A model generated the notes under the pieces. It had not been told where the DNA came from and did not search any database. It was given only the letters and a program-made list of their open reading frames with translations. From Magnetospirillum sp. ME-1 (GTDB taxonomy: Bacteria; Pseudomonadota; Alphaproteobacteria; Rhodospirillales; Magnetospirillaceae), in the NCBI RefSeq assembly GCF_002105535.1, contig NZ_CP015848.1:1054907-1118906 (forward strand): a stretch of DNA of 64,000 nt. The letters run 5' to 3'. Of this stretch, positions 1 to 64,000 are shown in pieces; position 1 is the stretch's first letter, and every line of letters starts with the position of its first letter. The position numbers were made by a program, and so were the translations under genes.

Positions 1-1054
1 GCAGACCGATCATGGCCGACTGGATTCCGGCGTCGGTGATGAAGCGGTACTGGTGCTCGAAGGTATCCAGGGTGTCGTGGTCGAAGCCGATGATGAAGCC
101 GCCCAGCACGTCGATGCCATGGCTGTAGATGCGCCGGACCGCCGTCAGGGTGTCTTCGCGCAGGTTCTGGGTCTTGCCGGTTTCCTTGAGGCCCACCGGA
201 TCGGTGGTCTCGATACCGATGAACACCCAGCCGAAATTGGCGGCGCTGAACAACTCCAGCAATTCGTCGTCCTGGGCCATGTTGAGTGACGCCTCGGTGC
301 CAAAGCTGAACATGTAGCCGTGACGCTGCTGGTACTCGGCCAGAAAGCGCAGCAGGTCCTTGGCCTCCTTCGGATTGCCGATCAGGTTGTCGTCGACGAA
401 AAACACGCTGCGCGCGCCGAAGCTGCGCAACTGATCCAGTTCCTTCTCGATCTGATCCAACCCTTTGACCCGGGGGCGCCGGCCGAACATCACGATGATG
501 TCGCAGAACTCGCACCGGAAGGGACAGCCGCGCGAGAACTGAAGGGTGACGTTGGAATAGGCCCCTAGGCGAAGCAAATCGTAGCGGGGAACCGGAGAGT
601 CCGCTAACGCCACTGTTCCGGTCTCGTGGTAGAGGGGCTTTGGTGTCCCTGCCTCGAAGTCGCGGCAGAATTCCGGCCACACGTATTCGGCCTCGCCGGC
701 CACCACCGTGTCGGCCGCCGCGGCATACTCATCGGGACACAGCGAGGCGAAGCTGCCGCCCGCAACCACGTAATGGCCTTGGTCGCGGTAATGGGCCAGC
801 AATTCCCGCTGGCGCTCGAACTGAACGCCCATACCGCATACACCGACGATGTCGGCGTCGGTGGTCGGGGGAATCGGTTCGATGTTTTCGTCGATGATCT
901 CGACCCGCCAAAGGGCGGGGCACAGCGCCGCCAGCGTTGCCAGACCTAGGGGGGGATTCACCGCCTTCTTGCCCGGCAACACATGATCAATGGCCCATCT
1001 GAAGCTCCAAAAGCTTTCGGGGAACCTCGGATTGATCAGTAGCAGACTGGGCAT
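1..1054 (-). CDS. B12-binding domain radical SAM protein (3' part outside window)
   Basis: Reading from an ATG at 1054 the frame stays open to the window edge, so at least 351 residues are present and the C-terminus is missing. The N-terminus reads MPSLLLINPRFPESFW and is followed by a cobalamin-binding-like Rossmann region (IIDENIEP, VCGMG). About residue 180 the motif SRGCPFRCEFCDI gives the CxxxCxxC cluster that binds the [4Fe-4S] of radical SAM enzymes. An AGGAG lies 7 bases before the start. Family members use S-adenosylmethionine radicals with cobalamin, often as methylases. The substrate cannot be read from this sequence. It follows a small gene on the same strand and may be co-transcribed with it. 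Confidence 0.9.
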   Translation of the reverse strand, partial: MPSLLLINPRFPESFWSFRWAIDHVLPGKKAVNPPLGLATLAALCPALWRVEIIDENIEPIPPTTDADIVGVCGMGVQFERQRELLAHYRDQGHYVVAGGSFASLCPDEYAAAADTVVAGEAEYVWPEFCRDFEAGTPKPLYHETGTVALADSPVPRYDLLRLGAYSNVTLQFSRGCPFRCEFCDIIVMFGRRPRVKGLDQIEKELDQLRSFGARSVFFVDDNLIGNPKEAKDLLRFLAEYQQRHGYMFSFGTEASLNMAQDDELLELFSAANFGWVFIGIETTDPVGLKETGKTQNLREDTLTAVRRIYSHGIDVLGGFIIGFDHDTLDTFEHQYRFITDAGIQSAMIGL

Positions 1055-1071
1055 CCGCGTCTCCTGTTCCC

Positions 1072-1290
1072 TTACTCCGGCGACGCGCTGCTGAAGAAGG
1101 GGAGGATTACTTCAAGGGTGTCGCTGCGCATCCGCTCGCGCCCGCCCACCTTGACGAAGAAGCAATGGTCGCGGTGACAGTAGGCCAGTTCCTTGACGGC
1201 GCCTGACGCCGCTTTACAGGCCATGATCGGTGTGTCCCCGCTCCCGTTGGACCGAGACACCACATCGGCAACAGTCTGTCGGTCGATCAT
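1072..1290 (-). CDS. hypothetical 72-aa protein upstream of the radical SAM gene
   Basis: A small frame starting MIDRQTVADVVSR. I chose the ATG at 1290 because GGAG sits 7 bases upstream; an ATG at 1335 would add 15 residues but has no visible ribosome site. It contains C-x7-C-like spacing (MACKAASG, YCHRDHCFF) without a recognisable fold. It ends 17 bases before the radical SAM start, consistent with an operon. I do not recognise the family; a chance ORF is possible. Confidence 0.45.
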   Translation of the reverse strand: MIDRQTVADVVSRSNGSGDTPIMACKAASGAVKELAYCHRDHCFFVKVGGRERMRSDTLEVILPFFSSASPE

Positions 1291-1346
1291 ATCCGTCTCC
1301 GGAGCAGGAATGGGGATGGATTGGGCCATCCCCATCGCCTGTCAGC

Positions 1347-1775
1347 CTACTTGCCGTCCAGCGATCCAAGAATGCATGACGGCAGGGCGGACAAAGCCGT
1401 AAACGCTTCGCAAGCGGCATTGATCTGACGCTCTGCCAATTGGGCATTGGCGTCCATCAGACGCTGGACCTGCTTCATCATGTCCGAGGCGCTCTCCTCG
1501 ACTTTGGCCGACGCGGACCTTTCGTCGGTCAGGCCGGATATCATCGCTTTGGCGCAGGTCGAACCGATGTCGCGGACCTCGTTGCCGTAATCGGCATATC
1601 CTCCGATCACGGCTTGGCCGGCGACCCGGGAGATTTCCGCCAAATCCCTGGCGCATTTGAACATGCCGTCACGGGCGATGGCCGAGGTCTCGGCCCATTG
1701 AACCACGGAAATCACGTTGTCGACGGAGGTGGTCTCTGTGGTGGCTTTGGCGGAATTTGTCTTGACTGTCGTCAT
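1347..1775 (-). CDS. phasin family protein
   Basis: The 142-residue product is Ala/Ser/Thr-rich and helical throughout, with the amphipathic pattern of phasins (VVQWAETSAIARDGMFKC, MMKQVQRLMDANAQLAERQ). Phasins coat polyhydroxyalkanoate granules and limit their size. The start at 1775 is preceded by AAAGGAAA; the open frame runs on to 1844 but that extension is less protein-like. Length fits the family (about 110-190 aa). It stands alone between a small hypothetical gene and a FlaF-like gene. Confidence 0.8.
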   Translation of the reverse strand: MTTVKTNSAKATTETTSVDNVISVVQWAETSAIARDGMFKCARDLAEISRVAGQAVIGGYADYGNEVRDIGSTCAKAMISGLTDERSASAKVEESASDMMKQVQRLMDANAQLAERQINAACEAFTALSALPSCILGSLDGK

Positions 1776-1880
1776 CGCGGCTTTTCCTTTGTGAAAATTC
1801 AGTGGGTGGCGAATGTCACGAAATTCGTGCCCCCTGCATGCCAAGGAACGGTGTGTCCGGCCTGGAAAGCATTTAGTCCA

Positions 1881-2402
1881 TCAGGGCCCCGGTTGTTCGG
1901 CCTCACAGATAAAGCTCACGGCGGCGGCGCGGATGATGGGGCGGAGCCTCCCTTGCTCCGAAGTCGGATCGAAAGCCGATCTAAGACGACCCTTTTTGTA
2001 TATTTGTCCCACCATCCAGGGGGCGAACCCCCCGCCGCCGCCGCCCTCGCGGTAGGCCAACACGGCCCTGGTACGGATGCGCGCGATGTCGCCGCCTGCC
2101 GCCAAGCCATGAGCCACCCGCCTGTTGATCGCAATGATGGCGTTGATCTCGTCATCGTTGACGCCTCGGCCTTGACCCGACGAGCCCTGAATAACGAATT
2201 CGGCGTCGCGGGACGTCGGAACGGCCCAGCCATTGCCGACGCCGCATTCGCGGACCACCAGCCACACACGGAAATTGGCGTTCAACGCGTCCTTGAAGGC
2301 GGCCGTGTCGTTGGCGGACTCGATGCCGTCGGCGGCCTCCATCAGGGCGGCGATGCAGAGTTCCGACAGGCTTGGGCAGGTCTGCATGAGTGCTGGAGCC
2401 AT
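1881..2402 (-). CDS. FlaF-like hypothetical protein with Gly-rich tail
   Basis: The 173-residue product begins MAPALMQTCPSLSELCIAAL, with GGGAGG 9 bases ahead of the ATG. Residues about 20-100 resemble the flagellin-synthesis regulator FlaF: an AALMEAADGIE helix, then FKDALNANFRVWLVV, then INAIIAINRRVAHGLAAG, matching FlaF's N-x2-LW and IN-x3-MEGLA pattern as I recall it. A run of six Gly (about residue 120) is followed by a basic tail with no counterpart in FlaF; it may be an extension or the result of a lost stop codon. No flagellar genes are adjacent. The function is inferred only. Confidence 0.45.
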   Translation of the reverse strand: MAPALMQTCPSLSELCIAALMEAADGIESANDTAAFKDALNANFRVWLVVRECGVGNGWAVPTSRDAEFVIQGSSGQGRGVNDDEINAIIAINRRVAHGLAAGGDIARIRTRAVLAYREGGGGGGFAPWMVGQIYKKGRLRSAFDPTSEQGRLRPIIRAAAVSFICEAEQPGP

Positions 2403-2546
2403 CGTCCTGCCTCCCGGGTGCGGCCTCCGGCATTTTCCGGTCATTACCGGTCAAAGGTAGTACAGCATTGCAGGCCGAACAATTCCCGGTTATACGCACG
2501 GCAACTACCTTAAAACCGGTAGGCTTCCGGGACACCGATGACCCAA

Positions 2547-3191
2547 TCAGGAGGAAATCAGCCCCTCGTGAACGGCATAGCGGATCAAGTCGGCGGTACG
2601 ATTCATCCCGAGCTTCTGCTTGATATTGCGACGATGGACCTCCACCGTTCCCACGGCAATGCCGAGGTTGGCGGCAATCTCGGCGGATCGCAGGCCGCCT
2701 GCCAGCAGAACCAACACCTCCCGTTCCCGCTTGCCCAGCACGCTGGGCGGCGGCGCGACGGTGTCTGCATCCGGCTGGATATGGCGGAGCATGACCTGGG
2801 TCGCTTCCGGGGAGAGGAAGCTGCGGCCCCCCGCCACGACGCGGATGGCGGAAACCAACTCATCGGCTCCGGCCGACTTGACCACGTAACCATGGGCGCC
2901 CGCCTTCAGCATCTCCTCGATATAGATGCGGTCAGCAAAGCCCGACAGGGCGACGATACGCAAGTCGGGATGCCGCCTGATCGCCGTACGAGCCACCTCG
3001 ATACCGTTGAGGTCCGGCAGGCCGATATCGAGAACCAGAACGTCAGGACACGTCAGATCAAGGGAAGCCAAGGTATCGGCACCGGAATTAGCCTCGGCGA
3101 CAATCTCCATGTCCGGCTCGGCTTCCAGCGGCACCCGAAGCGCCTCTCGGAACATGCGGTGGTCGTCCACCAACATGACGCGGATGGTCAT
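2547..3191 (-). CDS. NarL/FixJ-family response regulator
   Basis: A 214-aa two-domain regulator. The receiver (residues 1-120) has the acidic pair DD at 9-10, phospho-acceptor D55 in VLVLDIGLPD, and the conserved Lys in VVKSAG. The C-terminal LuxR helix-turn-helix (about 145-210) contains KREREVLVLLAGGLRSAEIA and VEVHRRNIKQKLG. Its start overlaps the stop of the upstream sensor kinase by 4 bases, so the two are translationally coupled and form a cognate pair. Target genes are unknown. Confidence 0.93.
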   Translation of the reverse strand: MTIRVMLVDDHRMFREALRVPLEAEPDMEIVAEANSGADTLASLDLTCPDVLVLDIGLPDLNGIEVARTAIRRHPDLRIVALSGFADRIYIEEMLKAGAHGYVVKSAGADELVSAIRVVAGGRSFLSPEATQVMLRHIQPDADTVAPPPSVLGKREREVLVLLAGGLRSAEIAANLGIAVGTVEVHRRNIKQKLGMNRTADLIRYAVHEGLISS

Positions 3192-4795
3192 GGCTGCATC
3201 TCCGTGGGCATGGAGTCCAACGGCATCTCCAGTACGACGGTGGTTCCCTCGCCCGTGCGAGTTTGGATGTCCATGGCTCCCTTGAGGAAGGTGATGCGCT
3301 CTCGCACGCTGGACAGTCCGAAACCACGCCGGGCTTCAAGGGTTGCTCGCCAGTCGGTAAATCCGACGCCCTTGTCCGCGACCGTTATGATCAGGCGGCT
3401 ATTGCAAACACGAAGTCCAATCCGGGCGGCGCCCACGCCCGCGTGTTTGGCGATATTGATGACAAGTTCGCGCACAGCCCGGAACAGAAGGGTTGACTGT
3501 CCTTCGGTGAGGGGCTTCGGGACGCCGTCGTCTTCCACCACGACCTGCAACTCGTGGCGCCGCCCCATTTCGTCCGCCAGCCACGATATGGCCGGCACCA
3601 ATCCCAAGTCCTTGAGCGCCGGGGGACTGAGTTTGGATGTCAGCGAGCGCACCTCACCGCTAGCCTCGGAGAGAAGGCCGATCAGCTCATGCACCAAGGT
3701 AGCGGCGGGGAGCTCCTGCGGCAGAGTCTTCACCAGCCGGTCCAGTTTGAACCGGGCCAGATGCAGAGTCTGTCCCAGGCCGTCGTGAAGATCCTTGGCG
3801 ATGGAATGGCGTTCCCGCTCTTCGGAAAGCGTGGCCTCGATCGCCAGATTGCGGAGATGTTCCATATGCAGGGCAATACGAGCCGCAGCTTCGTCCTCCC
3901 TCCGTGCCGTGATGTCGCGCAGCGCCGTGAGACGAAAAGCCCGACCATTGTCGCTGAATGGCTGACCATGGGCCTCGACCTCGATCCGGGAACCATCCTT
4001 GCGGACCATGCCGTGCTCGATATGGCTTTCATCTCCACGATGGATATTGTCCATGACACGGTCATAATCCTCGTCCGAGATCAACTCCGCCACCGGTCGG
4101 CCGATCAACTCTGCTCGTGGAAAGCCGATCATTTCGACCAACCGCTCGTTCACATCGACGATGCGCCCCTTGGCGGAGATGACAATACCTTCGAAAGTTG
4201 ACGCGGCGAGCAGGCTATAACGCTTCTCGCTGGCTTGCAGCGCGATTTCGGCCTGCTTGACCTGGGTGATATCGGTTATGGCAACCCGAACCATCGCACC
4301 ATGGACGGCATTCGGGACGCGTCGGCAATCCAGACGTGCCTCGATTGTGCCCTCGTCCCGGCGCCGAAGCCGAATGTCGGTTGTTCGATGGTGATCCTCC
4401 TGGTCGTTCAGAATGGCCACCATGAAACGATGCCAATCATCGCCGCTTGCTTCCAGCACCAGGGCGCTGAACCGTAATTTCAGCAAGGCGGCGCGCTCGA
4501 AGCCCAGCATTGAAGAGAGGGTCATATTGGCGGATTCGATATGGCCGGATGAACTCAGCGTCACGTAACCGACCGGAGCGAATTCGTATAGATCGATATA
4601 TCGGTCCCGTGATTCCTCCAGTTCCAATTGAACCCGACGCAGTTCCTCGTTCTGCATCTCCAACTCGATCTGGTGGACCCGGAGTTCGTGGAGAAGATCG
4701 CTCTCCCCCTGATTCCGACGAGCCTGCACCTCGGCCTTCGCGCGACGCGCGTCGTGAGATTGATCTTCTTTGGAAGAGCCGGGCCTCATGGTCAT
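3188..4795 (-). CDS. PAS-domain sensor histidine kinase (HisKA_3 type)
   Basis: A 535-aa cytosolic kinase with no membrane segment. Order: coiled coil (LLHELRVHQIELEMQNEELR), PAS 1 (YEFAPVGYVTLSSSG), PAS 2 (STFEGIVISAKGRIVDVNERL), then the dimerisation/phosphoacceptor helix ERERHSIAKDLHDGLGQTLH, then a HATPase with ELVINIAKHA and DKGVGF. The HDGLGQ box is typical of NarX/DegS-like kinases, which pair with NarL regulators such as the downstream gene. The start at 4795 has GAGG 7 bases upstream; the open frame extends to 4909. The input signal is unknown; PAS domains often sense redox state, gas or small ligands. Confidence 0.92.
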   Translation of the reverse strand: MTMRPGSSKEDQSHDARRAKAEVQARRNQGESDLLHELRVHQIELEMQNEELRRVQLELEESRDRYIDLYEFAPVGYVTLSSSGHIESANMTLSSMLGFERAALLKLRFSALVLEASGDDWHRFMVAILNDQEDHHRTTDIRLRRRDEGTIEARLDCRRVPNAVHGAMVRVAITDITQVKQAEIALQASEKRYSLLAASTFEGIVISAKGRIVDVNERLVEMIGFPRAELIGRPVAELISDEDYDRVMDNIHRGDESHIEHGMVRKDGSRIEVEAHGQPFSDNGRAFRLTALRDITARREDEAAARIALHMEHLRNLAIEATLSEERERHSIAKDLHDGLGQTLHLARFKLDRLVKTLPQELPAATLVHELIGLLSEASGEVRSLTSKLSPPALKDLGLVPAISWLADEMGRRHELQVVVEDDGVPKPLTEGQSTLLFRAVRELVINIAKHAGVGAARIGLRVCNSRLIITVADKGVGFTDWRATLEARRGFGLSSVRERITFLKGAMDIQTRTGEGTTVVLEMPLDSMPTEMQP

Positions 4796-5024
4796 GATAT
4801 GAACCTCTGCTCTGTGCCCGATCCAAACTAGGCTATTGCCATTCTTACCGGGTAGCAATGAATCGCTGGAAGGGAGCCATGGTTGTCCGACCAAAGGGCG
4901 CATGGGCATCAGCGATGCCTAGAATACCATGCCGATGTTGTCGGCTTTACCTGGTCTGGACCCGATAGCCGCCCTTCCGCAATCGGCCCCCTTCCGCAAT
5001 TCGAGCCGCCTCATCCATTGCTTC

Positions 5025-5273
5025 CTACAATGCCGTTTCCCCCTCTCTCACCATCCTCACCCCGACTCCCCCCACATCGTCGGCATCGATAAACATCACG
5101 CCCGCCTGCTCCAGCACGGCACGCACCTTGGTCAGGGTGCGCGGGTTCATGCTCTCGCCCCGTTCGAGGCGGGCAACGGTGTTGGGTGAGACGTTGGCCA
5201 GCTTGGCCAACTCGCGGAAGCCGATGTAGAGGGCGGCCCGCGCCATGCGGCACTGGATCGGCGTGAGACTCAC
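5025..5273 (-). CDS. XRE-type helix-turn-helix regulator
   Basis: An 82-residue protein, VSLTPIQCRMARAALYIGF then RELAKLANVSPNTVARLERGES, a classic lambda-repressor-like HTH. The GTG at 5273 is chosen because the sequence SLTPIQCRMAR matches the usual N-terminus of short XRE proteins. It is divergent from the 63-aa gene and recombinase on the other strand and may regulate them. A small inverted repeat lies directly upstream of its start. Confidence 0.8.
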   Translation of the reverse strand: MSLTPIQCRMARAALYIGFRELAKLANVSPNTVARLERGESMNPRTLTKVRAVLEQAGVMFIDADDVGGVGVRMVREGETAL

Positions 5274-5277
5274 TTTA

Positions 5278-5289
5278 GTACCCCTGTAC
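5278..5289. promoter_or_regulatory. candidate autoregulatory operator of the XRE gene
   Basis: The perfect inverted repeat GTAC-CCCT-GTAC lies 5 bases upstream of the GTG start of the XRE gene, where an HTH dimer would block its transcription or translation. The position makes it a natural candidate operator; binding is inferred. Confidence 0.35.
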
Positions 5290-5452
5290 CAATTCCGTTG
5301 ACCCGGACTCGCCGGAGTGGTAACCAGAGTACTAGCCTGAGGTGATCTCCTTAGGCAAGTCCGGCCGTGCTTTCCATTGCTCCGGCGGCTCACCCGTGGG
5401 CCGTCAACGGGCGGGGTTTGCCCGGCCTCCACCCCTCTCATGGAGGTTTCCC

Positions 5453-5644
5453 ATGGATGTGATCCTGATCTCGCCCAGAGGCCATGGCGGCCGTCTGCGC
5501 GAATGCCTCGACTGGCTGCAGCGCCTGCCCAACCGGCGGCTCCGGGTCGTCGACGACTATGTGGATGGCGAGGGCCAGCATCGCTGCCACGTCACCCTCA
5601 ACGACCGCACCACCGGCACGGAGGTGTCCCATGGCGCCGACTGA
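5453..5644 (+). CDS. small 63-aa protein coupled to a tyrosine recombinase
   Basis: The product MDVILISPRGHGGRLRECLD continues with WLQRLPNRRLRVVDDYVDG and HRCHVTLNDRTTG. The ATG has GGAGG 8 bases upstream. Its last 14 bases overlap the start of the recombinase gene, so the two are translationally coupled. I do not recognise the family; the tight coupling suggests an accessory factor of the recombinase, for example a directionality factor, but no HTH is obvious. Confidence 0.65.
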   Translation: MDVILISPRGHGGRLRECLDWLQRLPNRRLRVVDDYVDGEGQHRCHVTLNDRTTGTEVSHGAD

Positions 5645-6611
5645 TCTCCCCCTGCCGGATGACACCGCCGACCGCCTCGCCCTCTACCGGGCGGCATCAA
5701 AGGCCCCGGCGACCCGGCGGGCCTACCGCTCCGACTGGGCCCACTTCCAGGACTGGTGCAAGGAGAGCGACCATCCGTCCCTGCCCACCAGCGTGGACAC
5801 CGTCTGCGCCTACCTCGCCTGCCATGCGGGGAAGCTCCGGGCCAGCACCCTGGATCGCCGCCTGGCGGCGCTGGCGGCCTACCACCGGGCTGCCGGCCAT
5901 GCCTTCGATCCCGGCAACCACGAGATCCGCGCGGTGCTGTCCGGCATCCGCCGGGTGCATGGGGCGCGGCCCCAGGGCAAGGAGGCGCTGACGCCCGACG
6001 ACATGCGGGCCATGGTGGCGGGGCTGCCGCGCTCGCTGGCCGGAGCCCGCGACAAGGCGATGCTGCTGCTGGGCTTCGCCGGCGGCTTCCGCCGCTCCGA
6101 ACTCGCCGCTCTCGAAATCCCCATGCTCGACTTCCGGGCCGGCGGACTGGTGGTCTACCTGCCGGGCGGCAAGACAGATCAGGACGGGGCGGGCTCGCTG
6201 ATCAAGGGGATCGCCTGCGCGACCGATGACGGCCCCTGCCCGGTGGCGGCGGTGAAGGACTGGATCATGCGGGCGCATCTGTCCGAGGGTCCGCTGTTCC
6301 GACCCATCGACCGCTTCGGGCGGATCCAGGAGGCTGTCCTGCGTCCCCGGGCGGTGGCCCGCATCGTCTGCAAGGCGGCGGGACAGGCGGCCGAGGCGAG
6401 GGGACTGGCGGGCAAGCGGGCGCGGGCCTTCGTCGCCAGCCTGGGAGCCCATTCGCTGCGGGCCGGCTTCGCCTCCTCGGCGGCCATGGCGGGAGCGCCT
6501 GAATGGGCCATCCAGCGCCAGACCGGCCACCAGCGGCGGCAGACCCTGTGGCAGTACATCCGCCCGGCGGATGCCCTGGCGACGGGTCGAATGGCGCGCA
6601 CCGGCCTCTGA
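5631..6611 (+). CDS. tyrosine-type site-specific recombinase
   Basis: A 326-aa protein with an N-terminal SAM-like core-binding domain (ATRRAYRSDWAHFQDWC) and a C-terminal catalytic domain. Catalytic residues are visible: Arg in GGFRRSELAAL, the HSLRAG box (H-x2-R), QTGHQ, and Tyr in LWQYIRPA. GAGG lies 7 bases before the ATG. It lacks the DUF4102 arm-binding domain of P4-type integrases and resembles transposon or integron-like XerD relatives. A long inverted repeat follows within 5 bases of the stop. It could mobilise the flanking toxin-antitoxin genes, but no attachment sites are recognisable. Confidence 0.9.
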   Translation: MAPTDLPLPDDTADRLALYRAASKAPATRRAYRSDWAHFQDWCKESDHPSLPTSVDTVCAYLACHAGKLRASTLDRRLAALAAYHRAAGHAFDPGNHEIRAVLSGIRRVHGARPQGKEALTPDDMRAMVAGLPRSLAGARDKAMLLLGFAGGFRRSELAALEIPMLDFRAGGLVVYLPGGKTDQDGAGSLIKGIACATDDGPCPVAAVKDWIMRAHLSEGPLFRPIDRFGRIQEAVLRPRAVARIVCKAAGQAAEARGLAGKRARAFVASLGAHSLRAGFASSAAMAGAPEWAIQRQTGHQRRQTLWQYIRPADALATGRMARTGL

Positions 6612-6615
6612 TCGG

Positions 6616-6725
6616 TCCGGCTCGGCGAGGCGGCGATCACGGGGGGGGCAAGGGGCCCATAACTGGGCGTTATCAGCCACTTCGGGCCAGCATCCCCCCT
6701 CAGGTCGCCGCCTCGCCGAGCCGGA
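6616..6725 (+). repeat. perfect 21-bp inverted repeat with 68-nt loop, followed by T-run
   Basis: The left arm 6616-6636 begins TCCGGCTCGGCG. The right arm 6705-6725 is its exact reverse complement and is followed by TTTTT. The loop holds a small ATAAC/GTTAT inverted pair. It starts 5 bases after the recombinase stop. A long-loop terminator is the simplest reading. A folded recombination substrate or a miniature mobile-element relic is possible. Confidence 0.75.
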
Positions 6726-6750
6726 TTTTTCCGCGCCGGATCCCCCATAA

Positions 6751-6837
6751 CCATCATGATCGCCATGACCATGGGAGCCCCCACCATCATGATCATCATG
6801 GTCAGGGGAGCAGCCACCCCCATGATCATCATGATCC
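6751..6837 (+). repeat. low-complexity CATGATC/ATCATCATG tract
   Basis: Irregular repeats of CATCATGATC, CATGACC and ATCATCATGG fill about 85 bases between the hairpin and the Phd leader. In one forward frame the tract would encode a His/Asp-rich stretch and in another a Met/Ile-rich one, but neither frame has a credible start. The repeated ATCATGAT cores are self-complementary and could form protein-binding sites. Confidence 0.5.
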
Positions 6838-6885
6838 CGTCGATCAGCCGGATTCGTGCGGCCATGGCGATCCGATCCGGCGCCA

Positions 6886-6930
6886 CGATCCATCTCCTCC
6901 TCCGGGACCACACCGAAGAAGGAGGATTCC
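6886..6930 (+). promoter_or_regulatory. 5' leader with anti-Shine-Dalgarno segment, before the phd-like gene
   Basis: CGATCCATCT is followed by a CTCCTCC tract (TCCTCCT at about 6895-6901) that is complementary to AGGAGGA at 6919-6925, the ribosome site of the gene at 6931. Pairing would hide the site and repress translation. A near copy of the leader precedes the ISL3 transposase at 7643. Confidence 0.4.
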
Positions 6931-7212
6931 ATGTTCAGCACCGTCGACGCCCAGACCTTCCGCAACGGCCTGGGCGACATGATCAACCGGGTGCAGTACC
7001 GCGGCGAAAGCATCACGGTCACCAGGTCGGGTGCTGCCGTAGCCACCCTGATCGATCCCGATCTCTTCACGCGGGTGCACGCGATGCAGGGGCGGCTGAC
7101 CCCCTTGGCCGAATCCATCGCCAGGGCCTTCGAGGAGATCCCGGTCGAGGACGGCATCGAGAACCTCAAGACCCTGGTCGCAGAACTGCGAGCCAGCAGC
7201 CAGGAGGGCTGA
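6931..7212 (+). CDS. Phd/YefM-type antitoxin
   Basis: The 93-aa product begins MFSTVDAQTFRNGLGDMINR, then VQYRGESITVTRSGAAVATLI, the classic Phd/YefM DNA-binding fold. The C-terminal part (FEEIPVEDGIENLKTLVAEL) would be the toxin-neutralising tail. AAGGAGGA precedes the ATG by 5 bases. The partner is the PIN-like gene 4 bases downstream. Phd antitoxins repress their own promoters and are degraded by Lon or Clp. Confidence 0.85.
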   Translation: MFSTVDAQTFRNGLGDMINRVQYRGESITVTRSGAAVATLIDPDLFTRVHAMQGRLTPLAESIARAFEEIPVEDGIENLKTLVAELRASSQEG

Positions 7213-7216
7213 CCCC

Positions 7217-7609
7217 ATGTCCCGCATCATGACCGACGCCGAAACCCTGGCCATCGGCCTCGCCTATCCCGCCACGCCGCAGGGACGGATCATCGCCGCC
7301 TGGCGGCATGGTGTCCTCGAAATCGTCCTGGAGCGCGATTCCGTCGAGCATCTTGCCCGCATCTTCCATCGCTATATCGGCCGCCTCGGCTGGTCGGTGC
7401 TCGATGTCAACGACCTGATTGCCGCCATCCGCCTCGCCGTCATCGACGTGCCGCCGCGCGGCTGGCGCGACCTTCCATCCGCACCGGGGGGCAAGCTTGG
7501 CCTTCCGCAGGGAGCCGCCTATTACGTCTCCGATGCCGAGGACGTGCTCGCCCTGGCCGAAATCCATCCGGTGATGACGCCGAAGCGGTTCTGGGAGACG
7601 TTCGGCTGA
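7217..7609 (+). CDS. degenerate PIN-domain-like protein, partner of the Phd antitoxin
   Basis: The 130-aa product aligns by eye to PIN ribonucleases of the VapC-like COG1569 type. DAETLAIGLAYPATPQGRII corresponds to the usual DTNVLVSALL-PxSPPxRIL start, and AAYYVSDAEDVLALAEIHPV to GADYLVTGDRDLLALGE. The length and position beside an antitoxin fit a toxin. However the N-terminal D-T-N has become D-A-E and the middle acidic patch has become LPSAPGGKLG, so a metal-ion catalytic site looks incomplete. AGGAGG precedes the ATG by 9 bases. It may be a decayed toxin or a non-catalytic binding partner. Confidence 0.6.
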   Translation: MSRIMTDAETLAIGLAYPATPQGRIIAAWRHGVLEIVLERDSVEHLARIFHRYIGRLGWSVLDVNDLIAAIRLAVIDVPPRGWRDLPSAPGGKLGLPQGAAYYVSDAEDVLALAEIHPVMTPKRFWETFG

Positions 7610-7642
7610 TCCGGCGCGTGGCATCCGCGCGCCCTCTCCGGC

Positions 7643-7687
7643 CGATCCATCTTCTCCTCCAGGCCAATCACACAGGAGGATGCCGAC
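7643..7687 (+). promoter_or_regulatory. 5' leader with anti-Shine-Dalgarno segment, before the ISL3 transposase
   Basis: CGATCCATCTTCTCCTCC (7643-7660) faces the transposase ribosome site AGGAGGA at 7674-7680. The TCCTCC and GGAGGA segments can pair, with a loop of about 14 bases. The first 18 bases nearly match the leader at 6886. Confidence 0.4.
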
Positions 7688-9112
7688 GTGCCCCACACCC
7701 TCTCAATCCAGGCCGGATTGCCCGGCCTCGTCGCCAGCAGCACCCGCCGGCACCTGGTGTCCCGGCGGGCCCGGTGCCGGGTCATCGCCTGCCGCTTCGA
7801 GCCCTCCGACCTCGACCGGATCTGCCCTCATGGCTGCCCGGGCCGCATGGAGAGCAAGCAGCCGGTAAGGACTTCCGTCATGGACCTGCCGCTTGGCACC
7901 GACTGGACCCGGCTGGATCTCACCTATCCGGTCCTGCGCTGCCGCAATTGCGGCGCCACCCGTACCGCGCGTCCGGACTGGCTCGACGCCACCCGCCCGC
8001 TGACCGGCCGGCTGGTCGCGATGATCGAACACGAGAGCCACAGGCTCAGCGCCACCGAGGTGGCCCGTCGCACCGGGGTGGATCAGCGGACCGTCTCCCT
8101 CCTCCTTGATGAGGCGATCCGGCGATGGACCCCCATCGCACCACCCCACGCTCCGCAGCGCCTCGGAATAGACGAGGCCCATATCGGCGGCAAGGATCGG
8201 GGCGTGGTGGTCGATCTCGATACCGGGCACCTGATCGCCCTGCTGGAGGGGCGGAGCCGGGAGGATTTCCAGGCCTTCTTCGCCACCATGGAGAGCCGTG
8301 ACGCCGTGCGGGTGGTGGCCATCGACATGACCCGGGGCTACGCCACTCTTGCCGCCCGGTTCTTCCCCGGTGCCCAGGTGGTGGTCGACCGCTGGCATGT
8401 GACCCAGATGGCCCGCGCGGTGGTCAACACCTGGCGCATGCGGATCAGCAAGCCGAAGGCGTCACCCCGGGCTGCCGCCAGCCTCCAGCGTCGGCGGCGC
8501 AGCCCGCGGCAGAAGCGAAACGAGCCACCCCGGCCCACCGTGCTGAGGGCCATGCTGCAGAAGCGCTCCGGCCGGCTGCTCATCGTCGAGCGCCAGATCC
8601 TCGCCCCTGTCCTCGCCGACAATCCCGAACTCCGGATCGCCTATGAGATGCGGGAAGGGCTGTTCGACGTGTTCGACGAGGAGGACCGGGAAAAGGCTGG
8701 CGCCATGCTCGATGCCTGGCTGAGCCAAGTGGACGCTGTCGTGGGGCAGGTCCCGCAGCTCCGCGACGTGGCGAATGCGGTCAGGAGCTGGTGCGGCCCG
8801 ATCATGGCCTACTGGTCCACGGACTGGACCACCAACGGCATGACCGAGAACACCAATGGCCGCATCAAGCGGATCCATCGCGAAGGCCGAACCATGAGCT
8901 TCGAGCGGCTTCGTGCCAAGGCCATGTACCGGCTGGGCGGGCGTCCGCCGGAAAGCTACCTCGCCAGCGACATCGCCAGGGCCATCAACACCTTATCCGC
9001 CCTGGGCTGGAGCATGGAGGACATCCGGCTCCAGATCGCCGCGACGGCCTTTGGGATCAGGCATCCCGAGGCCGGCCTGCTGGACATGCCGGGACGCTGC
9101 GACGGGGGATGA
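7688..9112 (+). CDS. ISL3-family transposase
   Basis: A 474-aa transposase starting at a GTG, with AGGAGGA 7 bases upstream. It has an N-terminal zinc-ribbon-like region (CPHGCPG, CRNCGAT), an HTH (SATEVARRTGVDQRTVS), and the DDE core: D in LGIDEAHIGG, D in VVAIDMTRGY, the Trp-containing VDRWHV, and E in MTENTNGRIKRIHR. The ORF is intact. I could not see clear terminal inverted repeats. The last 167 bases of the gene recur at 12564-12730, so at least two copies of this IS have been in the region. Confidence 0.9.
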   Translation: MPHTLSIQAGLPGLVASSTRRHLVSRRARCRVIACRFEPSDLDRICPHGCPGRMESKQPVRTSVMDLPLGTDWTRLDLTYPVLRCRNCGATRTARPDWLDATRPLTGRLVAMIEHESHRLSATEVARRTGVDQRTVSLLLDEAIRRWTPIAPPHAPQRLGIDEAHIGGKDRGVVVDLDTGHLIALLEGRSREDFQAFFATMESRDAVRVVAIDMTRGYATLAARFFPGAQVVVDRWHVTQMARAVVNTWRMRISKPKASPRAAASLQRRRRSPRQKRNEPPRPTVLRAMLQKRSGRLLIVERQILAPVLADNPELRIAYEMREGLFDVFDEEDREKAGAMLDAWLSQVDAVVGQVPQLRDVANAVRSWCGPIMAYWSTDWTTNGMTENTNGRIKRIHREGRTMSFERLRAKAMYRLGGRPPESYLASDIARAINTLSALGWSMEDIRLQIAATAFGIRHPEAGLLDMPGRCDGG

Positions 9113-9171
9113 TGGGGGGTGAACCAGTGGAGGCTTCCTTGATGGAAGGGCTCGACGATGGGGCTCGCAGT

Positions 9172-11290
9172 CTATGGCCGTGTATTCCCGACGGAATATC
9201 CCAGGCTGTCGTATCCCTTGAACCGCTTGCCGCCCATGCGGGCCAGTACCGGTACCGTCTCGTCGACGTAATCGTAGATGATGACCTCGCGCTTCCCAGG
9301 ATGGAGGCGGTGCAGGCGGCCGGCATATTGGGCCAGGGTGCCGCGCCAGGAAATCGGCATGGTAAGGAACAGGGTGTCGAGCCGGGCGTCGTCGAATCCT
9401 TCTCCGATGTAGCGGCCGGTGGCGATCAGCACCCGCTCCTCGGTGTCGGCAATGGCGGCAAGCTGTTCGGCCTGCGCACGCCGCGCCCTCACCCCCATGC
9501 CGCCGTGCAGAACGATGACATTGCGGGCGAACTGCAACAGCCGTTCAGCAAGAAGCAGTGCGTGTTCCTTGCGCTCGGTCAGGATCACCGGCGAGCGCCC
9601 ATTTTCCAGGGCTTTCAGCACGTCGTCGAAGATCATGGCGTTGCGCTGCTCGTCCCTGGCCAGAGCATTGTATACATCCTGGATCGCTGGCCGATCGCTG
9701 TTCAACCCCACGGGCAGCGTGAATCCGGTCTGTCTGAGAACGACCCGATGCCCGAATGGGCGCTGGGCGGCCTGCCGTTTCGCATCGACCCGGAAACGCA
9801 CCGGGCCACATTGCATGAAGATGATCGGGTGATGCCCGTCCTTGCGGGTGACGGTCGCCGACAGGCCGAGGACATGTTTCGCCTTGCAGCGGCGGGCAAC
9901 AGCCTCGAAGCTGACCGCCGACAGATGGTGACATTCGTCGATGACGAGGTGCCCGTACTGGCCGACCAGGTCATCGACCTCGCCTTTGCGGACCAGGCTT
10001 TGGATGACCGCCACATCGACAATACCGGTGGGTTTGCGTTTGCCGCCGCCGATCTGGCCGATGGATTTCGGCGGGAGATCGAGAAAGGTGGATAGCCGGG
10101 CAATCCACTGGTCGAGAAGCTGGCGGCGGTGGACCAGAATCAGCGTGTTGGTCATACGGGCCGCGATGACGTGGGCGGCCACCACGGTCTTACCGAATGC
10201 GGTGGTGGCTGCCAGCACGCCGGTGTCGTGGCGTTGCAGCGCAACGGACGCCGCCTGCTGTTCCAGTGTCAACGTGCCCGTGAAATTCATCTCGATCGAC
10301 TGGCCGACGTGGCGTTCATCACGGCACCGGATGCCAACTCCCAGGGAGGTGAGCAGTGCCTCCGCCTGATCGCGGCATCCTCGGTAAGTGTGGTGACCTC
10401 GGCCAGCGTCATTCTTCGGAGACCCGACAGGTATTGCCATTGATCGGGATGGGGTTCGAATTGGTCATCCAGGAAGACGCTGTTGCCGGCCTCGCGGGGG
10501 CGTCGCTGCAGGGGTAGGGCGATCAGGTTGCCGAACCCGCCAGCCGGCATGGTGTCCTGGTTGGGGAAGAAGCGGTCGTAAGAATCGAAGCCGAGCTCTG
10601 GGGCGCGTTCCATGGTCTCGGTCAGGATGTGGGCGCCTAAACGGCGGGCCAGTCCTGCGGGAACCGGTTCGGCAAAGAAGATCCAGACGTGACCGCCATT
10701 GCCGGACCGGGATCGCTCCACCGCCGCCTGGATGTTCTTGATCCGGCAGGTTTCCAGGAAGGCGGCTACGTCGTCCCGCCATGATTTCTTGTCGAAATCG
10801 GCGGCGAGGAACCAGCAGGTTTCGTCAGTCAGCATCGGATAGACGCCGATGATGAAATCCCGCCCATCCGCTCCTTCGCCGCGAAGATGCTGGGCGATGA
10901 TGGTATCGGTCACGGGCAGGAAGTGCCGGTTTGGGCAATCACCGCATTTGACCTTGGGCTTGCCGCACAGGCGCGGTACCCATTCGTTGGCGGCAGGCCG
11001 GTGAATAGCCCGATTTGCCACTCCTGGGATTGCTCCAGCGCTTCGGAAAGACATCCTCGCGCCCCCGGAACAGCGAACGGAACAGAGCGATCTTGTCCGG
11101 CAGGGGAAGCGGTCACAGTCACAATCCCCCGCGCGGACGAGAAGGGCGTTGCGGGAATCGGGTGCTCCGCCTGAAGTGTCAGAAGGTCGGCGAGTCTGAT
11201 TTCCAGGGCCGCCCGTTCCGCATCAAGTGCGGCAAGGCGGTGGCGGATCTCGGCAATTTTGTCATCGTCGAAAGGCGGAGGAAATGTCAC
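9172..11290 (-). pseudogene. TOTE-type archaeo-eukaryotic primase/helicase, broken by frameshifts and internal deletion
   Basis: Read in three shifted frames from a GTG at 11290 (GGGAGG upstream). An N-terminal coiled coil (EIRHRLAALDAERAALEIRLADL) is followed, after a shift near 11100, by DKIALFRSLFRGREDVFPKR. After a second shift near 10993, where one C appears inserted, comes NEWVPRLCGKPKVKCGDCPN, then the primase core (CWFLAADFDKKSWR, RSRSGNGGHVWIFF, PNQDTMPAGGFGNLIALPL). At about 10370 a third break joins directly to a superfamily 2 helicase (AFGKTVVAAHVI, VIDECHH, LSATVT, ATGRYIGEGFDDARLD, GRLHRL). Intact relatives, as I remember them, carry roughly 100-150 more residues at this last junction. 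The helicase half alone is open for 422 codons. Confidence 0.8.
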
Positions 11291-11308
11291 GACGATGACC
11301 TCCCGCGA

Positions 11309-11698
11309 TTATCGCTCGGCCAGCCAGTCGCGGATCTCCGGCAGTAGCGCCTCGATATCGGCGAGTGCTGCCTCGACTTCACCCGGATCGGGCATGGCCG
11401 GGAACCAGCCGCCGGGGCTGGGATAGCGCCACGCCGTAGCCGCTGCCGACAGGCTGTCGAGGCCCAGAAGATCCTCCTTGAAGACATGGCCGTCGGGCAG
11501 GGAGCCGGCGGCCTGTCCGATATTGTGTGTGCGGCCGACGACGAGCCCTTCGCCCTCGCAGACCGCCCGCGTCATCTTCTCCGCCGCCTGCTGGGCATGG
11601 AAGATCGCCTGATCGGGCATTTCGGGAAGCAAACGCCGCGCGGCTTCGATGTCGCGCTCGGCAGCGGTCATCAGGGCGGAGAGGCGCCGGTTTGTCAT
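11309..11698 (-). CDS. HEPN domain protein (toxin of HEPN/MNT pair)
   Basis: A 129-aa all-helical protein. ERDIEAARRLL, FHAQQAAEKMTRAVC and GRTHNIGQ match the helix-1, helix-2 and T-H-x-I segments of nucleotidyltransferase-associated HEPN proteins. Its start overlaps the end of the MNT gene by 4 bases (ATGA). In characterised pairs the HEPN member is an RNase toxin held inactive by nucleotidylation from the MNT antitoxin. Lengths and order fit that model. Activity here is inferred. Confidence 0.85.
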   Translation of the reverse strand: MTNRRLSALMTAAERDIEAARRLLPEMPDQAIFHAQQAAEKMTRAVCEGEGLVVGRTHNIGQAAGSLPDGHVFKEDLLGLDSLSAAATAWRYPSPGGWFPAMPDPGEVEAALADIEALLPEIRDWLAER

Positions 11699-12231
11699 TG
11701 GCTGACAGCCTGACCGCGCCAGCGGTCACGGAAGGGAGAGCCTGGGCTGGCATACAACAGCCGGCCCTCGTTGTCCGCTGCAAAGGCGATGGTCCCGGAT
11801 CGTTGCCGTTCAACTTCGAAATCGGCAAGGCGGCAGGGCACGACATCGACGCCGATGCCGCAGCCCGCCACCGGTGCGTAGGCGGAAAAATAGTTCGGGG
11901 GGCCGCTTTCGTCGTCTGGAAGGATGACCAGAATGTCGAAGTCGCTGTCGGGGCGTGCTGATCCGGCGGCGCGGCTGCCGAACAGGAAAAGCGCCACCGG
12001 ACGGAGCGCCGTCTTGAGGCGTCCGACCAGGAACGACAAGGCAGCCTCCTCGTTGCGGAACGGGCCGATGTTGCGGATCGCCGTGTCACCGCCAACCAGT
12101 GACGGCCGCGTGCGGATGAATTTCAACATGGCCGCGGTCATGCCCGGATCATCCTTGATGGCATTGACAATCTCGCGGACGGCATGTTGCCGATCAGGCT
12201 TCACTCGGAAGGTGATCGTTGGGGTGGACAT
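11695..12231 (-). CDS. MNT-type nucleotidyltransferase (antitoxin of HEPN/MNT pair)
   Basis: A 178-aa protein starting MSTPTITFRVKPDRQHAV. The catalytic signature LFGSRAAGSARPDSDFDILV gives G-S and D-x-D of a minimal nucleotidyltransferase. An N-terminal segment of about 80 residues with a ribbon-like start precedes the catalytic domain. I chose the ATG at 12231, since upstream codons to 12282 look non-coding. It is transcribed ahead of, and coupled to, the HEPN gene. Confidence 0.85.
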   Translation of the reverse strand: MSTPTITFRVKPDRQHAVREIVNAIKDDPGMTAAMLKFIRTRPSLVGGDTAIRNIGPFRNEEAALSFLVGRLKTALRPVALFLFGSRAAGSARPDSDFDILVILPDDESGPPNYFSAYAPVAGCGIGVDVVPCRLADFEVERQRSGTIAFAADNEGRLLYASPGSPFRDRWRGQAVSQ

Positions 12232-12462
12232 GGAGGGCGTTCCAGCCTTGTGACACAGACTTCCATATATGTAATACGCCACTGTGACGCAGGCAAGAAA
12301 TCACATGACCAAGGAATACAGCCGGCGCCCCTGAGAGGCCTGTGAAGTGGTGAGTGCACTGGCCCAGCATGTAGTAAGGTTGGATTCGTCGACAGGGAGG
12401 TTCAAAAGCCAGCCTGCCCCTGTTCGGGTGTAATCAGGTGAGGATGCGGGTGAGGTGGCCCG

Positions 12463-12563
12463 ATGAAGAGCGTTTCCAATCAGATCTCGCCGGAACTGGC
12501 CGACAGGATACTCGACCATGTCCAGGATCATGGCCGGGTGAGCATGGGCGGCATGGCCGGCAC
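12463..12563 (+). pseudogene. truncated 5' gene fragment abutting an ISL3 remnant
   Basis: The frame MKSVSNQISPELADRILD then HVQDHGRVSMGGMAG looks like the start of a winged-helix segment of the type that asks whether a domain is present in an unfinished form, with RILDHV-x-HGRV spacing. It runs straight into the copied transposase tail. No ribosome site is convincing. It is best read as a gene remnant cut by rearrangement; the identity of the parent gene is unknown. The rest of 12232-12462 shows nothing I can name. Confidence 0.3.
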
Positions 12564-12730
12564 CGCCGGAAAGCTACCACGCCAGCGACATCGCCAGGGC
12601 CATCGACACCTTATCCGCCCTGGGCTGGAGCATGGAGGACATCCGGCTTCAGATCGCCGCGACGGCCTTTGGGATCAGGGATCCCGAGGCCAGCCTGCTG
12701 GACATGCCGGGACGCTGTGACGTGGGATGA
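12564..12730 (+). repeat. second copy of the ISL3 transposase 3' end (167 bp)
   Basis: Nearly identical (about 9 differences) to 8946-9112, from the codons GKPPESY-like CCGCCGGAAAGCTACC down to the stop codon TGA. Homology ceases at the stop on the right and at the GCCGG junction on the left, so it is a truncated remnant of another copy of the element, not an active gene. Confidence 0.85.
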
Positions 12731-12961
12731 ATTTCCCCTTCACTCGATCCGCACCCATTCCGAAATCTCGGTGTCGTCGTCCATCAGCCTGAACTTCTCG
12801 AGCAGGGGCTCCAGCCGTTCGGGCGCCACCTGTTCCTGTCACCCGACGACGATGCCAAGGCCATGGCGCCGGTGCAGGCGCGCCTGTTGGGGTCGGTTGA
12901 TTGTTCTGTTGTATTGTCCGGCGTTACGCCGTACACTTTTCCTCGGATAAGGAGGCTTCCC

Positions 12962-13261
12962 ATGCTCGCCTATAACGATCCCACCGCAACCATCGCCGAG
13001 CGCAAGAGCGCCCGGATGGAACAGCGCGTCAAGCCGCAGGTCAAGCAGACCATCGAGCAGGCCGCCGCCATGCTGGGCGTGGACGTGGCCGAATTCGTCG
13101 CCAATGAAGCCTATCGCAGCGCAGAAAGCGTGCTGGCCCGCCAGGAAATCACCCGCCTGACCGCCGCCGACCGTGAGGTGATGCTTGCCCTGCTGCGCAC
13201 GCCCCCGGAGCCGACCAAGGCCCTGGTGGACCTGATGGCCGCCCCCGATATCGAGGTCTGA
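12962..13261 (+). CDS. DUF1778 (TacA-like) antitoxin
   Basis: A 99-aa protein. RMEQRVKPQVKQTIEQAAAMLGVDVAEFV is the ribbon-helix-helix start of DUF1778 antitoxins. The tail (ALLRTPPEPTKALVDL) matches the part that wraps the acetyltransferase toxin. AAGGAGG lies 6 bases before the ATG. The toxin gene follows with no gap: its TTG start lies directly after the TGA. Confidence 0.85.
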   Translation: MLAYNDPTATIAERKSARMEQRVKPQVKQTIEQAAAMLGVDVAEFVANEAYRSAESVLARQEITRLTAADREVMLALLRTPPEPTKALVDLMAAPDIEV

Positions 13262-13789
13262 TTGGCCAAGGTCATCATCGAGCCGCTCGGTCCCCAGCAC
13301 GACCGGGCGGCTTTCGATTGCGGCAAGCCCCGCGTCACCAACTTCATTCGCCTCACCGCCAGGAAGCAGGTAGCCGAGAGCCTTGCCGTGGTGCGGGTGG
13401 CGGTCGCCGAGGGCGGCAACACGGTGCTGGGCTATCACTCGCTTAGCGCCCATTCGTTGCTGGTCGATGACCTGCCCGCCGAACTGATGCCGAAAAGCCG
13501 CCCCTATCCCGGCCTCGGTGCCTTCTATCTGGGCTTCCTCGGTGTCGATCAGTCCATGCAGGGCAAGGGCCTTGGCCGCCTGCTGCTGCGGGACGCCATG
13601 GGGCAGACCCTCCGGGCCGGTGAATACGGCGGTATCGCCTTCCTGGTGCTGGACGCCATCGACGAGGCGGCGCTGCCGTTCTACCTGCAATTCGGCTTCA
13701 CGCCCATGCCCTCGCAGCCGCTGCGCCTGGTGCTTCCGTCCAGCGTGATCCGGCAGGCGGTGATCCAAGCCGGCGGCGCCTGGAACTGA
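13262..13789 (+). CDS. GNAT acetyltransferase toxin (TacT-like)
   Basis: A 175-aa protein starting at TTG, with GAGG 6 bases upstream inside the antitoxin gene. The acetyl-CoA loop QGKGLGRLLLRDAM (Q-x2-G-x-G) and the FYLQFGF C-terminal strand are typical of TacT. Such toxins acetylate the amino group of charged tRNAs and stop translation. FDCGKPRVTNFI near the N-terminus matches the usual FdCG...l..yl motif. A tiny antitoxin-like ORF overlaps its stop codon. Confidence 0.85.
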   Translation: MAKVIIEPLGPQHDRAAFDCGKPRVTNFIRLTARKQVAESLAVVRVAVAEGGNTVLGYHSLSAHSLLVDDLPAELMPKSRPYPGLGAFYLGFLGVDQSMQGKGLGRLLLRDAMGQTLRAGEYGGIAFLVLDAIDEAALPFYLQFGFTPMPSQPLRLVLPSSVIRQAVIQAGGAWN

Positions 13790-13923
13790 TGCGTCATGCC
13801 ATCGCCTCGGCCTCCATCGAGAACCTACAGAGCGATGAGCGGACCAGGGGCTGGTTTCTGGAATTCGCCCATGGACGCCTCAGCGAGGAAGAGGGGATAG
13901 AACGCATCAAGGCCGATCTTTGA
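13789..13923 (+). CDS. VbhA-like Fic antitoxin, orphan (44 aa)
   Basis: The ATG overlaps the TGA of the acetyltransferase gene by one base. The product starts MRHAIASASIENLQSDERTR and ends EEGIERIKADL. Residues 7-12, SASIEN, fit the Fic-inhibitory motif (S/T)xxxE(G/N), and the rest fits the VbhA pattern (A-S-x-R-x-E-G-L ... G-E-x-x-x-x-E-x-I). VbhA normally sits just upstream of a Fic toxin. Here no Fic gene follows on this strand; the nearest Fic gene is on the other strand at 14624-15820 and carries its own inhibitory motif. The C-terminal neighbour may have been deleted. Confidence 0.5.
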   Translation: MRHAIASASIENLQSDERTRGWFLEFAHGRLSEEEGIERIKADL

Positions 13924-14010
13924 GAGTGCGGATACCAGCCCGGCATTCCACGTTCCTGGCCGGCGCCTCACGGCGGGTGTTCGACGCCAGATCGAAGGCG
14001 GAGGACATCC

Positions 14011-14340
14011 TCAGAACGGCGCCACTCCCTCACTCCTTCCGGCCCGCTTCCGCCCCGTCTCCAGATCCTCCCCTATGGGGTCCGTCTCCAGCAGTCCTGC
14101 GAGACGATCAGGATACCCAAGGATATAGAGCGCCTTCGCCAGCACACCGACGCTCACCCCAGCCTCGCCCGCCTCCAGGGCGGCGATGGTCTTCCGCGTG
14201 ACGCCCGCCCGTTCGGCCAGATCCTCCTGGGACAGGTTGCGCCGAAGCCGGGCCGCCCGCACGCGCCGCCCCAGCGTTTCAACGGCCTCCTCTTCGGTGC
14301 TCGTCAGGTAGACCTTGCGCATCTCAGATGTTCCATACAT
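14011..14340 (-). CDS. XRE/HipB-like transcriptional regulator
   Basis: A 109-aa protein whose core GRRVRAARLRRNLSQEDLA and ERAGVTRKTIAALEAGEAGV is a lambda-repressor-type HTH. The remainder (VLAKALYILGYPDRLAGLLE) is typical of HipB-like antitoxins. No HipA kinase gene is adjacent, so it may be an orphan. The start could be the ATG at 14340 or at 14322 (MRKVYLTST); neither has a strong ribosome site. Flanking 13924-14010 shows no gene. Confidence 0.75.
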   Translation of the reverse strand: MYGTSEMRKVYLTSTEEEAVETLGRRVRAARLRRNLSQEDLAERAGVTRKTIAALEAGEAGVSVGVLAKALYILGYPDRLAGLLETDPIGEDLETGRKRAGRSEGVAPF

Positions 14341-14439
14341 GGCTCATAATAAGGCGTTATGGTCATTGTATGGGCCATGGCTGGGCGTGGTCAGTGAGCC
14401 GGGTGGGGCGACTTCCTCCGCTGCAGAGGGCAGCCCCTG

Positions 14440-14623
14440 TCAGCCGCCGTGGCTCAGCATCAGGTAGTCGCGGCAAGGAAGTTCACGACGATGACCTTTC
14501 CAGTCGGTCACGACGTGGAAGCTCTTTGCGCGGAGTTGCACATTGCTTCCGAAAGGGGGTGATGGGGGGCTTTGCTCGTCGACATCGCCCCACGGGATAC
14601 CGAGCCAGGCTGCAGCCGATCTA
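14440..14623 (-). other. intergenic stretch with a possible gene remnant
   Basis: The minus frame ends VQLRAKSFHVVTDWKGHRRE then LPCRDYLMLSHGG and a stop, which looks like a real protein C-terminus, but upstream it runs into the end of the Fic gene in another frame. I cannot name it. 14341-14439 shows nothing further. Confidence 0.25.
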
Positions 14624-15820
14624 TCAGGTTTCGGGAAACAGCCTGGGGAACAGCGTGTCGAGAGTCTCGACCGGGAAACGCAGCGACACCTTGCCCTTCG
14701 GCGTATCCGAGGCCAGGAGGCCGGCCGCCAGGACATCGTTGAACACGCGCCGCGCCGTACGCTCCGGCAGGCCGGTGATACGCGGCACATCCCCCCGCTC
14801 GAGTTCGCCCCGGATCAGGGCCTCCTCAAGCAGCCGCGCGGCTTCGGGCTTAAGAGCCTCGCTGCGCTCGACAAGGATCCGAAGGCGGCGCGTCAGCGTG
14901 TCGAATTCGAACAGGCTGGACATGAAGGTGACCTGATCCAGGCACACCTGAAGGAACCACAGCATGAAGTCGATCAAGGCGCGCTGGGACAGGTTGCCAC
15001 GCCCATCAAGATCGCCCTGCCTCGGCATGTCGCCATGATCCATCATCCGCTTGTAGTCGCCCCGGCTGTCGAGGCCACGGGCGAGTCCGCGTGAGATGGA
15101 CCACAATCCATGGGCACCAATACCGGCCATGTGCGCCATTGCATGGCTCATCAGACGCGCAACCCGGCCGTTGCCGTCGGGAAAAGGATGGATGTAGTTG
15201 AAGCGGTGATGGGCGGCAGGAATCGCCAGGATGCGGGAGGCCTTGCCGAGAGGCTCGAAGCTGTAGCGGGCGGCGAAGTGATCCATAAAGGCGGCAACCC
15301 TGTCGCTCGACGGCGGCAGGTGGCGGCCCACCGCCACGTCCTGGTCCGGGCCTGAGCGCCAAGCCCCGGGCGTCATGGTGAATGTCCTGCCGCTCCCATG
15401 GATGGCCAGCATTTCCGGCGGTGCACCGCGATAGAACTCGGAATGCAGCCAGCGGATGAAGGCGGGAGATGCCGGTTCCGGAAGCGCGCCCGCAGAAGCC
15501 TGGCGGTCGATCTCCGCCTGCAGCCGGACATGGGCGGCCGCTTCCATCTGCAGGTTGCGACGCTCGGAATCAGGGTCGAACTGCCCGTTGAGCGCGCGCT
15601 CGATGTCCCGCGGGCGGGTGTTATGCCCCTCGATGAGGTTGCTGTAGTAGCTGTTCATGATCCGCACGAGGTCAGCGAGGCTGGCTGCCGTACGGGGGTG
15701 AAGGGTATGCCCGAGCCGGGCCGAGGCAGCAGCAAGCTCGACGGCCACGTCGGAAAGCCCCTCTGGCACCTGTTCCAGACGCGCTGGCTCGATGCGGTCA
15801 ACGCTTTCGACGATAGGCAT
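14624..15820 (-). CDS. Fic family protein (class II, N-terminal inhibitory motif)
   Basis: A 398-aa protein. The N-terminal segment has [16 protein letters not shown], in which S-N-L-I-E-G fits the (S/T)xxxE(G/N) auto-inhibitory motif of class II Fic proteins. The active site [14 protein letters not shown] (about residue 218-231) is complete, including catalytic His and the Glu-binding GNGR. A C-terminal winged helix follows ([21 protein letters not shown]). Fic enzymes AMPylate protein hydroxyls, and some reverse the reaction. Upstream of the start, TGGCCGAT occurs three times (15822-15910), a possible operator array. Confidence 0.92.
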
Positions 15821-15921
15821 TTTGGCCGATATCTCGTTAATTTCAGCTATCTGACATTAAACGAAAAAACATGCTATTGCCAGCCAGTTTGGCCGATCTT
15901 ATGGCCGATCTTCGAGGAGGG

Positions 15922-17448
15922 CTATGCCGGTCGTTGCCGCCGTCTCTGCAACGCGCCACCACCCGCCAATCGATCAAAGTTTTCCTGTACTCGGATATGC
16001 GCGTAGTAGCGCTCGATCATCTGGATGGAGGTTAGGGTATTCTCGGCCACCACCATCTGCGGCACACCTTCCAGCAGCTTCCGGGTGATGTAGGTGTGGC
16101 GCAGGTCGTAGAGGCTGCGGGGCTGATCGTTCGGGCCGATTTCCAGCCCGCAGGCCCGCAGCACCTTCTTGAAGGCTGTGTTGATGGCATGGGGGTGGAT
16201 GTCGATGATGGGCTGGTCCGGGATATGTCCGCGCCCTGCTTCCAACGCCTGGATGGCCTTCCACGCCATGGTATCCGGGATGATCGTTCGCGTTCTTGCC
16301 CGGTCTGCTCCCCTCCGAACGCCCTTGTGGGTGAGGCCGACCAGGGAATAGGCGAATTCGGAGACGGATAGATACTCGGCGTAGAACGGACCGTGTTCAT
16401 CATGCTCGCGCCGGATCAGCATCCGCATCTTGATATTGGCCAGTGTCGAGGGGCGCATGCCGGTTCCTGCGAGAATGTCGATCACGCACATCAGCACATA
16501 GCGCCCCCAAGCCACGCGGTCCGCCTTCCATTCCGGCGACATCATGCTTTCTATGAAGGCTTCCGTATCAGCCGGGGCGGGGTGCCGTTGGCGATAGCGG
16601 GCCATGACCTCGTTATATGCCTCTTGATATCGCTTCTTTGCCGTCTTGCGGATGATATCGAGCTCGGCATCGGTAAACCCCATGCGGGCAACGCCGTCCT
16701 GGACGGAGTGGGTTTTGACACGAGGCAGGTCGCCCGGCCGAACGCCGCCCCGGGCCTCGGCGAACTTGAAGATCTTGCGCAGGATCGACAGCTCCTTGTT
16801 GATGGCAGCTGTCGAGACGTGAGGGCGGATATAGCCGAGGCTGTCCTTGGGCAGGTAGTCGTCCAGCGTTGGGTGCATCTTCTGCAGGCGGGCCGATGCC
16901 TGCCACCGGGCCGTGGCCTCGCGCCGCCGCCGGTCGATCAGGTCGCGGCGCTCGATGACCCAATCCGCACGCTGGCGCTGCCGCCAGCTTTGATACTGCA
17001 GGACCTGGGCCTCGTTGATCTGGTCGATGGAACGGCGTCCGATGTGCTGACCGAAATAAGGAATGAGGTAGTCGCGCACCTGCTTGCGGATTCCCTCCCG
17101 CGCCTTGATTTCCTCGGTCGGCAACCGCTGCGCCTTCCAGTCGCGTTCGTCGCCGATATTTTCCGCCAGCCACAGTTCGGCGACATCGGGAAAGTATTGC
17201 GCGCGAGCCGCCAGCCCCTTCCTGCTCCGCTCTCGTGCTTCCGCCAGCATCTCACGGCCCTTGATCTTGGCCTTGGCAAGATCGCTGGTGCCGGTGGATT
17301 GCTTGACCTCCTCGCCGTCGATGTAGGCGTAAAGCTGCCATCGCCCCTTGGCGGCCCCGCTACGCAGATAGAGGTAGGCGCCTTTATCTAGGTCGAAGCG
17401 CGTGGGGGGTTCGGCGGCCTTGGACGACTTGCGGGCGGCGACGGGCAT
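15922..17448 (-). CDS. tyrosine-type integrase of a tRNA-associated island
   Basis: About 508 aa. The N-terminal arm domain (TRFDLDKGAYLYLRSGAAKG) leads to a catalytic domain with GTGMRPSTLANIK, YDLRHTYITRKLLEG and IQMIERYYAHIR, so Arg, H-x2-R and Tyr are present. The start at 17448 has GGAGG 9 bases upstream; an ATG at 17457 abuts that site too closely. It lies 170 bases from a tRNA 3'-end fragment at 17621-17662, the expected place for an integrase that uses a tRNA gene as attachment site. The element it belongs to should extend leftward. Confidence 0.92.
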   Translation of the reverse strand: MPVAARKSSKAAEPPTRFDLDKGAYLYLRSGAAKGRWQLYAYIDGEEVKQSTGTSDLAKAKIKGREMLAEARERSRKGLAARAQYFPDVAELWLAENIGDERDWKAQRLPTEEIKAREGIRKQVRDYLIPYFGQHIGRRSIDQINEAQVLQYQSWRQRQRADWVIERRDLIDRRRREATARWQASARLQKMHPTLDDYLPKDSLGYIRPHVSTAAINKELSILRKIFKFAEARGGVRPGDLPRVKTHSVQDGVARMGFTDAELDIIRKTAKKRYQEAYNEVMARYRQRHPAPADTEAFIESMMSPEWKADRVAWGRYVLMCVIDILAGTGMRPSTLANIKMRMLIRREHDEHGPFYAEYLSVSEFAYSLVGLTHKGVRRGADRARTRTIIPDTMAWKAIQALEAGRGHIPDQPIIDIHPHAINTAFKKVLRACGLEIGPNDQPRSLYDLRHTYITRKLLEGVPQMVVAENTLTSIQMIERYYAHIRVQENFDRLAGGGALQRRRQRPA

Positions 17449-17620
17449 GGATGGCATCCTCCGATTCCGCGCCCTCGCAAACTTGCGAGGTAAAGTGCGA
17501 GGTGCGAGGAAATTGAGAGGAAACGTCGCAGAAATGCTGGGTTTCGTCAATGCCTAGACCCCTGAATTTGGCTATTTTTGCCCTCTGAAAGCCGCATAAA
17601 ACCTAATTGTCAGCTCTTTC

Positions 17621-17662
17621 GTAATGCGCGGGCCGGGGGTTCGAGTCCTCTCGCCGGCACCA
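17621..17662 (+). repeat. tRNA 3'-end fragment (tRNA-Leu-type acceptor), probable attR
   Basis: GGGGGTTCGAGTCC is a T-arm and CGCCGGC-ACCA is a 3' acceptor strand with CCA; the acceptor would pair with a GCCGGCG 5' end as in tRNA-Leu. There is no matching 5' half. The fragment sits beside the integrase at 15922 and reads rightward, so the intact tRNA should flank the left end of the element, outside this window. 17663-17835 holds no gene I can name. Confidence 0.7.
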
Positions 17663-17835
17663 TTTCCCCCAATGAATATAATGAATTCAGCGCCACGGCC
17701 TCTTTGAGGCGCGGCCCCGTCGCATCCCGCCACAGGCTCGTCAAGGATGGGCAAACCTGGAAAGTCGATGGAATTCAGTGCGGGGCTGGTGGCGGCTACA
17801 ACTGGTAGCCTAGCCCTATTAGGGCCCCATCAAGC

Positions 17836-17867
17836 CAAAACCCCGCCACCAGGGGTGCGGGGTTTTG
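17836..17867 (+). terminator. Rho-independent terminator hairpin
   Basis: An inverted repeat of CAAAACCCCGC and GCGGGGTTTTG with a 10-base loop; it has A and T runs on both sides so it could act in either direction, for example after the tRNA-Arg gene read leftward. Confidence 0.75.
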
Positions 17868-17899
17868 TTGGCTAACGGCTTGTAAGGCTTAAGGGAAAG

Positions 17900-17976
17900 T
17901 GGCGCGCCCGGAAGGAATCGAACCTCCAACCCCCAGATTCGTAGTCTGGTGCTCTATCCAATTGAGCTACGGGCGC
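17900..17976 (-). tRNA. tRNA-Arg (anticodon ACG)
   Basis: A complete cloverleaf of 77 nt: 5' GCGCCCG, D-arm TAGCTCAATTGGATAGAGCA, anticodon loop CTACGAA with ACG, T-arm GGAGGTTCGATTCC, and 3' CGGGCGC-G-CCA encoded. The wobble A34 is normally deaminated to inosine to read CGN codons. Confidence 0.97.
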
Positions 17977-18260
17977 ACTCTGTTCCGGAAGGATGTCCCC
18001 CGGCGAGGACGCGGACCATACACAAACACCCGCCCCCCCGCAAGCGTGAATTTCAGCCGGCCGAAAAACCGCAAAACCCAGTGGACTCGGGCCACAGGAA
18101 TGCACCACTTATCGAAATGCGTACTTGTGGCCGCTTGGTCATTTGCGTAAAATCCGCCCCAAAGTTTGCGGGGGCAATCTGGATATTCATTCGTGGATAT
18201 GAAAGGTCCGCTCCCGCCGGTACTTGTCCGAACTGGCGACGCAAAGGATCAGCAATCCCC

Positions 18261-19364
18261 ATGGCCGTGAAAAAGACCCATGCCGCCGCCCTGTGCGCGG
18301 TCCTCCTGGCGAGTGGATGCTCGTTTGCCGAGGACGTGCTGTTCCCGGCCTCGGGAACCGTCGCCTCCAGCCAGGGCGTGACCGCCGAGGCGATGGCCGA
18401 CGCGCCCCCCGCCATGGGAACCGGGAATTACGAGCCCGTCGGCGTCACCGCCGGCTCGCCCACCGGCACCTTCGTCGGCGGCAAGGTCATGGCGCTGCGC
18501 GCCGACCTGCAGGCGCTGCAGGCCACCCTGGCCCGCCAGAACCAGGCGCTGCAGCAGATCCGCAACGAGACGGTTCAGGATTCCCAGCGCTATCACGGCA
18601 CCGTCGCCGCCATCAACGCCCGCCTGCAGGTGGGCACCACCCCGGGCAACCCGGTGCTGACCCAGCAGTGGAACGCCGCCCAGGGCGAGCTGGACCGCAT
18701 CACCGACGACGTGCTGAAGATGAACCGCCTGACCAACGACGTGACCGCGTCGTCGACCATGGCCGGCTTCCTGCTGGATTCGGTGCGTTCGGCCCGGTCG
18801 CTGTCCGGCGCCGTGGACGAGGATCACCGCCAGCTGCGCATCCTCGAGGACGAAACCAACCGCACCGTGGTGATGGTCGAGCGCCTGCTGTCCGAGCTGA
18901 CCAGCGATTCCATCCGCCAGCAGCAGTACGTCGCCTCGGAGAAGCAGAACCTCAACACCCTGGCTCTCGGCATCAAGAACGGCGCCCTGTTCGCCGGCGG
19001 CCTGACGTCCCGGGTCAACGCCAGCTACGAGACCGCCGCCCCGGCCCGCGCCATGGCGGCCGGCGAGGCTCCGCTGGTGACCATCCGCTTCGACAAGCCC
19101 AACGTGAACTACGAGCCGGCGCTCTATGCCGCCATCAAGAGCGCGCTCGACCGCCGCCCCAGCGCCACCTTCGACGTGGTCGCCGTGTCGCCGGTAGGCA
19201 ACACGCCCGGCACCCAGGCCCTGGCCGCCACCAACGCCAAGCGCAACGCCGATTCGGTGCTGCGTTCGCTCACCAACATGAACCTGCCGGCCAGCCGGGT
19301 GCGGACCTCGTCCACCACCAGCCCGGCGGTGTCGGGCGGCGAGGTGCAGGTCTTCGTGCGCTAA
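18261..19364 (+). CDS. outer-membrane lipoprotein with coiled coil and OmpA-like C-terminus
   Basis: A 367-aa protein with signal peptide MAVKKTHAAALCAVLLASGC; the lipobox LASGC predicts lipidation at Cys20. Residues about 75-240 are helical and coiled-coil-like (VMALRADLQALQATLARQNQALQ). The last 110 residues (PLVTIRFDKPNVNYEPALYA ... AKRNADSVLRSL) resemble an OmpA-like peptidoglycan-associated fold. It is probably an envelope structural protein anchored in the outer membrane. A strong terminator follows. Confidence 0.8.
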   Translation: MAVKKTHAAALCAVLLASGCSFAEDVLFPASGTVASSQGVTAEAMADAPPAMGTGNYEPVGVTAGSPTGTFVGGKVMALRADLQALQATLARQNQALQQIRNETVQDSQRYHGTVAAINARLQVGTTPGNPVLTQQWNAAQGELDRITDDVLKMNRLTNDVTASSTMAGFLLDSVRSARSLSGAVDEDHRQLRILEDETNRTVVMVERLLSELTSDSIRQQQYVASEKQNLNTLALGIKNGALFAGGLTSRVNASYETAAPARAMAAGEAPLVTIRFDKPNVNYEPALYAAIKSALDRRPSATFDVVAVSPVGNTPGTQALAATNAKRNADSVLRSLTNMNLPASRVRTSSTTSPAVSGGEVQVFVR

Positions 19365-19383
19365 GCCGGTCTTCGGACAAACG

Positions 19384-19414
19384 AAAAGCCCCGGACCACA
19401 ATCCGGGGCTTTTT
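19384..19414 (+). terminator. Rho-independent terminator after the lipoprotein gene
   Basis: GCCCCGGA / TCCGGGGC stem with the loop CCACAA and a TTTTT tail, 20 bases after the lipoprotein stop. A-run on the other side could also serve the convergent DUF2786 gene. Confidence 0.9.
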
Positions 19415-19437
19415 GCTTTCTCGGGATTGGCGCCGGG

Positions 19438-19920
19438 CTACTCCCTGGGCATGGCCAGAGCGTCGGGCAGCAAGCCATCGAGAATCAATTCCTCGACGAT
19501 GCCCTCGACGATGCCGCGCGCCATGCGCGACGCGCCGGCGCTGCCCAGCATCATGTTGAAATAGGGCAGCATCAGCTCGGTGGTGCGCACCCACTCCACC
19601 GGCTGGCCACGCAGATTGCGCCTTGCCGGCGACACGGTGTTGATGTGGGCCAGCGCCAGTTCCTGCAGCGTCGCCTTCAGCATGCCTTCCAGGGTGTTCT
19701 TCTCCAGCAGCAGCTGATACTGCGGATTGTCGCGCTCGCGCGCCGCCCAGGACGGATCGGTGGCGGGCTGGGCGACCGGATTTCCGTCCAGCTGCTCGAC
19801 CATCTTGGCGACCATGCGCGCCGCCGCCAGCTCTTCCTCCTCGGTACAGCCGTTGGCGGTGGTCATGGCCATCAGCGCCCTGAGACGGGCAAGCCCCCTG
19901 GCGCGGTCATCGGTGTTCAT
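19438..19920 (-). CDS. DUF2786 domain protein
   Basis: A 160-aa protein. MNTDDRARGLARLRALMAMT then TANGCTEEEELAAARMVAKM is the DUF2786 N-terminal motif. The rest (LRGQPVEWVRTTELMLPYFN, MARGIVEGIVEEL) resembles the metal-free helical part often found with it. I chose the ATG at 19920, with GAGG about 14 bases upstream, over the longer frame to 19986. The function of DUF2786 proteins is unknown. Confidence 0.7.
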   Translation of the reverse strand: MNTDDRARGLARLRALMAMTTANGCTEEEELAAARMVAKMVEQLDGNPVAQPATDPSWAARERDNPQYQLLLEKNTLEGMLKATLQELALAHINTVSPARRNLRGQPVEWVRTTELMLPYFNMMLGSAGASRMARGIVEGIVEELILDGLLPDALAMPRE

Positions 19921-20087
19921 GGGTGCGTCGCCCTCGGAATGATCGGTCAAGTCTATGCCCGACCCCGCCCTCCTGTCGATGGGCAAGGCGGTGGTTGTAC
20001 GCTGTCCTGGGGGTGATTACCTGACATACGCCTTCGGGAGTGACTCAGAGGCCGAACACGAATAAAGTCGTATAAGAAGATACTGGG

Positions 20088-20435
20088 GTGGCGGGCATGC
20101 GTAACGATAGGATTCTCGAGCGCAAAGTCTTTTATGCCGGAGCGAAGATCTTCAATGAAGGCGACAGCGGCGATCGCGCCTACCTGATTCAGGACGGGCA
20201 GGTGGAGATCATCAAGCACGGCATGACCCTGGCCACCATCGGCAAGGGCGAACTGTTCGGCGAGATGGCCCTGGTGGACGACCAGCCGCGCATGGCCACC
20301 GCCAAGGCGCTGTCCGACGTGTCGTGCATCATCATCTCCCGCGATACCTTCCGCGAGAAGCTGGCCAAGGCCGACCCCTTCATCCGCGGCCTGCTCAACA
20401 TCTTCGTGCGCAATATCCGCAACCTGACCCGCTGA
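20088..20435 (+). CDS. cyclic-nucleotide-binding domain protein (single domain)
   Basis: A 112-115 aa protein consisting of little more than one cNMP-binding beta-roll: FNEGDSGDRAYLIQDGQVEI, then the phosphate-binding cassette GKGELFGEMALVDDQPRMAT (G-E-x-A-L ... R-x-A-T). No DNA-binding domain follows, so it is not a Crp-type regulator. It may act as a small ligand-sensing partner. The start is either GTG 20088 or ATG 20097. It is 7 bases upstream of the COQ10-like gene, a likely operon. Confidence 0.85.
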   Translation: MAGMRNDRILERKVFYAGAKIFNEGDSGDRAYLIQDGQVEIIKHGMTLATIGKGELFGEMALVDDQPRMATAKALSDVSCIIISRDTFREKLAKADPFIRGLLNIFVRNIRNLTR

Positions 20436-20442
20436 GCCCGCC

Positions 20443-20883
20443 ATGCATCCCCTGACCGGCGGCTGGCGCGTCGACGTGCCCCGCCACACGCCGGAAGAGC
20501 TTTACGCCCTGGCGGTGGACATCGAATCCTATCCCCGTTTCCTGCCCTGGTGCCAGAAGGCGCGTATCCGCACCCGCGACGGCGACCGCATGGAAGTGGA
20601 CAACCTGTTCGGCCTGGGGCCGATGCAGGCCCGCTTCACCTCCCTGGCCGTGGAGGAACCGCCCCAACGGCTGACCATCACCTCACAGGATGGTCCGTTC
20701 CGCCGTTTCCGGCTGATCTGGGAATTCGAACCCCTGGGCGAAGGCTGCCGGGTCGAAGCCAAGTACAAGATGGAATTGCACTCACCCATGCTGCAATCCA
20801 TGGCGGCCATGGCCCTGCCGACCATGGAGCACAAGGTGGTACAGAATTTCAAGGACCGTATCCGCCACGTCTACGGGCGGTAG
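20443..20883 (+). CDS. COQ10/START (RatA-like) ubiquinone-binding protein
   Basis: A 146-aa SRPBCC-fold protein. YALAVDIESYPRFLPWCQKA is the hallmark N-terminal motif of the COQ10/RatA family and FKDRIRHVYG is the usual C-terminal helix. In mitochondria and alphaproteobacteria these bind coenzyme Q and help its use in respiration. The name RatA refers to an E. coli homologue once described as a ribosome-association toxin. It probably forms an operon with the cNMP-binding gene. Confidence 0.9.
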   Translation: MHPLTGGWRVDVPRHTPEELYALAVDIESYPRFLPWCQKARIRTRDGDRMEVDNLFGLGPMQARFTSLAVEEPPQRLTITSQDGPFRRFRLIWEFEPLGEGCRVEAKYKMELHSPMLQSMAAMALPTMEHKVVQNFKDRIRHVYGR

Positions 20884-21062
20884 CGGCGGATTTCTTTAAA
20901 CAGCCTCCCGCCAATCCCGTCCAAAGCAGAAGAAATCAGACCTCTGACTTGCGAAGGCTTGGCGTCCCAACAGAGATAAAAATGGGCACCGTTGGGAAGT
21001 GCGAACTCGCAACGTAAGCGGTCAGGGGCGGGCCCTTCCCGATGTTGGAGTAACAGGGGGAG

Positions 21063-22070
21063 ATGATGTCTAAGCCCCGCCATTCCTCTGACATTCCGAC
21101 GAAAACTGCCGCCACGGAGATCCGCTATCAAGACGTCGGCTGGCGATGTTTGAGGGCCTATGCCGATGAGGTCGGCATTTCCCCCACCCAAGTCTGTCCC
21201 ATCGACCTCGTGGCCTGGATAATTCAGTCTCAGCCGAACTGGAAGCCGGCCACCTGGCGACAGTACAAGGCCGCCGTGATCTTTATCCTTGAGACGTTTT
21301 ATCCATGCCACACCGAGGCCATTAATCTCTTGGCCTCGACGCCCCAGAGCAATTGCAGGCGTGTCGGACGTTCCACATCGGACAAGAAGATCAAAGCAAT
21401 GCCCGCCGATGATCTCTTCACCATCCTCCTTCATCTCAGAACGTCGCGGTCCCAATACCGTCTGCCTCTGAGCCATTTCCTAATGGCCAGCACCTTGACC
21501 GGGGTGCGCCCAGCGGAATGGAGGTTGGCCCAGCTACTTCAGGTTAAGGGAAGGCCGCTTCTTCTCGTCGTCAACGCCAAGCATACCAACGGACGCGGCC
21601 TTCGGCGTGTGCGCCGCCTTTGGCTGGACCACCTGCCAGCCGAGTATGTAGACATCATCCGCGGCTGGCTCTCCGATATTCGGGACGTCCGGGGCATGCG
21701 CTCTTACAAGAAATTTACCGCAAATCTCAGTGAAGTTTTGCGGCGGACAAACCTTACCCTGTGGCCAACATCTGAGCGACATTATACGCTTTATAGCTGC
21801 CGACACCAAGCTGCGGCAAACTTCAAGACCTCTTACAGCCCTGCGGAGGTCGCCGCCTTGCTCGGCCATGCCACCGATACAACTGCTGTCACCCATTATG
21901 CCAGGCGCAGCGCTGGAAGCCGGACCCTGATTGCGAGCCGCGAGGTGGCCTTGCCGGCTCCGGCGGAGGAAGCCGTTGCGCTCGTCCGGCCCGGAAAGGT
22001 GTTCCGACCCACAACTAATTCTGTTGGACAGCCCGATGTTGAATGCGGCGGCCCGACATTTTCGCCATAG
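21063..22070 (+). CDS. tyrosine recombinase, isolated
   Basis: A 335-aa protein with Arg in TLTGVRPAEWRLAQ, CRHQAAANF (C-R-H in place of the more usual H-x-L-R-H), LLGHATDTTAVTHYARR with the His and candidate nucleophile Tyr. GGGAG lies just before paired ATG codons at 21063 and 21066. Unlike the other integrases here, no tRNA fragment adjoins it. The 180 bases upstream and 270 downstream carry no complete gene. Confidence 0.85.
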   Translation: MMSKPRHSSDIPTKTAATEIRYQDVGWRCLRAYADEVGISPTQVCPIDLVAWIIQSQPNWKPATWRQYKAAVIFILETFYPCHTEAINLLASTPQSNCRRVGRSTSDKKIKAMPADDLFTILLHLRTSRSQYRLPLSHFLMASTLTGVRPAEWRLAQLLQVKGRPLLLVVNAKHTNGRGLRRVRRLWLDHLPAEYVDIIRGWLSDIRDVRGMRSYKKFTANLSEVLRRTNLTLWPTSERHYTLYSCRHQAAANFKTSYSPAEVAALLGHATDTTAVTHYARRSAGSRTLIASREVALPAPAEEAVALVRPGKVFRPTTNSVGQPDVECGGPTFSP

Positions 22071-22341
22071 CCGTGAACCAATTTGATTGTGGGGCCTGAA
22101 TCGTCTGAGAGTTGCCTTGTCAGCGGGTGGTTTCTGTATCCTGGGGCGATTGACCCCACTGTGGTATTTGACCGCACTGCCCTCGGAAGAAGCCGTTCAG
22201 GACGAAGGCCAGATCCGGCAGGTCAGTGCCATATCCGGCCATAAGGGCTGTTCCCTCTAAACGCTTCTATACGGGGCTTGGTTATCCAGCCAATGGGTGC
22301 GACGGATTGGGATCTACATGGTCCTTGAATTCGAGCATGAT
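22071..22341 (+). other. intergenic region with a possible recombinase C-terminal scrap
   Basis: At about 22176-22260 a forward frame reads EEAVQDEGQIRQVSAISGHK then stops; QIRxVSAISGHK resembles the box II His region of phage integrases. There is no upstream coding. It may be a relic of an older integrase gene. Nothing else is visible. Confidence 0.25.
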
Positions 22342-23298
22342 CTATTGGACCTGTTCCATCTCATCCAGGAATGCATCGACGCAGCGAGGATCGAAATGAC
22401 CGCCGCTATGCTCTTGCAAGAAGGCGACGGCCTGATCCATGGGCCAAGGCTGCTTGTAGGGGCGGGTGGATGTGAGGGCGTCAAAGACATCGGCCACGGC
22501 GACGATCCGCCCCACCAGCGGGATATCCTCGCCCGCTAGTCCTGCGGGATAGCCGCTGCCATCGTATTTTTCATGATGGCTGCGGGCGATCTCGGCGGCC
22601 AGCCGGACTAGGCGCGACTGGCTGTTCTTCAAGATCTCCCAGCCGAGCTGGGCATGCTGCTTCATGATGGTGAATTCGGATTCGGTCAACCGACCGGGCT
22701 TGAGCAGGATCATGTCGGGAATGCCGACCTTGCCGACATCATGCATGGGGGCGGCAAGCTCCAACCGCTCGGACTCCTCGCAATTTATTCCCAGGCGTCT
22801 TGCGATCAGGCCCGAGAAACGGGCCATGCGCTCGATATGGGCACCGGTTTCGGGGTCGCGAAATTCCGCCGCCTTGGACAGGCGCATGACCAATTCCTCG
22901 GCGGCGCGGTCATGCAGGGTTAGCTGAGACTTGCGCAGGGCCAGCAGATTCCTGGCCCGGGCGGTCAGTTCGTTTCCATCGACAGGCTTGGTCAGGAAGT
23001 CGATGGCGCCCAGTTCCAGCGCCTTCTGGCGGATCTCCTTGACGTCGGCGGTTGTGACCACGACGACAGGGATTTCCTGGAATTGCTCCATCTTCCGCAG
23101 CCGGGAGATGAATTCCAGACCGTCCATTTCCGGCATCATATAATCGGTCATGATCAGGTCGGGAACGTGGCTCTGGCACCATCCGAGCGCGTCTATGGCC
23201 GAGGTCTTCGACACCACCTCGACGCCGTCCAGCTTGACGAGACGGTGATGCAGCAACAGCAGATTGGTGGGGTTGTCGTCGATGATCAGGGCGATCAT
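22342..23298 (-). CDS. response regulator with HD-GYP phosphodiesterase domain
   Basis: A 318-aa protein: receiver (residues 1-120, D52 in LIMTDYMMPEMDG, Lys in FLTKPVDG) joined to an HD-GYP domain (about 130-318). The metal/active-site residues are present: MHDVGKVGIPD, HHEKYDGSGYPAGL. HD-GYP proteins hydrolyse cyclic di-GMP and lower its level, affecting motility and biofilm. It starts 3 bases after the stop of the upstream hybrid kinase, so the two are one operon and probably one phosphorelay. Confidence 0.93.
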   Translation of the reverse strand: MIALIIDDNPTNLLLLHHRLVKLDGVEVVSKTSAIDALGWCQSHVPDLIMTDYMMPEMDGLEFISRLRKMEQFQEIPVVVVTTADVKEIRQKALELGAIDFLTKPVDGNELTARARNLLALRKSQLTLHDRAAEELVMRLSKAAEFRDPETGAHIERMARFSGLIARRLGINCEESERLELAAPMHDVGKVGIPDMILLKPGRLTESEFTIMKQHAQLGWEILKNSQSRLVRLAAEIARSHHEKYDGSGYPAGLAGEDIPLVGRIVAVADVFDALTSTRPYKQPWPMDQAVAFLQEHSGGHFDPRCVDAFLDEMEQVQ

Positions 23299-23301
23299 GG
23301 A

Positions 23302-26307
<3,006 letters not shown>

Positions 26308-26476
26308 GCCTATCGCAAAAGCAAATTTAGACTAAGGCCTATGACATTAGCATGATTTGATGAACGGTTTTCTGGGGAAATGTAAATGCAAATATTGAGG
26401 CGCGTGTGGCGAGATGGTTTTTGCCTGCAACGTTAGGTCATCGTCGCCATTGCCGTTTGGAATGACCGCTTAGGGT

Positions 26477-26597
26477 CGATTCTGTTGAAAAACCCGCTGG
26501 TTGGGGCGGGGTGAGTTGGCCAGATGAATGACGCTGAAGTGAAGACGAACGCCCCCCCGATCAAATCGCTGGTGCTGGCTGCGGCATCGGGATGAGC
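26477..26597 (+). repeat. left 121-bp inverted end of the IS1182-like element
   Basis: Exact reverse complement of 27766-27886, including a run of seven C/G. It includes the true 3' coding end of the transposase. Confidence 0.9.
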
Positions 26598-27760
26598 TTT
26601 GCGAGTTTCCTGAGGTTCTGGGCGGTGGCGGCGAGGAGGAATTCGTCCTTGGCCCCGCACGGCCCCCGCAACCGTAATCGATCAAGTTTGAGGATGCGTT
26701 TGAGGTGAGCGAACAGCATCTCGACCTTCTTCCGCAGGCAGCGTGATTCGGCATAGGCCTCAGTCTTGGCGATGTCGCGAGCCAGATCGCGGGCCCCCTC
26801 ATGGACGCTGCGGGGCACGTAGCGTGAGGGCATGTTTGGGCAACAACGGGGTTTCATCGGGCAAGCGTCACAGTCGCGTTTGCTGGCTCGGTACTTCATC
26901 GTATTGGCCTTCGTCACCCCGGAGCGCGGCGTCGTGAACGAGCGATGGAACTTTCGGAGTTCCTTTCCGGCCGGGCAGGTGTAGGTATCGCTTTCCCGGT
27001 CATAGGCGAAGTCGGCCCGCGAGAAGGTCCCGTCTTTGCGGTCGGACCTGTCGAAGACGGGGATATGCGGCTCGATTCCCCGGTCATGCACCAGCCATTG
27101 GAGCGTTTCCGCCGAGCCGTAGGCCGTGTCGGCGGCCAAGCGTTCCGGGTAGAGATCAAACCGTTCGTCGGCCCGCTCGATCATGGTCTTGGCCGCCGAC
27201 ACCTCGGCCTGCCGCACCGCCGTCGAGGCCTCGACATCGACGATGACCGCATGGTCGAGATCAATCAGGTAGTTGGTGGAGTAGGCAAAGAAGGCTTGCC
27301 CTCCATGGGCGGCGGTCCAGCGCGCCGCCGGGTCCGCCGGTGAGACAAACTTCGGCGTCACCTCACTGGCGGCACCGAAAGCGGCATCGTCGAGCACAGA
27401 AAGATATTCATCAATGGCGCGGCTGGTCGCTTCGGGCGGCAGCCCTCGTGATCCTTCGACACCCTTCTGTCGGCTGGCGTCGGCCTTGATCAAGCTGGCA
27501 TCGACCGCGAAAGCCTCGCCGCCAACCAGTCCCTCCTCCATGCAGCGCTGGACGCTTTGCTCGAAGAGATGACGCAACAGATCGCTGTCGCGGAAACGTC
27601 CGTGGCGGTTCTTCGAGAAGGTCGAATGGTCGGGCACCTGTCCTTCAAGGCCGAGCCGACAGAACCAACGATACGCCAGGTTGAGATGGACCTCCTCGCA
27701 CAGCCGCCGCTCTGACCGAATGCCCTGGCAATAGCCGACGATCAACATCCGGACCATCAA
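26561..27760 (-). CDS. IS1182-family transposase, apparently lacking its N-terminus
   Basis: An open frame of 399 codons, first ATG codon at 27757. It begins MVRMLIVGYCQGIRSERRLC and includes the DDE core (EAFAVDASLIKADAS, LAADTAYGSAETLQW) and the C-terminal DUF772/DDE_Tnp region with a Cys cluster (CDACPMKPRCC). Relatives, as I remember them, have about 50-60 more residues before DPELMVRM (HLLRRID...GRPSIDPEL). Here the sequence upstream of EPEL is the inverted repeat, so the N-terminal domain is lost. The gene is probably inactive. Confidence 0.85.
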   Translation of the reverse strand: MMVRMLIVGYCQGIRSERRLCEEVHLNLAYRWFCRLGLEGQVPDHSTFSKNRHGRFRDSDLLRHLFEQSVQRCMEEGLVGGEAFAVDASLIKADASRQKGVEGSRGLPPEATSRAIDEYLSVLDDAAFGAASEVTPKFVSPADPAARWTAAHGGQAFFAYSTNYLIDLDHAVIVDVEASTAVRQAEVSAAKTMIERADERFDLYPERLAADTAYGSAETLQWLVHDRGIEPHIPVFDRSDRKDGTFSRADFAYDRESDTYTCPAGKELRKFHRSFTTPRSGVTKANTMKYRASKRDCDACPMKPRCCPNMPSRYVPRSVHEGARDLARDIAKTEAYAESRCLRKKVEMLFAHLKRILKLDRLRLRGPCGAKDEFLLAATAQNLRKLAKLIPMPQPAPAI

Positions 27761-27765
27761 TTCTG

Positions 27766-27886
27766 GCTCATCCCGATGCCGCAGCCAGCACCAGCGATTT
27801 GATCGGGGGGGCGTTCGTCTTCACTTCAGCGTCATTCATCTGGCCAACTCACCCCGCCCCAACCAGCGGGTTTTTCAACAGAATCG
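27766..27886 (+). repeat. right 121-bp inverted end of the IS1182-like element
   Basis: Exact reverse complement of 26477-26597. It lies immediately upstream of the defence-like cluster and gives that cluster's first long reading frame a false N-terminal extension (to 27799). Confidence 0.9.
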
Positions 27887-28080
27887 GCCGGAAGGCGACG
27901 GTCAGCTACGGAAAACGGGGCAACCCACTCGTGACATATTCTCAACGCCTACGTGACGTAAAAGTTGCCAGAGCATGTCAGCATGGTCGAAGATGGGTTG
28001 CTGCGCGAAGATGCCGAGTCGTTCGAGGCACTGATGTACAGATACAGCGGAGCCGGCAAACCACGCGGCAAAGGGATGAT

Positions 28081-28974
28081 GTGGGGGAAACGGTGTCTAC
28101 CTATTTTACGGATCGTGAATACGGAACACGGCCCCAAACAATCGATGTCATCGATGAGCGCTTATGGGCTGGCCTCTACAGCTTGATCCAGACGGGAATT
28201 GGCAACGGCTCATTTGGTCTGCGCTTTCCCAAACAGTGCCCCGACGGAAACGGTCCGTGTGGATGTGACGAGCAGGCCTTCCACCAGGTGCTAAGCGCCG
28301 AGGTGCCGTGGATCGAATGGCCGCTTTCTCCAAACGAAGTGCCCGACACGCCGGTGATTTTCGATTTGCTCGAGTTTTGTGCCAGCGCCGTGGGTGAGCC
28401 GATTCAGGGCGCTTATCATTCCTACTACCGTCACCATCACTTGAGTTGGGATCGAGACGCCGGCCTTGCGCGATTTGTGGCGAACGTGAACCTCCTGCTT
28501 CGCCGAAACGCTGTCGCCTATGAGCTAACAGGGACCGGACAGGCCCGCCGCCTTCTTCCGCAGGCGATCGCCAATACGATTGGCTGGGCCTTGTTCCACA
28601 CCGGCGACGCGGAGACCGACAGGCTACTTGAAGCAGCACGACAGCGGATTCTCTCGCCAAAGCCCGACGATCGCCGCGATGCGCTGGAAAAGCTGTGGGA
28701 TGCGTTTGAGCGGCTGAAAACACTGGAGCCGGGGTCCGACAAGCGCGTGCAGGCTGATGCACTGCTTGATCGTGTCGCCGCGCCGGGTTCCGGTTTTCGC
28801 CAAGCGCTCGGGCGCGAAGCCGCTGAACTGACCAAAATCGGGAATAGCTTTCGCATTCGTCACTCTGAGACGACGCAGGAAGCGCTGAGCTCTCTCGATC
28901 AGGTCGACTACCTTTTCACCCGCATGTTCGCATTTGTGCGCGTGATCCTGAAGGGAACAAGCCGTGGCGGGTGA
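28081..28974 (+). CDS. AbiJ/HEPN-like abortive infection protein
   Basis: About 297 aa. The N-terminal domain begins STYFTDREYGTRPQTIDVID then ERLWAGLYSLIQTGIG, which resembles the AbiJ N-terminal domain class (probably NTD4). The C-terminal half (LTKIGNSFRIRHSETTQ then LDQVDYLFTRMFAFVRVIL) is a HEPN-like helical domain with R-I-R-H. AbiJ proteins stop phage growth, probably through HEPN RNase action. The start is a GTG at 28081 (AAAGGG upstream) or 28093. The open frame back to 27799 is IS sequence. It overlaps the next gene by 11 bases. Confidence 0.65.
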   Translation: MGETVSTYFTDREYGTRPQTIDVIDERLWAGLYSLIQTGIGNGSFGLRFPKQCPDGNGPCGCDEQAFHQVLSAEVPWIEWPLSPNEVPDTPVIFDLLEFCASAVGEPIQGAYHSYYRHHHLSWDRDAGLARFVANVNLLLRRNAVAYELTGTGQARRLLPQAIANTIGWALFHTGDAETDRLLEAARQRILSPKPDDRRDALEKLWDAFERLKTLEPGSDKRVQADALLDRVAAPGSGFRQALGREAAELTKIGNSFRIRHSETTQEALSSLDQVDYLFTRMFAFVRVILKGTSRGG

Positions 28975-30286
28975 CCTCTATGGGCTCGTCGCTGGCCTTC
29001 TTCAGGGGATGACCCACGCCCAGCTCAGCGAGGAGCCGCAGCGGGTCGCAGGGCTGGGCGTGCCTCACGAGGAGGGCTTGTCAAAACGGCAGCGTATCGA
29101 ACAGGCGCTGGCGAACCTGAGACAGGAACAATTGGCGCAGATTGCGTTGAAGTTTGGCGCGGATCGTCGCGACATCCCCCTCGATGAAGCGGGGCGAAAG
29201 GTTCTTGAAGCAAACGACCCACCATTGAGCCACATCACACGGCGAGACGTCGCACGCGTCTTCGGAGATGATCTCGCCGGCGAGCGCGGTACGGTGGAAA
29301 TCGTCGGACGCTATTTCGTCCTTTCCACACCGTTTGAAGATTTCCTCGGAAGCCGCGGACAAAGCCTGCGTGACCAAGTCGAACGGCACATGGATCGGAA
29401 TCCGGGTGACTGGTCGGTGGAACAGCTATTCGGTGAAATCGGCGCCTTTGACTGCTCCAACGCCAGGTTCGGCGCATTGCTCGAAGATGCCGTTCATCCA
29501 CTTTCCCGGTCTGGAGACGATCAGACGGGGATGGTCACCGCCCTGAACAAGATTCTCGCACGCGACGGATACGAACTCGTGCAGGAAGGCGAGCTCTCCG
29601 GTCATCCTATCTTTGGCTTCCGGTCTGTCGTGCGTGGTGTCGGCGGTCGACCCAAGAATTTGATCTTTGCCTCGCGAGGACCGAAGCCGGAGATCGGCTT
29701 CGCCGACGCGATCAACAACGACATCGTCATTCTGTCTGGCGAAGAGAGTTGCCTGGTCTACGACCGGCCAATCAACGCGAGCGGTCTTCTGTGGTCGGAA
29801 CTCGTTTCGTGGTGGGGCGAGGTTACACCGGGGGCTGATGCCGCAAAACTCGGAGCTCGCCTCAAGGAATCCCTGGCCTCGGACGCAGAACGCAAGTTTT
29901 TCGCGACCTACTTTAAGGCCTATCGGTCCACCCTCGGCGAGGCGTTGCCCGCGCTCCTGCCGCAGGTCTACCTTCACTATGATCCTGCCGTCGTTAAAAC
30001 CCTGCGCCACCGGCTTCCGCTACCGCGTCAACGCATGGACTTCCTGATGCTGCTTCGCAATCGGCAGCGCATCGTGATCGAGGTCGACGGCAAGCATCAC
30101 TTCTCGGAAAACGACCTTCCGTCATTGAAGGTCTATGCAGACATGGTGTCGGCCGACCGCGAGCTGCGCCTTGCCGGATACGAGGTCTATCGGTTCGGCG
30201 CAAATGAACTGGTCGGTGACGGCGCCGAGGCGAGGATCACGGAGTTCTTCGACAAACTTTTTCGTCTGCATCGCATTCGGGAATAG
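28964..30286 (+). CDS. AbiJ-associated protein with C-terminal REase-like nuclease domain
   Basis: A 440-aa protein coupled by an 11-base overlap to the AbiJ-like gene. Residues about 95-330 resemble the AbiJ N-terminal domain class 3 (VARVFGDDLAGERGTVEIVG; FGALLEDAVHP; DGYELVQEGELSG). The C-terminal 90 residues hold a PD-(D/E)XK/Vsr-like nuclease core: MDFLMLLRNRQRIVIEVDGK, then YADMVSADRELRLAGYEVYR and FGANEL. The D ... E-V-D-G arrangement suggests metal-dependent DNA cleavage. The gene pair looks like a two-part defence module; substrate and trigger are unknown. Confidence 0.65.
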   Translation: MAGDLYGLVAGLLQGMTHAQLSEEPQRVAGLGVPHEEGLSKRQRIEQALANLRQEQLAQIALKFGADRRDIPLDEAGRKVLEANDPPLSHITRRDVARVFGDDLAGERGTVEIVGRYFVLSTPFEDFLGSRGQSLRDQVERHMDRNPGDWSVEQLFGEIGAFDCSNARFGALLEDAVHPLSRSGDDQTGMVTALNKILARDGYELVQEGELSGHPIFGFRSVVRGVGGRPKNLIFASRGPKPEIGFADAINNDIVILSGEESCLVYDRPINASGLLWSELVSWWGEVTPGADAAKLGARLKESLASDAERKFFATYFKAYRSTLGEALPALLPQVYLHYDPAVVKTLRHRLPLPRQRMDFLMLLRNRQRIVIEVDGKHHFSENDLPSLKVYADMVSADRELRLAGYEVYRFGANELVGDGAEARITEFFDKLFRLHRIRE

Positions 30287-30330
30287 ACTTGCTCGCTGAT
30301 GCACCACAATGCAAGGAGATATTTAGGGGG

Positions 30331-31653
30331 GTGCAATTGACAACGACGATATTCTGGTCTTGGCAAAGTGATCGCGACCCGAAGTTGCACCACTATTTTG
30401 TGCGCGACGCGCTGAAGGATGCCTGTAAGCTCATCGCCATCGATCCTGACTATCAGGAAGCGGGGCGACCCGAGGTCGATCACGACACCAAGAATGTCGC
30501 TGGAACCCCGGACATCACGAAGACGATCCTGGAGAAGATCGCCAGAGCGAATGTGTTTGTCGCGGATATGACCCCGGTCGGGGTAACCGATCCTGTAGCG
30601 CTTCAGCCGAACACTGGCGCGGATAAGCGTTCAGAGCCGAAGCATCTGCAAAACCCAAACGTCATGTCCGAACTTGGCTACGCGGAACATGCGCTAACTC
30701 AGAGCCGTATCATCCTGGTGGCGAACGGCGCGCACTATCCCGGCCCCGTGGCGCTCCCCTTTGACTGGCGTCATCGTAGCGGCGCGAAAGTCTATCATTT
30801 GAAAGACGGCGCCACGAAGGAGGAGATCAAAGCGGAGCAGAAACGTTTCGCAGAGGTTTTGAAGAGCTGCATCGCACCCATACTAGCCGAGCAGGCACCG
30901 GCAAAGACACCCCCGTCACCCATTTCCTGGCAACCGTCGGCAAGTAGCGATCCGGCAATCTGGCCGGCGGCAGAGAAGAATCTCGAATTTCGCAATGACT
31001 CCATGGAGGAGGTGACGCGGAGTGTAAGGCTGCGCGAAGGCACACGAATTTTCGTGCGCATCGCACCCAGTGAATGGTCAGAACCTGCGCGCTCTGAACT
31101 GGAGCAACGCATTTCGGGCGTTGGCCTGAACATCCGTGCGCGGGACGGTGATTGGGGCCTCAATGGCGACGGTGCGCTGTCGGTGTGGGGCCGGATCTTC
31201 GGCGAGCGTAACGAGATGGACGTGACGAGCGCGACCCAGTGGTTCAAGACAAATGGCGAACTGTGGGGCGTCAACGCCAACTGCTTTGCCGAAGAAAGCG
31301 GGGGCGGGCTTTGCTTCGCTTGCGGATTGCCGTTCGCGCCGATCGACGATTTCTTGGAGAGGGGTATCGCTGCCATCAGGGCCATGGGCGGCAAAGGGCG
31401 GATCGGGATCAAGCTCGGTGCCAATGACCTGACAGGATCGGTCCTGCCCGATTTCCAGTGTCAGAACAGGCGATTCCCGGCCGTCAGTGCGCAAGCCAGC
31501 GTGCAGGAGGAGCTGGAGACGTGGACACCCGAGGAACGCCGTGCGCTTCTGCTGCGCTTCTGGAACGAACTGATGGACTCTTACGGCCGACCGCACGCCG
31601 GCTCCATGGCTGAGTTCGAACGGGAAGCTTGCCTTTCACCGCTATCGAAATAG
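30331..31653 (+). CDS. TIR-like / nucleotide-binding domain protein in the defence cluster
   Basis: About 440 aa. The N-terminal 170 residues begin TTTIFWSWQSDRDPKLHHYF and contain ILEKIARANVFVADMTPVG and NPNVMSELGYA then SRIILVANG. This is the pattern of bacterial TIR-like/deoxyribosyltransferase-fold domains that bind or cleave NAD-like nucleotides. Residues 230-440 (LREGTRIFVRIAP, SVWGRIFG) are unrecognised and may be the sensor. The start is uncertain: GTG 30331 next to AGGGGG, or TTG 30337 with AAGGAG further upstream. It lies 45 bases after the nuclease-like gene. Confidence 0.6.
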   Translation: MQLTTTIFWSWQSDRDPKLHHYFVRDALKDACKLIAIDPDYQEAGRPEVDHDTKNVAGTPDITKTILEKIARANVFVADMTPVGVTDPVALQPNTGADKRSEPKHLQNPNVMSELGYAEHALTQSRIILVANGAHYPGPVALPFDWRHRSGAKVYHLKDGATKEEIKAEQKRFAEVLKSCIAPILAEQAPAKTPPSPISWQPSASSDPAIWPAAEKNLEFRNDSMEEVTRSVRLREGTRIFVRIAPSEWSEPARSELEQRISGVGLNIRARDGDWGLNGDGALSVWGRIFGERNEMDVTSATQWFKTNGELWGVNANCFAEESGGGLCFACGLPFAPIDDFLERGIAAIRAMGGKGRIGIKLGANDLTGSVLPDFQCQNRRFPAVSAQASVQEELETWTPEERRALLLRFWNELMDSYGRPHAGSMAEFEREACLSPLSK

Positions 31654-31661
31654 GCTGCGGA

Positions 31662-34529
31662 ATGACCCAGAACCACGAAGGGGAGAAACCAAATGTGCTC
31701 GATCCGCGCCAACTGGTGCGTATCGAAGCGGCCCATCGTGGTTTCCTATATCAGCACCTCTATCTCGCGAACTGCCTGCTGCGCGCGGGATCGGCGGGCG
31801 TCGATAAAATCATGGTCGAAGCTGACGAGGACGTAGAACTGCATCGGGAAGCCGACAGCGTCTATGTGCAGGTGAAGACACGCCAGGGACTCATGGAAGC
31901 TGGCGACGTCACAGGCGCGATCGAGCGCTTCGCTGTAATTCGGGCGGAGCACGCCGCCGGGGCACGAACTGGGACGGCGCGCTTCGTTATCGCCTCGAAT
32001 GCGGCCCCGGCGCCGAAGCTCGCTGGAATGCTCGCATCGGCGGATTGGCCGGAGGATGTGGAGGTCCATTGGCCAGGCGGCCCAGCGGTTGCTGACCCGG
32101 CGCTCCCCCAGCCGCCCATCGACGTGAACGCCGCTGCGTCTGCATGCAGCACGTTGGCGGCGAAGCTGCCATTTGCAATGTTGCGGCCCGACACGCTGAC
32201 CTGGAAGCTCGCAGGCGCTACGATGCTGGCAGCCTCGGGCTCACCTCCGCGAAGGGATCATGCGTTCCATCGCGATGAACTACCGGCTCTATTTGAGCAG
32301 TTGGTCGTCCAGATGCAGGACTTTCCTTCGCCGCCGGCCGTCTACAGGGCGCAGATCAACGAGCCACCGTTGTCGACCGGAGGACGGGTCAGGGTGCTTT
32401 CAGGGCTGTCGGGCGCGGGAAAGACTGCCTGGGTCGCTGAAGCCGCGACACATTTGGGGACACCAGCCGTGTACCTCGATGTTGGCGAGATGCCCGGACC
32501 GGCGCTGGCATCCGCAGTCGCGCGGGAAGTCGCCGCAAAGCTCTTCGGCCGCAGTCACGGTGTCCTGGGCGAAATTCTCCTGCCGGGTGCGTCGGGCATG
32601 GAGACGCTTGGCGCGTTGAACATCAAGCTCGGTCAGGACGGGCTGAGTGTCGATGTCGTGATCGACAATGCCCATCGCCTGACACCGGCGGACCTGAAAC
32701 CGATTGTCGATTACGCGCAGAACGTCCGCTTTCTTCTGCTGTGCCAGCCTGGCATCGTGACACAGGAGATCGCGGCACTCCTCGGCGTCGAGCATGAAAC
32801 GCTGGGTGGTTGGGACGAGGACACCATTGCGGCGGTGGTCGCCGAGGCCGGCTGTGTGGCCGACTATGCGGATTGCGAGCATCTGTCGCGTCTTACCGGC
32901 GGTCTGCCCTACTATGTGTTGAATGCAGCGACCGTCGCGAAGCGAGAATACGATGGGCGGATCGCAGCCATCTGCGTGGACGTCGAAGCGCAGACGAATA
33001 TTGTCGCAACCGCGCAGCAGGTGATCCTTAAGCGCGCCTTCGACACGATGCCCGAACCAATGAAGGAGGTAGTAGCCGCACTCAGCCTCGCCGATGTCCC
33101 CCTCTCGCGAGACGAAGCCAGCGCATACCTTCAGAAAGCCTGCAAGCTCACGCGCCAGAGCGCCATCAGCTCGCTACGGCAGCTTCCGGATAGCGGAGCG
33201 GTCGAGCTCTTCAGCAATGCCGGGATCAAGGTCCACGACGCGATGCGGCTACTCGGTCGCGCATACATCGCCGGTTGCGGCGCGGACCATGAACGCGAAA
33301 GCCGGAAGCTCCTCTCAGCCACCATCATCGAGTCGATCCAAAAGGATTGGAGCATTGCGAAGCTTGCTCTGCTGGTGAGGCTGTTCGGCCAACTCGGTCA
33401 GGCAAAAATCTTGGTTGAGTTCGCGACCGACGAGTTGTTCCACGAAATGGGCGTTTGGCGCGAGATCGAGCCCTTTCTGATCGCGATCTCCGAGGATGCG
33501 GAGGAAGATGCCGAGACGCGCCTATGGGCTCTCGACGGGCTGGTGTTCAACGATCTGCGCGAAGGCGATGTCGAGCGCGGGCTGGAGCGTATCGACGCGA
33601 TGCGCGCGTTGCTGGACAACAACGAGCTCGGGCCAGATGAGTGGTTGGCCTGGGCAATGAAGCGCATGCTGGCGGTGTCTGGCAACGACGATGCCCAGGG
33701 CGTTATGGATATGCTTGCCGAGGTCGAGGAGCGTCTTCCGGAAAGCGACCAGCATCATCGCATCTTCCGCTACAACCGAGCCCTGGCAATGTTCAAGCTA
33801 GGGGCCTACGATCTCACGCTTCAGGAAACGGAACGGCTTGGGCAAGAGTATTACGACCTCCTGGGCCTATCGCCTGAGCAGGTCATTGGCAGAAACCCGC
33901 CAGCCATCCGCCCGCTGCTGCCCAAGGGGCGAGATAACAGAGATGACCTGAAACATCTCGCTGACACGTTGGACCTCCACGCACAGGCACTACAGCGATC
34001 CGGCGGATCATCACCGTTCGCTCGCATTCACGCGATGAAGTTCTACGAACTTGCCCACGCCCCCCAGTCTATCATACGGGTGGGCCAGGATCTCGTGGAC
34101 GACTTCTGCGTCCACAATGATTTTGAAGGAGCGCGGGACGTCATCGAGAAAATTCTTCTGCCGACCGTCCAGGCATTGAGCCTAGTTTCCTGGGTGGTGC
34201 CGGTTCGCAGCCAATATGCTGTTGTCCTCGCTTATTTGGGGAGGTTCAATGCCGCCGAAAACGAGATGCAGCGGCTCACCCCGTATGAGGCGGGGCTTAG
34301 CCCCGCTGGAAAGGGCGAGTTGCAAGATCAGCGTCGCCTCATTGCAAGCCTTCGACGGTCTGGCCCTCCACCGCAGAGAGAGGTCGTCATTCCTGCTGCA
34401 GTGCACGAGCTTCTCGCAGCCCGCAATGGATCGGCGGCGCATTCACAACCGCGCCGTTCTAAGATCGGCCGGAACGAGCGGTGCCCGTGCCAATCAGGCC
34501 GGAAATACAAACATTGTCATGGTCGATGA
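31662..34529 (+). CDS. nuclease-STAND NTPase-repeat-SEC-C protein (Avs/Cap4-like effector)
   Basis: About 955 aa. Residues about 22-130 are a Cap4/DUF4297-like nuclease: RGFLYQHLYLANCLL, KIMVEADEDVELHREAD, VYVQVKTRQG (E ... E-D-V ... Q-x-K). A P-loop NTPase of STAND type follows: SGLSGAGKTAW (about 247-257), VDVVIDNAHRL (about 328-338). Then come a long helical repeat region (about 480-900) and a C-terminal SEC-C zinc knuckle RNERCPCQSGRKYKHCHG. Nuclease-STAND-repeat is the layout of antiviral Avs proteins, whose repeats sense phage proteins. The ATG at 31662 is used; GTG 31695 has the better ribosome site (GGGGAG). Confidence 0.75.
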   Translation: MTQNHEGEKPNVLDPRQLVRIEAAHRGFLYQHLYLANCLLRAGSAGVDKIMVEADEDVELHREADSVYVQVKTRQGLMEAGDVTGAIERFAVIRAEHAAGARTGTARFVIASNAAPAPKLAGMLASADWPEDVEVHWPGGPAVADPALPQPPIDVNAAASACSTLAAKLPFAMLRPDTLTWKLAGATMLAASGSPPRRDHAFHRDELPALFEQLVVQMQDFPSPPAVYRAQINEPPLSTGGRVRVLSGLSGAGKTAWVAEAATHLGTPAVYLDVGEMPGPALASAVAREVAAKLFGRSHGVLGEILLPGASGMETLGALNIKLGQDGLSVDVVIDNAHRLTPADLKPIVDYAQNVRFLLLCQPGIVTQEIAALLGVEHETLGGWDEDTIAAVVAEAGCVADYADCEHLSRLTGGLPYYVLNAATVAKREYDGRIAAICVDVEAQTNIVATAQQVILKRAFDTMPEPMKEVVAALSLADVPLSRDEASAYLQKACKLTRQSAISSLRQLPDSGAVELFSNAGIKVHDAMRLLGRAYIAGCGADHERESRKLLSATIIESIQKDWSIAKLALLVRLFGQLGQAKILVEFATDELFHEMGVWREIEPFLIAISEDAEEDAETRLWALDGLVFNDLREGDVERGLERIDAMRALLDNNELGPDEWLAWAMKRMLAVSGNDDAQGVMDMLAEVEERLPESDQHHRIFRYNRALAMFKLGAYDLTLQETERLGQEYYDLLGLSPEQVIGRNPPAIRPLLPKGRDNRDDLKHLADTLDLHAQALQRSGGSSPFARIHAMKFYELAHAPQSIIRVGQDLVDDFCVHNDFEGARDVIEKILLPTVQALSLVSWVVPVRSQYAVVLAYLGRFNAAENEMQRLTPYEAGLSPAGKGELQDQRRLIASLRRSGPPPQREVVIPAAVHELLAARNGSAAHSQPRRSKIGRNERCPCQSGRKYKHCHGR

Positions 34530-34587
34530 ATGGCTGCCGACACCAATCACACCAACCTCGCTTTGAGATTGAAAAGATTAGCCCATC

Positions 34588-36621
34588 GTGAAAAAAATAG
34601 GATGCATCGCGTCGGGGGCCGGCTTGCAGCAGATCGAAGTCAAAGTTGAAAATGACCATATCCAGCGGATCACGACGGCACGGCCATTACTGGCAATCTC
34701 GGAACTGATCTGGAACGCCTATGATGCAGACGCTACCGAAGTGCGCGTTCAGCTCGAGGAAGGGCAGCTCACCCAGCTTGGCACCATCCGGGTAATCGAC
34801 AATGGCACTGGCATCCCCCTCGTTACCGTGGAGGCGTTGTTTCAGAAACTAGGCGGTTCCTGGAAGAAACTGGCGACGAAGACCAGCCGCGGGCGCCCCA
34901 TCCATGGGGAAAAAGGGCAGGGTCGATTTAAGGCGTTCGCCTTGGGCGAGACCGTTGCCTGGACCTCGAGCAATGGCGGTCAGAAATTCACGATCTTCGG
35001 GCGAAAAACCGATCTTAAGCGCTTCCAGCTGAGCGAGCCCATCATCGCGACCTCCAGCCAGGGATGCATGGTCGAGATCCGGGACGTGGTGAATGATTTC
35101 GAAATTTGGGCCAGCAACGGTTTTGCCGACCGCGTCCGGGACGTTTTCGCGCTCCAGCTCTATGACGATCCGAACTTCCGCATCGTTTATGACGGCGTCG
35201 AGGTCGATGCACGCGAAGCCATCGAGGCAGTCACCCCTTATCCGATCAGCGTAAGCCAGCCGGGCGGCGACACTTATGAGGCGACACTCGAGATCGTTGA
35301 ATGGAAAAAGCCTGTCGATCGCAGGCTCATGCTTTGTCTGCCAGGACGGTTTAGCTTCTACGAGATGGCGCCGGGCATACAGGCGCGGGGATTCGAGTTC
35401 ACCGCCTATTTGACCGCAGAGCATTTCCAGGCTCTTGCCGACGACAATACCGAAGGGCTGGTTGAGCTGGACGTCGGGTCCAACCTGCTCATCGACGCGG
35501 CCAAGGCACGACTGCGCGAACATTTCAGGAGCAGGGAGGCCGAGCGCTCCAGGGACAAGATCCAGGAGTGGGTCGAGAACAAGATTTACCCCTATGAGGG
35601 CGCAGCGGCGGATCCGATCGAGGTCAATGAGCGGCAACTCTTTGACGTGGTCGCGTTAAATCTAGCCGATTACAGTGCAGAATTCGAAAAGTCGCCGCCC
35701 AAGCAAAAGAAGCTCGTTCTCCAACTGATCAAGGCAGCGATCGAGACAGGCGCCGGCAACCTGTTGTCCATCCTGGAACAGGTGATCGATCTGCCTAAGG
35801 CGCGGCAGGACGAACTGGCTGATTTGCTGCGCAAGACATCGCTGACTGCGGTGATCAACGCAGCAAAGGCCGTCACGGACCGACTGGAGTTTCTGCGGGC
35901 GCTGCAGCTTCTGGTGTTCGCCCCCCAGTCAAAGCGGCAGCTTCTCGAACGATCGCAGTTGCACCGCATTATTGCGCAGGAGACCTGGGTCTTCGGTGAA
36001 CAGTATAATCTAATGAACGACGACGAGGATCTGACATCGGTCCTGCGGAGTCATCTCGGTCTGCTCGGTGACGACCGCGCGGATCCTGCCCCGTCCGCGC
36101 CTGTCTTGGACGCCGATGGCAAGGCCGCAATCGTCGATCTGATGCTGTCCTGCCGGGTACCCACCCCTACAGATGACGAGCGCAAGCATCTGGTCGTCGA
36201 GTTGAAGCGCCCGTCCCAGCCGTTGAACGAGGATGTGCTGGGGCAGATCAAGAAGTACGCAAAGACCGTCGCGCTCGATGAGCGGTTCAAGCACAGCAAG
36301 GTTGAGTGGGATTTCGTCGCAGTATCGAACAGGTTCACGTCGGATGCCGAGCTAGAGGCCCGGCAAGCCGGAAAGCCGCGCGGACTGATCCTGGAACTGG
36401 AGGATCCGATCAGGGTACGCGTCTGGGCTAAGACCTGGGGCGAAATCATCCAAGAGGCCGAGGGCCGACTTACCTTCTACAAGCGCCGCCTGGAATATCA
36501 GGCGAACGACGATGAGGCGCTTAGGTATCTCCGCGCCATCGATGCGGCTTATCTGAGCGACGAGGTCAAAGCCCGCATTGCCCAGCTGGAGGTGGCTGGC
36601 GACGCGCCCGTCGAGGCATAG
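34588..36621 (+). CDS. GHKL (Hsp90/MORC-like) ATPase fused to PD-(D/E)XK-like domain
   Basis: A 677-aa protein starting at GTG. ATPase motifs: LLAISELIWNAYDADATEV (about 32-51; E, N and D), VIDNGTGIP, and HGEKGQGRFKAFALGETVAW, as in MORC-type GHKL ATPases. A helical linker follows. At about 505-560 is IVDLMLSCRVP ... KHLVVELKRPSQPLNEDVLG, giving D ... E-L-K of a restriction-like nuclease. Similar GHKL-nuclease chains occur in prokaryotic defence islands. It lies 58 bases after the STAND gene and is the last of the run of five. Confidence 0.75.
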   Translation: MKKIGCIASGAGLQQIEVKVENDHIQRITTARPLLAISELIWNAYDADATEVRVQLEEGQLTQLGTIRVIDNGTGIPLVTVEALFQKLGGSWKKLATKTSRGRPIHGEKGQGRFKAFALGETVAWTSSNGGQKFTIFGRKTDLKRFQLSEPIIATSSQGCMVEIRDVVNDFEIWASNGFADRVRDVFALQLYDDPNFRIVYDGVEVDAREAIEAVTPYPISVSQPGGDTYEATLEIVEWKKPVDRRLMLCLPGRFSFYEMAPGIQARGFEFTAYLTAEHFQALADDNTEGLVELDVGSNLLIDAAKARLREHFRSREAERSRDKIQEWVENKIYPYEGAAADPIEVNERQLFDVVALNLADYSAEFEKSPPKQKKLVLQLIKAAIETGAGNLLSILEQVIDLPKARQDELADLLRKTSLTAVINAAKAVTDRLEFLRALQLLVFAPQSKRQLLERSQLHRIIAQETWVFGEQYNLMNDDEDLTSVLRSHLGLLGDDRADPAPSAPVLDADGKAAIVDLMLSCRVPTPTDDERKHLVVELKRPSQPLNEDVLGQIKKYAKTVALDERFKHSKVEWDFVAVSNRFTSDAELEARQAGKPRGLILELEDPIRVRVWAKTWGEIIQEAEGRLTFYKRRLEYQANDDEALRYLRAIDAAYLSDEVKARIAQLEVAGDAPVEA

Positions 36622-36791
36622 TGTTCGCGGCGCGAACAAGCGACGGCTTTTAAGATCGGACAGAGCCTGTTTGAACGGCTTAGTTGGGCGCAAACCCGCC
36701 GTGCCATGGCCATGGATGGTTATCTCTGGGCGGGACACCGGCATCCCATTTAGTTGGTGCGGAGCATCCAGTTTGATGCCCCGCCACCACA
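36622..36791. other. intergenic region with two hairpins between convergent genes
   Basis: TGTTCGC-GGC-GCGAACA (36622-36638) directly follows the GHKL stop codon; a longer imperfect hairpin at about 36755-36789 precedes the end of the convergent helicase gene. Neither has a T-run, but both sit where terminators are expected. Confidence 0.5.
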
Positions 36792-38321
36792 TCAGCTAAC
36801 CACGGATAGGCCCCGATTTTTGAATCGCTTGAGCATGTCCTCAACCGGTTCTGGATCATGACTGATGGCATCTTCTTCAGCCCGCCATGAACCGCAACTA
36901 ACCCATTTTTCGACGACATTCACCCGTTCGCAGCTGGTCGCATTCCCTCGGACCCAGGCGCTGGTCGAAGAGATCGTCCGATCCCCGCCGATGTTGGTCA
37001 GGTTGACCTTCCGGATCTCCGGACCCACGCCGAACTCGGGATGCTTTCCGAGCCAAGAACTGACGCATGCCCGCAAATCGTTGACATTTGGAACCCGCGA
37101 GTTTGGGAAGAACTGCTTGGTGAAGATGCTCACCATCTCGTGCAATTTGGGGGCTGACACATAGGTAAAGTCTTCATCGCCGAAAACCTCATGGGCCACC
37201 ATTTCCCAGGCTGGCCGTTGGTTGCTGGCCAATTCATTGAAATCTTCACCATGATAGGCGCTCGGAGCACCCTTATCCTTGTGTCGGACAAGAATGTTGT
37301 GCAGCCAGCGCCCAACCTCGCGGGCGTCTCGAGTGACCCAGATGTTTTCTGAGATCCACAACTTTGCCTCGTCGATGGTGATACCTCGCAAGTCGGCAAT
37401 AACCTCTGGCATCGGTCTCGAAGCTTTAATTACTGACCATCTGCGGTCGCTGTTATCATGGCCAACTCGAATGACACCTCGCACATCATTTCCGCCAATC
37501 AAGTATAGTGCAGTGTTTTCAACTTGATATGGACGCTGAAACTTTTCATTAATAATGATGTATCGATTTCCGACAAGCCGCTTCATCTTTTCCATATCCA
37601 ACTTATCATTCTGACTTTCGTCAATAAATACAATTGTTTTACCAGCCACCACGCCGTTAAACGAACCAGATACATTGTCCGTGCTGACCGCAGCCACTTG
37701 GTGTCGCCCGAAAATTGTACAAAGGACGTTGTCGACGAGGACATTCTTGCCAATCCCACCCTGCGGATAGAACACCAAGCAGGGGATCGTGAAATTCTCC
37801 GGCTGAAGATATTTGCGGCTGATCACATGTTCGATGTGATCCCGCGCCTCCTCCTTTTCACCGGCAAGCGTCCAAGTGAGGTAGTCGAAGAATGGATGGA
37901 CATCCTCAACATTGGGCTGAACCCAATCGCGCCGGTCGATGAGATTGAGGTGCTGCTCCGGCGCTTGATCGAAGGTGGCGGTGATATCGCGGTAAATCCG
38001 GCCTTCCGTCTCCAAGATCTTGGTGAAGAGCATAAATCCCTCGCTCGATTGGAGTTCGGCGTGGCTGTTTTGCAAGGCCTGTTTATTGAGGAATCCCCAC
38101 CCTGCTGGGCTTCGTTCGACGTAGCTGCCTTGCCCTCGGATAAAGCGATAGTCCTGCCGCTCGATAATCTCTTTGATCCGGCGTTCAAGGTCCTGCCGTT
38201 GCTGCTCGCGTAGCGCGGCAGCAGCCTGCTTATCCGCCTGGGCCGCAGTCTTCCTGGCCACCTTCAATTGTTCAGCCTGGGTCGTAAGGTCTTGGATTTT
38301 GGCGTCAATGGAGGTGCTCAT
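36792..38321 (-). CDS. DUF5906-like P-loop helicase/primase-associated ATPase
   Basis: A 509-aa protein starting MSTSIDAKIQDLTTQAEQLK with a coiled-coil N-terminus. CLVFYPQGGIGKNVLVDNVL is a Walker A with Asn where Ser/Thr is usual. VFIDESQND is Walker B. NDVRGVIRVGHDNSDRRWSVI is the SF3/D5-like sensor and arginine region. Such helicases start replication of plasmids, phages and satellites. The ATG has GGGAGGTG upstream. The gene overlaps the upstream primase by 4 bases, so the two form a replication operon. Confidence 0.8.
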   Translation of the reverse strand: MSTSIDAKIQDLTTQAEQLKVARKTAAQADKQAAAALREQQRQDLERRIKEIIERQDYRFIRGQGSYVERSPAGWGFLNKQALQNSHAELQSSEGFMLFTKILETEGRIYRDITATFDQAPEQHLNLIDRRDWVQPNVEDVHPFFDYLTWTLAGEKEEARDHIEHVISRKYLQPENFTIPCLVFYPQGGIGKNVLVDNVLCTIFGRHQVAAVSTDNVSGSFNGVVAGKTIVFIDESQNDKLDMEKMKRLVGNRYIIINEKFQRPYQVENTALYLIGGNDVRGVIRVGHDNSDRRWSVIKASRPMPEVIADLRGITIDEAKLWISENIWVTRDAREVGRWLHNILVRHKDKGAPSAYHGEDFNELASNQRPAWEMVAHEVFGDEDFTYVSAPKLHEMVSIFTKQFFPNSRVPNVNDLRACVSSWLGKHPEFGVGPEIRKVNLTNIGGDRTISSTSAWVRGNATSCERVNVVEKWVSCGSWRAEEDAISHDPEPVEDMLKRFKNRGLSVVS

Positions 38322-39202
38322 GCCACACCTCCCACGAACTTGCCGTTGGCGACATTGATCAGAAAGCCGAGCGAGATTTGCTTGCCGTGCTGCGCCTGCC
38401 GGAGGCAGTGCCGCCACTTGGCATCGCAGTCACTGGCCGACTTTTGTCGCATCAGGCCCCCGAGGGTGACGGATCGGAAATCATCAAGGGTGAATCCGTT
38501 GGTGGCCATGGCAATGCCAATTCGCCACCAAAGGGGCTCCTGGCCAACATATCGGCTCTTGAGCTTGGACAGTAGCAAAGCGCGGGTTTCATCCGAAATT
38601 TCTGGATGGTCCACCACCGGGGCTGTTTTTTCCCTCTCGATGCGGGCTGCGGCGGCAGTCGCCCACCCAGACCAATCCAGAAACTGCCCCTCATTGACCC
38701 AAGACTCTGCCAGGACCACTCGTTCTGGGGGGCATGTTGGGAGGTAAAATCCGCGGGACAGATCAAGCTGTGACCGATCACCGATGCCCGCCCAAGCTTT
38801 GATCTCAGGCCGCATGTCGCGAAACACCGCTGCTGGTGCAGGCGTGTTTAATGGAAAAAATGCCCGAAATGCATCCTGGCCGCCTTTTTTGGCCGAGCGG
38901 TGGGAATAGGTTGTATAGGCCACATGCCTCCATGGTCGGAACTTGGCCTTGAAAGCGGAAATGCTGAAGCCGCCATCTATGTCCAGGGCCAACATACTGT
39001 ATTCGACCACATTGGCCGCACAGCGCCGGACTGGATCTCCGCCACCTTCAACGAAGCGGGCGGGGCAGACCATCAGGGTGTCCTTGGCCTCGGTCGCGGT
39101 ATGGGCGGTCAGTAATGAACAAACTGCATCCCAGTTGGCACTTTCACTAACAGAAGCAATGTTGTCTTTAGAGTTTCCAAAAAATGTTAAATGATACTTC
39201 AT
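38318..39202 (-). CDS. primase-like protein with PriCT-2-like C-terminus
   Basis: A 294-aa protein. MLALDIDGGFS and HVAYTTYSHRSAKKGGQDAF match the AEP/RepB-like primase core, and SRYVGQEPLWWRIGIAMATN then DCDAKWRHCLRQ resembles PriCT-2. Its partner is the helicase downstream. The ATG at 39202 has GAGGTG 7 bases upstream. With the helicase it gives a P4-like replication unit, suggesting a satellite or integrated plasmid. Confidence 0.75.
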   Translation of the reverse strand: MKYHLTFFGNSKDNIASVSESANWDAVCSLLTAHTATEAKDTLMVCPARFVEGGGDPVRRCAANVVEYSMLALDIDGGFSISAFKAKFRPWRHVAYTTYSHRSAKKGGQDAFRAFFPLNTPAPAAVFRDMRPEIKAWAGIGDRSQLDLSRGFYLPTCPPERVVLAESWVNEGQFLDWSGWATAAAARIEREKTAPVVDHPEISDETRALLLSKLKSRYVGQEPLWWRIGIAMATNGFTLDDFRSVTLGGLMRQKSASDCDAKWRHCLRQAQHGKQISLGFLINVANGKFVGGVA

Positions 39203-39228
39203 CGCTACACCTCATATGTTGTCCCGAC

Positions 39229-39244
39229 AGGAGGCTTGCCTCCT
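39229..39244. promoter_or_regulatory. hairpin upstream of the primase operon
   Basis: AGGAGGC-TT-GCCTCCT is a perfect 7-bp inverted repeat 27 bases ahead of the primase start. It could be an operator or an RNA hairpin. 39245-39378 is AT-rich, with no gene seen. Confidence 0.35.
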
Positions 39245-39378
39245 CCTGCCGGGAAGTTGTCGCGAGGTGGTGGCGACGATGTGCATACTTATTTATCGAT
39301 GCTGTAAACGCGCACAGACTATATTTAATCATCGCAAAATCTCCACCTCGGTTTATGTCGTCACAGGCAAGGACGACA

Positions 39379-39678
39379 TTAGTTGTATTTATTGTTGTTA
39401 GTCGCCTGAGTGCGTCGATATTCGGTTGTCATGTATGCTGACTGATCGTGGTGAATAAATGTCGCAATCGCAGCCATAAACTGGTTCATCCAAAAGCGAT
39501 TCATGCGGTTGAAGTCATATCCATGCACGCTCACCACATGATCAATGATATCACCTGACGTCTTAAGTGCGTTCGGAGGAAATCCATCTATATTTTCGTA
39601 TATTGCTCGAAGATCGGCCTCCGGGAGGCCGACGCCAATGTCGTTGATTTCAAAAATTACTAATGTTTTATCATTCAT
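39379..39678 (-). CDS. hypothetical protein (99 aa) in the satellite module
   Basis: The product begins MNDKTLVIFEINDIGVGLPE and continues with a mixed alpha/beta pattern (IYENIDGFPPNALKTSG, NQFMAAIATFIHHDQ). It is lower in GC than its surroundings. I do not recognise it. It is divergent from the small forward genes to the right and lies upstream of the primase operon on the same strand. Confidence 0.55.
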   Translation of the reverse strand: MNDKTLVIFEINDIGVGLPEADLRAIYENIDGFPPNALKTSGDIIDHVVSVHGYDFNRMNRFWMNQFMAAIATFIHHDQSAYMTTEYRRTQATNNNKYN

Positions 39679-39698
39679 GATCTCATCAATCCTTATGA

Positions 39699-40060
39699 TT
39701 GGCCTGGCGCGGAATGCGTAGGCAACTCACAGGACGATATCTGTCACTGTGGTATTCCGTCATTATTTCGTTTTACTTCCTGTGTTATGCCCGCCTGGAA
39801 GTGTTGGTTGCCATGGAATGCAACCACGCCGAGCTATCGGCAATAATTCATCCCTCTTGTGCGGCGGCAGAACGCAGTATTCAGCCCATAATTCTGTCTT
39901 GGCGCCCTTGGCCTGGCGCAGAATCAAAAGTGAATTCTTGGGAATGCTGCGAAATCGCCGGGACGAGCGTCGAAATTTGTTGCGCCATCTTGATGGCGAA
40001 AGATATCGAAAAATCCAAAACAAGGGGCTAACGTTGCGTCATACCCAAGCAACACGGAGG
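39699..40060. other. unresolved stretch, no gene assigned
   Basis: Three overlapping frames compete (forward 39699-40031 and 39749-40075, reverse 39763-40023). The frame with MLRNRRDERRNLLRHLDGER is the most protein-like but starts poorly. No ribosome site decides between them. Confidence 0.3.
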
Positions 40061-40065
40061 TTAAA

Positions 40066-40395
40066 ATGGGTGTGATGAATACAATAGGAAAGCACATGTC
40101 AAAATTGTGCTCAGCAAGCCACGCAATGGCGACGCTTGATCAAGACTTGTTTGTTATAAAGCCGCCGCCATTATTTGATGGTCTGGACGTTATTGTTATC
40201 CGACTTACCGATCAAGCGGCAGCTGAATTGCTTCGATCTGCTCGCAAACGCGGCGATGTCATCAGGCGTGCATCCACTGGACAGCGATGGATGGGGACGG
40301 CTGAGGATGTCTGCCTGATTAGCCCGAATCCAAAGCGGCGCAACGAGCTAATGGCAATGGCCAAAGCAACTTTTGGCCCAATGATTAAATTGTAA
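40066..40395 (+). CDS. hypothetical protein (109 aa)
   Basis: Starts MGVMNTIGKHMSKLCSASHA, with CGGAGG 5 bases upstream, so translation is likely. The middle, GLDVIVIRLTDQAAAELLRS, looks alpha/beta. AT-rich codon usage sets it apart from the chromosomal genes. Family not recognised. It is followed 16 bases later by a second unknown gene. Confidence 0.6.
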   Translation: MGVMNTIGKHMSKLCSASHAMATLDQDLFVIKPPPLFDGLDVIVIRLTDQAAAELLRSARKRGDVIRRASTGQRWMGTAEDVCLISPNPKRRNELMAMAKATFGPMIKL

Positions 40396-40411
40396 AAATG
40401 AGGATAATAAA

Positions 40412-41095
40412 GTGAGCAACATGAATGTAGTAAACTACTTAGAAAAGAGCACAAACATCATACCAACTGGCAGCGACGACAATGAGCAACAGGCAGTATA
40501 TGTCAGTATTAATGAGGAGGGGGAATCTGTGTTCTGCGAGAATCACTCCCATATAGAGCGGGCTACAGATCCTAATGGATTAGATGATCTTGCGTCACGC
40601 AAAATGGAAGAGCTTGTGTGTAAGATTAATGATACATGGTCTAAAATTAAATACATAAAGGAGGGCGCTATAGACACGCGCAATGAATGTGTGGAGTGTG
40701 AAAGTGGCGGCTCTAAATCAGATCGTCGCGACGATATAGAGAGGTTGCTGGCAATAAAGCGTAGCTATGGAGTTGAGTACTCTCGCATTTTGCTTTCGAT
40801 GAGAGATGCTGAGTTTCAGGATGACGTAATTGGGCACCTCCAGATTATCAATGACAAGATCATCGGCGGCATTCTTGATCTGGGCGATCTAGAAAGATTT
40901 GACTTTAGTGATGCGGAGCTTACGGCGGTAGAATTAAATTACGAGTACTGCATTGAATGTGAGGAGATACGAGACAACGCCGAATACGCTATTTATGGCA
41001 AGTATGGAGTTTTGGCTGAGATTTGTCGCGCACTTGAAAGACACAGAACAAAGTTGCGAATGCTTTTCTCTGATGCTGCAGCGAAAGTGACGTAG
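40412..41095 (+). CDS. hypothetical acidic protein (227 aa), AT-rich
   Basis: Begins MSNMNVVNYLEKSTNIIPTG at a GTG/ATG pair (the GTG at 40412 is the first codon). It is strongly acidic, with helices such as DRRDDIERLLAIKRSYG and CIECEEIRDNAEYAIYG and several Cys (VECESGG, CIECEE). GC content is well below that of the window. Not recognised. A phage-satellite gene is likely from context. Confidence 0.6.
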   Translation: MSNMNVVNYLEKSTNIIPTGSDDNEQQAVYVSINEEGESVFCENHSHIERATDPNGLDDLASRKMEELVCKINDTWSKIKYIKEGAIDTRNECVECESGGSKSDRRDDIERLLAIKRSYGVEYSRILLSMRDAEFQDDVIGHLQIINDKIIGGILDLGDLERFDFSDAELTAVELNYEYCIECEEIRDNAEYAIYGKYGVLAEICRALERHRTKLRMLFSDAAAKVT

Positions 41096-41126
41096 CTATT
41101 GGTTTCGACATAGGCGATTTTGGAGG

Positions 41127-41146
41127 GGAGGTCAACGTTGACCTCC
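41127..41146. promoter_or_regulatory. perfect 20-bp palindrome
   Basis: GGAGGTCAACGTTGACCTCC lies 31 bases after the 227-aa gene. It has no T-run, so it may be a protein-binding site and not a terminator. The remaining 41147-41415 is AT-rich with no gene and probably holds the promoter of the MucR-like gene. Confidence 0.5.
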
Positions 41147-41415
41147 GCTTCATGTTAATAAATTGGATCGCTCGATGGAAAATATCTTTTAGAAATACAG
41201 CGAAAATGCGGCTTGCGACTGTGAATATTTTCTAACAACATACTCAGGTATCAGTTTATTTCTATATAAAAGCGCTTCTACATGAAATAATTATGCTTAT
41301 CTCATCATGATGTCATTTGCTTCATGACGATCAGACTGCAGATTGACCAGTCGCTGCGGCTATGTCACTGGTATCGGTAACAATTTCAGATCAAAGCCTC
41401 AAGGAGGCACAATCA

Positions 41416-41895
41416 ATGGCTGATCAAAAGGTATCTTTTGCCGCCCGCATCGTGGCTTCGTACTTGGGTAACCACGAGATCTCCATCACCGATCTCCCCG
41501 AGCTCATCAAGGCTACCTACGCAGCCTTGGCCGGTACCGATGCTCCGCCCCCAGTCGATGCGGATCGTCCCATCCCGGCCGTGCCGATCCGGAAGTCCAT
41601 CACGGCTGATGCCATCACCTGCCTGGAATGTGGGAAGCGGCAGAAGATGCTGCGCCGCCATTTATCGACCTCCCATACCTTGTCGGTCGATGAATACCGA
41701 GCCAAATGGTCTCTGCCTGCTGATTACCCTATGACTGCCCGCAACTACGCTCAAAAGCGCTCGGAGATGGCCATCAAGATTGGCCTTGGCAGGAAACCCA
41801 AGGCTGCTGCGGCAGAGGCGGTCGCGAATACGGTGGAAGAGCAGAAGCCACTGCACAGCTATCCTGCATCGAGATGGTCCAAGCCAACGGTCTGA
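41416..41895 (+). CDS. MucR/Ros-family zinc-finger transcriptional regulator
   Basis: A 159-aa protein. The finger CLECGKRQKMLRRHLSTSH (C-x2-C-x9-H-x4-H) and the flanks SVDEYRAKWSLPADYPM and NYAQKRSEMA are the Ros/MucR signature. MucR proteins are H-NS-like silencers of AT-rich DNA in alphaproteobacteria. AAGGAGG sits 8 bases before the ATG at 41416; the open frame extends to 41362. Carried in an AT-rich accessory module, it could silence that module. Confidence 0.9.
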   Translation: MADQKVSFAARIVASYLGNHEISITDLPELIKATYAALAGTDAPPPVDADRPIPAVPIRKSITADAITCLECGKRQKMLRRHLSTSHTLSVDEYRAKWSLPADYPMTARNYAQKRSEMAIKIGLGRKPKAAAAEAVANTVEEQKPLHSYPASRWSKPTV

Positions 41896-42261
41896 TTACC
41901 CAACGATGCTCAAGTCCATCTGAACGCCGCGTACCAGCACCTCGGGGGCAACAGAGCCACGCTTGCCTGGCACCAGCTTGACCAGGCCGTATTGGCTCAT
42001 GGTTTTGAGGGTTCTGGAGAGATTGCTGGCCTTACGGCCGCTCATTACCTCCAACTCGGCCAGCGATGCCGGGTGTTGTTCATCTATGATCCGCAACAGC
42101 CTGCGATTTGGTTCCGACAACACCTTCGCCAACGACTCGAGCGATGTGAACCAAATCTTCGGTTCATCAGGCTGGCGCCGACGTTCACCACGAGCAATCT
42201 GCAAGGCGCGCTCACGAAGCTCATTGTGGGTGGCGATGCCGACTTTGGTCTTTTCAGCCAT
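41896..42261 (-). CDS. tumA: TumA-like winged-helix antitoxin (HVO_A0114-type)
   Basis: A 121-aa protein. IWFTSLESLAKVLSEPNRRL and LAELEVMSGRKASNLSRTLK are the winged HTH typical of the antitoxin paired with TumE/DUF6516. It overlaps the end of the toxin gene by 8 bases and follows it in the same operon. The protein should repress the operon through the palindrome at the toxin start. Confidence 0.75.
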   Translation of the reverse strand: MAEKTKVGIATHNELRERALQIARGERRRQPDEPKIWFTSLESLAKVLSEPNRRLLRIIDEQHPASLAELEVMSGRKASNLSRTLKTMSQYGLVKLVPGKRGSVAPEVLVRGVQMDLSIVG

Positions 42262-42631
42262 CGTGTTGCTCCTTCAGGATGCGCTCGATCTCATCAAAGA
42301 AATCGGCAATCAGCTTCTCGGCAGTCACAAACGAGTAGGGCCGACCCTCGTCGGTTTCGTCGCGGTGCCAATGGTCGAAGGCGGTCTGGCGTTCGACAAA
42401 CTTGCCGCCACGATGCGCAACGCCATGGGCATTGTCGTATCCCATCAACCGGCGGCCATCACGGGAATGGAAGGTCAGAGAATACGAAACGCCGTGGGGC
42501 TTCTCGGCCGTAGCTTCAATCGCCTTGACCTTGAATCGGGCGACATAGCCGTCATCGTAGATGATCTCTTCACCGTCAAGATCCAGCAGATATGAGAGGG
42601 TCTGATCAGCATGTGGCATGCCTGCATTCAT
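42254..42631 (-). CDS. tumE: TumE-family (DUF6516) toxin
   Basis: A 125-aa protein. SYSLTFHSRDGRRLMGYDNA, then GRPYSFVTAEKLIADFFDEI, is the TumE/DUF6516 pattern (y-r-l-x-G-x-R-l-v-g-Y-D-N ... F-x-s-x-e-x-L-x-x-D-F). The gene order, toxin first and then a winged-helix antitoxin, is as in known tumAE pairs. The start is ATG 42631 inside a palindrome; ATG 42619 is possible. Confidence 0.8.
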   Translation of the reverse strand: MNAGMPHADQTLSYLLDLDGEEIIYDDGYVARFKVKAIEATAEKPHGVSYSLTFHSRDGRRLMGYDNAHGVAHRGGKFVERQTAFDHWHRDETDEGRPYSFVTAEKLIADFFDEIERILKEQHDG

Positions 42632-42647
42632 ATCAGTTAGTGATATG
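42629..42647. promoter_or_regulatory. palindromic operator at the tumE start
   Basis: CATATCA-GTTAG-TGATATG is a perfect 7+7 inverted repeat covering the start codon of tumE, so a bound TumA dimer could repress the operon. The repeat is seen directly; the binding is inferred. Confidence 0.6.
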
Positions 42648-42752
42648 GGTTGGCAAGTTCAAGGCTGAGAGGGAGTGACAATGGAAGGCCCATTTGGCGA
42701 TAGGGCGTTTATGCTAACTCATTGAAAAGTTAGCTATAGAAGCGTAGTTCAG

Positions 42753-44207
42753 CTACTTATCGGATTTCATTTCTGAAGTCATGTGGCGAAGGCGCTCCCG
42801 TCGTTCTCGTTCCTGCCGACGTGCTCGTACACCCAGCGCGTGGTTGTATGTCTTGTCCAGCATGGCAATGCTGGTGCCTGCCCAGGTCGCGATTACGCCA
42901 GGATTCAGATCGCTCGTTTCAATTTCTTCTGTGATGGTTGTGTGGCGGATGCTTGTTAGGTCGAAATCATGGCCGTACACATTGTGCGTCAGGTTCGCCG
43001 AATCTAAAAGGCTATCAAAGCTTTTGGCGAATGAGCCAATCGCACTGCCATCCCTGTGCATCCATAAGGGGTCATTGGCAGTGGGCTTTCTGCCAAACTG
43101 GGCCTCGTAATACGCGGGCAACGTCTTCAGCAGGATCGTCGATATCTCCTGACGCATGTGATCGATTGGTTCCACCGTGCGCGGCTTGACCAGTGACTTC
43201 ACAGCGTTGACGTGGAGCTTCACATAAATTTCCTCACCATCAGGGCCGACGTCGGGGAGGAGGGAGGAAAATTTCAATTGGTATCCCTCGGCCACACGTA
43301 AACCGTATGCCCGGAGGGTAAGGCAGCACCACCAGCAAAGTTGGCGATGGCGCCGATTATCTCCCACCAGCTTTGGAGGGTTAAGCCAGCTGGGAATAAC
43401 CTCCATCAAATGCATCCAGTCAGCCTGGGTGAAGTGTGGAGTAGGGCTGGATGCTGATGAAGGCGTGTCCGTGGTCGTGGGGGCATGGTCGGGGATCGAT
43501 ATTACATGTCGCTGCCTACGAGCAAATTTGAATACCGCCCGCAGATAGGACCATTCTTTGCTCTTTGTCGTGCCCGCAGGAATCGATTTTTCCTTGGCGG
43601 TTATCCGTCGAACAAATGGCTCGCCATTTCGCAACGACTCTATGGCATCGATTTGGGCTCCTTGGCCACTGACCCAATAGGTGTCTCGCCAGCGTTGCCA
43701 GACAGCCAGATCGACCGTATCGATCTCATCAATTGGCTTCTTCTGGAACAGATCGTATCGGGCGACATACCGCGTGATAAAACTGCGGTGATGCTCATAT
43801 TTTGTCCAACTGACCTGCCCGCGGCCTTGCAACTCCAGCAAGTCGTCAAGGTAATCCTCGGCGGCCTCGGCCAGGGTTGGTGTCCGGCGCGAGTTCAGGC
43901 GTTTGCCTTTTCCAACCTGCTCGCGATAGCGATAGAGGATGCGCTTGCCAAATTCGATGATCTCTTCAGGCGGACCGTTTCGCTTGACCATTTCGAAATC
44001 GAATTCCCTACCTGCAGTCGCGAGGTGCATAGGGCTATATCGGAATTCGGCGGCGACCAGTCCCTCTTTACGCGGCTGGCCTAAGATCTGGAGGCGAAAG
44101 TAGAACCGCCCCTTGGAGCGCGACGACGGGCGCTGGAAGAGGATGAGTTGGCCGGTTTCGTCGTGCCATTCAGTTGCATAAGCGGGCATTGGGGCGGGCT
44201 CGGTCAT
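42753..44207 (-). CDS. tyrosine-type integrase next to the tRNA-Phe attachment site
   Basis: A 484-aa protein from the ATG at 44207 (MTEPAPMPAYATEW). Catalytic boxes: RAYGLRVAEGYQLKF, DLTSIRHTTITEEIE, WAGTSIAMLDKTYNHAL with Tyr. The open frame runs on to 44531 but crosses the tRNA-Phe fragment. It is the outermost gene of the satellite-like module and lies 160 bases from the attachment fragment, as expected for an integrase. Confidence 0.9.
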   Translation of the reverse strand: MTEPAPMPAYATEWHDETGQLILFQRPSSRSKGRFYFRLQILGQPRKEGLVAAEFRYSPMHLATAGREFDFEMVKRNGPPEEIIEFGKRILYRYREQVGKGKRLNSRRTPTLAEAAEDYLDDLLELQGRGQVSWTKYEHHRSFITRYVARYDLFQKKPIDEIDTVDLAVWQRWRDTYWVSGQGAQIDAIESLRNGEPFVRRITAKEKSIPAGTTKSKEWSYLRAVFKFARRQRHVISIPDHAPTTTDTPSSASSPTPHFTQADWMHLMEVIPSWLNPPKLVGDNRRHRQLCWWCCLTLRAYGLRVAEGYQLKFSSLLPDVGPDGEEIYVKLHVNAVKSLVKPRTVEPIDHMRQEISTILLKTLPAYYEAQFGRKPTANDPLWMHRDGSAIGSFAKSFDSLLDSANLTHNVYGHDFDLTSIRHTTITEEIETSDLNPGVIATWAGTSIAMLDKTYNHALGVRARRQERERRERLRHMTSEMKSDK

Positions 44208-44369
44208 GGTAGGTGGGGGCAACTTGCCCCAAACTTGCCCCAAAATCTTAATCGCAGTGTCCGTGACTCGCAAGTTTTTGAGAACAAAGAGAAAATGCAA
44301 GCCGACGGCATCAAAAGCAGTTTGGGGCAAGTTGTTATATTTCAATGTGTTAGCTTGCAGAGGCGTCTG

Positions 44370-44417
44370 CTGAAAATCGCAGTGTCGGTGGTTCGATTCC
44401 GCCCCTGGGCACCATTT
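44370..44417 (+). repeat. tRNA-Phe 3' fragment, attachment core (junction of two elements)
   Basis: CTGAAAATCGCAG (anticodon arm with GAA), GGTGGTTCGATTCC (T-arm) and CCTGGGC-ACCA match the 3' 45 nt of an alphaproteobacterial tRNA-Phe; the 5' half is absent. The last 20 bases (44398-44417) recur at 47618-47637. No intact tRNA-Phe is visible in the window. Confidence 0.8.
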
Positions 44418-44477
44418 CCCCTCTAGTGGGTTGAAATGGCGTAAGTTCTTCAAAAGCAATGGCCTTTGGCTCCCCCT

Positions 44478-44501
44478 GTGGTACAAACAGGTGGTCCAAT
44501 G
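44478..44501 (+). promoter_or_regulatory. candidate integrase arm-binding sites, left end
   Basis: GTGGTACAAAC (44478-44488) and GTGGTCCAATG (44491-44501) lie just inside the left attachment site. The same pair, in swapped order, lies inside the right site at 47531-47554. Confidence 0.45.
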
Positions 44502-46061
44502 GTCCTTGCTATGAGCCGTCCTTTCAAGCACCCCAAGACAGGCGTCTACTACTTCCGCAAAGCCGTGCCCGACGATCTTCGGGACGTCATCGGCAAGCGG
44601 GAGGAAAAAATCTCGCTCCGCACCAAGTCTCCTGCGGAAGCCAGGGTGGCCTATGCGCAGATCGCCGCCGAGGTGGAGAACCGCTGGAAGGCGCTGCGCT
44701 CCAAGCCCGAACCGCTAACCCATCGTCAGATCGTGGCCTTGGCAGGCGAGGCTTACCGCGAACTCGTCCATGCCGTTGGCGACGATCCCGGCGACCCCGA
44801 GATTTGGACCCATGTGCTGCGCCTTCAGTTCGAGGCCCGCGCCTTTGAGCAACAGGAAGCCTGGATGGGGCCGCATGTGGACGACCTGTTGCTGCGCAAG
44901 GGCATCAGCACCGATCCTGACAGCCGTAGACGGCTGATCGAGGAACTGGATAAGGCGCTGATCCAGGCCGCTGCGGTGCTGAAACGCAATGCGGAGGGCG
45001 ATTACCGCCCAGACCCGGATGCGGAGCGGTTTCCCCAGTGGGATGCCCCTAAGCCCGTCAGCGCAGTTCCTGTCGCCTCTGCGGGCCGCTGGACGCTGAC
45101 CGGGCTGGTGGAAGATTGGTGGAAGGAGGCCAGTGCCGCAGGCACCAAGCCAGCCACCTACGAAAGCTACCGCAACACCATGTCCAAGTTCGTGGCCTTC
45201 CTTGGGCACGACGATGCCAGCCGGATCACTGGCGATGACGTGGTGGGCTTCAAGGATCATCGCCTTGCCGAGGTGAACCCCAGGACCGGGAAGCCGATTT
45301 CCCCCAAGACGGTCAAGGACAGCGACCTCTCCGGCCTCAAGTCCATCTTCGGCTGGGCCGTGAGCAATCGCCGCATGACCGGCAACCCGGCCACCGGCAT
45401 CACCATCAAGCTGGGCAAGAGGGCCAAGGTGCGGCCCAAGGGCTTCACCGACGAAGAGGCGTTGGCGTTGCTTGAGGCCGCTTGGACCTACAGGCCGGGA
45501 CGGGAACACCCCAAGCTGGCGGCGGCCAAGAAGTGGACGCCCTGGCTCTGTGCCTACACGGGTGCCCGCATTGGTGAGATGGTGCAGCTTCGCAAGGAGG
45601 ACTTGCGGCAGGTGGGTGACCTGTGGGTGCTGACCATCACCCCCGAGGCGGGGACGGTGAAGACCAACGAGGCTCGCGAGGTGGTGCTGCACAGCCACTT
45701 GGTGGACCTTGGTTTCCCCGCCTTCGTGTCCTCATGTGAAGTGGGCTACCTTTTCCTGACGCCCAAGGAGGATGGGACCACTCGCGGCCCCTGGCGAACC
45801 GCCAAGAACCGTGTGACCGAGTTCGTCCGCACCGTGGTGACCGACCCCAACGTGCAGCCCAATCACGGCTGGCGGCACCGGCTGAAGACGGTGGGCATGG
45901 AAGTGGGCATGGCTGAACGTGTTCTCCACGCCATGCAGGGGCACAGCCCGAAGACCGTAGGCGACACCTACGGCGATGTGACCATCAAGGCCCTGGCGCT
46001 GGAGGTGGCGAAGTTACCAAGGTACGAGGTGAACGCCGACACGCAGAAAGCATCCCGTTGA
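44499..46061 (+). CDS. tyrosine-type integrase of the small tRNA-Phe element
   Basis: A 520-aa protein beginning MVLAMSRPFKHPKTGVYYFR, a DUF6538-type arm domain, with GGTGG upstream; ATG 44511 is the alternative. Catalytic boxes: YTGARIGEMVQLRKE, NHGWRHRLKTVGMEVG, MQGHSPKTVGDTYGD (H and Tyr). It lies directly beside the left attachment core of a 3.2-kb element that ends at 47637. Confidence 0.92.
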   Translation: MVLAMSRPFKHPKTGVYYFRKAVPDDLRDVIGKREEKISLRTKSPAEARVAYAQIAAEVENRWKALRSKPEPLTHRQIVALAGEAYRELVHAVGDDPGDPEIWTHVLRLQFEARAFEQQEAWMGPHVDDLLLRKGISTDPDSRRRLIEELDKALIQAAAVLKRNAEGDYRPDPDAERFPQWDAPKPVSAVPVASAGRWTLTGLVEDWWKEASAAGTKPATYESYRNTMSKFVAFLGHDDASRITGDDVVGFKDHRLAEVNPRTGKPISPKTVKDSDLSGLKSIFGWAVSNRRMTGNPATGITIKLGKRAKVRPKGFTDEEALALLEAAWTYRPGREHPKLAAAKKWTPWLCAYTGARIGEMVQLRKEDLRQVGDLWVLTITPEAGTVKTNEAREVVLHSHLVDLGFPAFVSSCEVGYLFLTPKEDGTTRGPWRTAKNRVTEFVRTVVTDPNVQPNHGWRHRLKTVGMEVGMAERVLHAMQGHSPKTVGDTYGDVTIKALALEVAKLPRYEVNADTQKASR

Positions 46062-46247
46062 TGTCGCTAAAAGCATTATTTATCAGCAAGTTGCCGCGCA
46101 TTTGATTGCCTGTAAGTGTTCATCATGAACAGCTGTGGCAGCGTCAGAAGTCCTCGACTTCGACGACCCATTCCCCGCCATCCTTCATCCGCTGCAACGC
46201 TGCTTCCATTTTGGTGATGAGGTTGCCTCGGCTGATGGGGCAAGGCC

Positions 46248-46643
46248 ATGAACCGCAACGAGCGGCAAGCCTGCCAGGAGGTGGTGAAGCTGGCCGAGCA
46301 TGTGGAAGCAGGCGAGGTGGTCGAAACCGCCCTGGCCCTCTACCTGATGCACGAACAGGCCCCGCGCCGCTTCCTGTCGGACGATGCCTTCCGCCACCAG
46401 CTTTCCCGCCGCCTGCGCGGGCTGGCCGATGTGAACGCGGGCACTTGGTACGATCACACCACCAACAAGCTGAAGCGGGTCTACCGCGATCTGCCCGCCA
46501 CCAGCGCCTTGGTCATGGGGGCGATGCTGGCCGAAACCTTCGGCGTTGCCGGTCTGCTGCTGGCCCGCCGCGAGGAAGAGGATGCCGAGAAGCGCCGCCG
46601 TGAGAACGAGGAACTGGCCCAGGCCGTGAAGGACTTGAAGTGA
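46248..46643 (+). CDS. hypothetical protein (131 aa) coupled to a ParB-like gene
   Basis: Starts MNRNERQACQEVVKLAEHVE; contains HQLSRRLRGLADVNAGTWYD and a hydrophobic stretch SALVMGAMLAETFGVAGLLL before a charged coiled coil (REEEDAEKRRRENEEL). Its stop overlaps the start of the ParB-like gene. I do not recognise the family. 46062-46247 contains no convincing gene. Confidence 0.65.
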   Translation: MNRNERQACQEVVKLAEHVEAGEVVETALALYLMHEQAPRRFLSDDAFRHQLSRRLRGLADVNAGTWYDHTTNKLKRVYRDLPATSALVMGAMLAETFGVAGLLLARREEEDAEKRRRENEELAQAVKDLK

Positions 46644-47326
46644 TGAGCAACGAGATCAAGACGGTGTTGATTTCGAGTTTGGTCCAAGACAAGAGGTTCC
46701 AGGCCCGGACTTCGCTCAATGACGCCGTCGTCCAGCGTTATGCCCTCAACTACCAGAACAACGCCCCCTTTCCCCCGGTGAAGGTGGCGATGGTTAAGGG
46801 AGCCGCCGTTCTGGTGGACGGATGGCACCGCGTCGCCGCCCTGAAAAGCATCAATCGAACCACCGTCGAGGCCGAGGTCTTCAAGGCCACTCAGTCGGAT
46901 GCGGTCTGGATGGCGATGATGGCGAACCTCGCTCACGGCTTACCGCTGAAGACACGAGAGCGCAATTCCGCACTACGCAAGGCCCTTACCGCTTACATCA
47001 AGGCCAAGCGCCACCGCAAAGGCAAGGAACTGACCAGCCTCAAGTCGTATCGGGAGATTGCCGACGACTTCGACGGTCAAGTTCGCCACACCACGATCCG
47101 CAACTGGATGATCGCCGATCACCCAGACATCGCCGAACTGATGGGCGACAAGGAAGGCAAGTACGGAGATGGCGGCTTGCAGCGGAACGATGAAGCCGTT
47201 GATACCTTTGCCGCCACGGCCCATGACGCCATCGAGAACGCCTTGGCCGCATTCCAGGGCGTTACCTGCCGTTCAGATACCCCTCTGCACAAGTCGGGGC
47301 GGTCTTGTGTTCGCAATCAACGATGA
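46643..47326 (+). CDS. ParB-like nuclease-fold protein (C-terminus possibly altered)
   Basis: A 227-aa protein. LISSLVQDKRFQARTSLNDA then PPVKVAMVKGAAVLVDGWHRVAAL has the ParB/Srx pattern G-x-H-R ahead of an HTH-like region (SYREIADDFDGQVRHTTIRNW). ParB-like proteins bind DNA and may hydrolyse nucleotides. The last 25 residues (FQGVTCRSDTPLHKSGRSCV) look unlike a natural end and may be a frameshifted tail. With no ParA gene, partition is unlikely; a regulator or ParB-type endonuclease is possible. Confidence 0.65.
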   Translation: MSNEIKTVLISSLVQDKRFQARTSLNDAVVQRYALNYQNNAPFPPVKVAMVKGAAVLVDGWHRVAALKSINRTTVEAEVFKATQSDAVWMAMMANLAHGLPLKTRERNSALRKALTAYIKAKRHRKGKELTSLKSYREIADDFDGQVRHTTIRNWMIADHPDIAELMGDKEGKYGDGGLQRNDEAVDTFAATAHDAIENALAAFQGVTCRSDTPLHKSGRSCVRNQR

Positions 47327-47617
47327 ACTCGCACAGGTCTAACAGGGTAGTTCTCTCGACCGAAGTTGGCGATGTAGACCTTCACCGTTTCCCCTCACCA
47401 TGGAAATGAAGACGGCCTCCCCCAGAGGGGGGGATAAGGCGCATCCCTGGATCGTTGATGCCCGCTCACATTTTTCAGTGATTTTTATCGGGAAGGCCAC
47501 ACCTTTAAGGTGCCCTTGGCGTGGTTGCCTGTGGTCCAAATTGGTGGTACAAACGCCCCAGTCGGGGAGCTGCTCTGACCGTTGATTTTGCTGACTTTTT
47601 GCCTTGCTGGAGCGCAA
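47327..47617. other. right end of the small tRNA-Phe element, no gene seen
   Basis: No supported ORF. It contains the candidate arm sites at 47531-47554 and leads to the attachment core. Confidence 0.5.
47531..47554 (+). promoter_or_regulatory. candidate integrase arm-binding sites, right end
   Basis: GTGGTCCAAAT (47531-47541) and GTGGTACAAAC (47544-47554) mirror the pair at 44478-44501 in content; all four have the same orientation. Confidence 0.45.
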
Positions 47618-47637
47618 TCCGCCCCTGGGCACCATTT
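47618..47637 (+). repeat. tRNA-Phe attachment core, right copy
   Basis: TCCGCCCCTGGGCACCATTT is identical to 44398-44417 and represents the last bases of the tRNA-Phe gene plus flank. It ends the small element and is followed by the terminator expected after a tRNA gene. Confidence 0.8.
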
Positions 47638-47673
47638 AAGCCCCCGGAGCCAGACGGCTTTCGGGGGCTTTCC
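47638..47673 (+). terminator. Rho-independent terminator, probably of the original tRNA-Phe gene
   Basis: AAGCCCCCG / CGGGGGCTT stem with T-rich tail (TTTCC), immediately after the attachment core. Confidence 0.8.
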
Positions 47674-47910
47674 ATTTTGGCCGGTCCGGTTCGCGTTGCC
47701 GTCCGGGCCGGGGACGTGTAGTTTGTCCCCTGGGGTGCCTGCGCGAATTCCGTGACCATGCAGGCAGGTTTCGTGTCGGTCGGGCCGCCGCACGGGAGCC
47801 GTCACGCCCGCGTTCTCGCCATCCGCCCGCTCTCCATTCTCATCGCACGCTTCGTCCGCCGGTCATTGGTGCCGGACGGTCGCTCTTTTCCGTCATGGGA
47901 GGTTCGCCGC

Positions 47911-49200
47911 ATGCTGACCGCGCTCGCCGTCATCTTCGTCCTCGCCTACGCGGCCATTGCGTTGGAGCACCCCATCCGCATCAACAAGGCGGCGTCCGCC
48001 CTGGTCGGCGCCGGGCTGCTGTGGACCGTCTATGCCGTGTCGCTGGGCGATCCGCCCACAATCGGCGCCCAGTTGGGTGAATCGGTGATGGCCACGGCCC
48101 AGATCATCTTTTTCCTGATGGGGGCCATGACCATCGTCGAAGTGGTGGACGCCCATAACGGCTTCGACGTGGTGACCCGGCGCATCCGGACCGCCAGGCT
48201 GTCCACCCTGCTGTGGCTGGTGGGCGGCGTGACCTTCTTTCTCAGCGCCATTCTCGACAACCTGACCACCACCATCGTCATGGTGTCGCTGATGCGCAAG
48301 CTCCTGGCCCGCCAGGACGACCGGCTGTTCTTCGCCGGCATCATCATCATCGCCGCCAATTCGGGCGGCGCCTGGTCGCCCATCGGCGACGTGACCACCA
48401 CCATGCTGTGGATCGGCGGCCAGATCACCACGCTGGCCATCATCACCGGCGTGTTCCTGCCTTCGGCCGTCAGCCTGCTGGTCCCCCTGGCCATCACCGC
48501 CTTTACCCTGCGGGGGCGCGAGGTGGTGTCCCGCGCGGCGGGCGATGGCGAGGCGCAAGCCGATGCCCGGACCACCCAGTTCGAGCGCAACCTGATGTTC
48601 TTCCTGGGCCTCGGCATCCTGGTGGCGGTGCCGGTGTTCAAGACGGTGACCCATCTGCCGCCCTTCCTCGGCATCCTGTTCGGGCTGGGCATCGTCTGGC
48701 TGGTGGGCGACCTGCTGCATCGCAACAAGGACGACGTCTTCCGGGCGCGCCTGACCCTGACCCATGCGCTTTCGCGCATCGACATGAGCTCCATCGTGTT
48801 CTTCATCGGCATCCTGCTGGCGGTGGCGACGCTGGAGCATGCCCATATCCTGACCAGTCTGGCCCAGTGGCTGGACCGGGTAATCGGCCGCCAGGATGTC
48901 ATCGTCATGATCATCGGCATCGCCAGCGCGGTGGTCGACAACGTGCCCCTGGTGGCGGCCTCCATGGGCATGTACAGCCTGGAGCAATATCCGCCCGACC
49001 ACTTCCTGTGGGAGTTCCTGGCCTATTGCGCCGGCACCGGCGGCTCGATCCTGGTGATCGGCTCGGCCGCCGGCGTCGCCGCCATGGGATTGGAAAAGAT
49101 CCACTTCTTCTGGTACGTGCGCCGAATCAGCGGACTGGCGCTGGCCGGCTACCTGGCCGGGGCGGCGGTCTACCTGCTCGAGCACAGGCTGATGGGCTGA
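47911..49200 (+). CDS. nhaD: NhaD-type Na+/H+ antiporter
   Basis: A 429-aa inner-membrane protein with about 12 hydrophobic helices. SAILDNLTTTIVMVSLMRKL and NSGGAWSPIGDVTTTMLWIG are the NhaD/ion-transporter-superfamily signature, with a second inverted copy ASAVVDNVPLVAASMGMYSL and GTGGSILVIGSAAGVAAMG. It exchanges Na+ or Li+ for protons. GGGAGG sits 8 bases before the ATG at 47911; the open frame extends to 47752. This is chromosomal DNA between two integrated elements. Confidence 0.92.
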   Translation: MLTALAVIFVLAYAAIALEHPIRINKAASALVGAGLLWTVYAVSLGDPPTIGAQLGESVMATAQIIFFLMGAMTIVEVVDAHNGFDVVTRRIRTARLSTLLWLVGGVTFFLSAILDNLTTTIVMVSLMRKLLARQDDRLFFAGIIIIAANSGGAWSPIGDVTTTMLWIGGQITTLAIITGVFLPSAVSLLVPLAITAFTLRGREVVSRAAGDGEAQADARTTQFERNLMFFLGLGILVAVPVFKTVTHLPPFLGILFGLGIVWLVGDLLHRNKDDVFRARLTLTHALSRIDMSSIVFFIGILLAVATLEHAHILTSLAQWLDRVIGRQDVIVMIIGIASAVVDNVPLVAASMGMYSLEQYPPDHFLWEFLAYCAGTGGSILVIGSAAGVAAMGLEKIHFFWYVRRISGLALAGYLAGAAVYLLEHRLMG

Positions 49201-49233
49201 GCGGCGCGGTATGGCGATGATTGAGAAAGAAAT

Positions 49234-49281
49234 TGGCGCAACCGGTAGGATTCGAACCTACGACCTCTGCCTTCGGAGGGC
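49234..49281 (-). repeat. tRNA-Arg 3' fragment, left attachment site
   Basis: The reverse complement reads GCCCTCCGAAGGCAGAGGTC, then T-arm GTAGG-TTCGAAT-CCTAC, then CGGTTGC-G-CCA. It lacks the 5' half. Compared with the intact copy, both strands of the T-stem differ in a compensated way. Confidence 0.85.
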
Positions 49282-49380
49282 TATGGTGAGCAATCACGTA
49301 GACCGCCAAGTGCCGACATAAAGCCAGATTATAAGCCATTTATCCAGACTCTAGACACCCCAAACCGACAAGCGTACTCT

Positions 49381-49413
49381 GTAGCCTTGTAGCCCAGATG
49401 TAGCCAGGGCTAC
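49381..49413 (+). promoter_or_regulatory. candidate arm-type repeats, left end of the tRNA-Arg element
   Basis: GTAGCC occurs at 49381, 49389 and 49400, and inverted (GGCTAC) at 49408, just before the integrase gene. Matching repeats lie at 58065 and 58076 at the other end. Confidence 0.4.
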
Positions 49414-49430
49414 AGAACGGAGATACGACC

Positions 49431-50795
49431 ATGAAGGCCAAACTAACCCTGCAAGCCGTAAAGGCCGCCAAGCCAGAGGCCGGGCGCTACACGATTTGGG
49501 ACACAGAGGTTAGGGGCTTCGGGCTTCGGGTGAATGCGGACGGCACCAAGACCTATGTCCTGAAATACGTCTTCCAGGGGCGCCAACGCTGGTTCAGCAT
49601 TGGCAAGCACGGCTCGCCTTTCACCCCCGATGGGGCGCGGGATGAGGCCATAAAGCTTCTTGGGCAGGCAAAAGATAAGACCGATCCAGTGGAAGCCAAG
49701 AAGGCGGAGCGCACGGCGGGCATTATCATGTCTGACCTGTGCGACAGCTACATTGAGGCAGTGGAGGCTGGGCACGTCCTGACCAAAGCCAGCAAGCCCA
49801 AGAAGGCATCCACTCTCGCCACCGATAAGGGGCGAATTGAGCGGCACATTAAGCCGCTTCTTGGCCGCAAGAGGGTTCGGGATATTACCCCCGATGATGT
49901 GCGGCGCTTCCTCCAAGATGTGGCAGCAGGAAAGACGGCTTCGGATGTGAAAACCCGGAAGCGTGGCCGCGCCATTGTAGAGGGTGGCCAGGGCACCGCC
50001 AGCCGCACCGTGGGCCTGCTGGGTGGCATCTTCTCATATGCTGTCGGGCAGGGCATTCGGGCAGACAATCCGGTTCGGGGTGTTCAGCGCTATGCCGATA
50101 ACAAGTGCGAGCGGTTCCTTTCTGCCGAAGAGCTTAAGCGGCTTGGCGCGGCGCTGACGCAGGCTGAGACGGCGTGGCATGAGCATGAAAATGCCCGCCA
50201 AGCATGGATTGATTCTGGCAAGACCGGCCCCGCTCCGAAGGCACCTGATGAGGCGGAATCCCCTGTGGCCATAGCCGCAATTCGCCTGCTCATGCTGACC
50301 GGCGCCCGCAAATCGGAAGTGCTAGGGCTGCGCTGGGAATGGGTGGATGGGGATTACGGCTATCTTCGTCTGCCGGATTCCAAGACCGGTAGGAAGGCCA
50401 TTCCTTTGGGCGCCCCTGCCCTCGAATTGCTGGCCAGCATCCCGCGCCTTGAGAAGAACCCTTATGTCTTCCCTGGTGAAAAGGTAGGCGCGGCATTGGT
50501 TGGGCTTCCCAAAGTGTGGGAGCGAATCCGCATTAAGGCCAAATTGCCGGGTGTCCGGCTTCACGACCTCCGCCATTCGTTCGCCAGCATTGGCGCTTCG
50601 GCAGGCGATAGCCTCTTGCTGATTGGCGCGTTGCTAGGCCACCGAGACGCCAAGACGACACAGCGCTATGCCCACTTGGGGAATGACCCTGTGAAGGCGG
50701 CAGCGGATCGGATTGGAAACGCCATCGCGGCGGCCATGAGCGGCAAGCCCTCTGCCGAGGTAACGAACATTCAAGATGCCAAGCGAAAGGCGTAA
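49431..50795 (+). CDS. P4-type tyrosine integrase (DUF4102)
   Basis: A 454-aa protein. The N-terminal DUF4102 domain reads [20 protein letters not shown] then [18 protein letters not shown]. Catalytic boxes: [31 protein letters not shown] and [16 protein letters not shown] give Arg, H-x2-R, H and Tyr. CGGAG lies 8 bases before the ATG. It sits 150 bases inside the left attachment fragment, so it is the integrase of the tRNA-Arg element. Confidence 0.95.
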
Positions 50796-50890
50796 CCGAC
50801 GCGCCCGGCGGTACCGGGCATAGAGCGGGCCGGTGGGGTGATTGCAGCACCCCGCCAGCCCTGACCGCAAACCGAATGGAGGTTCGGAAT

Positions 50891-51100
50891 ATGGCTGTTA
50901 AAAGAATTATCACATCGCAAGCGGCTTTGCGCTTGGCGGTTGCTGAGATGGAAATTGAGCGGATGCATCTAAATAACCAGTTCCCCCGTTATGTCGGAGA
51001 CATTGCCGCAACAGACATGCTTGGGGATATGGTCATGATACTTGATGCCAAGATTAGCGCCGCGCTGCAATTGGGCAAGAGTGGGAGGGCTGCAAGATGA
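50891..51100 (+). CDS. hypothetical 69-aa protein
   Basis: Starts MAVKRIITSQAALRLAVAEM, with GGAGG 10 bases upstream. Helical, with no recognised domain. It overlaps the next small gene by 4 bases, so the two are coupled. Confidence 0.6.
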   Translation: MAVKRIITSQAALRLAVAEMEIERMHLNNQFPRYVGDIAATDMLGDMVMILDAKISAALQLGKSGRAAR

Positions 51101-51309
51101 GCCGCCCTATCAAGAGCATTCATGATGTTGAAGGCGATATCCGCGACCTGAAGCGCCTAGCCAATGTGATGAAGCACATGGAGGCGACGCATAGTGTTAT
51201 CGAGGGCGAGACCGTCTGGTATCTGGGGCATGTCCTGAGTGGCATGGCCGACCGCATCGAAGCTGGTCTTGACGCAGAATTCGGTGATGGCCAGGCGGTG
51301 AAGCCATGA
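51097..51309 (+). CDS. hypothetical 70-aa protein
   Basis: MSRPIKSIHDVEGDIRDLKR then LANVMKHMEATHSVIEGETVW is helical; the size and position suit a small phage-type regulator. Coupled to the upstream gene. No family recognised. Confidence 0.6.
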   Translation: MSRPIKSIHDVEGDIRDLKRLANVMKHMEATHSVIEGETVWYLGHVLSGMADRIEAGLDAEFGDGQAVKP

Positions 51310-51358
51310 GCCGCGCCGCATAGGCGCAGAGTACCAAAACAGCATTTTCGTATTTCCC

Positions 51359-51472
51359 GGTGTCACAGGTGTCACAGGTGTCACAAGCGGGAGAAGGGCC
51401 AATAAATCCGCCATTCTCGCGCCCATGATGCTCGTGACACCTCGAAAATCTTCCGGTGTCACAGGTGTCACG
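51359..51472 (+). repeat. GGTGTCACA repeat cluster 1 (iteron-like)
   Basis: Three head-to-tail 9-bp units GGTGTCACA at 51359-51385, two more at 51455-51472, and one inverted unit (CGTGACACC) at 51433. They lie between genes. A second cluster is at 55801-55915. Confidence 0.7.
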
Positions 51473-51591
51473 CCTGAATGCCTGGGATAGAGTAGCCATT
51501 GGCGCGGCTAGGTTTGGCCGCCGAAAACCCGGACCCGTACCGGGCCGCCGCGCCGATCCATTCAATACGGGCAGCACATGCGGGTGTGCAG

Positions 51592-52395
51592 ATGAGCAAC
51601 TTCATTCCCTTGGGCTATCTGCCTTTGTCTGCTGCTGTGGGCAGGTGGGCTGAATTAGCCTTTGGCCCGACCATCGGCCCCTCCAAGCCTTCGGACGAAG
51701 ATTTTAGAGAGATGGAGCGGTATGAGAAACTTCTGAAAGCTGCCAAGGTTTCCGCCATCGTCCATAAGGCAAAATTGGCTGCGATGCAGCCAACGGATGA
51801 AGGAAGTGTTGTTTCGCTACCGATAAAACAAGATGCTGTTAAACGGGTTGAGGCATGGCGTGGCTTGAATTCAAGTGCAATGGCGAAGACTCGTGAGCTA
51901 ATTTCAAATGCTCTCTATTCTGGAATTTTGCCATCACATATTTTGCACGCCGAGACGGGGCATCTTGTCCCTATTCCTAATAACCTTTGGGCCTCAGATA
52001 GTGCGGGAGGCTTCTTTGCCAGTGGCATAGGAAGTGTTCAGGTGGGGCTTGCTCCGCACTTTAGTGAAATAAAGGGCCGAATCCTCATTCGCGCAGATGA
52101 GCTTGAGGCCGTGATTGCCGGAAAACCAGCGACTCATCCCGCGCCGCAGCCATCCGGTGATGCGGTCTATGTCCCGCCTTATCTCGGATTTATGCTTCAA
52201 GCGGTTTCGGCGCTTGGCCTTTCCGATGCCGTGAGGATGCCGAAAAAGCAAGTTGAGGATTGGCTGGAGAAAAATTGGCCTACCGGCCTTGGGCCAATCT
52301 CCAGCGAGAAGAAGCGCTACATGGCAACTTTTCTCCGTCATCCTGACGATGAGAAAGGGGGGCATCACAAGCCGGACAGAATAACAAAGGGGTAG
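51592..52395 (+). CDS. hypothetical protein (267 aa)
   Basis: Begins MSNFIPLGYLPLSAAVGRWA. Contains PLGYLPLSAAVGRWAELAFG, a pattern I associate with phage proteins annotated only as hypothetical, and helical segments RYEKLLKAAKVSAIVHKAKL. The last part (VRMPKKQVEDWLEKNWPTGL then SSEKKRYMATFLRHPDDEKG) is frequent near prophage primases. The function is unknown. Chosen start: ATG 51592. Confidence 0.65.
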   Translation: MSNFIPLGYLPLSAAVGRWAELAFGPTIGPSKPSDEDFREMERYEKLLKAAKVSAIVHKAKLAAMQPTDEGSVVSLPIKQDAVKRVEAWRGLNSSAMAKTRELISNALYSGILPSHILHAETGHLVPIPNNLWASDSAGGFFASGIGSVQVGLAPHFSEIKGRILIRADELEAVIAGKPATHPAPQPSGDAVYVPPYLGFMLQAVSALGLSDAVRMPKKQVEDWLEKNWPTGLGPISSEKKRYMATFLRHPDDEKGGHHKPDRITKG

Positions 52396-52550
52396 GCCCA
52401 TTAACCATCTGATATGGCGGAATAAATCGCAAGGGTCGGACCCATCTCGCCACCTTGCCGTGAACCCTTCACAGGCTCAATCCGCACCGATTTCGACGCC
52501 TCATTACGTCATGCCCCGCCTAACGGGGCTCCACGACGCAAGAGGCTGCC

Positions 52551-52757
52551 ATGTCCACTTATCTTACCCAGCGCGAAGCGGCGGAAGCCCTCCGCCTTTC
52601 CGAGCGTACCCTTGAACGTCACCGCCTGACCGGCACCGGCCCCCGCTTTGTGAAGGCCGGCAGGAGAGTGCTGTACCGTCCCGCCGATATTGAGGCGTGG
52701 GCCGAAGCCAACACCTATGCCAGCACCTCCGAAAGCAAGGAGGTAGCCAATGGCTAA
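52551..52757 (+). CDS. AlpA/HTH_17-type DNA-binding protein (excisionase-like)
   Basis: A 68-aa protein. YLTQREAAEALRLSERTLER, then HRLTGTGPRFVKAGRRVLYR and PADIEAWAEA, is the MerR-like HTH_17 domain of excisionases and AlpA regulators. AlpA turns on integrase or replication genes in P4-like satellites. It overlaps the next gene by 8 bases and is the first gene of the replication run. 52396-52550 holds no gene and probably its promoter. Confidence 0.85.
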   Translation: MSTYLTQREAAEALRLSERTLERHRLTGTGPRFVKAGRRVLYRPADIEAWAEANTYASTSESKEVANG

Positions 52758-53040
52758 GCATAAGCAGGCTGCTACGGTGGTTTTTGAAACCATCAGCGAC
52801 CACGCATCCGCCCGACTGACGGGCCGTGACCTGTGGGCCTTCGACCATCTGCACAAAGCGGGGAGCAAGGGCTGCACGCCGATTGACACCCCCGGTCCCC
52901 GTTGGTCGGCCTATGTCCATAACCTCCGGAAGATGGGCCTGGATATCGAAACCGTGTGGGAAAACCATGGCGGCCCGTATCCGGGCAAGCACGCTCGCTA
53001 TGTACTGGCGACCATCATCCTTGATGTTTTCCGGGGGTAG
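52750..53040 (+). CDS. winged-helix-like protein (96 aa) of the replication operon
   Basis: RDLWAFDHLHKAGSKGCTPI, then DTPGPRWSAYVHNLRKMGLD and IETVWENHGGPYPGKHARYV, has the recognition-helix/wing pattern of the small winged HTH proteins found beside phage primases. It is in an operon with the AlpA-like protein and the primase fragment. Confidence 0.7.
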   Translation: MAKHKQAATVVFETISDHASARLTGRDLWAFDHLHKAGSKGCTPIDTPGPRWSAYVHNLRKMGLDIETVWENHGGPYPGKHARYVLATIILDVFRG

Positions 53041-53045
53041 CGGCC

Positions 53046-53345
53046 ATGCGGACGGATTTCAAGGCGGTGAACAATGCCGCCTTGGTCGCCCTGCCCGTGT
53101 TGCTTGGGCGGTGGCTGCCGGACGGCAGGAAGGAGGGGCGGGAGTGGGTGGTGCGGAATCCACGCCGCCACGACCGCAAGCCCGGTTCCTTCAAGGTCAA
53201 TCTCGAAACCGGACAGTGGGCGGACTTCGCCACGGGCGACAAGGGCGGCGATGTGGTGAGCCTCGCCGCCTTTCTCTGTGGCCTGTCGCAGATTGAAGCG
53301 GCTCGCTCGCTGGCCGAAATGCTGGGGGTGTCGTCCCATGAATAA
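53046..53345 (+). CDS. primase zinc-finger-like N-terminal protein (99 aa)
   Basis: LLGRWLPDGRKEGREWVVRN then KVNLETGQWADFATGDKGGD and VVSLAAFLCGLSQIEAARSL follow the CHC2-type primase layout (fad-G-d-x-G-D-x-v-s-l-x-a), but the zinc Cys/His are not apparent. It overlaps by 8 bases the next gene, which carries the TOPRIM part, so the two together resemble a split primase. Confidence 0.75.
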   Translation: MRTDFKAVNNAALVALPVLLGRWLPDGRKEGREWVVRNPRRHDRKPGSFKVNLETGQWADFATGDKGGDVVSLAAFLCGLSQIEAARSLAEMLGVSSHE

Positions 53346-55770
53346 GGCCGCGATGTTCGAAGAACTGTCGCCCGAGGAACTGGCCTCCACCGGATCGGCT
53401 GGGGCCAAGCCCAAAGAGGAATGGGCGCCCATTCAGCCGGTGCCGGATGATGTGCCCCGCGCCTTCCCGCGCCATCGTCACGGCAAGCCCACCGCATGGT
53501 GGAAGTACCTCGATGCCGAGGGCCACTTGCTGGGGCTGGCGGTGCGTTTCGATTTGCCTGATGGCGGCAAGGATGTGCTGCCCCTGACCTACTGCGAAGG
53601 GCCGGAAGGTAAGCGCGAATGGCGCTGGAAATCCTTTCCGGCTCTCCGCCCGCTGTACGGCTTGAACAAGCTGGCGACCCGCCTGGACGCGCCCGTGCTG
53701 GTGGTCGAGGGCGAGAAAGCCGCCGACGCAGCCGGGATGCGTTTCCCCGACTATGTTGTCGTCACCTCACCCGGTGGCAGCAAGGCGGCGGGCAAGGCCG
53801 ATTGGTCCCCGCTCAAGGGGCGCCGGGCGGCTATCTGGCCGGATAAGGATGAGGCGGGCGCCGACTATGCTAACGCCGTGGCAAAGGCTACCAGCGAGGC
53901 CGGGGCGGTGTTTGTGGCTATCGTTGATGTGCCGCCCGACTTCCCCGAAGCGTGGGACTTGGCGGACGATGTGCCGCCCGGCCATGACGATGCCGAGTTG
54001 CTGGCGCTGCTCAATGGAGCCCAGCCCTTCGAGCGGCAGGCCGAAACCTCGATGCCGTTCGGCTATTCCATGCGGGCCGATGGTCTTTACTGGCAAGACC
54101 CCAACGACGCGGACAAGCCCGCCCAAAAGCTGTCCGGCCCGTTCGAGGTGCTGGCCGAAACCCGCGATGTGGACGGCAACGCCTGGGGCGTGTTGCTCCG
54201 CTGGCATGACCATGACGGGCGGCCCCACGAATGGCCGATGGCTCGCGCCATGCTGGCCGGTGATGGTGCCGACGCCCGCAAGCTGCTGTTGGATGGTGGC
54301 CTGTATGTCGCCCCTGGCAAGGGTGCGCGAGACAAGCTGACGGCCTTCCTTGCATCTGTTCAGACCGAGGCCAGGGCACGGGCTGTAACGCGGATCGGCT
54401 GGCATGACCGGGCTTTCGTGCTGCCCAACGAAACCTTCGGCAAGACCGATGGCGAGCGGGTGTTGCTGCAATCGCTGGCCGGGCCGGACCATGCTTTCAA
54501 CGTCCGGGGCAGCCTGGACGATTGGAAGGAGAGCCTAGCCCGCTATGCCATCGGCAACAGCCGCTTGGCGCTGGCCCTGTCGGCGGCCTTCGCTCCGCCC
54601 CTGTTGTATCTGGCCGGGGAGGAGAGCGGCGGCATCAACTTCGTGGGACGCAGCCGAGCGGGCAAGACCACCATTCTCCGGGCCGCTGGTAGTGTCTGGG
54701 GTGGTGGTGGCGTGGGCGGCTTCATCCGCACATGGCGAGCCACCGACAATGGCCTTGAGGGCACGGCGGAAGGTCATTGCGATGCCCTGCTGTGCCTGGA
54801 TGAGATGGGCCAGATTGACCCGCGCATTGTGGGCGAAACCGCCTACATGCTCGCCAATGGTGGCGGCAAGAGCCGCGCCCGCCGTGATGGCAGCGGCAGG
54901 AAGCCCGCGCAATGGCGCCTGCTGTTTCTGTCTACGGGGGAGCTTTCCCTTGCCGAGAAGATGAACGAGGCCGGGAAGCGTCCCAAGGCCGGGCAGGAAG
55001 TCCGACTTGTTGACGTTCCCGCCGATGCTGGTGCCGGTATGGGCATTTTCGAGGAATTGCATGGGCTGCCCACCCCCGAGGCGCTGTCACGTCATATCAA
55101 GGACGCCAGCACCCGGAACTATGGTGAGCCGTGCCGTGCATTCCTTCGCAAGCTATCCAAGATTGACCCGGATGAAATCGCGGCTGCCGTGAGCCAGGGA
55201 CGGGCAGAATTTATCAAAGCCCACGTTCCCCAGGATGCGTCCGGACAGGTGCTTTCGGTGGCCGGTCGGTTCGCCCTTATCGCGGCGGCAGGAACACTTG
55301 CCACCGTATTCGGCATCCTGCCGTGGGAGGTGGGCGAGGCCGCAAGGGCTGCCGCAACTTGCTTTAATGCATGGCTTGAGCGGCGTGGCGGTGCCGGTGC
55401 TGCCGAGGTTGATACCGGCCTCGCCCAAATCCGCCGCTTCCTTGAGGCGCACGGATCGGCGCGGTTTGAGCCCATCGGCACCGATACCAGCGAGGTGCGG
55501 ATTATCAACCGTGTCGGCTTCCGCAAGCAGGACGCAGACGGGCGGTGGGAATTCTTCGTCCTGCCAGGTGCCTTCAAGTCCGAGCTTTGCGCCGGGCTGG
55601 ATAGTTCGATGATGGCAAAGGAGATGGTCGCCCGAGGCTTCATCGTGCCCGACAAGACCGGGGGCAAGACAGCCATTCGCAAGAACCTTCCCGGCATGGG
55701 GCTGGTTCGCTGCTACCACATCGCCGCCGCCTTCCTTGAAGCTGATGGGGAGGGCCCCGCCAATGTTTGA
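53338..55770 (+). CDS. TOPRIM/DUF927 helicase-like protein
   Basis: An 810-aa protein. Residues about 110-220 form a TOPRIM-like unit: VLVVEGEKAADAAG, SPGGSKAAGKADW, AAIWPDKDEAGADYANAV. The DUF927 ATPase core follows: GRSRAGKTTILRAAGSVWGG (Walker A, about 440), ALLCLDEMGQIDP (Walker B), GRKPAQWRLLFLSTGELSLA. DUF927 proteins are superfamily 3-like helicases of phages and satellites. The start MNKAAMFEELSPEEL overlaps the primase fragment. It should drive replication of the element. Confidence 0.9.
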   Translation: MNKAAMFEELSPEELASTGSAGAKPKEEWAPIQPVPDDVPRAFPRHRHGKPTAWWKYLDAEGHLLGLAVRFDLPDGGKDVLPLTYCEGPEGKREWRWKSFPALRPLYGLNKLATRLDAPVLVVEGEKAADAAGMRFPDYVVVTSPGGSKAAGKADWSPLKGRRAAIWPDKDEAGADYANAVAKATSEAGAVFVAIVDVPPDFPEAWDLADDVPPGHDDAELLALLNGAQPFERQAETSMPFGYSMRADGLYWQDPNDADKPAQKLSGPFEVLAETRDVDGNAWGVLLRWHDHDGRPHEWPMARAMLAGDGADARKLLLDGGLYVAPGKGARDKLTAFLASVQTEARARAVTRIGWHDRAFVLPNETFGKTDGERVLLQSLAGPDHAFNVRGSLDDWKESLARYAIGNSRLALALSAAFAPPLLYLAGEESGGINFVGRSRAGKTTILRAAGSVWGGGGVGGFIRTWRATDNGLEGTAEGHCDALLCLDEMGQIDPRIVGETAYMLANGGGKSRARRDGSGRKPAQWRLLFLSTGELSLAEKMNEAGKRPKAGQEVRLVDVPADAGAGMGIFEELHGLPTPEALSRHIKDASTRNYGEPCRAFLRKLSKIDPDEIAAAVSQGRAEFIKAHVPQDASGQVLSVAGRFALIAAAGTLATVFGILPWEVGEAARAAATCFNAWLERRGGAGAAEVDTGLAQIRRFLEAHGSARFEPIGTDTSEVRIINRVGFRKQDADGRWEFFVLPGAFKSELCAGLDSSMMAKEMVARGFIVPDKTGGKTAIRKNLPGMGLVRCYHIAAAFLEADGEGPANV

Positions 55771-56206
55771 GCATTTCGCTAAGTGGGGCACCCCGCATGT
55801 CATGACACCTGTGACACCGGTCAAAAATGAGGTGTCACACCCGGTGTCATGCCTGAAAGCGGCAGAAAATAAGGCTTTCACGGCTGTTGTGACACCTGTG
55901 ACACCTATGACACCGGAAAATGCAGAGGTTTGCAAACGCACCGAGGAGAAGCCGAAATCCGAAGCGCATTTTATCACCAGCTACTTGGATGCCATCCACG
56001 CGCCCACCGATCCGGGCATCTGCCGTCTATGCGGCAAGGAAGGGACGGATGGTGCTGCCATCGTGCCTTTCGGCGGGAAGTCCGCCGGTCATGTGTGGTT
56101 GCACCCCGGATGCTGGGCGGAATGGATGGAGGGGCGGCAGGCCGAAGCCCGCGCCGCCTATGCCGAGTGGTCGGTAAATGCGGAACCTGGAGAAGGCGCG
56201 CCATGA
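55763..56206 (+). CDS. hypothetical protein with zinc-binding-like C-terminus (147 aa)
   Basis: Begins MFEHFAKWGTPHVMTPVTPV; Thr-Pro-Val repeats arise where the GTGACACC DNA repeats pass through the frame. The C-terminal half has CRLCGKEGTDGAAIVPFGG ... HVWLHPGCWAEW, giving C-x2-C ... H-x3-C that could bind zinc. Its start overlaps the DUF927 stop, and its end overlaps the next gene by 4 bases. Confidence 0.7.
   Translation: MFEHFAKWGTPHVMTPVTPVKNEVSHPVSCLKAAENKAFTAVVTPVTPMTPENAEVCKRTEEKPKSEAHFITSYLDAIHAPTDPGICRLCGKEGTDGAAIVPFGGKSAGHVWLHPGCWAEWMEGRQAEARAAYAEWSVNAEPGEGAP
55801..55915 (+). repeat. GGTGTCACA repeat cluster 2 (both orientations)
   Basis: Units TGACACC/GGTGTCA occur at about 55803, 55811, 55831, 55843, 55889, 55898 and 55907, in both orientations, with units 8-9 bp apart. 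They lie inside the 147-aa gene. The shared motif with 51359-51472 suggests a DNA-level role. Confidence 0.7.
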
Positions 56207-56865
56207 CCAAGAAGAATCCGGAACCCAAGAACGATGCGGGTGTCCTTCGGGTGATGCCTGATGGGGACAAAAGCCATGAGCGGCTGTTCGCCGAAATCGG
56301 CCTGTCGCCGGTTGCCCTCAATGCCTACACATCGCAGACCTTCGGCAAGGGCTTTGCCGGGGACTTAAACATCAATGAGTGCATTGCCATTCTGGGCGAG
56401 AAGGCGGGCAAGGTCCGAGGGGGCGATACCAGCGACCTTGAGTCCATGCTGGTGGCTCAGGCCACGGCGTTGGATGCCATCTTCATGGAAATGGCACGGC
56501 GGGCGGCGCTGAATATGGGGGCTCATCTGCAAGCGACGGAAACCTATATGCGCTTGGCGCTCAAGGCTCAGAGCCAAGCCCGCTGCACCGTCGAGACAAT
56601 CTCGGAAATCAAGAACCCGCGTGCGGCTGTGGCGTTTGTGAAACAGGCCAATATCACCAGCGGGCCGCAACAGGTGAACAATGGCGTTGGTGCGCAATAC
56701 GCGCATGCGCGGGCGGGCGCGGAAAACTTGAAATCCCGTCAATCCAAACTTTTGGAGCATGAAACCGATGGCGAATGGCTGGACACCAGAACGGCGGGCA
56801 AAGCAGGCGGAAGCGATAAGGAAATGGCGCCCGTGGGAAAAGTCCACAGGCCCCAAGACCGATGA
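56203..56865 (+). CDS. phage-type hypothetical protein (220 aa)
   Basis: MTKKNPEPKNDAGVLRVMPD ... ECIAILGEKAGKVRGGDTSD, then LESMLVAQATALDAIFMEMA and MRLALKAQSQARCTVETISE, matches a family common in alphaproteobacterial prophages, annotated only as hypothetical as far as I recall. Mostly helical. It overlaps the upstream gene by 4 bases and the following small gene by 107 bases. Confidence 0.7.
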   Translation: MTKKNPEPKNDAGVLRVMPDGDKSHERLFAEIGLSPVALNAYTSQTFGKGFAGDLNINECIAILGEKAGKVRGGDTSDLESMLVAQATALDAIFMEMARRAALNMGAHLQATETYMRLALKAQSQARCTVETISEIKNPRAAVAFVKQANITSGPQQVNNGVGAQYAHARAGAENLKSRQSKLLEHETDGEWLDTRTAGKAGGSDKEMAPVGKVHRPQDR

Positions 56866-56986
56866 GGGGAAGGCCAAAGTAGCTCGCAACGGCTACAAGG
56901 GCGGTGGCTGGTTCAAGTTCCGTGAGGCTGTGAAGGAGCTAAACCGGGCGATGCGGGCGCAGCGGCAAAATCTGGAAGATATGTAG
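56759..56986 (+). CDS. small basic protein (75 aa)
   Basis: MKPMANGWTPERRAKQAEAI, then RKWRPWEKSTGPKTDEGKAK, is a basic motif often seen at the ends of prophage modules. It is read in another frame across the end of the 220-aa gene. No function is known to me. Confidence 0.65.
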   Translation: MKPMANGWTPERRAKQAEAIRKWRPWEKSTGPKTDEGKAKVARNGYKGGGWFKFREAVKELNRAMRAQRQNLEDM

Positions 56987-57012
56987 TGCTAACAAGAGTT
57001 AAATGACATGTC

Positions 57013-57330
57013 CTAGTAGCACTGGGTCATATATTGGCCATTTCCAATTGGTTTATTAATACAATATCCCTTTGGGCCAAGCTGCTGCATTTGCTGATTG
57101 CGCTGTATGTCATACTGTTGCTGTTGCTGAGTCATAGTCGATCCATACCCCATCAGCGCCCCAGCAATGGCGTTTATTCGGGCGTTTTCAGAATCAACAC
57201 AAGACATAAAAGCTGCTGTGCCCGGCGTGAAGCCGTAATTCGTGCATGTTGCCGCTATCTTCTCAGATCGGCTTGCGCACCCATTTAGCGCCAGCACAAT
57301 GCAGAAAATTGAAAGGCTTCGGAAGAGCAT
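57013..57330 (-). CDS. small lipoprotein (105 aa)
   Basis: The signal peptide MLFRSLSIFCIVLALNGCAS has a lipobox LNGC (Cys18). The mature part is Gln-rich (MTQQQQQYDIQRNQQMQQLG) with Cys pairs. It points opposite to the replication operon and may be an envelope cargo such as a surface-exclusion protein; that is a guess from location. Confidence 0.7.
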   Translation of the reverse strand: MLFRSLSIFCIVLALNGCASRSEKIAATCTNYGFTPGTAAFMSCVDSENARINAIAGALMGYGSTMTQQQQQYDIQRNQQMQQLGPKGYCINKPIGNGQYMTQCY

Positions 57331-57771
57331 CGCGCTTTCTCCTTGTCGCCATCACTGTCTCAAAAGGATGGCTGGCACGGTGGGAGGGCGCTCCTTTCCT
57401 CCATCGGTTCGATACCCCTAAGGGCATACCCGCAGAGAGCCTTTCTGCTGATTACCGTGCCGAGGGAAACGCTAATCCTGTTGGGCGGTGGAAGTCAATC
57501 AGGCCAAAAGCAAAACCCCCGGCCTTGCGGTCGGGGGCTTTTTGGTGCTGACGCGACAGCCGTATCTAACCGTGACTGCCATTGCTTGGGGGAAGGGTCT
57601 TCACCCCCAACGCCAGCGTTGCATCCTAAAGGGGTTCGCATTCCCCAACATAGCTCTCTGGCAGGCTATGAACGGCGGGACGGTCCGACAGCAAGGCCAG
57701 AGTCAGACCGAGACAGAGCGGCAAATAGAACGCAAGCACACAGTGCGCCATTCGATTGGGGGGAGTCAAGT
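57331..57771. other. intergenic region, no gene supported
   Basis: The overlapping frames here have no ribosome sites. It holds a terminator at 57513-57543. Confidence 0.4.
57513..57543 (+). terminator. Rho-independent terminator
   Basis: CCCCCGGCC-TTGC-GGTCGGGGG stem followed by CTTTTT; one T interrupts the second strand. Confidence 0.85.
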
Positions 57772-57848
57772 TGGTGCTGGCGACAGGAGTTGAACCCGCA
57801 ACCGTTCGCTTACAATGCGACTGCTCTACCAGATTGAGCTACGCCAGC
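57772..57848 (-). tRNA. tRNA-Thr (anticodon TGT) carried by the element
   Basis: 77 nt: 5' GCTGGCG, D-arm TAGCTCAATCTGGTAGAGCA, anticodon loop ATTGTAA (TGT), T-arm GCGGGTTCAACTCC, 3' CGCCAGC-ACCA. One mismatch at the base of the anticodon stem. It lies inside the tRNA-Arg element, so it is cargo. ACA is a codon used little in high-GC hosts but more in AT-rich accessory genes. Confidence 0.85.
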
Positions 57849-58064
57849 CCCGCCACTTGAGCGAGGCAATCCCGCTCAGTGTTGAACGATGGCGTAGGTT
57901 GTTCGTCCGGTAGGAATCAGCATTGCGGCTCCATGTAGCGCCCTGTCGGTGCAACATCACGCCCGACCGACATTCAGGGAGAGGGCTTATTCCCTTCGGC
58001 GCCAGCGATGACGATATCCTTCTCGACGGTTGCCCGTCAATCAGGCCATGTCTTAGCGCGGAGA

Positions 58065-58082
58065 GTAGCCCCGTTGTAGCCC
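58065..58082 (+). promoter_or_regulatory. candidate arm-type repeats, right end of the tRNA-Arg element
   Basis: GTAGCC at 58065 and GTAGCCC at 58076, matching the GTAGCC repeats at the left end. Confidence 0.4.
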
Positions 58083-58105
58083 GGAGGCTGGTAATGCGAG
58101 GAAAT

Positions 58106-58182
<77 letters not shown>

Positions 58183-58278
58183 GCGGGTCTCGGGTGATCG
58201 AGAGGCGAGGGTTATAGCGCAAGGGCGCTTGGCTGGGAAGGGGGGAAACGCTGAAGCGAGCAAGCCTCCTGCGGCCTC

Positions 58279-58309
58279 GGTCGTAGTTTCGAATCCTACC
58301 GGCTGCGCC
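58279..58309 (+). repeat. inverted tRNA-Arg 3' fragment
   Basis: GGTCGTAG-TTTCGAAT-CCTAC then CGGCTGC-GCC matches the left fragment's T-arm (not that of the intact tRNA), on the opposite strand, about 100 bases beyond the tRNA. Its acceptor strand pairs exactly with the GCAGCCG 5' end. 58310-58736 has no supported gene and should hold the autotransporter promoter. Confidence 0.6.
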
Positions 58310-58736
58310 GTGTGCCGGAGGTGTGGCGGGGAAGTTGAAGGCGTCTGGATAGCGGCTCCGGCGCCCAGAGCCAGCACTCTACTTGCGAGGGCTTGGCCGC
58401 CTACCCGATTTGATTGTGCCTGTCGGAGAATGCCCTGCACGGTTGATTTTGCGTCGCAAACCGTTACTTGAGACGCCTGCCTAGGTTGTGTTACCTAAAT
58501 TATGGTTCTGGAATACTGAATTCCAGGCACGTCTCCATCTGTCTGGCCTCGCCGATGGAACTGAGTTGGGGGTGGCCCGCGTCGCCAGAAGGGTGATGTG
58601 TCTTGGTCCGGAAGCTGGACCTCATAGGGCGGATTATATCGATCAGGCGAATATTGGCATGGCGATCACCCATCTGGGTGACGACAGAGAGGATGGAAGC
58701 CTCTTATAGCTGCGCCTGAGCTAAGGAGGGGGCAGC

Positions 58737-61448
58737 ATGTCTGTATCGAAGCGTTTTGCACTGGCGGGTTCGGTCTCGGCCTTGGCGCTGCTCTCCGCCG
58801 TGGCGAGTGCCGAGGCGGGGACGGTCACGATCAATTCATCAGGAACGACAACGGTATCGTCCGCGAACTCGGGCAGTCCAGCATATACGATTACAGGCAA
58901 CATCAATGCCGTAATCGACAATCAAAGCACCATAACCGGCACTGGCGATGCCGCAATTAGCGGTAAAGTCAGTGGTGGCACAATGTCGATCAACAATTCC
59001 GGGGTTATCACCACAACGGCCAGCACTGGTATATTGTTCCAATCCCAAGGGAGTTCCGTTGGTGGTACTATTACTAATTCCGGCAGCATTGCGGCGGGAG
59101 GCTATGGGTATGGTATCTATCTGCAGTCCGCAGGAACAGCGAATACATGGTTGGTAACAAATAACTCTGGTGGCATTATTAGAGGTGGTAATGGTGGTGA
59201 CGCAACGGACAGATCATACCAAAGCGCAATTCTACTTGCGCAGGGCGCAACATCAGAGACATTCGTAGTAAGAAATAATGGCGGAACAATTGTTGGCGGA
59301 TCTGTGTATGGTCCCGGCATAAATATCAATGATGGGGGCGTGACAAACTCACCAACAACAATTTCGAACCAATCCGGAACCATTACCGGTGGTGGCGGAA
59401 ATTCATCTGGCATAATCCTCAGTGGATCTGGTGGAGGGCCAAAAAACATAACAGTTACAATAGCTGGTGGTGTTATTAGCCAGTCTGGAACCGCAACAGC
59501 AATCGATTTCTCGACGTCCAGCTCCGCCTCTCAAACGGAAGCAATTAGCATCTCCGGGGGCACTATTACCGGGGGCTCTTCATCCGGTACTGCAATCGCC
59601 ATGAAGGGCGGAACGGGGGGGAGCACCATCAACGTCACCGGAGGCTCCATCACCGGCAAGATCACTACTGCGACTGCCAACAAGACCAACCTTTCCTTTG
59701 ACCCCGGTTCGGGTAGCAGCTTTACCACGGGTGGCCAGATTGGCGCCGATAGCGCTTCGGGCTATCTGGCGACGACGACCATCAGCTCTGGCACTGTCAA
59801 CGTGGGGCACAGCCTCTACACCAACCAGATTCGCCTCAACGGTGGCACCACCGCTTTGTCCACCAATGTCACCATGGCCTCCAACACCGCCCAGGGCCTG
59901 TACCTCAACGGCGGTACCCTGGATGTCGGGGCCTATACCCTGACCGGACAGGGCACCACCGTGAACGGCGGCGGCTTCTATCAGGCGGCCAGTTCGACGG
60001 TGAAGTTCACCATCGGCGCCAGTTCCAACGGCAAGATCGATTTCAGCTCCGCCAACGTCAACAACACCATCAACACCGGCACGCTGACAATCACGCCGAC
60101 GGTGTCGGGCTATACTGTTCAGAACGGTGATAAGTTTCTGGTTCTGAATGCCCATGGATCTAGCACGACGACGAATAGTGGCACCATCAGCGTCACCAAC
60201 ACTTCAGCCCGCATTACCTGGACAGCCACTGTCGCCAGCGGAGCAGTGACAGACGCCTATAATGTTTCCAGTATCGGGGCGGGCGACATTTATGTCACCG
60301 CGAGCGTCACAAGTCTTGGTTCCGTCTCCGGCGTCTCCAGTTCGGCCTCCACCGTGGTCTCGGGTCCCAGCAACTACTCTGGCTCGGACGCAGGCATGCT
60401 GTCCCTCCAGACCGCACTCAATAACCTTGGTTCGGCTGATGCCATTAACGCGGCGGCGAAGAAGCTGGCGCCCAGCGTCACGGGCGCCAACACCAAGGCG
60501 GCCATGGGGGCGCTTAACCGTGTTTTGGGGGCTGTCGGAGGGCGCGTGGACTCAGTTCGTCTGGCGCAAAGCGGCGGCACCGGCGTGGCCACCGGCGAGG
60601 CGATGAAGGGTCTGGATGTCTGGGTCCAGGGCTTTGCGGGTACCGCCATGCAGGGACGGCGCAAGGAGACCGACGGTTATCGCTCGGACAGCTCGGGTGC
60701 GGCCTTCGGCGCTGATGTCCAGGTCCTGGATGCCGCCCGCGTCGGTCTGGCGCTGTCCTACGCCAATACGCGGGTAGATGAAACCGGGGGCAGCACGGGG
60801 AGCGGTACCCGCGTCAATTCCTATGGCGGGACGCTGTACGGCAGTTACGAGGGCTCGCCCTGGTACGTGGGGGCGGCGCTGGGCTACACCCGCCACCTCT
60901 ACAAAGCCAGCCGCATCGTCCAGTTCACGGGTTATTCCGCCGTTGCCAATGGCGACTGGGCGGCCAACCAGTATGTGGCCAAGATCGACGGTGGTTACCC
61001 CTTCGTCCTGCCCACCAACACGGTCCTGACCCCCATCGCCTCGCTGACCTACAGCCGTCTCAATCAGAATGGCTATACCGAGACCGGGGGCGGCGGCTCC
61101 AACCTGACCAACCCCGACAGCCATACCAATTCGCTGCGGAGCGGGTTGGGAGCCAAGGTGGCCCAGCCCATCACTCTGGATGAGGGCAAGCTGACCCCGG
61201 AATTCCGTCTCCAGTGGATGCGCGAATTCATGGACACCAAGGCGGCCAGCACCACCTCGTCCTACGCGGCAGGCGGCTCCAGCTTCACCAGCACCGGAGC
61301 CAAGCCGATCCGGGATGCCGCCAATATCGGGATGGGGCTCACCTTCCTGACCAAGGGCGATGTCTCGGTGGCGGGCAATTACGATGCCGAGATCAGGCCC
61401 GACTATGTGGGGCATACCGGAAAGCTGGAAGTGCGGTTAAGCTACTGA
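58737..61448 (+). CDS. autotransporter outer-membrane beta-barrel protein
   Basis: A 903-aa protein with signal peptide MSVSKRFALAGSVSALALLS ending near AEA-G (about 27). The passenger (about 28-600) is a Gly/Ser/Thr/Asn-rich beta-helix with repeated TITGG, SGGTI and SGTI units. The C-terminal translocator (about 626-903) begins VWVQGFAGTAMQGRRKE and ends LEVRLSY with a terminal aromatic. Passengers of this kind act in adhesion or aggregation. GGAGG lies 7 bases before the ATG. Passenger base composition before about 59600 is clearly more AT-rich than the barrel, suggesting recombination of the passenger. Confidence 0.92.
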   Translation: MSVSKRFALAGSVSALALLSAVASAEAGTVTINSSGTTTVSSANSGSPAYTITGNINAVIDNQSTITGTGDAAISGKVSGGTMSINNSGVITTTASTGILFQSQGSSVGGTITNSGSIAAGGYGYGIYLQSAGTANTWLVTNNSGGIIRGGNGGDATDRSYQSAILLAQGATSETFVVRNNGGTIVGGSVYGPGININDGGVTNSPTTISNQSGTITGGGGNSSGIILSGSGGGPKNITVTIAGGVISQSGTATAIDFSTSSSASQTEAISISGGTITGGSSSGTAIAMKGGTGGSTINVTGGSITGKITTATANKTNLSFDPGSGSSFTTGGQIGADSASGYLATTTISSGTVNVGHSLYTNQIRLNGGTTALSTNVTMASNTAQGLYLNGGTLDVGAYTLTGQGTTVNGGGFYQAASSTVKFTIGASSNGKIDFSSANVNNTINTGTLTITPTVSGYTVQNGDKFLVLNAHGSSTTTNSGTISVTNTSARITWTATVASGAVTDAYNVSSIGAGDIYVTASVTSLGSVSGVSSSASTVVSGPSNYSGSDAGMLSLQTALNNLGSADAINAAAKKLAPSVTGANTKAAMGALNRVLGAVGGRVDSVRLAQSGGTGVATGEAMKGLDVWVQGFAGTAMQGRRKETDGYRSDSSGAAFGADVQVLDAARVGLALSYANTRVDETGGSTGSGTRVNSYGGTLYGSYEGSPWYVGAALGYTRHLYKASRIVQFTGYSAVANGDWAANQYVAKIDGGYPFVLPTNTVLTPIASLTYSRLNQNGYTETGGGGSNLTNPDSHTNSLRSGLGAKVAQPITLDEGKLTPEFRLQWMREFMDTKAASTTSSYAAGGSSFTSTGAKPIRDAANIGMGLTFLTKGDVSVAGNYDAEIRPDYVGHTGKLEVRLSY

Positions 61449-61450
61449 GC

Positions 61451-62263
61451 GTGATCGCTCGCCTGCATATCCTCGTCCTCGCCGCCCTGGCGACATCGCT
61501 GACGGCCTGCGCCACGCAGGACCGCACCGCCACGGCCGAGGCCATCGCGGCCACGGCGGGGTTGCGCCGCATGGTGATCGCGACCGGGCCGTTCGATCTC
61601 ACCGCCTATGTCCGGGTCCGTGATCCGGCCCAGCCGATGGTGGTCTATGTGGAGGGCGACGGGGCGGCGTGGCGGTCGCGCTCGGAGCCATCGTTGGACC
61701 CGACACCGCGCTACCCCATGGGCCTCAGGCTGGCCGTCCTCGACCGATCGCCCAACGTCGCCTATCTGGCGCGGCCCTGTCAGTACAGTTGGGGCTCGGC
61801 TTGCAAGATGGCCTATTGGACCGACCGCCGCTTTGCTGAGGAGGTCATCACAGCCACCAGCACGGGGCTGGACCGCATCAAGACCACGGGCCGCCTTCAT
61901 CTGGTGGGGTACTCCGGTGGGGCGGCGGTGGCACTCCTGATGGCAACGCGGCGCTCCGACATCCTCAGCCTGCGCAGTGTGGCGGGCAATCTGGACAGCG
62001 AGGGTATCAACCGTCATCACGGGGTCTCGGCCATGCCCGGTTCGCTCAACCCCATCGATGTGGCACCACGCCTTGCCCATCTGCCCCAGACCCATCTGGT
62101 GGGAGGCGATGACAAAGTGGTGCCGCCCCTCATCGCCGAGGGCTTCATTGCCCGTCTGGGGGAGGCGCGATGCGCCTCCATCATCCGAATTCCCAAGGCC
62201 AGCCACGATGACGGCTGGGAAAGCGTTTGGCCTGTCCCCATTCCCTCCTGTCGGAACCCGTGA
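61451..62263 (+). CDS. alpha/beta-hydrolase-like lipoprotein
   Basis: About 270 aa from the GTG at 61451. The signal ends in a lipobox LTAC (LVLAALATSLTACATQ). VVYVEGDGAAW, the nucleophile elbow LVGYSGGAAVALLM (G-x-S-x-G), VGGDDKVVPP (Asp) and KASHDDGW (His) give the catalytic triad. Substrate unknown; esterase-like. The start is 2 bases after the autotransporter stop, so they are probably co-transcribed. Confidence 0.85.
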   Translation: MIARLHILVLAALATSLTACATQDRTATAEAIAATAGLRRMVIATGPFDLTAYVRVRDPAQPMVVYVEGDGAAWRSRSEPSLDPTPRYPMGLRLAVLDRSPNVAYLARPCQYSWGSACKMAYWTDRRFAEEVITATSTGLDRIKTTGRLHLVGYSGGAAVALLMATRRSDILSLRSVAGNLDSEGINRHHGVSAMPGSLNPIDVAPRLAHLPQTHLVGGDDKVVPPLIAEGFIARLGEARCASIIRIPKASHDDGWESVWPVPIPSCRNP

Positions 62264-62265
62264 CC

Positions 62266-62748
62266 ATGCGCCGTGTCGTCCTGCCCTTATTGCTTGCTAT
62301 GCTGCCCATGACCGTCCAGGCCGCCGAGGAGGGCAAAGCCTATGGCGACTGGCGGGTGGCTTGCGAGCCCCGCCCCGAGGCCAAGGGGCAGGCGTGTCAT
62401 CTGTTCCAGAACCAGATGGTGCAGGGCGGCCAGCGCCTGCTGCTGGTCCGCATCGGCAAGCTGGGTCCAAAGGCCGAACCCATGATCGTCGCCGAGGTGC
62501 CGCTGGGCCTCGACCTTACCCTGGGCGCGGCGGCCAAGATCGAGCCCGGACCCCAGGTCGATCTGCGCGCCCTGACCTGCACCCCTGAGGGCTGCCGCAT
62601 GGCGGCGGGCTTGGACGATGCCGCGCTCAAGGCTATGAAGGACGCCAAGGGTATGGTGATCGGTATCGTCCCCTTTGGGCGGACAGACGTGTTGCAGATG
62701 CCCGTGTCAGTCAATGGCCTCTCCGAGGGTCTGGGAGCGATCAAGTAA
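62266..62748 (+). CDS. IalB-like periplasmic protein
   Basis: A 160-aa protein with signal peptide MRRVVLPLLLAMLPMTVQA. YGDWRVACEPRPEAKGQACH and the C-terminal IVPFGRTDVLQMPVSVNGLS match the invasion-associated locus B family, which is widespread in non-pathogenic alphaproteobacteria. Four Cys suggest disulfides. It follows the hydrolase gene by 2 bases. Confidence 0.85.
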   Translation: MRRVVLPLLLAMLPMTVQAAEEGKAYGDWRVACEPRPEAKGQACHLFQNQMVQGGQRLLLVRIGKLGPKAEPMIVAEVPLGLDLTLGAAAKIEPGPQVDLRALTCTPEGCRMAAGLDDAALKAMKDAKGMVIGIVPFGRTDVLQMPVSVNGLSEGLGAIK

Positions 62749-64000
62749 ATGGCTGTCACCTTCTCTTCCGCCGAGGCGCTGGCGCTGGGCCAGAAGATGC
62801 ACCACCAGGGCGATCTAGGCGGGGCGGAGTGGATCTATACCCGGATCGTCCAATGCGAGCCCGACAACGCTGACGCCCATCACCTGCTGGGCGTCATCGC
62901 CCTCCAGGTGGAGAAGTGGGACATCGCCGCCGAGAAGATCGAGACGGCCCTGTCACTGCGTGGTGACGACGCATCCTTTCTCAGCCATCACGGCGCGGCG
63001 CTCAACGGCCTTAAGCGTCACTCCGAGGCGGAAGCCCAGTGTCGCAAGGCCATCGCCATCGATCCCAGCTTCGGGGCGGTATGGATCAACCTGGGCAACG
63101 CGCTGCGCAATCAGGTGCGAGTCGAAGAGGCTTGCGACGCCTATGCCGAGGGACTGCGTCTCCTACCCGATCATGCGGAATGCCGCGCCAACTATGCCCT
63201 GATGCTGCGCGCCTCGGGGCGCTGGGCCGAGTGGCGGCGCGAGATCGCCAGGGCGGCGAAGGATAATCCGTCCAACGTCGATACCGTCCTGCTGCACGCC
63301 GAGAGCCTGCTGGAGAGCGGCGAGTACGACAAGGGCTGGAGCCTCTACGAGTGCCGCTACGATCTACCCCGCACCAAGGTGCTGAAACGGACTTTCGTCG
63401 ATGCCCCCCAATGGAGCGGCGAGGACATCCGGGGCAAGACTATCCTGATCCATGACGAGCAGGGCTTCGGCGATACGCTGGAATTCATCCGCTACCTGCC
63501 GCTGGTCAAGGCCAGGGGGGCACGGGTGATCTTCCAGGTGATCAAGGACTTGAAGGGCATTGCGTCACGGGTGCCGGGTTGGGACGTGCTGATCACCCGT
63601 GAGGAGCAGCCCTCCGAGCCCATCCATGTGCAATGCCCGCTGTTGTCGCTGCCCAGGGCGTTCAAGACCCGCCTCGACACCATCCCCGCGACTATTCCTT
63701 ATCTCACCCCCAGACGCGATCTGGTGGGGCGCTGGGGCAAGATCATCCGTCGCAAGGCGGGCACCACCAAGGCGGTTGGGTTGGTCTGGGGCGGGCGTCG
63801 TGACTTCCATGGTGACACCTGGCGCTCGCCTGGGCTGGCTCAGACCTTGCCACTGATGCAGGTGCCCAACGTCACGGTGTTCGGGCTCCAGAAAGGCGAT
63901 GCCCGTGCCGATCTGGATGGACTAACCCTGCCCGCCTCGTTCATCGACCTGGGACCCGAGATCAAGGATTTCGAGGACACCGCCGCCATCATGGCCAGCC
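62749..64000 (+). CDS. TPR protein with glycosyltransferase-like C-terminus (runs off window)
   Basis: Open from ATG 62749, directly after the IalB-like stop codon, to the window end (417 codons). TPR units begin QKMHHQGDLGGAEWIYTRIV, PDNADAHHLLGVIALQVEKW and PSFGAVWINLGNALRNQVRV. The second part (ILIHDEQGFGDTLEFIRYLP, VGLVWGGRRDFHGD) matches the heptosyltransferase-like domain often fused to TPRs. It may glycosylate surface proteins such as the nearby autotransporter; that link is inferred from location. Confidence 0.85.
   Translation, partial: MAVTFSSAEALALGQKMHHQGDLGGAEWIYTRIVQCEPDNADAHHLLGVIALQVEKWDIAAEKIETALSLRGDDASFLSHHGAALNGLKRHSEAEAQCRKAIAIDPSFGAVWINLGNALRNQVRVEEACDAYAEGLRLLPDHAECRANYALMLRASGRWAEWRREIARAAKDNPSNVDTVLLHAESLLESGEYDKGWSLYECRYDLPRTKVLKRTFVDAPQWSGEDIRGKTILIHDEQGFGDTLEFIRYLPLVKARGARVIFQVIKDLKGIASRVPGWDVLITREEQPSEPIHVQCPLLSLPRAFKTRLDTIPATIPYLTPRRDLVGRWGKIIRRKAGTTKAVGLVWGGRRDFHGDTWRSPGLAQTLPLMQVPNVTVFGLQKGDARADLDGLTLPASFIDLGPEIKDFEDTAAIMAS

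What the first reader, a model, noticed from the sequence alone, without database searches (positions are those of the whole stretch)
28081..36621. Five-gene candidate compound antiphage island
Five co-directional genes, with gaps or overlaps from -11 to 58 bases, each pair a sensing or ATPase module with a probable nuclease, RNase or NAD-active domain: AbiJ/HEPN, AbiJ-REase, TIR-like, nuclease-STAND-SEC-C, GHKL-REase. Single components resemble known defence families, but I do not know this five-gene order as a named system. The tight spacing suggests common transcription. It could be one layered system or three adjacent ones (28.1-30.3, 30.3-34.5, 34.6-36.6).
Basis: partly seen in the sequence, partly recalled or inferred. 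Interest (0 to 1): 0.85.

Follow-up and report, generated by a model that had tools for sequence, protein, structure and literature searches.

The report
Stacked independent anti-phage gene modules
Five neighbouring genes that look like one elaborate bacterial anti-virus system are better read as a row of separately mobile defence units (one two-gene unit and three single genes) stacked head to tail, and the start of the original row seems to have been lost.

Summary
The idea of one compound system is not supported.

Related loci split the row at gene ends. g1-g2 (AbiJ_NTD4; AbiJ_NTD3-REase) recurs as a pair in three other loci. g4 (Cap4-like nuclease-STAND-TPR-SEC-C) lacks g1, g2, g5 and a full-length g3 in 25 of 26 fetched loci. 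g3 (TIR-like) and g5 (GHKL-REase) also occur apart. In 366 other alphaproteobacterial genomes the five proteins gave 19 genome hits; only one genome held two (g1+g2, adjacent). g1-g4 in this order was found once more, in a Magnetospirillum metagenome assembly; g5 was found with none of them.

Two further points. First, between those two g1-g4 copies the C-terminal part of g3 has been exchanged (fourfold sites 35/98 identical, against 741/965 elsewhere), suggesting a fixed TIR effector with a swappable sensor. Second, in two relatives g1-g2 sits 14 bases behind an AbiE toxin-antitoxin pair with a conserved operator; the window keeps a 3' scrap of abiEii. Such pairs head other cargo elsewhere (Hachiman-like, SIR2) or none.

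Verdict: an additive defence island of known kinds of parts; exchangeable cargo behind AbiE is worth following.

The parts
26561..27760 (-). DDE transposase, left neighbour of the row
   Evidence: Pfam DUF772, DDE_Tnp_1_6; 27077-27769 is 98.8% identical to a copy in genome G009
27982..28080 (+). truncated, degenerate 3' remnant of an abiEii toxin gene, head of the related arrays
   Evidence: DNA similarity to L012 and L070 begins at 27981/27982, inside their abiEii genes; intact AbiEii there by Pfam, 4.7e-37 and 9.9e-37; no AbiEii relative of L070 found in the host genome at E 1e-5
28093..28974 (+). g1: AbiJ_NTD4 protein, 293 aa, probable HEPN RNase C-terminus
28964..30286 (+). g2: AbiJ_NTD3 fused to a DUF559-like REase-fold nuclease, 440 aa
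30337..31653 (+). g3: TIR-like N-terminus plus uncharacterised C-terminal part, 438 aa
30810..31590 (+). tract of g3 (C-terminal part) exchanged between this island and that of L012
   Evidence: fourfold-site identity 35/98 against 741/965 outside, 0 of 100 permutations as strong; 32/93 against 63/85 within g3, 0 of 100
31662..34529 (+). g4: Cap4-like nuclease - STAND ATPase - TPR - SEC-C protein, 955 aa
34588..36621 (+). g5: GHKL ATPase with C-terminal PD-(D/E)xK nuclease, 677 aa

Best explanation
This is a defence island of four independently mobile modules stacked in one direction: [g1-g2], g3, g4 and g5. Each is a self-contained sensor plus effector, so protection is expected to be additive, not cooperative between all five.

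Likely action of each part (inferred from domains and motifs). g1 and g2: the AbiJ N-terminal domains sense infection and release a HEPN RNase (g1) and a REase-fold DNase (g2). g3: the C-terminal part recognises a phage-linked trigger and switches on a TIR enzyme that consumes or converts NAD. g4: the TPR region binds a phage protein, the STAND ATPase assembles, and the N-terminal Cap4-type nuclease cuts DNA. g5: the GHKL ATPase clamps DNA and licenses its own nuclease.

The row, or at least g1-g2, grew behind an AbiE toxin-antitoxin head (operator, DUF6088 antitoxin, AbiEii), which has been lost here except for a 3' scrap.

Shown: gene content, invariant motifs, module boundaries, separate occurrence, exchange of the g3 C-terminal part, and the remnant. 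Inferred: phage defence itself, triggers, chemistry, common transcription, and that the loss of the head is the later event.
For: Module boundaries in DNA: L012 (Magnetospirillum MAG; G033 contig C28 has the same length of 87,049, so the two count as one) matches 27981-34529, i.e. g1-g4 without g5. L070 (genome G220) matches 27982-30300 and L038 (Blastomonas plasmid) 28069-30305, i.e. g1-g2 only. L013, L043 and L030 (the last in two pieces) match g4 only, from 31685, 31668 and 31662 to 34529, 34525 and 34529.

Separate occurrence: of 26 g4 loci (L012-L037; several fragmentary or cut by contig ends) only L012 holds g1, g2 and a full-length g3; L023 holds a partial g3-like stretch 3.6 kb away; none holds g5. 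Class sample of 366 other genomes at E 1e-10: g1 in 6, g2 in 2, g3 in 4, g4 in 3, g5 in 4, some of them partial; only G220 has two, g1+g2, adjacent. A recount over all 136 fetched loci at E 1e-5 finds two or more of the five, outside the window's own genome, only in L012/G033, G220, L038 and L023.

On plasmids each was seen without the other four: g1 in L040-L042; g2 in L039, L081-L084; g3 in L044, L088, L089; g4 in L043, L085, L086; g5 in L045, L087, L090.

Invariant motifs. g3 exchange. AbiE head.
Against: No phage assay exists, so defence is inferred. g1-g4 are shared in order with L012 at 87.6% DNA identity, which could reflect some benefit of keeping them together. The spacing (-11, 50, 8, 58) fits one transcript. 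The class sample is sparse (18 genomes with a hit), so rare functional pairings could be missed; fetched flanks are mostly 3-12 kb or less. g3 and g4 are adjacent in both g1-g4 islands known here. An annotated AbiJ-NTD4 protein lies about 8 kb from the g5 relative on its plasmid, at the edge of L045, though it was too cut to compare. No structure model could be obtained.
Confidence: 0.82

Rival explanations
1. Three systems: g1-g2, g3-g4 and g5. Here the TIR protein g3 and the STAND nuclease g4 would work together.
For: g3 and g4 are 8 bases apart here and adjacent in L012 too. L023 has a partial g3-like stretch 3.6 kb from g4.
Against: 25 of 26 fetched g4 loci lack a full-length g3. g3 relatives occur without g4 in the fetched stretches of S. 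fredii (67% identical), Sphingomonas, Ruegeria and others. g4 carries its own nuclease and g3 its own TIR.
Confidence: 0.14
2. One five-gene compound system with shared regulation and joint action.
For: Same strand, small gaps, all five defence-like.
Against: g5 was found in none of the other fetched loci that hold any of g1-g4. Boundaries of similarity fall between modules. In L012 an unrelated ORF without a Pfam match follows g4 at the place of g5.
Confidence: 0.04
3. The genes are not phage defence but other stress or plasmid-maintenance functions such as toxin-antitoxin, RM accessory or anti-plasmid activity.
For: Several copies sit on plasmids beside transfer genes (g5 in L045; g4 in L085). 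One g5 relative overlaps a type ISP restriction-modification gene.
Against: Neighbours in several loci are annotated defence-type genes: DUF1837 plus helicase (Hachiman by recall), SIR2, AbiE, Lit. g1 matches PADLOC candidate PDC-S32. The architectures are described from abortive infection and RM systems (PMC3710099, PMC2292703, passages).
Confidence: 0.1

Closest known systems
AbiJ-family proteins with AbiJ-NTD4 / AbiJ-NTD3 domains (PMC3710099, passages read)
   Same: g1 has AbiJ_NTD4 at the N-terminus and a conserved RHxE motif near the C-terminus; g2 has AbiJ-NTD3 fused to a REase-fold nuclease, a fusion that paper names with DUF2726 as the nuclease.
   Different: The tight g1-g2 pair is not mentioned in the passages seen; the g2 nuclease matches DUF559 (sub-threshold), and DUF2726 was not among its Pfam matches.
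paraMORC3 GHKL ATPase with C-terminal REase (PMC2292703, passages read)
   Same: g5 has the GHKL motifs plus a C-terminal D...ExK nuclease, and stands apart from an RM operon here, as the paper reports for a subset in proteobacteria.
   Different: Assignment to paraMORC3 itself was not tested; one g5 relative overlaps an RM gene.
VcSduA, Shedu with GHKL ATPase (PMC12137116, passages read)
   Same: GHKL ATPase plus PD-(D/E)xK nuclease in one chain, shown there to defend against phages.
   Different: The Shedu domain DUF4263 was not among Pfam matches of g5 or its 6 relatives.
Avs / STAND anti-phage ATPases (recalled; search listings only)
   Same: N-terminal nuclease, STAND ATPase, C-terminal repeats in one protein.
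   Different: g4 ends in a SEC-C zinc motif and gives no PADLOC Avs hit; membership not shown.
CAP12/PCTIR TIR effectors (Pfam PF10137)
   Same: 3 of 5 g3 members match weakly; invariant NPNV-x2-ELGYA with a candidate catalytic Glu (role recalled).
   Different: No cyclase was seen beside it; the C-terminal part is of unknown fold and exchanged between islands.
AbiE type IV toxin-antitoxin (PMC3985639, passages read, some from the abstract)
   Same: Head of the related arrays: antitoxin-AbiEii pair with an inverted repeat over the promoter region.
   Different: Lost in this window; in the paper AbiE is a two-gene operon, here it leads further genes.

Membership tests
AbiJ family, NTD4 type (g1) | AbiJ_NTD4 domain above Pfam cut-off | tested here: met
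   35.4 bits against cut-off 34
AbiJ family, NTD4 type (g1) | C-terminal HEPN RNase domain | tested here: inconclusive
   No HEPN profile match; IGN-x3-IRH-x-E invariant in 10 of 10 sequences
AbiJ-NTD3 - REase (g2) | AbiJ_NTD3 domain | tested here: met
   145.7 bits against 32.5; 10 of 10 members
AbiJ-NTD3 - REase (g2) | C-terminal REase-fold nuclease | tested here: inconclusive
   DUF559 in 10 of 10 at E up to 0.1, best 0.0019; window protein 16.4 bits, below the cut-off of 20.6; invariant RMDF and E-x-D-G-x2-H
TIR NADase (g3) | TIR fold with catalytic Glu | tested here: inconclusive
   PF10137 in 3 of 5 members, best 2.3e-4, window protein only 0.11; invariant Glu in NPNV-x2-ELG; fold not modelled
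Avs-like STAND nuclease (g4) | Nuclease - P-loop ATPase - repeat sensor in one chain | tested here: met
   Through relatives: Cap4_nuclease 10 of 16, AAA_22 16 of 16, TPR_6 7 of 16 at E up to 0.1; invariant Walker A and Q-x-K
Avs-like STAND nuclease (g4) | Match to a named Avs subtype | tested here: not met
   PADLOC scan gave no Avs model; matches to the SEC-C tail and a weak LmuA nuclease match
paraMORC3-REase (g5) | GHKL motifs and C-terminal nuclease with E..D-ExK | tested here: met
   HATPase_c_3 7 of 7; invariant N43, D71, G73, D517, E538, K540; HSDR_N_2 in 6 of 7, window protein 0.13
paraMORC3-REase (g5) | Belongs to the paraMORC3 subfamily rather than another GHKL family | not tested
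   no tree or subfamily profile was made
Shedu (g5) | DUF4263 nuclease domain | tested here: not met
   not among Pfam matches of 7 members at E up to 0.1
BbrUII/HgiDII type II restriction enzyme (g5) | NCBIfam equivalog cut-off | tested here: not met
   56.5 bits against 550; the match covers residues 37-209, the ATPase part
One compound five-gene system | Conserved co-occurrence of all five | tested here: not met
   0 of 26 g4 loci, 0 of 366 genomes, none of the fetched loci outside the window's genome
Any of these as phage defence | Reduced phage plating | not testable with these tools
   needs experiment

The most novel reading that the evidence does not exclude
An AbiE head cassette serves as a controlled loading site for exchangeable defence cargo. 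It consists of a conserved inverted-repeat operator, the DUF6088 antitoxin and the AbiEii toxin. The antitoxin would repress not only the toxin but the whole row behind it, so that loss of the antitoxin on infection derepresses every appended module at once. The island in this window would be a decapitated example, running from some other promoter. Within such rows single modules also swap their sensor parts, as seen in g3.
Probability: 0.35. Interest if true: 0.7.

Novelty: new member of a known kind. Interest (0 to 1): 0.4.

Why it matters
It corrects a tempting five-gene system into a stack of known kinds of defence modules, and gives module borders that tell an experimenter what to clone. 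It offers two testable leads: the C-terminal part of g3 as an exchangeable sensor on a fixed TIR effector, and AbiE pairs with a conserved operator as heads of otherwise unrelated cargo. The second would bear on how defence islands are regulated and assembled.

Tried and rejected
A 20-base imperfect direct repeat at 27982-28001 and 34518-34537 coincides with both ends of the similarity to L012. I considered an insertion site, but the left copy is coding sequence of the abiEii end and the right copy is the SEC-C end of g4 (CHGR-stop), so I dropped it.

Promoter and terminator scans found fewer sites than shuffles or about as many (1 against 2.4; 8 against 8.3): uninformative.

Searches of solved structures gave SEC-C matches for g4 (plus one chance-level row) and GHKL matches for g5, and nothing convincing for g1, g2 and g3.

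Viral contigs: one relative each for g3, g5 and g4, a partial one for g1, none for g2.

Mosaic scan: of nine comparisons, two gave no permutation as strong: L012 g3, and L070 g1-g2 (tract 28455-29674, 92/195 against 113/152). Two were borderline (L043 g4, 1 of 40; L040 g1, 1 of 100). Five showed nothing (L038 g1-g2 25 of 100, L012 g1-g2 13 of 100, L012 g4 22 of 40, L039 g2 74 of 100, L045 g5 29 of 40).

The first g4 search in relatives was swamped by SEC-C tails: 55 of 60 genomes, the window's own included, counted as matches; besides the window's own only G033 matched along the protein. Later g4 searches left the tail out.

AbiE head pattern: eight of 417 plasmid records with an AbiEii match were opened for this: the best one, and seven picked from the 60 listed rows before their neighbours were seen. 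Five have a co-directional gene within 60 bases behind abiEii (DUF1837 plus helicase, DUF4238, SIR2, UvrD helicase twice) and three have none. Whether the UvrD and DUF4238 genes are defence is unknown.
Full report
The observation. The window lies in a single-contig 4.55-Mb genome. Five ORFs on the + strand between 28081 and 36621 are intact. Comparison with relatives moves three starts: g1 to 28093, g3 to TTG 30337, because the relative in L012 has a stop codon just before that TTG, and g4 to ATG 31662. Gaps are then -11, 50, 8 and 58 bases.

Domains. Pfam gives AbiJ_NTD4 for g1, AbiJ_NTD3 for g2, SEC-C and weak AAA for g4, and HATPase_c_3 for g5. PADLOC gives PDC-S32 for g1. Scanning relatives one by one, at E up to 0.1, adds CAP12/PCTIR TIR for g3 (3 of 5 members). 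For g4 it adds Cap4_nuclease (10 of 16), AAA_22 (16 of 16) and TPR_6 (7 of 16). It adds DUF559 for g2 (10 of 10, weak) and HSDR_N_2 for g5 (6 of 7). Cap4, TPR_6, TIR and HSDR_N_2 do not reach that limit in the window's own proteins. Invariant residues include g1 R256-H257-x-E259; g2 D359, E373, D375, H379; g3 FWSWQ and NPNV-x2-ELGYA; g4 D55, Q70-x-K72, the Walker A G-x-S-G-x-G-K-T, D335-N-x-H and the SEC-C cysteines; g5 N43, D71-x-G, G107-x2-G-x-G, D517 and E538-x-K540.

Is it one system? A scan of one genome per species with g4 returned 26 loci. Only L012, a Magnetospirillum metagenome assembly, also holds g1, g2 and g3; none holds g5; L023 has a partial g3-like stretch. In 366 other alphaproteobacterial genomes the five proteins gave 6, 2, 4, 3 and 4 genomes, some by partial matches; only G220 had two of them, g1 and g2, side by side. 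Plasmid stretches show each in other company: g1-g2 on a Blastomonas plasmid, g2 behind DUF1837 and helicase genes, g1 without the others, g4, g3, g5 between transfer genes or overlapping a type ISP enzyme. DNA alignments place the borders at 27981/27982, about 30300, 31662-31685 and 34525-34529. A recount over all 136 fetched loci finds two or more of the five, outside the window's genome, only in L012/G033, G220, L038 and L023. I conclude that the row is a stack of modules: g1-g2, g3, g4, g5.

Exchange inside g3. Between the window and L012, fourfold-degenerate sites match at 741 of 965 positions outside, but only 35 of 98 inside 30810-31590, the C-terminal part of g3. The segment was found by scanning; no permutation of 100 gave one as strong. 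Selection on protein does not by itself raise synonymous change, so replacement by recombination is the simplest reading. Among 69 plasmid records with g3 relatives only 15 cover 80% of the protein. Of the 45 other rows listed, 42 end between residues 143 and 209 (many rows are near copies from one genus). So the TIR part is found with other partners: in the E. coli plasmid protein opened, it lies at the C-terminal end. This fits a TIR effector combined with exchangeable parts. L070 shows a similar, weaker tract across the end of g1 and the NTD3 part of g2; seven of nine comparisons showed no tract beyond all permutations.

The lost head. In L012 and L070, g1 begins 14 bases behind an AbiEii toxin gene preceded by a DUF6088/AbiEi antitoxin gene. 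In the window only a truncated 3' piece of abiEii remains, at 27982-28080, and the host genome gave no relative of the L070 AbiEii at E 1e-5. The Blastomonas g1-g2 pair (L038) has no AbiE before it. Ten heads (L012, L070 and the eight plasmid loci opened) share about 50 bases upstream of the antitoxin, with an inverted repeat CTGTCAGAAA-N10-TTTCTGACAG (exact in 5 of the 10) over promoter-like hexamers, judged by eye. Except for L012 their DNA similarity to L070 ends before the abiEii stop codon. Cargo differs: DUF1837 plus helicase (Hachiman by recall), DUF4238, SIR2, UvrD helicase, or none (5 with, 3 without, of 8 opened), and g1-g2 in L012 and L070. AbiE antitoxin represses its own promoter through inverted repeats in the case studied (PMC3985639, passages). 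Whether it also controls the cargo is untested.

What it works like. g1-g2 resemble AbiJ-type abortive infection proteins, g2 being close to a fusion named in 2013 (PMC3710099, passages). g5 resembles paraMORC3-REase, described in 2008 as standalone in some proteobacteria (PMC2292703, passages), and may work like VcSduA (PMC12137116, passages), but without the Shedu domain. g4 looks like a STAND nuclease of Avs type but matches no named Avs model. g3 looks like a TIR effector. All mechanisms are inferred.

Literature limits. I saw listings, and passages of five papers. No title or opening of an abstract listed (9 of 9 and 10 of 26 papers) describes AbiE heads with exchangeable cargo, but those papers were not read through, so I make no claim of absence from print.

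Noticed in passing
window 44370-44417 and 47618-47638: Two copies of a tRNA-Phe 3' end flank a 3.2-kb stretch with a DUF6538 integrase gene; beyond 47618 the chromosome matches genus relative G016. The left chromosomal flank of G016 with its tRNA-Phe matches about 1.07 Mb away in inverted orientation, suggesting a large rearrangement at this site.
   Followed up: partly
window 41417-44417: 93% identical to the end of an apparent island of about 58 kb between tRNA-Phe 3' ends in genome G009; includes part of the region of a Ros/MucR regulator.
   Followed up: partly
L125, L130-L136, L012, L070: DUF6088-AbiEii pairs with a conserved inverted-repeat operator and varying downstream genes.
   Followed up: partly
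L014-L016: A DUF4238 gene (Pfam checked in L014) is the nearest sizeable gene upstream of g4 in three sphingomonad loci; annotated DUF4238 genes also follow AbiEii in L131 and lie next to a SIR2 gene in L038.
   Followed up: no
L017-L021, L023, L030, L035: A gene of one family (Pfam AAA/SMC-like in L017) lies upstream of g4 in eight loci, mostly Sphingopyxis, and overlaps the start of g4 in L030.
   Followed up: no
L027 / L094: g4 of Humitalea rosea (L027) and the g4 of a viral contig (L094) have the same identity and start, so a prophage may carry it.
   Followed up: no
L089, L126: g3 relatives overlap the end of an AbiEii gene by 4 bases in Ruegeria and Phaeobacter plasmids.
   Followed up: no
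L045 17975-17986: The g5 relative of Alisedimentitalea lies about 8 kb from an annotated AbiJ-NTD4 protein on the same plasmid, cut by the edge of the stretch.
   Followed up: no
window 42254-42631: TumE toxin-like gene near the island.
   Followed up: no
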